DNA of 20,665 nt from a virus: the IMG/VR virus record IMGVR_UViG_3300047553_000097, positions 1 through 20,665 of that record. One strand, 5' to 3'. Both the position numbers and the translations under genes were made by a program. Positions 1-20,665 of the stretch are shown here, piece after piece. The number at the start of each line of letters is the position of its first letter. Within the stretch, counting starts at the first letter, position 1. The notes under the pieces are model-generated. The model worked only from the letters and a program-made list of their open reading frames with translations, searched no databases and had not been told where the DNA came from.

Positions 1-1
1 T

Positions 2-163
2 CGTAGGGCATCCTTTTTAGCACGAATGGGCAATATGCCTGGCGCTGAGATGAAAGATGGAAAGCCTACCCGACTTTTACTTTCTCTTAGAGCTTGGGGC
101 GCATCGTCCAAGGAAGACGCTAAAGCAAAAGCCGCAGCGATCTCTAAGAGGAATAAGAAGTGA
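2..163 (+). CDS. Small phage protein, C-terminal part (DUF6321-like)
   Basis: This frame is open from the window edge to TGA at 161-163, giving 53 residues; the N-terminus is missing. It reads FLARMGNMPGAEMKDGKPTR followed by LLLSLRAWG and ends in a Lys/Ala-rich basic tail. The ARM-x-MPG-xxMKDxxGKPTR pattern is one I remember from small proteins of many marine and freshwater phages (DUF6321-like); this is recall, not a search. Its function is unknown. It sits just upstream of virion genes and its stop overlaps the GTG start of the next gene (GTGA), so it belongs to the late rightward unit. The reading frame is well supported by the overlap; the family call is moderate. Confidence 0.6.
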   Translation, partial: RRASFLARMGNMPGAEMKDGKPTRLLLSLRAWGASSKEDAKAKAAAISKRNKK

Positions 164-495
164 GACCAATTTCAGTCGCAGCAACGCCAACAGCGGCAAC
201 GTTGACTACTGTTTATACAGTACCGACTGGATATTATGCTCTCTTCAACCTAATGTACCTTCACAATACAACAGGCTCGACTAAATCAATTACTGCTCAA
301 TGGTACGACTCAAGTGCCGCAACTTCTTACGATATTCTGAGTTCTTACAACATGAGTTCTAAAGAGTATTTGAAGTTTGATGGTGGTGCTTACATTGTCA
401 TGGAAGAGGGCGACCAATTCCGAGTCACTACTGAGTCAGGTAGCACATTCTCTGTACTTGGTACATTTGAGTTATATGGAGCGCAACGAGTATGA
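160..495 (+). CDS. Small beta-rich virion-associated protein
   Basis: 111 residues. The start is GTG at 160, overlapping the previous stop as GTGA, with a GAGGAA Shine-Dalgarno about 7 nt upstream; the next Met in frame is about 35 residues in, so GTG is preferred. The sequence is rich in Thr, Ser, Tyr and Val with alternating hydrophobics (TLTTVYTVPTGYYALFNLMY, then GGAYIVMEEGDQFRVTTESG), typical of a small beta-sandwich. I see no signal peptide or membrane segment. It lies directly before the head-tail adaptor gene, which it overlaps by ATGA, so a minor structural role in the head or neck is likely. I do not recognise a named family. Confidence 0.7.
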   Translation: MRPISVAATPTAATLTTVYTVPTGYYALFNLMYLHNTTGSTKSITAQWYDSSAATSYDILSSYNMSSKEYLKFDGGAYIVMEEGDQFRVTTESGSTFSVLGTFELYGAQRV

Positions 496-1139
496 CCTAC
501 CTTGAATTAGTTAATGATGTACTCACAAGAATGCGTGAGACTACTGTTGCTACAGTATCAGAAACAACTTATTCCGCATTGATTGGCAAGTTTGTCAATG
601 ATGCAAAGCGTCAGATCGAAGATTCTTACACATGGAATTGTTTGTCACAAACAGTAACAATCACAACTACTGGTGGCACACATTCTTATGCTTTGACTGG
701 TGTTGGTCAAAAGTTCCGTGTGATGGATGCTCTCAATACAACTAGCAATGTTGTGATGGGTGATATTCCTTTTACGAGCATGAATCGTAAGTTGAACTTT
801 GTGACTCCTGTTCAAGGAATTCCATCTGAATACTGCTTCAATGGCGTTGATTCTAGTGGCGACACAAAACTAGACTTGTACCCAATTCCTGATGGCACAT
901 ACACAATCTTGTTTGATGTAATTGTTCCTCAAGCTGCATTGTCTTCTGATAGCACGACAGTAAAAGTATTTGATTACTTGGTGACACAGAGTGCTTATGC
1001 TCGTGCCTTGGTTGAGCGTGGTGAAGATGGTGGAACAAATAGTTCAGAAGCGTATGCTCTTTACAAAGCAATGTTGAGTGATGCGATTGCTACTGAAAGT
1101 ACTCGCTATCCTGAAGAATCAATGTTTGAGGCAGTCTAA
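492..1139 (+). CDS. Head-tail adaptor (SU10 adaptor-like)
   Basis: 215 residues. The N-terminal part (MTYLELVNDVLTRMRE, then residues 26-45 with FVNDAKRQIEDSYTWNCL) is the helical layout of the podovirus adaptor family typified by phage SU10: a pair of helices with a conserved aromatic W, then a beta-rich middle (LTGVGQKFRVMDALN, LDLYPIPDGTYTILFDVIVP) and a C-terminal helix rich in Ala/Tyr. Adaptors of this type form a ring under the portal that links it to the tail nozzle. ATG at 492 overlaps the previous stop (ATGA), and GGAG lies about 10 nt upstream. The following nozzle-like gene supports the assignment. The family call rests on pattern recall. Confidence 0.75.
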   Translation: MTYLELVNDVLTRMRETTVATVSETTYSALIGKFVNDAKRQIEDSYTWNCLSQTVTITTTGGTHSYALTGVGQKFRVMDALNTTSNVVMGDIPFTSMNRKLNFVTPVQGIPSEYCFNGVDSSGDTKLDLYPIPDGTYTILFDVIVPQAALSSDSTTVKVFDYLVTQSAYARALVERGEDGGTNSSEAYALYKAMLSDAIATESTRYPEESMFEAV

Positions 1140-2683
1140 TGTCTGGAGTACTTCAAAGTAACAGCGTTTCAGCACCAGGCTTCTATGGGCTGAATACACA
1201 AGACTCTCCATTGGATTTGTCTTCTGGCTTTGCTTTGGTAGCAACCAATTGTGTGATTGACCAATATGGTCGCATTGGCGCTCGTAAAGGCTATACATTA
1301 GTCAACCCTTCATCTGGCACACTTGGTAACAATGATGTAACTGTTATCCATGAATTAGTACAGATTGATGGCACATTGACTGTACTGTTTGCTGGTAACA
1401 ACAAGTTATTTAAGCTTGGAACAGCTAATGCTGTTACTGAGCTGACTTATGGTGGTGGCGGTACTGCTCCTACTATTACTGCTAGTAACTGGCACTGTGC
1501 TTCACTAAATGGTGTAACTTATTTCTTCCAAGCGGGACATGATCCTTTAATCTTTGACCCTGCTGTAAGTACAACTACTTATAGACGAGTAAGTGAGCGT
1601 TCTGGCTATGTTGCTACAGTTCCATCTGCAAACATCTGTATAAGTGCTTTTGGTCGCTTATGGGCGGCTAGTACAAGCACAAATAAGACTACTGTTTACT
1701 TCTCTGACTTGATTGCAGGTCATGTGTGGTCTGGTGGCACTACAGGCTCATTGGATGTCACTCGTGTATGGCCCAATGGTGCTGATGAGATCATGGGTTT
1801 AGCGGCTCACAATGACTTCTTATTCATCTTTGGTAAACGACAGATTCTTGTTTATCAGGGGGCTACTACTCCTGCCTCAATGGTTTTGAGCGACACAGTA
1901 GGCTCTATTGGATGTATTGCTCGTGATTCAATTCAGAGTATTGGTACTGATGTAATCTTCTTGTCTGACTCAGGAGTTCGCTCTTTGATGAGGACAATTC
2001 AAGAGAAGTCTGCCCCATTGCGTGACCTATCTAAGAATGTTCGTTCTGACTTGGTATCTGCTATATCTGTAGAGACTTTGGACAACATTAAGTCTGTTTA
2101 CTCCGAGAAGAATGCTTTTTATCTGTTAGTTCTGCCTGCTTTGGGCATTGCTTATTGCTTCGACACTAAGACTCAATTGCCTGATGGCGCTGCTCGTGTG
2201 ACAAGATGGGATTCAATGCAACCTAAGTCGCTTTATGCTTTGCGTAATGGTGATTTGTACATTGGCAAGACTGGTTACATTGGAAAGTATGGAAGCTATC
2301 TTGATAATACTAATACTTATCGTCTTCAGTACTACACAAACCATGCAGACCTTGGAAATGTAGACCAGATATCGATTCTCAAGCGGATTAAAGTCATTGT
2401 TATTGGTGGTTCAGACCAATATGTAACGATCAAGTGGGGATTCGATTTCTCTGCTAATTACTTGTCAAACAATGCCTACATTCCTGAGCAAGGAACTTAT
2501 GAGTATGGTATTGCTGAATATGGAATTTCTGAGTACTCTAATGGTATTTTGATTAAGACCTTAGTTGTGAGTGCATCTGGCTCTGGTAAAGTAGTCCAGA
2601 CTGGTTATGAAACGACAATCAATGGAACACAGTTGTCGATTCAGAAAATTGAACTTTTAGCCAAAAACGGCAAAATAGGATAA
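1139..2683 (+). CDS. Packaged DNA stabilization / tail nozzle protein (P22 gp10-like)
   Basis: 514 residues, close to the usual length for this family (about 470-600). The N-terminus contains APGFYGLNTQDSPLDLSSGF and then a CVIDQYGRIGARKGY motif, which is characteristic of the P22 gp10-like stabilization/nozzle proteins: an N-terminal strand listing targets, then repeated WD/propeller-like segments (LFIFGKRQILVYQG, VIFLSDSGVRSL). The C-terminal third is beta-rich with EYGIAEYGISEY repeats. These proteins plug the portal-adaptor channel and form the hub to which fibers attach. ATG at 1139 overlaps the adaptor stop (TAATG) with GAGG about 8 nt upstream, so the two are co-translated. Confidence 0.75.
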   Translation: MSGVLQSNSVSAPGFYGLNTQDSPLDLSSGFALVATNCVIDQYGRIGARKGYTLVNPSSGTLGNNDVTVIHELVQIDGTLTVLFAGNNKLFKLGTANAVTELTYGGGGTAPTITASNWHCASLNGVTYFFQAGHDPLIFDPAVSTTTYRRVSERSGYVATVPSANICISAFGRLWAASTSTNKTTVYFSDLIAGHVWSGGTTGSLDVTRVWPNGADEIMGLAAHNDFLFIFGKRQILVYQGATTPASMVLSDTVGSIGCIARDSIQSIGTDVIFLSDSGVRSLMRTIQEKSAPLRDLSKNVRSDLVSAISVETLDNIKSVYSEKNAFYLLVLPALGIAYCFDTKTQLPDGAARVTRWDSMQPKSLYALRNGDLYIGKTGYIGKYGSYLDNTNTYRLQYYTNHADLGNVDQISILKRIKVIVIGGSDQYVTIKWGFDFSANYLSNNAYIPEQGTYEYGIAEYGISEYSNGILIKTLVVSASGSGKVVQTGYETTINGTQLSIQKIELLAKNGKIG

Positions 2684-2686
2684 ATC

Positions 2687-3223
2687 ATGAGTGCCGTCTT
2701 AAAAGTTGTAAAGACTTCAAAAGTTTGCAGTTGGTGCAAGATAGATAAACTGTTAAGTGAATACACAAAAAATAAAGCAGCGCCTGATGGTTTGCAATAT
2801 AAATGTCGAGCTTGTGATTTAGCTTACCAATCTAAACGAAGAGTTGAAAACTATGAGCAAAATCTTGAATATGGTCGTCAATATCAGAAGAATAGACGCA
2901 AAGATCACAACTATCGTTTGCAGATGCTTATCAATGCTTCTAAACAAAGAGCAAAAGATAAAGATAGAGAACATACAATTACAGTAGAAGATATTAAAAA
3001 TATATTTCCTGTAGATGGATGTTGCCCTATTTTTGGCATGAAACTAGAATTCAATAGTGCAGGTTTTAGAGAAAATAGCCCAAGTATTGACCGCATAGAT
3101 TCAAAAAAAGGTTACACGCCAGACAATATTCAAATTATCTCTTGGAAAGCAAATCGAATTAAAGGCTATGCTTCCATTGAAGAATTAGAAATGTTAGTGG
3201 CATATTTGAAACACGGAGAATGA
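2687..3223 (+). CDS. HNH homing endonuclease with N-terminal zinc finger
   Basis: 178 residues. Residues 14-43 form a CxxC...CxxC finger (C14, C17, C40, C43), followed by a Lys/Arg-rich linker. The nuclease part has C113-P-x-F-G, then S133-x-D135-R-x-D138, GYTPDN at 142-147 and N156, a pattern of phage HNH/His-Me-finger homing endonucleases (SIDRID...[11 protein letters not shown]). ATG at 2687 follows AGGA by 7 nt; the gene fits in the 3-nt gap after the nozzle gene and ends 1 nt before the tail-fiber start. It is visibly more A/T-rich than the flanking structural genes and has no structural role, so it is probably a free-standing mobile gene. It shares its N-terminal finger type with the HNH gene at 16966-17439. 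Confidence 0.85.
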
Positions 3224-3224
3224 T

Positions 3225-5402
3225 ATGAGCCAATATACAAAAAGCACCAACTTTGCTACTAAAGATAACCTGCCAACAGGTGATCCTTTAAAGATTGTCA
3301 AGGGTACTGAGATTGACACCGAGTTCAATAACATTGCCACAGCTATTGCGACTAAGACAGATAATTCTGCTGCGGCAATTACTGGCGGTACGATTACTGG
3401 TATTACTGATTTAGCCATTGCTGATGGCGGTACAGGTGCTTCTACAGCTACTGCTGCTCTGAATAACCTCTTGCCTTCTCAATCTGGTAATGCCAATAAG
3501 TATCTACAGACTGATGGGACTAATGCTACTTGGGATGCTGTAAGTCTATCTACTTCTGATATTACTGGCACTTTGCCTGTTGCAAATGGTGGTACAGGTC
3601 TATCAAGTTTAGGCACAGGAATCACTACATTCTTGGGTACACCTTCTAGTGCTAATTTGGCTAGTGCTGTTACTGATGAAACAGGTAGTGGTGCTTTGGT
3701 GTTTGCCAATAGTCCTACTTTGGTGACTCCTGCTCTTGGAACGCCATCTAGTGCTACTTTGACGAATGCTACTGGTTTGCCTTTGTCTACTGGTATTACA
3801 GGACTTGGTACTGGTGTAGCAACTGCTTTGGCTATCAATACACCTAATACAGGCGCTATTGTTGTCAATGGTGGTGCTTTAGGTACGCCTTCTAGCGGTA
3901 CTGTAACTAATCTTACAGGTACTGCCTCAATCAATATCAATGGAATGGTTGGTGCTTCAACACAGTACAGCGGTGCTTTTACATCGTTAAGTGCCTCTAG
4001 TGCTTTGACGCTTAGTGCTGGTACTGTTGATGGCGTAGCGTATTTGAATAGCTCTAAAGAGTTGACTACTGGTAGTGTTCTATCGTTTAGCGGTGTTCAC
4101 CTTACATCTAATCGCAATAAAGATACAACTTACTCTGCGACTGACTACACGACCTATCCAAATGGATTTATTCTCCAGAACAGCGCAACTCCTGCTACTG
4201 GAATTTTTAACTCCATTTACTTTAAAAACAATGCCAATATGCAAAACGTATTTGGTGTTGTGCAGAACTCTAGTGGTTATGGTGACTTTGTATGGTCTGG
4301 GTATTCTGGATCGTATGCAGAATGGATGCGTCTAACCTCATCTGGTTTGACCCTAACAAGCAATCCAACCCTCTCTGGTGGCACAGCCAATGGAGTAACC
4401 TATCTCAATGGTTCAAAGGTTCTGACAAGTGGCTCTGCGCTTACTTTTGATGGAGCTAATTTAAGCACTACAGGTTATCTTGGTGTTGGTGTATCAGCAA
4501 CTGCGGGTCAGCGTATTTATGCTAGAACTGCTGAAACAGGAACGGCTTATTACGCAGATAATTCAACAAATTCTGGATTTATTGTTCGCTTTACCCCAAG
4601 CACAACATTTATTGGGAATGACTTTAATAATCCTTTAGCATTTGTAGTTAACAACACCGAAGGTATGCGCCTCACATCCTCAAGCCTTTACACGGCTAGT
4701 GGAATCAATGTAGGTATTGGACTGAGTAATCCATCAAGTCTTTACGCAGGAGCAAATAACCTTGTTGTAGGTGGCGGTTCTGGCTCAACTGGAATGACCA
4801 TTTATTCTGGAACTTCAGATGTTGGTCGATTGTTCTTTGCTGATGGAACTTCTGGCGCAGATGCGTATCGTGGTTGGGTTGAGTATGGTCATACTGGCAA
4901 CGAGATGACCTTTGGCACAAATGGTGGGACTAAATTAACCCTTACCAGCGTAGGCAATCTAGGCTTGGGAGTTACTCCGAGTGCTTGGAGTAGTGCAAGC
5001 AGACCCGCATTGCAGTTACCAAATGGTGCGTCTTTGTTTACCAGAACTGGTGGCACATATTTAGGTCAAAACTTTTTTTATGACAGCAGTGACAATGGCA
5101 CTTACATTGCTGATGGTTTTGCAACGCTTTATAACCAAGCCAGCGGTAAACACCAGTGGTTTAACGCACCCTCTGGCACGGCAGGTAACACAGCATCTCT
5201 TACTCAGGCATTAGCTTTGTCGGCAGTTGGTAATTTGTTATTGGGCGGAACATCTGACCCAACAAGTGCGGCAAAAGCCATTGTGATTTACAACGGTACA
5301 GCACCAACAGGAAACATTGCTGGCGGCACTTTGTATGTTGAATCAGGTGCGTTAAAGTATCGTGGTTCATCTGGAACTGTAACTACATTGGCGGTCGCAT
5401 GA
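3225..5402 (+). CDS. Tail fiber protein
   Basis: 725 residues. Residues 1-45 ([20 protein letters not shown], then a segment with [15 protein letters not shown]) are a conserved virion-attachment head found on many podovirus fibers. A long Ser/Thr/Gly-rich shaft follows, with recurring [26 protein letters not shown] and YLNxSKxLTTGS units, typical of trimeric beta-structured fibers. The distal half has MRLTSS repeats and ends in [19 protein letters not shown] see no peptidase S74 chaperone domain at the C-terminus, so folding probably does not depend on self-cleavage. It should mediate host receptor binding. It is enclosed by HNH genes on both sides (1-nt gap upstream, ATGA overlap downstream). 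Confidence 0.85.
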
Positions 5403-5887
5403 TTACACAACAACTAATATTTGAATATTTTGAATACAGAGATGGCAATCTGTATTGGAAAAAGTCATTTAATCCAAACAAAACCAATTTAATTGGACAA
5501 CTTGCTGGGTCTATTCACAAAACTGGATACCAACATATCACTTGGATGGGGAAAAGTCATAAAGCACATCGTTTGATATTTATGTTTCATCATGGTTATA
5601 TGCCTGATTTCATTGACCATATCAACAATGTTCGCAACGACAATCGTATTGAGAATTTAAGAGCGGCTACTCGCAGTGAAAACAACTTTAATGCCAGTAT
5701 GTGTAAAAACAATAAGAGTGGTTATCGTGGAGTTAACTGGCACAAGCATAGTAAATCATGGATAGTGCGTGTGATGACACATGGTAAATCCAAGATTATT
5801 GGTTACTTCAAAGACCTAGAACTTGCGGGTTTGGTTGCTGACGAAGCAAGAGCATTACATCATGGCAAATTTGCAAAACAATTTTGA
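5399..5887 (+). CDS. HNH-AP2 homing endonuclease
   Basis: 162 residues. The HNH_3-type core is at about residues 45-95: H57-R58, [14 protein letters not shown] with D73-H74, N82, and N86-L-R. A C-terminal AP2 DNA-binding domain (residues about 107-157) starts [15 protein letters not shown] and contains [16 protein letters not shown]. This HNH plus AP2 order is classic for phage and bacterial free-standing homing endonucleases. The ATG overlaps the tail-fiber stop (ATGA); there is no strong Shine-Dalgarno, so it is probably translated by coupling to the fiber. It is A/T-rich compared with the fiber. It is unrelated in sequence to the HNH gene on the other side of the fiber. Confidence 0.92.
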
Positions 5888-5897
5888 AAGGTAAATT

Positions 5898-6191
5898 ATG
5901 ACTACGACTTATAACTGGGTAGTAACCCAAACTGATTACGAAACCTCAAATGGGTTCATTTTTTGCGCACATTGGACTGCAACTGCGGTTGATGGAGACT
6001 ACACGGCTTCCATCTACTCCACAGTATCTTGGCAAGCAGGAACACCCACAATCCCTTATGCCTCAGTAACTGAAGCAGAAGTATTGAACTGGGTATGGGA
6101 ATCAGTTGATAAACAAGCCACAGAAGATGCTCTGGCAGCTAATATTGCTTTGCAGAAGAATCCTGTGACGGCTACTGGCACACCTTGGTAA
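5898..6191 (+). CDS. Small conserved phage protein (DUF7936-like)
   Basis: 97 residues. It starts TTTYNWVVTQTDYETSNGFI, has AHWTATAVDGDYTASIYSTV, then a helical TEAEVLNWVWESVDKQATED part and ends NPVTATGTPW. The pattern 'YNWVI...VxxxHWR...DGxYxA...Y' with a C-terminal NPP..PW is one I recall for small proteins encoded right after phage tail fibers (DUF7936-like). It may assist the fiber or bind the tail, but the function is not known. The start ATG follows AAAGG by 7 nt; the gene lies 10 nt after the HNH-AP2 gene, and before insertion of that HNH gene it would have followed the fiber directly. Confidence 0.7.
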   Translation: MTTTYNWVVTQTDYETSNGFIFCAHWTATAVDGDYTASIYSTVSWQAGTPTIPYASVTEAEVLNWVWESVDKQATEDALAANIALQKNPVTATGTPW

Positions 6192-6199
6192 AACAGGAA

Positions 6200-6221
6200 G
6201 CCACTACCTGAACTTAGTGGC
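6200..6221. repeat. Perfect 7-bp inverted repeat (hairpin)
   Basis: GCCACTA (6200-6206) and TAGTGGC (6215-6221) pair perfectly around an 8-nt loop, in the 46-nt gap between two late genes. No T-run follows on either strand, so it does not look like a standard intrinsic terminator. It could be an mRNA processing or stability stem. It ends about 4 nt before the AGGAG ribosome site of the next gene (6227-6231). Confidence 0.5.
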
Positions 6222-6237
6222 ACATTAGGAGAAACTC

Positions 6238-6441
6238 ATGGGCGAGAAAAAAACAACCCCTGTGACGATAGATGGTGTTGAGTACAAGTATGAAGACATG
6301 ACTAAAGAGCAACAAATGATGGTTAATCATGTTGCAGACTTAGATCGTAAACTTGACTCAACTAGGTTTAATTTAGATCAAATGCAAGTCGGACGTGAGG
6401 CATTCTTTAAAATGCTCAAAGAGTCCTTAGAATCGGAGTAA
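6238..6441 (+). CDS. Small phage protein with coiled coil (DUF6447-like)
   Basis: 67 residues. An N-terminal beta segment (TPVTIDGVEYKYEDMTKEQQ) is followed by one long helix (HVADLDRKLDSTRFNLDQMQ) ending acidic. 'VTIDGVEY...LS.EQ......' followed by a coiled coil is the form of a small phage family I remember as DUF6447. It has no catalytic residues or membrane segment. The start has a good AGGAG site 6-7 nt upstream. It lies between the fiber region and the internal virion protein genes, so a small structural or assembly role is possible but unproven. Confidence 0.65.
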   Translation: MGEKKTTPVTIDGVEYKYEDMTKEQQMMVNHVADLDRKLDSTRFNLDQMQVGREAFFKMLKESLESE

Positions 6442-6446
6442 AGAAT

Positions 6447-8426
6447 ATGGCCGTAACAAGTCAACAAATTGTGGATTTCTTAACCGCTAATCCAGGCATG
6501 ACAGATGCCCAGATTGTTGCGGCCATGGAGCAATATGGTATCTCGCCAACTCAAATGGCTCAAGCTGTTGGTTTACCAGAGGGTGAGGTTGTATCTAGGG
6601 TGGCAGCAACAATCCCAGAGGGTATGTCAGTTACTCTTGGAGATACTCGCATTGCGCCTCAATATGAGGTTCGAGGTTCTGGAGAAGATCGGCAAGTTGT
6701 TGGTATTGAAAACATTTACGTTGAAAAAACTACGGGCGATGTTAACTACAAAGCCCCTGTTGGTTCAGACGTTCAAGTTTTAAGTCCTACTGGCGAGTTT
6801 GTAAACACGATAAAAACTAAAGAAGATCAATCATTCTTTGGTGGCTTGGTAGATGCTTTTAAAGACCCTGTAGTTCTAGCCGCTTTAGGTGGTGCGGCTG
6901 CTGGTGGTTTATTGGGAACTGGTGGTGCATTAGGCGGTACAGCGGGATTAACAACTGCTGAACTTGCTCAACTTGATCTTGCATTGGGTGGGGCGGGTGG
7001 TACTGCGGGTGCTACAAGCCTTGCAAATGCTTTGGCTACTGGTGCGGCTGTACCTACATTGACCAATTTAACAGGTGGTGCGGCAGCAGGTGGTGGAGGT
7101 TTACTAACAAGTGCAACTCCTGCAGTTACAGGCATGGGTGGTGGCACAGGTCTTACAGCAGGTGCTGGCGGTGTTGGTTTGACTACTGGTGGTGCAGGTT
7201 TAGGTGCGGCAGGCACAGGAGCAGGAATTACTGGTGGTGCAGGTCTAGGTGGTGGTCTTGGTACTGCTGTTGGTGGACTAACAACTGGTGTTGGTGGTGC
7301 GGCAGGTGCGGCAGGGACAGGTCTTCTTACTGCTGCGGCTAAAGCGGCAGGGGGTACTGTCGGCAATCTAATTTCTAGTGGTTTGACAACTGCTGGTGGC
7401 ATTATGCAGAGTCAGACTTCTAAAGAAGCCGCTCAAGCCGCCCAAGCAAAGATTGATGCTGAAACTACTGCCGCCAAAGCCGCTGCTCAGTTCAAACCTG
7501 TTGGCATGACTACTCGATTTGGCACTTCTGAGTTCAAGGTTGACCCTACAACAGGTCAACTGACAAGCGCAGCATACACACTAAGTCCTGAAGCTAAAGC
7601 GGCTCAGGATCGTTTTGTGAAGCTTGCAGAAGCAGGTTTGACACAAGCTGAAGGCGCTCAGAAAGCTTTTGAGCCATTGCAGACAGGCGCTCAGAGTTTG
7701 TTTAACCTTGGCAATCAATATTTGGCTAAATCTCCAGAACAAGTTGCTCAAGATTATTTGAAGAGCCAGATGTCTTTATTGCAACCTGGTCGTGAGTTGG
7801 AATTGGCTAACTTGCAGAATAAACTGCAACAACAAGGTCGTGCGGGTCTTTCTGTTGCTCAAGGTGGTAATTTGGGTGCTACAACTCCTGAATTACAGGC
7901 TTTGTTCAATGCTCGTGCGCAACAAGAAGCTTTGTTGGCGGCTAATGCTCAACAAGCTGGACAACAGAATGTGTTGTTTGGTGCGGGACTCTTGGGTACT
8001 GGTGCGCAGACTATGGGTCAGTATTATGGTGGTCAGCAAGCAGCTTACTCTCCATATACAAATGCTTTGAATCAGATTCAAGCTTTGGAGACTGCAGGAC
8101 AACAGCCTTTGACGATGGGTATTAACCTTGGTCAAATTAGTTCTCAAGCAGGTGCAAGAGCAGGAGAATTAGGTCTTCGTGGTGCAGGTCAAAGCGTAGC
8201 ATTGGCTACAGGAGCAGCGGCAACTAATAATCCTTATGCAACAGCATTAAGTGGTTTAGGTTCTTCTGGACTATTGGGTAGTGCTATTGGTGGGATGATT
8301 GAGCAACCTGCTATGGCTTTAGGAAATAGACTGTACGAACCGCCTCCCGCCAATCTTCCTACGGCTTCAAACTATACAGCACCGCTACCAATAACTTTTA
8401 GTGGCACTAATGTTTACGGAACTTAA
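6447..8426 (+). CDS. Large Gly/Ala-rich internal virion protein (putative ejection protein)
   Basis: 659 residues. The N-terminal ~40 residues are helical repeats (IVDFLTANPGMTDAQIVAAM, then EQYGISPTQMAQAVGLPEGE), a module seen at the N-terminus of other phage proteins. Residues 145-315 are an extreme Gly/Ala/Thr tract (GGGG, AGGVGLTTGGAGLG) with hydrophobic stretches (VVLAALGGAAAGGLLG) that could insert in membranes. The rest is Ala/Gln-rich helix with QQQG and AQQAGQQ runs. No enzymatic motif is visible. With the next two genes it fits the set of podovirus internal proteins released with DNA into the host envelope. That role is inferred from composition and position only. GGAG precedes the ATG. 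Confidence 0.6.
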   Translation: MAVTSQQIVDFLTANPGMTDAQIVAAMEQYGISPTQMAQAVGLPEGEVVSRVAATIPEGMSVTLGDTRIAPQYEVRGSGEDRQVVGIENIYVEKTTGDVNYKAPVGSDVQVLSPTGEFVNTIKTKEDQSFFGGLVDAFKDPVVLAALGGAAAGGLLGTGGALGGTAGLTTAELAQLDLALGGAGGTAGATSLANALATGAAVPTLTNLTGGAAAGGGGLLTSATPAVTGMGGGTGLTAGAGGVGLTTGGAGLGAAGTGAGITGGAGLGGGLGTAVGGLTTGVGGAAGAAGTGLLTAAAKAAGGTVGNLISSGLTTAGGIMQSQTSKEAAQAAQAKIDAETTAAKAAAQFKPVGMTTRFGTSEFKVDPTTGQLTSAAYTLSPEAKAAQDRFVKLAEAGLTQAEGAQKAFEPLQTGAQSLFNLGNQYLAKSPEQVAQDYLKSQMSLLQPGRELELANLQNKLQQQGRAGLSVAQGGNLGATTPELQALFNARAQQEALLAANAQQAGQQNVLFGAGLLGTGAQTMGQYYGGQQAAYSPYTNALNQIQALETAGQQPLTMGINLGQISSQAGARAGELGLRGAGQSVALATGAAATNNPYATALSGLGSSGLLGSAIGGMIEQPAMALGNRLYEPPPANLPTASNYTAPLPITFSGTNVYGT

Positions 8427-8435
8427 GGATCAATC

Positions 8436-9731
8436 ATGGCAACTATAGTTGAAGGTTTATTTGGTTTAACGCCTGAAATGTATGGTCAACAACAGCGTGT
8501 TTCTGCTTTAAGCGAAGGCGCTCAGTTGGCTCAAATGAGTCCAGAGGCTCGTGGTCAAGCTCTTATTTATGCAGGCACTCAAGGTCTTGGTAGGGCTATT
8601 GGTGGCGCTTTGGGTGCAGAAGACCCTCAGTTGCGTCTAATTAGCACTCGTAATGCTATTGCTCAACAGATTGACCAGACTGATCCTGAGTCGATTATGA
8701 AGGGCGCTCAGATGTTGGCACAAGCAGGCGACCAACAAGGTGCTATGTCTTTGGCTCAGTATGCTCGTCAAGCGCAGAGTGAGATGGCTCTTGTTCAACA
8801 AAGAAAAGCCGCAGAACAATCATCTTTGGCAACTGCGTCTAAGACTCAATTATCTGTCAGACAAGAAGAGCAATTGCGTGATGAGTTGTCAAAACTTGGC
8901 CCTGATGCAACACAAGAGCAGATTCTTAGTGTGGTGACTAAATATGGTTCACCAGATAAAGTTTTGGCTTCTTTGCAAGGTTCTGCTGACAGACAATTGG
9001 CTAATCAGGCACGAGTTGATGCGGCTAAAGTGGCTGCTGACGCTCGAATTGATGCGGCTCGTGAAGCAGGTGCAACACGAGTACAAATTGCTCAAATGCA
9101 AGCAGATGCTCGTAGAGATATTGCACAAATGGCTCAGTCATTTAAACAATCTCAATCTGAACAGCCTTTGAGTTCAAAAGAGTTGCAAAAGCGTGAAGCC
9201 TCATTCCCACAGGCTACTTCTGCAATCAAAAGTTTTGAAACTAAATCTGACTCATTCGTCAAAGACATTGAGAAGTTGCGTGATCACCCTGGTCTTCCAG
9301 AAATCACAGGTTTTGCTGCAGGTCGTTTGCCTGGCATTACAGCCAATGGTCGTGCCGCTCAAGCCTTGTACGACAAGATTGTTGCAAAAGGTGGTTTCCA
9401 AGCCTTGCAAGACTTGCGTGATGCCTCTAAGACTGGTGGTGCTTTGGGTAATGTGTCTAACCAAGAGGGTAAACAGCTTACCGCCTCGTTTGGTGCTATT
9501 GATCGTAGACAAGATGTTAAGGATGTTCAAGAGGCTCTTAACCAAGCAATTGGTGACATTCAAGGCTCTAAAACACGTTTGAAAGAAGCCTACGATATGA
9601 CATACTCATACAAAGCTGAACAACCCAAAAAGAGCATGAGTTCTGAAGATGAACAAGCGTTAAACTGGGCAAATAGCAACCCCAAAGACCCTCGTGCGGC
9701 TCAAATCAAGAATCGTTTAGGAGTTAAATAA
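8436..9731 (+). CDS. Helical internal virion protein (putative ejection protein)
   Basis: 431 residues, almost all alpha-helical, Gln/Ala-rich. It opens MATIVEGLFGLTPEMYGQQQ, has a small hydrophobic Gly/Ala patch (GLGRAIGGALGAE), long heptad-like segments (residues about 110-235: EMALVQQRKAAEQ, ARVDAAKVAADARIDAAREA), then a more ordered C-terminal domain (GFAAGRLPGITANGRAAQAL, ASKTGGALGNVSNQEGKQLT). The last segment resembles the C-terminal part of proteins I have seen in phage internal-protein clusters. No catalytic motif is seen. AAGGA lies ahead of the ATG; the gap to the previous gene is 9 nt and to the next 1 nt, so the three large genes are one translation cluster. Confidence 0.6.
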   Translation: MATIVEGLFGLTPEMYGQQQRVSALSEGAQLAQMSPEARGQALIYAGTQGLGRAIGGALGAEDPQLRLISTRNAIAQQIDQTDPESIMKGAQMLAQAGDQQGAMSLAQYARQAQSEMALVQQRKAAEQSSLATASKTQLSVRQEEQLRDELSKLGPDATQEQILSVVTKYGSPDKVLASLQGSADRQLANQARVDAAKVAADARIDAAREAGATRVQIAQMQADARRDIAQMAQSFKQSQSEQPLSSKELQKREASFPQATSAIKSFETKSDSFVKDIEKLRDHPGLPEITGFAAGRLPGITANGRAAQALYDKIVAKGGFQALQDLRDASKTGGALGNVSNQEGKQLTASFGAIDRRQDVKDVQEALNQAIGDIQGSKTRLKEAYDMTYSYKAEQPKKSMSSEDEQALNWANSNPKDPRAAQIKNRLGVK

Positions 9732-9732
9732 G

Positions 9733-11772
9733 ATGGCAACCTTTGATCCTGACGCATATCTTGCTAAAACAACGACAGATTTTGACCCTAATAAATATTT
9801 AGGAATCAAAGAGGAAGTTTCAGATGAAACTTCTCGTTTGGCAGCACGATATCCTGCTCCTAAAGCAGAGCAAATACCAGGCTATGGTAAGCCAGTACCT
9901 TCGGCTAAGAATGAAAAGAATCTTAGCTTAAGTGAGTTGTTATATCGCAATATTGCCAAACCAGCAGTTGCTCCTACTGTTGAGGCTTTAGGTGCTGTTG
10001 GCGGTGGTCTTCTAGGCACTCCACTCGGCCCTGCTGGTATTGTTGGTGGTGCAGGTCTTGGTTATGGAATGGCTAAAGAAGCTCTTAAACTAGGTGACAT
10101 CTATCTTGGTGGAATGACTCCTGAAGAGGCTAAAACTGAGCCAGTTAAGAATATCCTTGAGGGTGCTACCTATGAGGCTGGTGGACGAGTTCTCGCTCCA
10201 TTGCTTGCCAAAGGTGTTGGTAAGGTGGTTGACTTAGCTAATGCTCCTGCTCAAAAAGCGGCTAGTTTGGCTAAGTTGTCATTGGGTAAAGATTTGCCTA
10301 CTGTTCTTACCGCTCTTCGCAATGCTCCAGAAGGTGCAAGTGTTGCAGACATAACAGCATCTATTAACAATCCAACATGGCAAGCATTGATTGATGATGC
10401 TTTGAAGCAAGACCCACAATTCTTGCGTAAGGTTCGTTTGTTTAACGAAGATGAGTCTTTGAAGGCTTTGTCTAAGTTGGCAGGTGGTGAGAATGCGGCT
10501 GAAGTACGCTCTGTTGCTGAGAAAGCTAAAGCGGCTTTAAACCAAATTACCACACCTTCTAGAGAAGCATCATTGAGCCGATCCAACCTTGGTAAGGCAG
10601 TAGCAGACTATGAAGCACAAGCAGGAATGTTGAGTGCTGAAGCTGCGGCTAAAGTTGCAGATGTTCGAAGATTGATTAACGCAGGTGAGTTGGCAGAAGC
10701 GGCAGGTCGTCTAGAGTTAATCAAGAAGGGTATTCCTGTTGGCTTTACTAAGTACACCTATAAGGGTGAATTGGCTCAAATGGCTGACAATTGGGCTTCC
10801 AAGGCGGCAGAAGCTTCTTTGGATTTAGGTCAAGGCGCTCGTTTCGCACAAGGCGCTGCCGATGCTTTGCGTTCTGTTGGTATCAAACCAATTGAAGGCG
10901 CTAGTTTGTCTAGAAGTATCTCTTCTATTGCAGATAATCCTCGTTTTGCAGGTGACGATGTATTGGTTGGCGCTGTTAAGAATGTTGCCGATGACATTGC
11001 CAAATGGACAAATAGTGGCGGTGTCGTAGATGCAGTTGCTTTGGATGCGATTCGTAAGAATTCTGTCAATGCGGCTATTCAGAAACTTCGCCCTGGTATT
11101 GATGCTTCATCACAGCGCAACCTTGCTTCTAAGGTTCTTGGTGACATTAGACCTATTATTGTTGACGCAATTGAAGAGTCTGGTGGCAAAGGCTATCGTC
11201 AGTACCTTACTGACTACACCAAAGGCATGGAGAAGATTGCACAGCGCAAGTTAACAGGTGAAGCACTCAAACTCTGGAAAACAAACAAAGATGGGTTTGT
11301 GCGTTTGGTACAGAATGAATCTCCTGAAGAGGTAGAGAGAATTCTTGGACCAGGCAAGTACAACATTGCATCAGAACTAGCGGATAGTTCAATGACTGTT
11401 TTGCGAGATCAGGCTAATAAGCGATTAACTCAAATTGCAGTTGGTGAGCAGATTAGCGAAGGTCAAGCGGCTCTGTCACAACTTCTTAAGCAACAAACCT
11501 CATTTATCCGATTCCCTTCGTATTTGAGCGTTTTAGCTTCATCTACAAACAAGGTGATTAGCGAGTTGGAAAGAGCAGTTGGACAGAAGACATTGAAGAC
11601 TTTGACAGAAGCCATGAAGACACCACAAGGTGCGGCTGATCTGTTGTCAACATTGCCTGCTGCTGAAAGAAACCAAGTGTTGAGGATATTGTCAGACCCA
11701 AGCCAATGGAGTCCAACAATAAGCACTTCCACGACATTTGGTCTTAAAAACGCTTTGGCAACAGAGCAGTGA
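9733..11772 (+). CDS. Large internal virion protein (putative ejection protein)
   Basis: 679 residues. The N-terminus has two tandem DPDAYLAKTTTDFDPNKYLG units (FDPxxYL), then a Pro-rich stretch and a hydrophobic Gly/Ala segment (residues about 85-115: VEALGAVGGGLLGTPLGPAG) that may be a membrane hairpin. The remainder is helical, Ala/Lys-rich, with EGASLSRSISSIADNPRFAG and a C-terminal LSTLPAAERNQVLRILSDPS. No lytic transglycosylase motif is visible, so I do not claim peptidoglycan cleavage. ATG is preceded by AGGAGTTAA at 9718-9726. Its TGA stop overlaps the ATG of a 30-codon membrane gene. Confidence 0.6.
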   Translation: MATFDPDAYLAKTTTDFDPNKYLGIKEEVSDETSRLAARYPAPKAEQIPGYGKPVPSAKNEKNLSLSELLYRNIAKPAVAPTVEALGAVGGGLLGTPLGPAGIVGGAGLGYGMAKEALKLGDIYLGGMTPEEAKTEPVKNILEGATYEAGGRVLAPLLAKGVGKVVDLANAPAQKAASLAKLSLGKDLPTVLTALRNAPEGASVADITASINNPTWQALIDDALKQDPQFLRKVRLFNEDESLKALSKLAGGENAAEVRSVAEKAKAALNQITTPSREASLSRSNLGKAVADYEAQAGMLSAEAAAKVADVRRLINAGELAEAAGRLELIKKGIPVGFTKYTYKGELAQMADNWASKAAEASLDLGQGARFAQGAADALRSVGIKPIEGASLSRSISSIADNPRFAGDDVLVGAVKNVADDIAKWTNSGGVVDAVALDAIRKNSVNAAIQKLRPGIDASSQRNLASKVLGDIRPIIVDAIEESGGKGYRQYLTDYTKGMEKIAQRKLTGEALKLWKTNKDGFVRLVQNESPEEVERILGPGKYNIASELADSSMTVLRDQANKRLTQIAVGEQISEGQAALSQLLKQQTSFIRFPSYLSVLASSTNKVISELERAVGQKTLKTLTEAMKTPQGAADLLSTLPAAERNQVLRILSDPSQWSPTISTSTTFGLKNALATEQ

Positions 11773-11864
11773 TGAAAGACTGGCTGTTCGCATTATGTAC
11801 GGCAGCCCTCGTCACAATATTTGTGATATTTTGTAGTATTGTTATTGTTTGGGCATTTCCGTGA
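11772..11864 (+). CDS. 30-residue single-TM peptide
   Basis: ATG at 11772 overlaps the previous TGA (ATGA) and the frame ends TGA at 11862-11864. The product is MKDWLFALCTA, then a strongly hydrophobic run (ALVTIFVIFCSIVIVWAF), then P. It is almost entirely one membrane helix with a short N-terminal Lys/Asp head. No separate Shine-Dalgarno is needed if it is coupled to the gene before. The overlap on both ends (the next gene starts GTG at 11861) supports it as a real gene despite the size. Its function is unknown; position ahead of the lysis genes suggests a role at the inner membrane. Coding status should be regarded as likely, not proven. Confidence 0.55.
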   Translation: MKDWLFALCTAALVTIFVIFCSIVIVWAFP

Positions 11865-11974
11865 TCGCCTTTCTCTTGGCGGCAACCATAGAGTACCGAT
11901 GTATTAAGTGGACTTGGACTGGTGATGTGTACAACAGAAGAGTTGTGTGCATTAAGTGGGAGAGAAAGAAATGA
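11861..11974 (+). CDS. 37-residue small phage protein with N-terminal hydrophobic segment
   Basis: GTG at 11861 overlaps the previous stop (GTGA) and the TGA at 11972-11974 overlaps the next ATG (ATGA). The product is MIAFLLAATIEYRCIKWTWT followed by GDVYNRRVVCIKWERKK. I remember small phage proteins with a GDVYNRxVxCxxWE ending, usually near internal-protein and lysis genes, which supports it as real; this is recall only. It has one short hydrophobic N-terminal run, two Cys (residues 14 and 30) and a basic tail. The function is unknown. The start being GTG and the tight chain of overlaps suggest expression by translational coupling. Confidence 0.6.
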   Translation: MIAFLLAATIEYRCIKWTWTGDVYNRRVVCIKWERKK

Positions 11975-12474
11975 TACCTATCGACCCGATGCAAGCATTA
12001 GATGGCCTCCAGAAGGCTATCGGGATGGTCAAGAAGGCTAGTAAGGTAGCCAATGATTTAGGCGGTCTAGCTCCGATGCTAGGCCAGATGTTCAATGCCA
12101 AGAGTGCTGCTACCAAAGCCATGCTTCAAGCCAAGCGTGACAAGAAGGGTAGCAACATGGGTACTGCACTTCAGATTGAGATGGCTTTGGAGCAGGCCAG
12201 AGCGTTTGAAGAAGAGTTGAAGATGCTGTTCATGCAGACTGGCAAGATTGATGTCTGGAACAAGATTAAGGCTCGTCAAGCTGAGATGGATTTGGCAGAT
12301 GCTAAAGAGATTAGCGCACTAAAAGCTGAGGAAAAAAAAGCCAAGCAAGCCGAACAAGAGCAGTTAGAGATGGCTATGTTAATTGGCGGGATAGCGTTCG
12401 TTCTACTTCTCGTTGGTATCGGCATAAACGAGTTGATGGATTTTTGTCAAACAACTAAACGCTGTGGACGATGA
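11971..12474 (+). CDS. Phage helical protein with C-terminal membrane anchor
   Basis: 167 residues from ATG at 11971. A longer frame could start at GTG 11956, but ATG 11971 overlaps the previous stop (ATGA) and has GGGAGAG 8 nt upstream, so it is preferred. It starts MIPIDPMQALDGLQKAIGMV, has a helical Lys/Glu/Ala-rich body with a coiled coil at residues 90-135, and ends with a TM helix (MLIGGIAFVLLLVGIGI) plus a short Cys-containing tail. The plan 'DPxxAl..a...vkk.....' with a coiled body and one C-terminal TM is one I recall from many marine and freshwater phages next to lysis genes. Its role is unknown; it probably sits on the inner membrane with its helices in the cytoplasm. Confidence 0.7.
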   Translation: MIPIDPMQALDGLQKAIGMVKKASKVANDLGGLAPMLGQMFNAKSAATKAMLQAKRDKKGSNMGTALQIEMALEQARAFEEELKMLFMQTGKIDVWNKIKARQAEMDLADAKEISALKAEEKKAKQAEQEQLEMAMLIGGIAFVLLLVGIGINELMDFCQTTKRCGR

Positions 12475-12626
12475 ATCGGTATCAAAAAGACTTTGACCTA
12501 GCTCTGCGAATCATTGTTTATGGTTTGGTGGCTCTATGGTTTCTTGGCTTTCTGAAGTTCCTCCCTGATGACTTGTCAGACAGAATTGTTAATCTTTTGC
12601 TTGGAAAGATTGGACTTGGCAAATGA
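12471..12626 (+). CDS. 51-residue single-TM protein
   Basis: ATG at 12471 overlaps the previous stop as ATGA; TGA at 12624-12626 overlaps the next start as ATGA. The product is MNRYQKDFDLALRIIVYGLV with a TM run IIVYGLVALWFLGFLKFL (residues 14-31), then PDDLSDRIVNLLLGKIGLGK, an amphipathic C-terminal helix. One TM with an amphipathic tail is seen in small holin or antiholin-like and other lysis-linked phage proteins, but I do not recognise a family. Chain position between the helical anchor protein and a soluble small protein suggests the same translation unit. Confidence 0.6.
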   Translation: MNRYQKDFDLALRIIVYGLVALWFLGFLKFLPDDLSDRIVNLLLGKIGLGK

Positions 12627-12799
12627 AAATTACTACTTATCAAGAGAACGCCAAGATGCTTTGGGAGGCTCATAGGGTGATCCACAAGCAGAATATGGAG
12701 CGTCTTGCCGAGCTAAACAGACAAGCTGAACAACAATGCAAAGCCCATGAGATTAAGACTCAATGGGTTAAGGCTACCTCTGTGGATGTCAAAGTATGA
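12623..12799 (+). CDS. 58-residue helical small protein
   Basis: ATG at 12623 overlaps the previous TGA (ATGA), and its TGA at 12797-12799 overlaps the ATG of the lipoprotein gene. The product MKITTYQENAKMLWEAHRVI continues with a charged helix (ERLAELNRQAEQQCKAHEIK) and no membrane segment. Trp/His/Arg content and heptad-like spacing suggest a small coiled-coil protein. I do not recognise it. Both ends use 4-nt overlaps in a chain of five small genes, which is the main evidence that it is translated. Confidence 0.55.
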   Translation: MKITTYQENAKMLWEAHRVIHKQNMERLAELNRQAEQQCKAHEIKTQWVKATSVDVKV

Positions 12800-13008
12800 A
12801 ATATTTGCTTATTTTGGTGGCAATCGCTCTGTCTGGTTGTGAAGACAGATATCGCTATAAGTGCCAGAACCCTGACCACTTCCATGCCGAAGAGTGTCAA
12901 AAGCCTAAGTGCTTGTTCACCCAACAATGTCCTGAGTACTTGGTAGCACCAATCTTGGAGAAAAAGGTAAACGATGTCCAACAACCAGAAGCCAAACCTA
13001 ACAACTGA
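12796..13008 (+). CDS. Small Cys-rich phage lipoprotein
   Basis: 70 residues. The signal MKYLLILVAIALSGC has a clear lipobox (ALSGC, lipidated Cys15). The mature part EDRYRYKCQNPDHFHAEECQ has Cys at 23, 34, 39 and 45, all spaced CxxP-like, then an acidic/Pro tail. I recall small phage lipoproteins with a YRYxCQDPxxW pattern. It should be exported and anchored to a membrane; the Glu at +2 gives no clear inner-membrane retention (Asp) signal. The ATG overlaps the preceding stop (ATGA), and its 3' end overlaps the next gene by 35 nt. It is the first of two lipoproteins in the lysis area; the other is the embedded o-spanin. Confidence 0.75.
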   Translation: MKYLLILVAIALSGCEDRYRYKCQNPDHFHAEECQKPKCLFTQQCPEYLVAPILEKKVNDVQQPEAKPNN

Positions 13009-13510
13009 AGAGTTCGAAGTCCGAGTTTGGGGCTTTGTTGTGGTCGTTGTGACCTGCATTCTTTGCTTCATTGTTATTGCACTTCTGTACTCTGTCACTT
13101 TTGTTACTCAACCTATCAAAAGTATGGCTCCGATTGACCAAGCCTACACAAAGATGCTGAACGACATCGTTTTGCTTATCGTTGGCGGTATTGGTGGTGT
13201 GATGACAAAGAGGGCGGCAGGAGCAGCGGCAAAGGCTTTTGGAGCGCCTCAACCTCCAATGCAACCAATGTGTCAACCAATGGGTTTTAACGGCTCTATG
13301 GGCGGTTTTAATCAATCCTATGGGTCTTCCTTTGCACCTTCTAATGGTCTGCAAACATGGACATCACCTTCTGGTGCTTTGCCTGCATGGGTGAATCCTC
13401 CTTTAGATGAGTCTTGGACACCTGGCCCACCGCCAACCACTCCACCAGACCATTTGGAAGACGATGAAGAACGTGTTGAGTTGGCTAAAGCTCGTGAGGA
13501 GGCAGAATAA
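12974..13510 (+). CDS. Two-TM membrane protein, possible holin
   Basis: 178 residues. A charged N-terminal head (TTEEFEVRVWG) leads into TM1 (FVVVVVTCILCFIVIALLYS, residues 21-40) and a weaker second hydrophobic segment (IVLLIVGGIGGVMT, about 65-78), followed by a basic/Ala patch, a Met/Pro/Gly-rich stretch (PPMQPMCQPMGFNGSMGGFN), a Pro-rich linker (GPPPTTPPDH) and an acidic tail (LEDDEERVELAKAREEAE). Two TMs directly before the spanin and endolysin genes suggest a holin, but the tail is unusually long for one. ATG at 12974 overlaps the lipoprotein gene by 35 nt with AAGG at about -10. Function is inferred. Confidence 0.6.
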   Translation: MSNNQKPNLTTEEFEVRVWGFVVVVVTCILCFIVIALLYSVTFVTQPIKSMAPIDQAYTKMLNDIVLLIVGGIGGVMTKRAAGAAAKAFGAPQPPMQPMCQPMGFNGSMGGFNQSYGSSFAPSNGLQTWTSPSGALPAWVNPPLDESWTPGPPPTTPPDHLEDDEERVELAKAREEAE

Positions 13511-14007
13511 TGCTACCTATCCCACTACCTTGGCTGATTGTTGGTGTTTTAGTATCTCTTTTTGGTACATACCGAGTAGGGCATCACTATGGGTGGTTAG
13601 AGCGAGATAACGACATGAAGATCGCTATTGCCAAAAAGAATGAAGAATCTCGTAAAACTGAACAGAAACTTACTGAACAACTTAATGCAAATGCTTCAAA
13701 ACTTCAGGAGACCCAAGATGTTATCAATCAGAAACAGTCTGCTTTGGATCGTGCCATTCGTGCTGGTCGGGTGCGGCTCAACACCGCAAGTTGTATATCA
13801 GCCCCCGCAAATCCCACCATTGCCACCGCAAATCAAGAAACAAGAAGTGAACCTGACAGACAGGTTAACGAAGCTACTGATGCCGAACGAGCAACCCTCC
13901 TCGCCATCGCAGAAATAGTGGCACAGGGAGATAAGAATACTGCCGCATTGAATGCTTGCGTAGACGCATACGAGAATGTAAGGAATCTGTTGAATGATAA
14001 ACGCTGA
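13510..14007 (+). CDS. i-spanin (Rz-like)
   Basis: 165 residues. One N-terminal TM (PLPWLIVGVLVSLFGTYRVG, residues about 5-24) is followed by a periplasmic coiled coil (ESRKTEQKLTEQLNANASKL) and a C-terminal ALNACVDAYENVRNLL motif typical of Rz-like proteins. i-Spanins span the periplasm from the inner membrane and pair with an outer-membrane lipoprotein to fuse the membranes at lysis. The start TAATG overlaps the previous stop and has GAGGAGG upstream. An o-spanin reading frame lies wholly inside it in the +1 frame, and the endolysin start overlaps its 3' end by 14 nt. Confidence 0.85.
   Translation: MLPIPLPWLIVGVLVSLFGTYRVGHHYGWLERDNDMKIAIAKKNEESRKTEQKLTEQLNANASKLQETQDVINQKQSALDRAIRAGRVRLNTASCISAPANPTIATANQETRSEPDRQVNEATDAERATLLAIAEIVAQGDKNTAALNACVDAYENVRNLLNDKR
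13718..13918 (+). CDS. o-spanin (Rz1-like lipoprotein), embedded in the i-spanin gene
   Basis: 66 residues from ATG 13718, read in the +1 frame of the i-spanin gene. A longer frame starts upstream at 13628, but AGGAG at 13706-13710, 7 nt before ATG 13718, and the signal that starts there decide the start. The signal MLSIRNSLLWIVPFVLVGC ends in a lipobox (LVGC, Cys19). The mature part GSTPQVVYQPPQIPPLPPQ is Pro-rich, as in Rz1, and is followed by LTDRLTKLL. It should be sorted to the outer membrane and bind the i-spanin C-terminus. It is completely embedded (like lambda Rz1 within Rz). Confidence 0.88.
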   Translation: MLSIRNSLLWIVPFVLVGCGSTPQVVYQPPQIPPLPPQIKKQEVNLTDRLTKLLMPNEQPSSPSQK

Positions 14008-14590
14008 ACAACTAAAGCAACTACATATTGGCCCTGAGTGGCTAGATGGGTTAAATGCTACTTTTGAGAAGTTTGACATCTCAACACCACTTCGTATGGC
14101 GGCTTTTATTGGTCAATGCGGGCATGAAAGCGGTAACTTTAAGATGCTGACCGAAAACTTAAATTATCGTGCTGAGGCTTTACAGAAACTGTGGCCTAAA
14201 CGCTTTGATGCTGCCAAGGCTCAGGCGTGTGCAAGAAACCCAAAGATGATCGCTACAGTCGTTTATAGCAATCGTATGGGCAACAGGGATGAGGCTTCTG
14301 GGGACGCTTGGCGTTTTATTGGCAGAGGCTGTATCCAGCTAACTGGCTCTAGCAATTATTACCATGCAGGGCAAGCTCTTGGTGTGGACTTCATTATGAA
14401 CCCTGAGTTAGTCGCTACACCAATGTATGCCGCACTAACCGCAGGGTGGTTCTGGAATACGCATAAGCTAAACCAATACGCTGACTCCAGAGATTACAAG
14501 ACTATGTGCAAAAAAATTAACGGGGGCTTTATCGGTCTTGCAGATCGAGAAAAGCATATAAATCACGCACTAGCAGTTCTTACTGCTTAA
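13994..14590 (+). CDS. Endolysin, glycoside hydrolase family 19 (chitinase-like)
   Basis: 198 residues. GH19 signature: FIGQCGHESGNFKMLTENLN, with E45 as the general acid and E54 as the second carboxylate, then KIATVVYSNRMGN-like (YSNRMGNRDEASGDAWRFIG), GRGCIQLTGSSNYY, and a C-terminal FWNTHKLN...KKINGG. Phage GH19 enzymes cleave the glycan strand of peptidoglycan. No signal peptide or SAR segment is seen, so release into the periplasm should need a holin. ATG at 13994 follows AGGAA (13981-13985). Its TAA shares bases with the TAA of the convergent MazG-like gene. Confidence 0.92.
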   Translation: MINAEQLKQLHIGPEWLDGLNATFEKFDISTPLRMAAFIGQCGHESGNFKMLTENLNYRAEALQKLWPKRFDAAKAQACARNPKMIATVVYSNRMGNRDEASGDAWRFIGRGCIQLTGSSNYYHAGQALGVDFIMNPELVATPMYAALTAGWFWNTHKLNQYADSRDYKTMCKKINGGFIGLADREKHINHALAVLTA

Positions 14591-14889
14591 TCTTTCACAA
14601 AAACTCCGCTTGGAAGTAGAGTTCCTGTGCGACTTTTTATGGTGTCATAGGCTGATTCCATGCAACTGACTAAATCAATGTCTTGCAAGGCACAGTAGTT
14701 GACCATACAAACCATAACGTCACCAACTCCATCGATTATTCCATCTTTGTCTTTCTTGATGGTTGCATCTGCTAGTTCACCTAACTCTGACATAGCTTTG
14801 AGAAGCTGAGTTTCTGGTGTGCTGTTGGGGATGATGCGTCTTTGCTCTGACCAACCAATAATCTTCATTTCTACTTGAGCATATGACAT
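14587..14889 (-). CDS. MazG-like nucleotide pyrophosphohydrolase
   Basis: 100 residues from ATG 14889. A longer frame extends to 14970, but GGAGG about 9 nt before ATG 14889 and the TAATG overlap with the upstream gene fix this start. The core MSELGELADATIKKDKDGII then DGVGDVMVCMVNY matches the MazG-type alpha-helical metal site (E35xxE38 ... D53xxxD57). Such enzymes hydrolyse NTPs or dNTPs to NMP plus PPi, and phage versions are thought to alter nucleotide or ppGpp levels; the substrate here is not known. It ends the leftward operon. Confidence 0.78.
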   Translation of the reverse strand: MSYAQVEMKIIGWSEQRRIIPNSTPETQLLKAMSELGELADATIKKDKDGIIDGVGDVMVCMVNYCALQDIDLVSCMESAYDTIKSRTGTLLPSGVFVKD

Positions 14890-15080
14890 TACTTTTTTCC
14901 TCCATCTATTCTGTTTTGTTTTAGGTGAATTCCTGTGATTCGCTTTAACCAACAGGACTGGCATATCCATTTGTGACCATTTTCAATCCCGCCTTCTGGT
15001 GGTTTATCTGTATCGCATGTATTACAGAATTTGAACTTATGGGTTGAGAAAGTCGAACCCATATCTATTGATGGCATCAT
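14889..15080 (-). CDS. Small zinc-finger-like protein
   Basis: 63 residues. Two CxxC pairs, C19-N-T-C22 and C40-Q-S-C43, with GHKWICQSCW between, look like a zinc knuckle; the rest is a short N-terminal arm and a basic C-terminal tail (LKQNRIDGGKK). It could bind nucleic acid or protein. The start is the first of two tandem ATG codons (15080, 15077), with GGAG upstream; it overlaps the previous gene by 4 nt. The TAA stop overlaps the MazG-like ATG. Confidence 0.6.
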   Translation of the reverse strand: MMPSIDMGSTFSTHKFKFCNTCDTDKPPEGGIENGHKWICQSCWLKRITGIHLKQNRIDGGKK

Positions 15081-15325
15081 GCCTCCATCTCCTTAATAGT
15101 TGTTTGTAGGGCTTCTAATGAGGATGCCAAAATAGAGTACGAACCAATTGGCGTGTCTGGATACCACTGCAACACCCAAACACTGTCCTCAGCAATGGCT
15201 TTTTTTAGTTCTTCAGGCGAAACAAAGTCATCACAGTCGTAATGCTCCTCAATTGTTTCGTACACATCACGATGTGAGTTATGAGTTAAGTACAAACCGC
15301 ATTTATGCTTTGGTAGCCAGTTCAT
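15077..15325 (-). CDS. Hypothetical phage protein
   Basis: 82 residues: MNWLPKHKCGLYLTHNSHRD, then YETIEEHYDCDDFVSPEELK, a Trp-rich middle (VWVLQWYPDTPIGSY) and a C-terminal helix (LEALQTTIKEMEA). It has the acidic, mixed alpha/beta character of small phage proteins with no known enzyme motif. I do not recognise it. ATG at 15325 overlaps the previous TGA (ATGA); GGGGGA lies about 4 nt upstream. It belongs to a run of six genes linked by 4-nt overlaps. Confidence 0.65.
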   Translation of the reverse strand: MNWLPKHKCGLYLTHNSHRDVYETIEEHYDCDDFVSPEELKKAIAEDSVWVLQWYPDTPIGSYSILASSLEALQTTIKEMEA

Positions 15326-15780
15326 GCTTCCCCCTTAATGCCGTGTGCGGCTTCGATTTCATATGCGTAATCCATCAGGCATTGATGCTCTGTTTTGTGT
15401 TCGACATCCGCATCGCACGTTGCTCTTGCCCAGCACATCAACTTCTGCTCATCCGTCAGCGGCTTGCGCTTATGTGGCTCCGCCACGGGTGGTGGGGTGG
15501 TGTAGCCAGCATAAAGTGGCGTTCTACCTTCTGGCACTTCTTCGCCGTATCCGTTGAAAATATAGATGTTGTTGATTCCAAGGTCGGCGTGACCAATCAA
15601 CTCCAATCGCTTTCCTGCCACAGGCTCATCCTTTGCTTCTAGTGCGGCTTTAATGGCGGTGATGGCTTCTTCAATCTCAGGCAACCATGCTTTTTCTTTT
15701 GGCAAGTAGTAACCATCAACCAAACTGTTTGCCACTTCCAACGCCTCCAATGCTAATTTGAGTGCTTCAGTCTGTGTCAT
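15322..15780 (-). CDS. Conserved phage protein with N-terminal helical repeat
   Basis: 152 residues. The N-terminal part (MTQTEALKLALEALEVANSL ... EEAITAIKAALEAK) is a helical motif frequent in phages of proteobacteria; the middle has a Pro-rich tail-like stretch (PLYAGYTTPPPVAEPHKR), followed by KPLTDEQKLMCWARATC and a C-terminal AYEIEAAHGIKGEA. These pieces recur as cut-and-paste modules in phage hypothetical proteins. The function is unknown. ATG overlaps the glutaredoxin stop (ATGA) and its own TGA overlaps the next gene. Confidence 0.65.
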   Translation of the reverse strand: MTQTEALKLALEALEVANSLVDGYYLPKEKAWLPEIEEAITAIKAALEAKDEPVAGKRLELIGHADLGINNIYIFNGYGEEVPEGRTPLYAGYTTPPPVAEPHKRKPLTDEQKLMCWARATCDADVEHKTEHQCLMDYAYEIEAAHGIKGEA

Positions 15781-16013
15781 GTCATTCCTAACTTCTTTAA
15801 AGCAGCCTGTAACCCTGCCAAACCACCTACTCTTTGGTCACCAATGAATATCTGTGGCATCTGTCTAGCTTCTGGATAGTTCGCAACAAAGTTAGCAAAC
15901 CTGTCACCAGTCTCAATGTCTATCTCTTTGTATTCAAGATTCAAAGTCTTGAGTAGATTCTTAGCTGTCACGCAATTGGGGCAGCCAGATTTTGTGTAGA
16001 TAGTAATGTTCAT
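15777..16013 (-). CDS. Glutaredoxin
   Basis: 78 residues, the normal size for a single-domain glutaredoxin. Active site C11-P-N-C14 after TIYTKSG, the cis-Pro motif MPQIFIGD (P53), and GG at 63-64 are all present, so the fold and both catalytic cysteines look intact. It should use glutathione to reduce disulfides, such as those of a ribonucleotide reductase; no reductase gene is in the window. It overlaps its neighbours by 4 nt on each side. Confidence 0.92.
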   Translation of the reverse strand: MNITIYTKSGCPNCVTAKNLLKTLNLEYKEIDIETGDRFANFVANYPEARQMPQIFIGDQRVGGLAGLQAALKKLGMT

Positions 16014-16294
16014 GCTTTTGCCCTCGCTCGGATGGCGGCTTCAATTTCAATGCTTCCGCCAAACATGGCAACAATGTCAATACATGCCTCACGCTCAAGT
16101 GCCATTGCTACATCAACTACTTTCTCAGCCGCTTTCATTGCGGCATCAGTTAATAGTTCACGCTCATGCTGTGCTACTAGTTTGGCAAAAGCTTCAAGCC
16201 CGTATTCATCGCACACAAATGTGTGACGACCCCGATTGTCTATAGCTATATCGCAGACCTGTTTAGCCATCTCAATGATTTCCTCCTGTGTCAT
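16010..16294 (-). CDS. Conserved phage protein, helical
   Basis: 94 residues: MTQEEIIEMAKQVCDIAIDN, then DEYGLEAFAKLVAQHERELL, a long helix (AAMKAAEKVVDVAMALEREA), and AAIRARAKA at the end. This layout (EEIIxMAxxAG, LExFAxLVAxxER.., REACxxxxE, AAIRARG) is a very common phage family whose function is not known, recognised from recall. ATG overlaps the upstream stop and its TGA overlaps the glutaredoxin start by 4 nt. Confidence 0.72.
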   Translation of the reverse strand: MTQEEIIEMAKQVCDIAIDNRGRHTFVCDEYGLEAFAKLVAQHERELLTDAAMKAAEKVVDVAMALEREACIDIVAMFGGSIEIEAAIRARAKA

Positions 16295-16467
16295 TTGACT
16301 CTCCTGAACTCTTGTCTTTCAGGAGGAGGAGGCGTCATTCTCTCACTAGGAGGAGTCCATCCATGCTTTCTCCAAAGAGCCTGTACGTCAGAACCTGATT
16401 CCCATTTAAAGTCTTTCAAAGGAACAGATGGATAGCTGATCTTTGAATATGGTGGTTTTTCAATCAT
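16291..16467 (-). CDS. Small phage protein with WRKHGWTPPSE motif
   Basis: 58 residues from ATG 16467. A GTG at 16476 would add three residues, but GGGAG touches that GTG directly, whereas it lies 8 nt from ATG 16467, which also forms an ATGA overlap with the previous stop. The product is MIEKPPYSKISYPSVPLKDF ... DVQALWRKHGWTPPSERM with a Pro-rich, basic end. The short WRKHGWTPPSE segment is one I remember from small phage proteins. The function is unknown. Confidence 0.6.
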   Translation of the reverse strand: MIEKPPYSKISYPSVPLKDFKWESGSDVQALWRKHGWTPPSERMTPPPPERQEFRRVK

Positions 16468-16778
16468 GCTGTCCACTCCCTTTCTGAACGACCTGAATCT
16501 GATTTGACTGTCTTACCAGTTAACTTGATAAGCCTAATCTTCTGCATTTCATTTAAGCGCCTGGCAACCTGATTTGAGTCTAGGTTTGTCATGGCTGAGA
16601 TTCCATCTTTACCGAGTGGCCCATAAGTCTGTAGGCACTCTAAGATTATTTGGAAGTGGTGGGAAACAACAGGCTTGATTGCTTCTGCTGCCTCATGTGA
16701 TGTCACAGGGTCTGTTTTCCTAACTCTAGGAAACTCAGGCATTGGGAACAATCTTTCAAAAGCACTTTTAATATCCAT
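16464..16778 (-). CDS. Winged-helix DNA-binding protein
   Basis: 104 residues. Residues 20-35 (RKTDPVTSHEAAEAI) lead a winged-helix domain: HFQIILECLQTYGPLGKDGI, SAMTNLDSNQVARRLNEMQK (recognition helix region) and a wing IRLIKLTGKTVKSDSGRSER. This arrangement is common in phage proteins of unknown target. The start ATG at 16778 follows AGGAGTTAA (16789-16781). It is the first gene after the HNH/RNA cassette and starts a run of ATGA-linked genes, so it may regulate this operon, but no operator has been shown. Confidence 0.7.
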   Translation of the reverse strand: MDIKSAFERLFPMPEFPRVRKTDPVTSHEAAEAIKPVVSHHFQIILECLQTYGPLGKDGISAMTNLDSNQVARRLNEMQKIRLIKLTGKTVKSDSGRSEREWTA

Positions 16779-16796
16779 TATTAACTCCTATTTATT

Positions 16797-16965
16797 GAAC
16801 TGGTGAGAGCTACTCACGTTCGTCCGGCAGAATTGCCCGTTTTCGCCCTCGTATTGGTGAAGCCTACTCGCTACGTCTGTGATAGCTAAACGGGAGGGAC
16901 TTGCACCCCTTACTTTGTCCTCGCACAGCATCCGCTTTTGGCTTCGTAAACTTAGAATGGCACAA
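16797..16965 (-). ncRNA. Structured non-coding stretch with pseudoknot potential, downstream of HNH gene
   Basis: No gene fills 16779-16965, and base composition is clearly more G/C-rich than its surroundings. Pairings (forward coordinates): 16859-16864 with 16940-16945 (6 bp, GAAGCC/GGCTTC); inside that 16877-16881 with 16924-16928 (5 bp); inside that 16895-16898 with 16907-16910 (4-bp stem, 8-nt loop). Crossing them, 16836-16842 pairs with 16888-16894 (7 bp, CCCGTTT/AAACGGG), which makes a pseudoknot. A 5-bp hairpin GTGAG/CTCAC sits at 16803-16817. Transcription would be leftward, from the HNH gene side. The RNA's identity is unknown: I find no canonical group I core (GACTA/TAGTC) or tRNA acceptor pairing. 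One open frame runs across it on the minus strand but looks accidental. Confidence 0.45.
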
Positions 16966-17439
16966 TTACTCATAAATTGGTTTATTTTCTCTGTGCCATA
17001 AATGATGACATTTAATGCAAAGCCATCTAACCTCCAAAGGTTTTGTATAGTCATCGTGATGCGCCTGAACTAATATTGTTGATTCGCAAATTGAGCATGA
17101 ATCGGCTACTTTAAGTTTTCCATCTCTTATGTAATTTCGTGTTATTACATGAGCTGCATACTTTAATGGATACCTTTTTCTGTACGATTCGGTTGCTTTT
17201 TTCCTTGAAATCTTTCCTTGCTCAGTTTTCTGGTAATCGGCTCTTGCTTCTACTCTGTGAGGAAGATTTGCTCTTTTTTTATCATATTGTCTGGCTTTTT
17301 CAATGTTCGCATTTCTATGTTTTTTTACTCTATCTTTAACGCATTCAGAGCATTTATTTAAATGCCCATCAGCCATCATTGGATGTTTATAAAATTCACA
17401 TAAAGGCTTTTCTTGGTTGCATTCACGACATACCTTCAT
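16966..17439 (-). CDS. HNH homing endonuclease with N-terminal zinc finger
   Basis: 157 residues. An N-terminal CxxC...CxxC finger (C4, C7, C30, C33: KVCRECNQEKPLCEFYKHP) resembles that of the HNH protein at 2687-3223. A basic linker (VKKHRNANIEKARQYDKKR) leads to the nuclease core: C115-S-I-C118, AHHDDYTKPLEVRWLCIKCH (H127-H128, C141xxC144, H145) and H149. The HHDDY...P..V.WLC..CH..WH pattern is typical of phage HNH homing proteins. ATG at 17439 follows GGAGA at about -7. It interrupts the packed leftward operon and is followed by the structured non-coding stretch, so it is probably mobile. Confidence 0.9.
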   Translation of the reverse strand: MKVCRECNQEKPLCEFYKHPMMADGHLNKCSECVKDRVKKHRNANIEKARQYDKKRANLPHRVEARADYQKTEQGKISRKKATESYRKRYPLKYAAHVITRNYIRDGKLKVADSCSICESTILVQAHHDDYTKPLEVRWLCIKCHHLWHRENKPIYE

Positions 17440-17454
17440 AACTTCTCCTTTGGA

Positions 17455-17477
17455 ATGGTATGTAGCTAATATACCAT
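17455..17477. repeat. 7-bp inverted repeat upstream of the HNH gene
   Basis: ATGGTAT (17455-17461) and ATACCAT (17471-17477) are perfect complements around a 9-nt centre (GTAGCTAAT) which itself contains TAGCTA. The repeat lies in the 39-nt gap between the upstream stop (TAG at 17481-17479) and the HNH start, just before its ribosome site. It could be the 5' stem of the inserted cassette, a protein binding site or a control hairpin; there is no T-run to suggest a terminator. Confidence 0.5.
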
Positions 17478-17478
17478 A

Positions 17479-17718
17479 CTAAAATGGCATATCGTCTGAA
17501 TCGAAGCCAGTCGCTTTAGACCGCTCAGAATGCTTTGCCATAGGTTCTTTAGGTGATACTGCCAAACCCATGAATTTACCGCTCTTACCTTCTTTTACCC
17601 ATGCTGATAGCCAATAGTCTTTGCCATCAACAGTAATATTCCCTTTGTATGTTGGCGACCTATCATTTTCAATTTTGTCATTTTTGAAAAGTACACCACT
17701 GTTATCACGTTTTTCCAT
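17479..17718 (-). CDS. Small OB-like ssDNA-binding protein candidate
   Basis: 79 residues. Beta-rich core: SGVLFKNDKIENDRSPTYKG, NITVDGKDYWLSAWVKEGKS and KFMGLAVSPKEPM, then an acidic tail ending FDSDDMPF. The tail resembles the DDxPF tip that SSB proteins use to recruit partners. The neighbour is a single-strand annealing protein, which commonly pairs with an SSB in phages. The domain is short for a full SSB (usually about 110 residues for the OB fold), so it may be a reduced OB protein. AAGGAAA precedes ATG 17718. The TAG stop abuts the HNH cassette. Confidence 0.55.
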   Translation of the reverse strand: MEKRDNSGVLFKNDKIENDRSPTYKGNITVDGKDYWLSAWVKEGKSGKFMGLAVSPKEPMAKHSERSKATGFDSDDMPF

Positions 17719-17719
17719 A

Positions 17720-18376
17720 TTAAATTTCCTTTGCCTTTTTCAAAGCTGTACGCACTTTACTGGGAAGCAAAGTCCACAAGGCCACCTTTTGATCGGCCTC
17801 TAGGTTCTCTCCTTCTAACTTAACCCAAGCTGCCTTGGGTTCTTCACCATCGCAAAGAGCAATCAATTCCATTGCTAACTCTCTGAGATAATTCTGCTCA
17901 TCTTTTGGGAGGCTATCCATAGCACCCTGAGTAGGTGTAATAACGACTGTTTTACCCTCTTCAGGCAAGTCTTCACCGCTATACAAGTACATACCCAAGC
18001 CATGAAGGGCTAGAGCCTTTGTCATACAGCGCATGATGGCTGTGTTGACAGCAAAAGCATCAGGTTTAGGGATTGCTTTGTTGCGGTAGTCCATCACAGG
18101 CAATTGGCAAGTCATTGGTTTGCCAAACATTGTGACTGTGACGAACACCATTGCTGTGCCATTGATGTCCATAAAGCACTTGCCATCGAACATCTCTACC
18201 CTGTAAGTAGCATTAGCATCTGCTTTGAGAGCTTCTGCCCATGCCCAAGCCCACGATAGGTAGGATAAGCCGTTCTTTTTCTCAACATGGTCGTTGACAT
18301 TCTTTGCCAACAACTTTGCAATGAGTTCTTTTCTGTCAACCAATAAGCCTGGTTGGTTTGGGTCTTGTGTAAACAT
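17720..18376 (-). CDS. Single-strand annealing protein (Sak/DUF1071 family)
   Basis: 218 residues. DUF1071-type features: YLSWAWAWAEALKADANATY (residues 39-58), GTAMVFVTVTMFGKPMTCQL, then PVMDYRNKAIPKPDAFAVNT and IMRCMTKALALHGLGMYLYS, GEDLPEE. The C-terminal part (ALIALCDGEEPKAAW, LPSKVRTALKKAKEI) is helical and more variable, as is usual. Such proteins anneal complementary single strands during recombination-dependent replication. ATG 18376 follows AGGAGTTAA (18386-18378), whose TAA is the stop of the upstream gene. The OB-like protein gene follows at once. Confidence 0.85.
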   Translation of the reverse strand: MFTQDPNQPGLLVDRKELIAKLLAKNVNDHVEKKNGLSYLSWAWAWAEALKADANATYRVEMFDGKCFMDINGTAMVFVTVTMFGKPMTCQLPVMDYRNKAIPKPDAFAVNTAIMRCMTKALALHGLGMYLYSGEDLPEEGKTVVITPTQGAMDSLPKDEQNYLRELAMELIALCDGEEPKAAWVKLEGENLEADQKVALWTLLPSKVRTALKKAKEI

Positions 18377-18377
18377 A

Positions 18378-18557
18378 TTAACTCCTGTAAGTATCTAACT
18401 CTTGTTGAATGATTTTCTTTTGTGTTTCAAGGCTGAAGTACTTGAAATCGATAAAGTCATCGGAACAGCATGACTGATTTGTTTTTACTGTTAAACAGTA
18501 TTGGCAGTAGTGAATCCCTGAGAATTCTTCTATGTAAGTTTCAAGCAAGGATTTCAT
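18378..18557 (-). CDS. Small Cys-rich protein
   Basis: 59 residues from ATG 18557, which overlaps the previous TAA (TAATG); a longer frame to 18587 would use TTG, so it is not preferred. The product MKSLLETYIEEFSGIHYCQY contains HYCQYC and QSCC pairs (C18, C21, C30, C31), then DFIDFKYFSLETQKKIIQQE. The cysteines could bind zinc. Its last codons, AGG AGT TAA, form the ribosome site of the next gene. I do not recognise a family. There is no clear Shine-Dalgarno before its ATG, so translation probably depends on coupling. Confidence 0.6.
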   Translation of the reverse strand: MKSLLETYIEEFSGIHYCQYCLTVKTNQSCCSDDFIDFKYFSLETQKKIIQQELDTYRS

Positions 18558-18757
18558 TAGTGGAGGCTTTCGTAAGCTAATTCCCAAAGAACATCACTTG
18601 CTAGGATTGTGAGTTTATCTAACTCATCTTCTGTCAGAGGTGTTCCATCTTCATAGCAAGCATAGCTAAAGTATGCGTCTGCGAAATCAGGATAGTCTTT
18701 GCTGTCTACCCCATCCACTTCCATATCCACTACTTTTTTTCCATTTAATATCGGCAT
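18557..18757 (-). CDS. Small acidic conserved phage protein
   Basis: 66 residues: MPILNGKKVVDMEVDGVDSK, DYPDFADAYFSYACYEDGTP, LTEDELDKLTILASDVLWEL, AYESLH. The PDFxDAY...DG.xLT..EL....D.....AYE pattern recurs in many phages, recognised from recall; the function is unknown. ATG 18757 follows AGGAGTTAA (18769-18761). It is the first gene of the leftward operon and lies next to the divergent control region. The stop TAA overlaps the next ATG. Confidence 0.7.
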   Translation of the reverse strand: MPILNGKKVVDMEVDGVDSKDYPDFADAYFSYACYEDGTPLTEDELDKLTILASDVLWELAYESLH

Positions 18758-18870
18758 TTGTTAACTCCTGTTAAACGTGGTTTTGTTGTCCACATCGATA
18801 ATGTGCCACAGCTTTTTAACCTTTTACATAGGTATTTACCCCTAGTGACAAACAAAAAAACAACATTATT
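18758..18870. promoter_or_regulatory. Divergent control region with dyads and candidate leftward promoter
   Basis: 113 nt between divergent genes. CACAT-CGATA-ATGTG (18791-18805) is an inverted repeat that extends imperfectly as TGTNNCACAT. GGTA-TT-TACC (18831-18840) is a second dyad, within TAGG...CCTA. GTGG at 18777-18780 also pairs with CCAC. On the minus strand TTGTCA (18851-18846) lies 15 nt before TATGTA (18830-18825), a weak sigma70-like candidate with a short spacer that overlaps the second dyad, as a repressed promoter might. I find no convincing rightward promoter, and the rightward gene has no clear Shine-Dalgarno. No repressor is visible nearby except the two winged-helix proteins. 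Confidence 0.4.
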
Positions 18871-19053
18871 ATGTTTGGCATGAACATCGAACAAATGGAA
18901 CAAACTTGTGCGGAAACCCTACAGGGCTACGCTAATCGCATGGCTAGTGTCTATGTGGATCATCCAGAGGACTTCACAGCGGCTGTAACGGCTTTGCTTG
19001 CCAGGACTCTTGAAATTCACCTGAACAAACCAATTGACCTAGAAAAACTATGA
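18871..19053 (+). CDS. Small hypothetical protein, first rightward replication-module gene
   Basis: 60 residues: MFGMNIEQMEQTCAETLQGY, then ANRMASVYVDHPEDFTAAVT and ALLARTLEIHLNKPIDLEKL. It is helical and acidic, with no domain I recognise. The start may be ATG 18871 or ATG 18880; neither has a clear Shine-Dalgarno, so the start is uncertain. TGA at 19051-19053 overlaps the next ATG (ATGA), which supports it as real. Confidence 0.55.
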   Translation: MFGMNIEQMEQTCAETLQGYANRMASVYVDHPEDFTAAVTALLARTLEIHLNKPIDLEKL

Positions 19054-19412
19054 CCCAAGAAAGACTCATTAAGGCTTTACAGAATGGCCCGCTAACATCT
19101 TCTGAAGTGGCAGACTTAACTGGTATGCCAAAGGCTACTGTTTTGTCAACAGCAAAGAAGTTACGCTACAAAGGTGAACTCACTACTGAGATTGTGAAAG
19201 TAGGACGCCATAACTTAGCTAAGTACACCTTGGCAGATCACATGATTGAAAAGAGAGTTAAGCCTACAGTAGACGAAACAGGTCGCTGCTTACTCAATCC
19301 TTTTGATATCAGGAACGCTAAAGGCATCTTTACTAAGGCTGAGTACGCTGTGATGAATGCACAAGCTCGTAGGCTTTTTAAGGGAAACCCTGATTTCACA
19401 AAAAATGCTTGA
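19050..19412 (+). CDS. Winged-helix DNA-binding protein
   Basis: 120 residues. The N-terminal winged-helix domain (MTQERLIKALQNGPLTSSEV, ADLTGMPKATVLSTAKKLRY, KGELTTEIVKVGRHNLAKYT) is of the MarR or phage-regulator type, with the recognition helix around PKATVLSTAKKL. The C-terminal part (CLLNPFDIRNAKGIFTKAEY, AVMNAQARRLFKGNPDF) is a separate helical piece. It could regulate the promoters next to it, both the divergent region and 19415-19443. ATG overlaps the previous stop by 4 nt. Confidence 0.7.
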   Translation: MTQERLIKALQNGPLTSSEVADLTGMPKATVLSTAKKLRYKGELTTEIVKVGRHNLAKYTLADHMIEKRVKPTVDETGRCLLNPFDIRNAKGIFTKAEYAVMNAQARRLFKGNPDFTKNA

Positions 19413-19414
19413 TG

Positions 19415-19443
19415 TTTACAAAGTAGAATAGTTTTGATATTAT
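19415..19443 (+). promoter_or_regulatory. Sigma70-like promoter for the DUF1376 gene
   Basis: TTTACA at 19415-19420, a 17-nt spacer, then TATTAT at 19438-19443. Both boxes match 5 of 6 consensus bases with ideal spacing. It lies just after the winged-helix gene stop and would give a leader of about 90 nt before the DUF1376 start. It is the best promoter candidate in the window; activity is predicted only. Confidence 0.6.
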
Positions 19444-19448
19444 GGAAT

Positions 19449-19520
19449 CCAGCTAGGTACGAAGTCATGAGCGTACCGAAAAGAGTTAACCCTTCTCCTG
19501 CTGGCAATTCCTTTAAGGGT
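19449..19520 (+). other. Foldable 5' leader with pseudoknot potential
   Basis: Between the promoter and the DUF1376 start. CCAGC (19449-19453) can pair with GCTGG (19500-19504); within this, GGTACG (19456-19461) pairs with CGTACC (19472-19477) around a 10-nt loop. ACCCTT (19489-19494) pairs with AAGGGT (19515-19520), crossing the outer stem, so a pseudoknot is possible. No known riboswitch motif is recognised. A short ORF (19467-19526) overlaps it, and its ATG is in the hairpin loop. Chance pairings of 5-6 bp are not rare at this length, so this is tentative. Confidence 0.35.
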
Positions 19521-19526
19521 GGTTAA
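19467..19526 (+). CDS. Possible 19-residue leader peptide
   Basis: ATG 19467 to TAA 19524-19526 encodes MSVPKRVNPSPAGNSFKGG. AGG ends 9 nt before the ATG (19455-19457), a weak ribosome site. It ends 14 nt before the DUF1376 start, which itself lacks a good Shine-Dalgarno, so the short frame could be a coupled leader peptide, or a chance frame in a structured leader. Basic, Pro/Gly-rich, with no hydrophobic segment. I do not recognise it. Confidence 0.35.
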   Translation: MSVPKRVNPSPAGNSFKGG

Positions 19527-19540
19527 AAAAAGCGGTAATT

Positions 19541-20338
19541 ATGCACTTCTACAAGTTCCATATTGGTGACTATATGAGTCACACACGCCATCTTTCACAC
19601 TACGAAGATTTGGCGTACAGGCGATTGCTTGACTTCTATTTTCTCCATGAGCAACCGATCAAGCATCGGGATGCAGCTCGACACATTGGCATGAAAGACC
19701 ATGAAGAGGATGTATTAACAGTCCTCAACGAGTTTTTCATATCAACAGAAAATGGATTTGTTAACGCCTATGCTGATAAACAAATTGCAGAATTTCACAA
19801 ACATCAGGCGGTTTCTGCTTATGGTGCGTTCATCAGGGACAATCCATCTTTGAAAGAAATTCTTAGTAAAGAAGACTTTGTATTTCATTATTTGGCAAAA
19901 TCCATAGATGTTTATATAGGTACATTAAGGGGTAATGATGTACCCATCATCGCTACATCATCGGTAGACGATGCACCAGTAACCAATAACCAGAAACCAT
20001 TAACCACTAACCATAAAGAGAAAGCAACTGGCGTTGCCTGTCCACCAGATGTTGAACAACAAGTTTGGGATGATTGGAAACAACTCAGGAAAGCAAAGAA
20101 AGCGCCTGTGACTGAAACTGTTGTAAACAGCGCAAGAAAAGAAGCTGGCAAGGCAGGCATGAGCTTTAGCGACTTCTTAACTGTTTGGTGTGCGAGAGGC
20201 TCTCAAGGTTTGCAAGCTGATTGGTTAAAACCTGAAGAGAAAAATCTAAGCAAGACTGGTCAAATGAACCAAAGAGTTATCTCTGGTTTAACAAGAGGCT
20301 TAATCGGAGGTGGCAATGTCAAATTACTTGGAAACTGA
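19541..20338 (+). CDS. DUF1376 phage replication protein
   Basis: 265 residues. The N-terminal DUF1376 domain (residues 1-90) opens MHFYKFHIGDYMSHTRHLSH then YEDLAYRRLLDFYFLHEQPI, the family signature (FxIGDYxxxTxHLSxxEDxAYRRLLDxYY). A linker follows, then a C-terminal WDDWKQLRKAKKAPVTETVV ... FLTVWCARGSQGLQADWL motif seen in phage replication initiation and helicase-loading proteins. It probably acts with the downstream protein at the origin. ATG 19541 has no strong Shine-Dalgarno (AAGCGG nearby), so translation may depend on the leader. Confidence 0.85.
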   Translation: MHFYKFHIGDYMSHTRHLSHYEDLAYRRLLDFYFLHEQPIKHRDAARHIGMKDHEEDVLTVLNEFFISTENGFVNAYADKQIAEFHKHQAVSAYGAFIRDNPSLKEILSKEDFVFHYLAKSIDVYIGTLRGNDVPIIATSSVDDAPVTNNQKPLTTNHKEKATGVACPPDVEQQVWDDWKQLRKAKKAPVTETVVNSARKEAGKAGMSFSDFLTVWCARGSQGLQADWLKPEEKNLSKTGQMNQRVISGLTRGLIGGGNVKLLGN

Positions 20339-20665
20339 TTTTTGTACACAAGACGAAGGTCTTGACTACATCTTTGCTCGAATGATGGCGATATTTGGAA
20401 CACCATTTAATCGCCACTTTGATGGAATAGACCCAGAGTTTGTTAGACAAGAATGGAAAGGCCAACTAGGTCGATTCCTGACATACAGACCAAGCATGGA
20501 CTTTGCCATTGCCAAACTGGATGGAGAGTTTATTCCGAGTGCCATAAAGTTTCGTAATTTGTGCAATCAAGGGCCAAACATTCCGACCAAAGAGGTTTTA
20601 CAGATTGAGAAGCAATCTACCGAGGCAGATAAACAAGCAGCATTGTTGGCCAAAGAGAAGGCTAA
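20316..20665 (+). CDS. Lambda P-like replication protein, 5' part
   Basis: At least 116 residues, cut by the window end. It reads MSNYLETDFCTQDEGLDYIF, ARMMAIFGTPFNRHFDGIDP, EFVRQEWKGQLGRFLTYRPS, then GEFIPSAIKFRNLCNQGPNI, and a Lys/Glu/Gln-rich part. The aRMxaIfG...W...G.f......PSxxKFRxLC pattern resembles the C-terminal part of lambda P-type replication proteins, which load the host helicase. ATG 20316 follows a strong GGAGG (20306-20310) and overlaps the DUF1376 gene by 23 nt. Confidence 0.7.
   Translation, partial: MSNYLETDFCTQDEGLDYIFARMMAIFGTPFNRHFDGIDPEFVRQEWKGQLGRFLTYRPSMDFAIAKLDGEFIPSAIKFRNLCNQGPNIPTKEVLQIEKQSTEADKQAALLAKEKA

Follow-up and report, generated by a model that had tools for sequence, protein, structure and literature searches.

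What occupies the non-coding gap between an HNH gene and a 104-aa gene of this virus, and is it the single pseudoknotted fold at 16801-16945 that a preliminary description proposed? The window, meaning the whole stretch of DNA analysed, is a virus record of 20,665 bases in which minus-strand genes span 14587-18376; the gap, bounded by the HNH gene stop (16966) and the 104-aa gene start (16778), therefore reads on the minus strand, an orientation that the preliminary description had given for neither the genes nor the functional unit. The upstream gene (16966-17439, minus strand, 157 aa) is HNH/endonuclease VII-like (phrog_2340, 9.4e-47), and the downstream 104-aa gene (16464-16778, minus strand) gives a weak winged-helix-like match and belongs to phrog_1123 (function unknown). 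The HNH gene is placed between the RNA unit and a gene for a small ssDNA-binding protein of 79 aa with a DDMPF tail (17479-17718, minus strand; phrog_18154, 7.3e-14), itself preceded by a gene for a Sak-type single-strand annealing protein (17720-18376, minus strand; PF06378, 8.8e-41). Within 16940-17480 a second copy of the 3' end of the small ssDNA-binding gene (GCCATTCTAAG) immediately follows the HNH gene, and a related locus, L037, has no HNH gene at the matching position; judged from these sequences, the HNH gene appears to be an insertion into the 3' end of the ssDNA-binding gene. Promoter-like and terminator-like sites were absent from the sense strand around the window copy, and an intrinsic terminator was ruled out, as the search for a GC stem followed by a T run within 16700-17000 gave no minus-strand site and a single one on the plus strand.

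Two tandem units and their fold

The gap holds two tandem structured units on the minus strand, type B (16859-16945) and type A (16805-16850), and the idea of one fold across 16801-16945 was accordingly abandoned. The type B unit, which has 144 distinct relatives with covariation in P1 and P2, consists of a basal helix (P1), a GAAA/GAGUA loop, a GC(GGA)UGC/GCA-GC core helix and a second helix (P2) with a variable insert. Along the minus strand, the P1 5' strand GAAGCC (16940-16945) is followed by the 5' core A-AAAGCGGATGC (16928-16939), the variable insert closed by P2 (TGTG/CACA; 16878-16927), the 3' core GACGTAGCGAGTA (16865-16877) and the P1 3' strand GGCTTC (16859-16864), which leads into ACC (16856-16858), a trinucleotide found immediately 3' of P1 in 83 of the 144 type B copies. 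The consensus can be written P1 - (G/A)AAAGC-GGA-UGC - P2[variable insert] - GAC-GCA-GC-GAGUA - P1' - ACC. In alignment A1 (53 type B sequences), 11 columns of the 5' core and 12 of the 13 columns of the 3' core are invariant; the resulting core of about 23 invariant positions is partly so by construction, since the pattern scans selected for it. The UGC/GCA core pairs hardly vary in type B and are retained in variants that lack the GAC bulge (L251, L296). We take the GAAA/GAGUA arrangement, recognised without a 3D model, to be a bulged-G (loop E, sarcin-ricin) motif. Our type B model, R1, matches the window at 16853-16948 with 57.1 bits, this copy being part of the R1 training alignment.

The type B fold is borne out by covariation, with a score in A1 of 0.468 vs 0.157 for shuffles, none of 500 shuffles scoring as high and slid controls reaching at most 0.120. 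All six P1 pairs and all five P2 pairs change on both sides in this alignment, although the number of pairs with a change on both sides does not exceed that of shuffles (318 of 500 as high). RNAalifold applied to A1 recovered P1, the GC/GC pairs and P2 unaided and did not choose the UGC/GCA pairs, and folding of single sequences placed all four inner P1 pairs in 87 of 103 representative copies. Folding energy, proposed beforehand as a check against shuffled sequence, gave a mean z of -1.35 for the whole element across these 103 copies, whereas the window copy was unremarkable (minus-strand z 0.12, plus-strand z 0.81), and the energy of this single copy was rejected as evidence. Wobble pairs favour folding of the sense strand: across the 144 type B copies, a restricted set of pairs, in which the search pattern left one core position as C or T, contains 69 G-T and 22 A-C, and the sum over P1.1-P1.4 and P2.1-P2.3, which the pattern does not constrain, is 46 G-T vs 20 A-C. 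When all pairs are counted, including the outer ends where helices stop, A-C (159) exceeds G-T (98). These counts tell the strand, not RNA from DNA.

All four pairings of the preliminary description are present in the sequence, and they fared differently among the relatives. Conservation in homologues had been named beforehand as the test, and it strongly confirmed two of the three nested helices, both of which covary: 16859-16864/16940-16945 (GAAGCC/GGCTTC) is P1, and 16877-16881/16924-16928 (CTGTG/CACAG) is P2 plus one core position. The third, 16895-16898/16907-16910, is a hairpin with a T-loop-like loop (16895-16910, minus strand) inside the variable insert, and is common only to a few near-identical inserts. 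The crossing helix of 7 bp (16836-16842/16888-16894), which would join the type B insert to the neighbouring type A unit, was refuted: its CCCGTTT side occurs in five relatives with the same or a similar insert (L027, L030, L036, L037 and L178), the AAACGGG side lies within 150 nt in none of them, and thus there is no pseudoknot. Such a match had already been conceded to be possible by chance, and a Watson-Crick helix of that length indeed arose in 80 of 300 dinucleotide shuffles of the 145-nt stretch; the crossing helix is, on this comparison of sequences, a chance pairing of the window copy.

The type A unit (16805-16850, minus strand) is smaller and comprises P1 (GAGGGC/GCTCTC), a GAAA..AGUA loop, ACG/CGU pairs, the hairpin GGCAATTCTGCC and a 3' bulge GGACGAA, followed by ACC. 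Across 17 aligned copies, the window copy included, its consensus is P1 - GAAAGCG - hairpin - GGACGAA - CGU.AGUA - P1' - ACC, and its covariation score is 0.364 vs 0.178 for shuffles (none of 500 as high), while the count of further pair types does not rise above shuffles (408 of 500 as high).

Distribution and gene setting

The first signs that both units recur in other phages came from scanning for a motif and from the sequence 3' of HNH homologues. A pattern scan of IMG/VR for type B returned at least 120 stretches, and at least 144 distinct type B copies are now at hand, mostly from IMG/VR contigs of environmental phages; a scan for the type A 3' motif returned 75 stretches, many of them chance coding matches by eye. 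In contrast, a stricter type B pattern matched four stretches in 84,980 GTDB species genomes, three in beta-proteobacteria (a class that we presume for two of them) and one in an Armatimonadetes MAG, which points to an element mainly of phages. In the order to which one carrier belongs, 399 genomes were searched with the model and 3 matched, one of these being that carrier itself and another, L321, resembling a chance match by eye. As an independent check, ten named phage records reached via protein or DNA similarity, and not via the motif, were searched whole with R1, which gave three carriers (MW202710.1, 4.8e-12; MW202462.1, 2.8e-12; MW202520.1, 1.5e-6), one borderline match (Burkholderia phage Magia, E 0.06) and six records with none. 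The three carriers are INPHARED phage records outside the training set; in MW202710.1 the element lies directly 3' of an annotated ssDNA-binding gene, and in MW202462.1 an ssDNA-binding gene is followed by an HNH gene and a small ORF, and then by the element.

Each virus record tested carries the element at one site. This held in 44 of 44 records, which were chosen as element carriers and many of which are fragments, with one model match in 34 and two close together in 10, ruling out a dispersed repeat within the genome. When the general frame was searched for loosely, 17 non-B units came up next to type B sites and 10 at other places, the latter being four instances of one coding artefact, five sites with type A only and one further locus (L238).

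A gene end or start lies in sense within 40-45 nt of 117 of the 144 type B copies and in antisense of 20. A sense stop (of an ORF of at least 60 aa) occurs no more than 40 nt upstream in 99 copies (median 6 nt), and a start with a ribosome-binding site no more than 45 nt downstream in 64 (median 18 nt). Among 101 upstream proteins scanned, 20 match phrog_7364, 20 phrog_18154, 4 phrog_112 (Gp2.5-like; PF10991) and 2 phrog_44, which would make about 26 of the 101 upstream genes ssDNA-binding if the phrog_7364 and phrog_18154 sets coincide entirely while the other two share nothing. HNH/endonuclease VII genes lie upstream too, with no single such family matching more than 6 of the 101, and L037 has both the A and the B unit and no HNH gene; the HNH neighbourhood mentioned in the preliminary description is thus incidental, and an HNH-associated RNA of the HEARO/omega RNA type was rejected on the same grounds. 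As 29 of 111 upstream proteins fall in one cluster, related contexts are over-counted here. Downstream proteins are diverse (75 proteins in 35 clusters, the largest of 31), and a riboswitch was rejected since no single downstream gene class emerges.

Within 90 loci of at least 7 kb, the commonest genes code for a Sak-type annealing protein (41), a primosomal-type protein (31), a small ssDNA-binding protein (29), the 104-aa protein (26) and a protein that we take to be MazG-like (25), names given by eye from similarity to annotated proteins. A phage-coded partner gene near all copies was sought and rejected, as the best neighbour occurs in only 41 of the 90 loci; a partner protein coded by the phage is therefore not evident, and a host protein is possible. 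Separately, 11 of the 111 upstream proteins are small and cysteine-rich, with a signal-peptide-like start and a CTTCCYGxNCxTNC end (L099, L112, L114, L121, L148, L157, L158 and others).

Exchangeable inserts and the frame around them

The inserts of the 144 copies fall into 19 clusters and 87 singletons, and 11 clusters of near-identical inserts (at least 85%) each span two or more unrelated flank contexts, the P1 stems differing in most of these clusters, which indicates a fixed scaffold with exchangeable hairpins. The insert of the window, for instance, is present in near-identical form in L027, L030, L036 and L037, and these five loci represent four flank groups. Trimmed inserts fold somewhat better than shuffles (mean z -0.91) and have no common fold. 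At the other extreme, MW202462.1 (L322) has a minimal form in which UGCC-GAAA-GGUGCA closes directly, the insert being reduced to a GAAA tetraloop and the GAC bulge missing, which identifies the scaffold and P1 as the constant part. In L188 (3976-4092) the insert of a type B unit is exceptionally long and has a tRNA T-arm-like hairpin (GTGAGTTCGAATCTCACCA) at its end.

The junction before homologues of the 104-aa gene allows different units to be compared at one position. A framed structure with differing interiors is present there in 62 of 64 loci, of which 55 were recognised by script (type B in 23, type A in 7, type D in 24 and a C/D-like unit in 1) and 7 are type D copies assigned by eye among the 9 loci that the script had called none, leaving 2 with nothing. 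Type D, marked by GAAAGCUGUGCAA..., contains GGACGA or a related sequence, and many of its copies have an altered GAAA/AGUA loop. This comparison leaves an outer stem and an ACC tail as the constant part, to which types A, B and C add the GAAA/AGUA loop. L024 has nothing more at this junction than a simple GGGGC-UACG-GCCCC hairpin, which agrees with a function that a stable stem can partly fulfil.

Further units were observed beside type B. Type C units, which have a P1-GAAAGC...GTGAGTA-P1'-ACC frame around a different interior, stand in tandem with type B in L045, L047, L061, L079 and L122. Another recurrent structured unit, ACACGCATG-NNNN-TTG ... CAG-NNNN-CAGYCGTGTTGG, has paired variable arms and is likewise found in tandem with type B units, as noticed in L077, L085, L135, L150, L045, L056, L061, L101 and L122, and tRNA genes adjoin it in some loci; a strict pattern gave 18 matches in 17 loci.

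Relation to known RNAs and probable role

Comparison with Rfam 15 at gathering level gave no match in the window, and 15 related loci yielded only three tRNAs, none at an element, in keeping with the preliminary view of a structured non-coding RNA of no recognised family. A sensitive scan of 14 loci added three sub-threshold matches, one of which (L050, RF02278) touches the end of an element on the opposite strand. In the sensitive scan of the window, only the group II intron domain model RF02003 (group-II-D1D4-4) covers the element, through weak sequence similarity around GGGUGCAAGUCCC; a group II intron fragment was rejected because the match reaches 15.9 bits vs a gathering score of 49 and the hairpin concerned, part of the variable insert, is missing from most relatives. 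Neither ARAGORN nor a tRNA model matched the window, and no model of a known self-cleaving ribozyme class matched the window or the related loci. The insert hairpin GGUGCAAGUCC, T-loop-like in form, presumably resembles hairpins of the Twister-sister and tRNA T-arm type, but unlike those it belongs to the exchangeable insert and not to the conserved core.

In the open-access literature searched, no description of the element was found. The nearest described thing is STAXI (RF01728), presented as a repeated pseudoknot in Enterobacteriales of unknown function, with tandem structures near genes for ssDNA-binding and other DNA-handling proteins and with its RNA or ssDNA nature left open (PMC2864571). 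Our element may resemble it in having tandem structured units near ssDNA-binding genes, with two model matches at the site in 10 of 44 records and about 26 of 101 upstream genes ssDNA-binding; however, the pseudoknot of STAXI is missing here, and the core is instead a bulged-G-type loop with an exchangeable hairpin. 'Burkholderiales-1', which the same paper treats as an ambiguous motif without an Rfam entry, may be a relative (PMC2864571). Taken together, it is strongly supported that the two units of the window are tandem members of an RNA family found mainly in phages, and this family is almost certainly real and new. We place it within a broad known kind, the structured intercistronic RNA motif of phages or plasmids, from which it stands out in that scaffold and hairpin evolve separately.

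How the element acts is less firmly established, and we put the new family and its mechanism, taken together, at somewhat short of an even chance. Fixed spacing to stop and start, sense orientation, the lack of a promoter-like or terminator-like site and the replaceable interior best support a cis role in early mRNA. The element would sit in a polycistronic early mRNA, between the stop of one gene, often an ssDNA-binding gene, and the ribosome-binding site of the next, and would fold once transcribed. Its rigid base of P1 and loop would keep exonucleases off the ssDNA-binding message at its 3' end and separate that message from the next gene, a protein of the host or the phage could dock at the fixed internal loop, and the apical hairpin would be a tolerated, exchangeable addition. 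REP-type and T4 UUCG intercistronic hairpins are stable stems right after a stop codon in polycistronic mRNA, and the plain stem of L024 is just such a hairpin at a matching junction; the element differs from these hairpins in its about 23 invariant internal-loop positions and its one site per record. A plain exonuclease barrier would need neither of these two features. Protecting the upstream message and keeping it apart from the next gene are our first choice, and docking at the invariant loop would be a natural addition; such a cis-acting intercistronic mechanism is a tentative reading, against which stand the modest share of ssDNA-binding genes upstream and the many altered type D loops.

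Several other roles were weighed against this cis-acting domain. The element may be a cis regulatory site for a specific protein. This could be an RNA-binding protein of the host, or the ssDNA-binding protein of the phage, which would then control its own operon in the manner of T4 gp32; the several families of ssDNA-binding proteins encoded upstream would fit such a site, and a bulged-G-type loop is a known protein docking geometry. We nonetheless regard it as rather unlikely, because ssDNA-binding proteins are recognised for only a minority of the upstream and downstream genes, the gene before many copies is an HNH gene or an unknown one, and the element comes after, not before, the putative regulator. 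The swappable hairpin could instead be the working part, as a decoy, a host-factor ligand or an anti-defence RNA acting in trans, with the scaffold as a stable mount processed from the early mRNA. Diverse inserts of which 11 clusters nonetheless span unrelated flanks, insert cores that fold better than shuffles on average, and a single site with rapid exchange, resembling accessory loci under diversifying selection, would all suit such an RNA. It is unlikely given that the insert is nearly absent in MW202462.1, that the window copy has no promoter-like or terminator-like site of its own, and that inserts lack extended complementarity to the remaining locus (8.89 vs 8.55 nt for 81 inserts), a comparison that also led us to reject antisense targets within the insert's own locus. 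A more specific version, in which each phage carries one fixed scaffold in its early operon and presents one hairpin from a large, horizontally passed pool, the hairpin being selected and specificity-giving (e.g., as a decoy or ligand for a host factor or defence protein) and the core providing mount and homology for swaps, seems to us improbable as a whole.

A new class of self-cleaving ribozyme, in which the conserved loop and the GGA/GAC bulges would make up a catalytic centre for cleaving the early mRNA between genes, would explain the many invariant internal-loop positions next to freely varying helices and the lack of a consistent gene association downstream, and the small size and the occurrence in phages are reminiscent of the way in which known small ribozymes were discovered. 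However, known ribozyme models do not match, the GAC bulge is missing in the type B variants L251, L296 and L322, and types A, B and D interchange at one junction with differing inner loops, so that P1 and the GAAA/AGUA loop are nearly all that they have in common, apparently not enough for catalysis; we consider a ribozyme quite improbable. The least favoured reading, which we hold to be very improbable, is a structure of single-stranded DNA for replication, recombination or mobility. It would accord with the recombination and replication genes nearby, with the tandem units and with inserts that move between contexts, and STAXI has been discussed likewise (PMC2864571). The bias towards sense relative to genes, the tight stop and start spacing and the wobble pairs argue against it. 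GNRA loops and the bulged-G-type loop, moreover, are RNA motifs.

Since scaffold and hairpin evolve separately, the function of this phage element is testable by simple swaps of either part. If the element proves to be a protein docking site or a ribozyme, it would add a class, and if the hairpins are specificity elements, they would represent a new kind of phage RNA locus.
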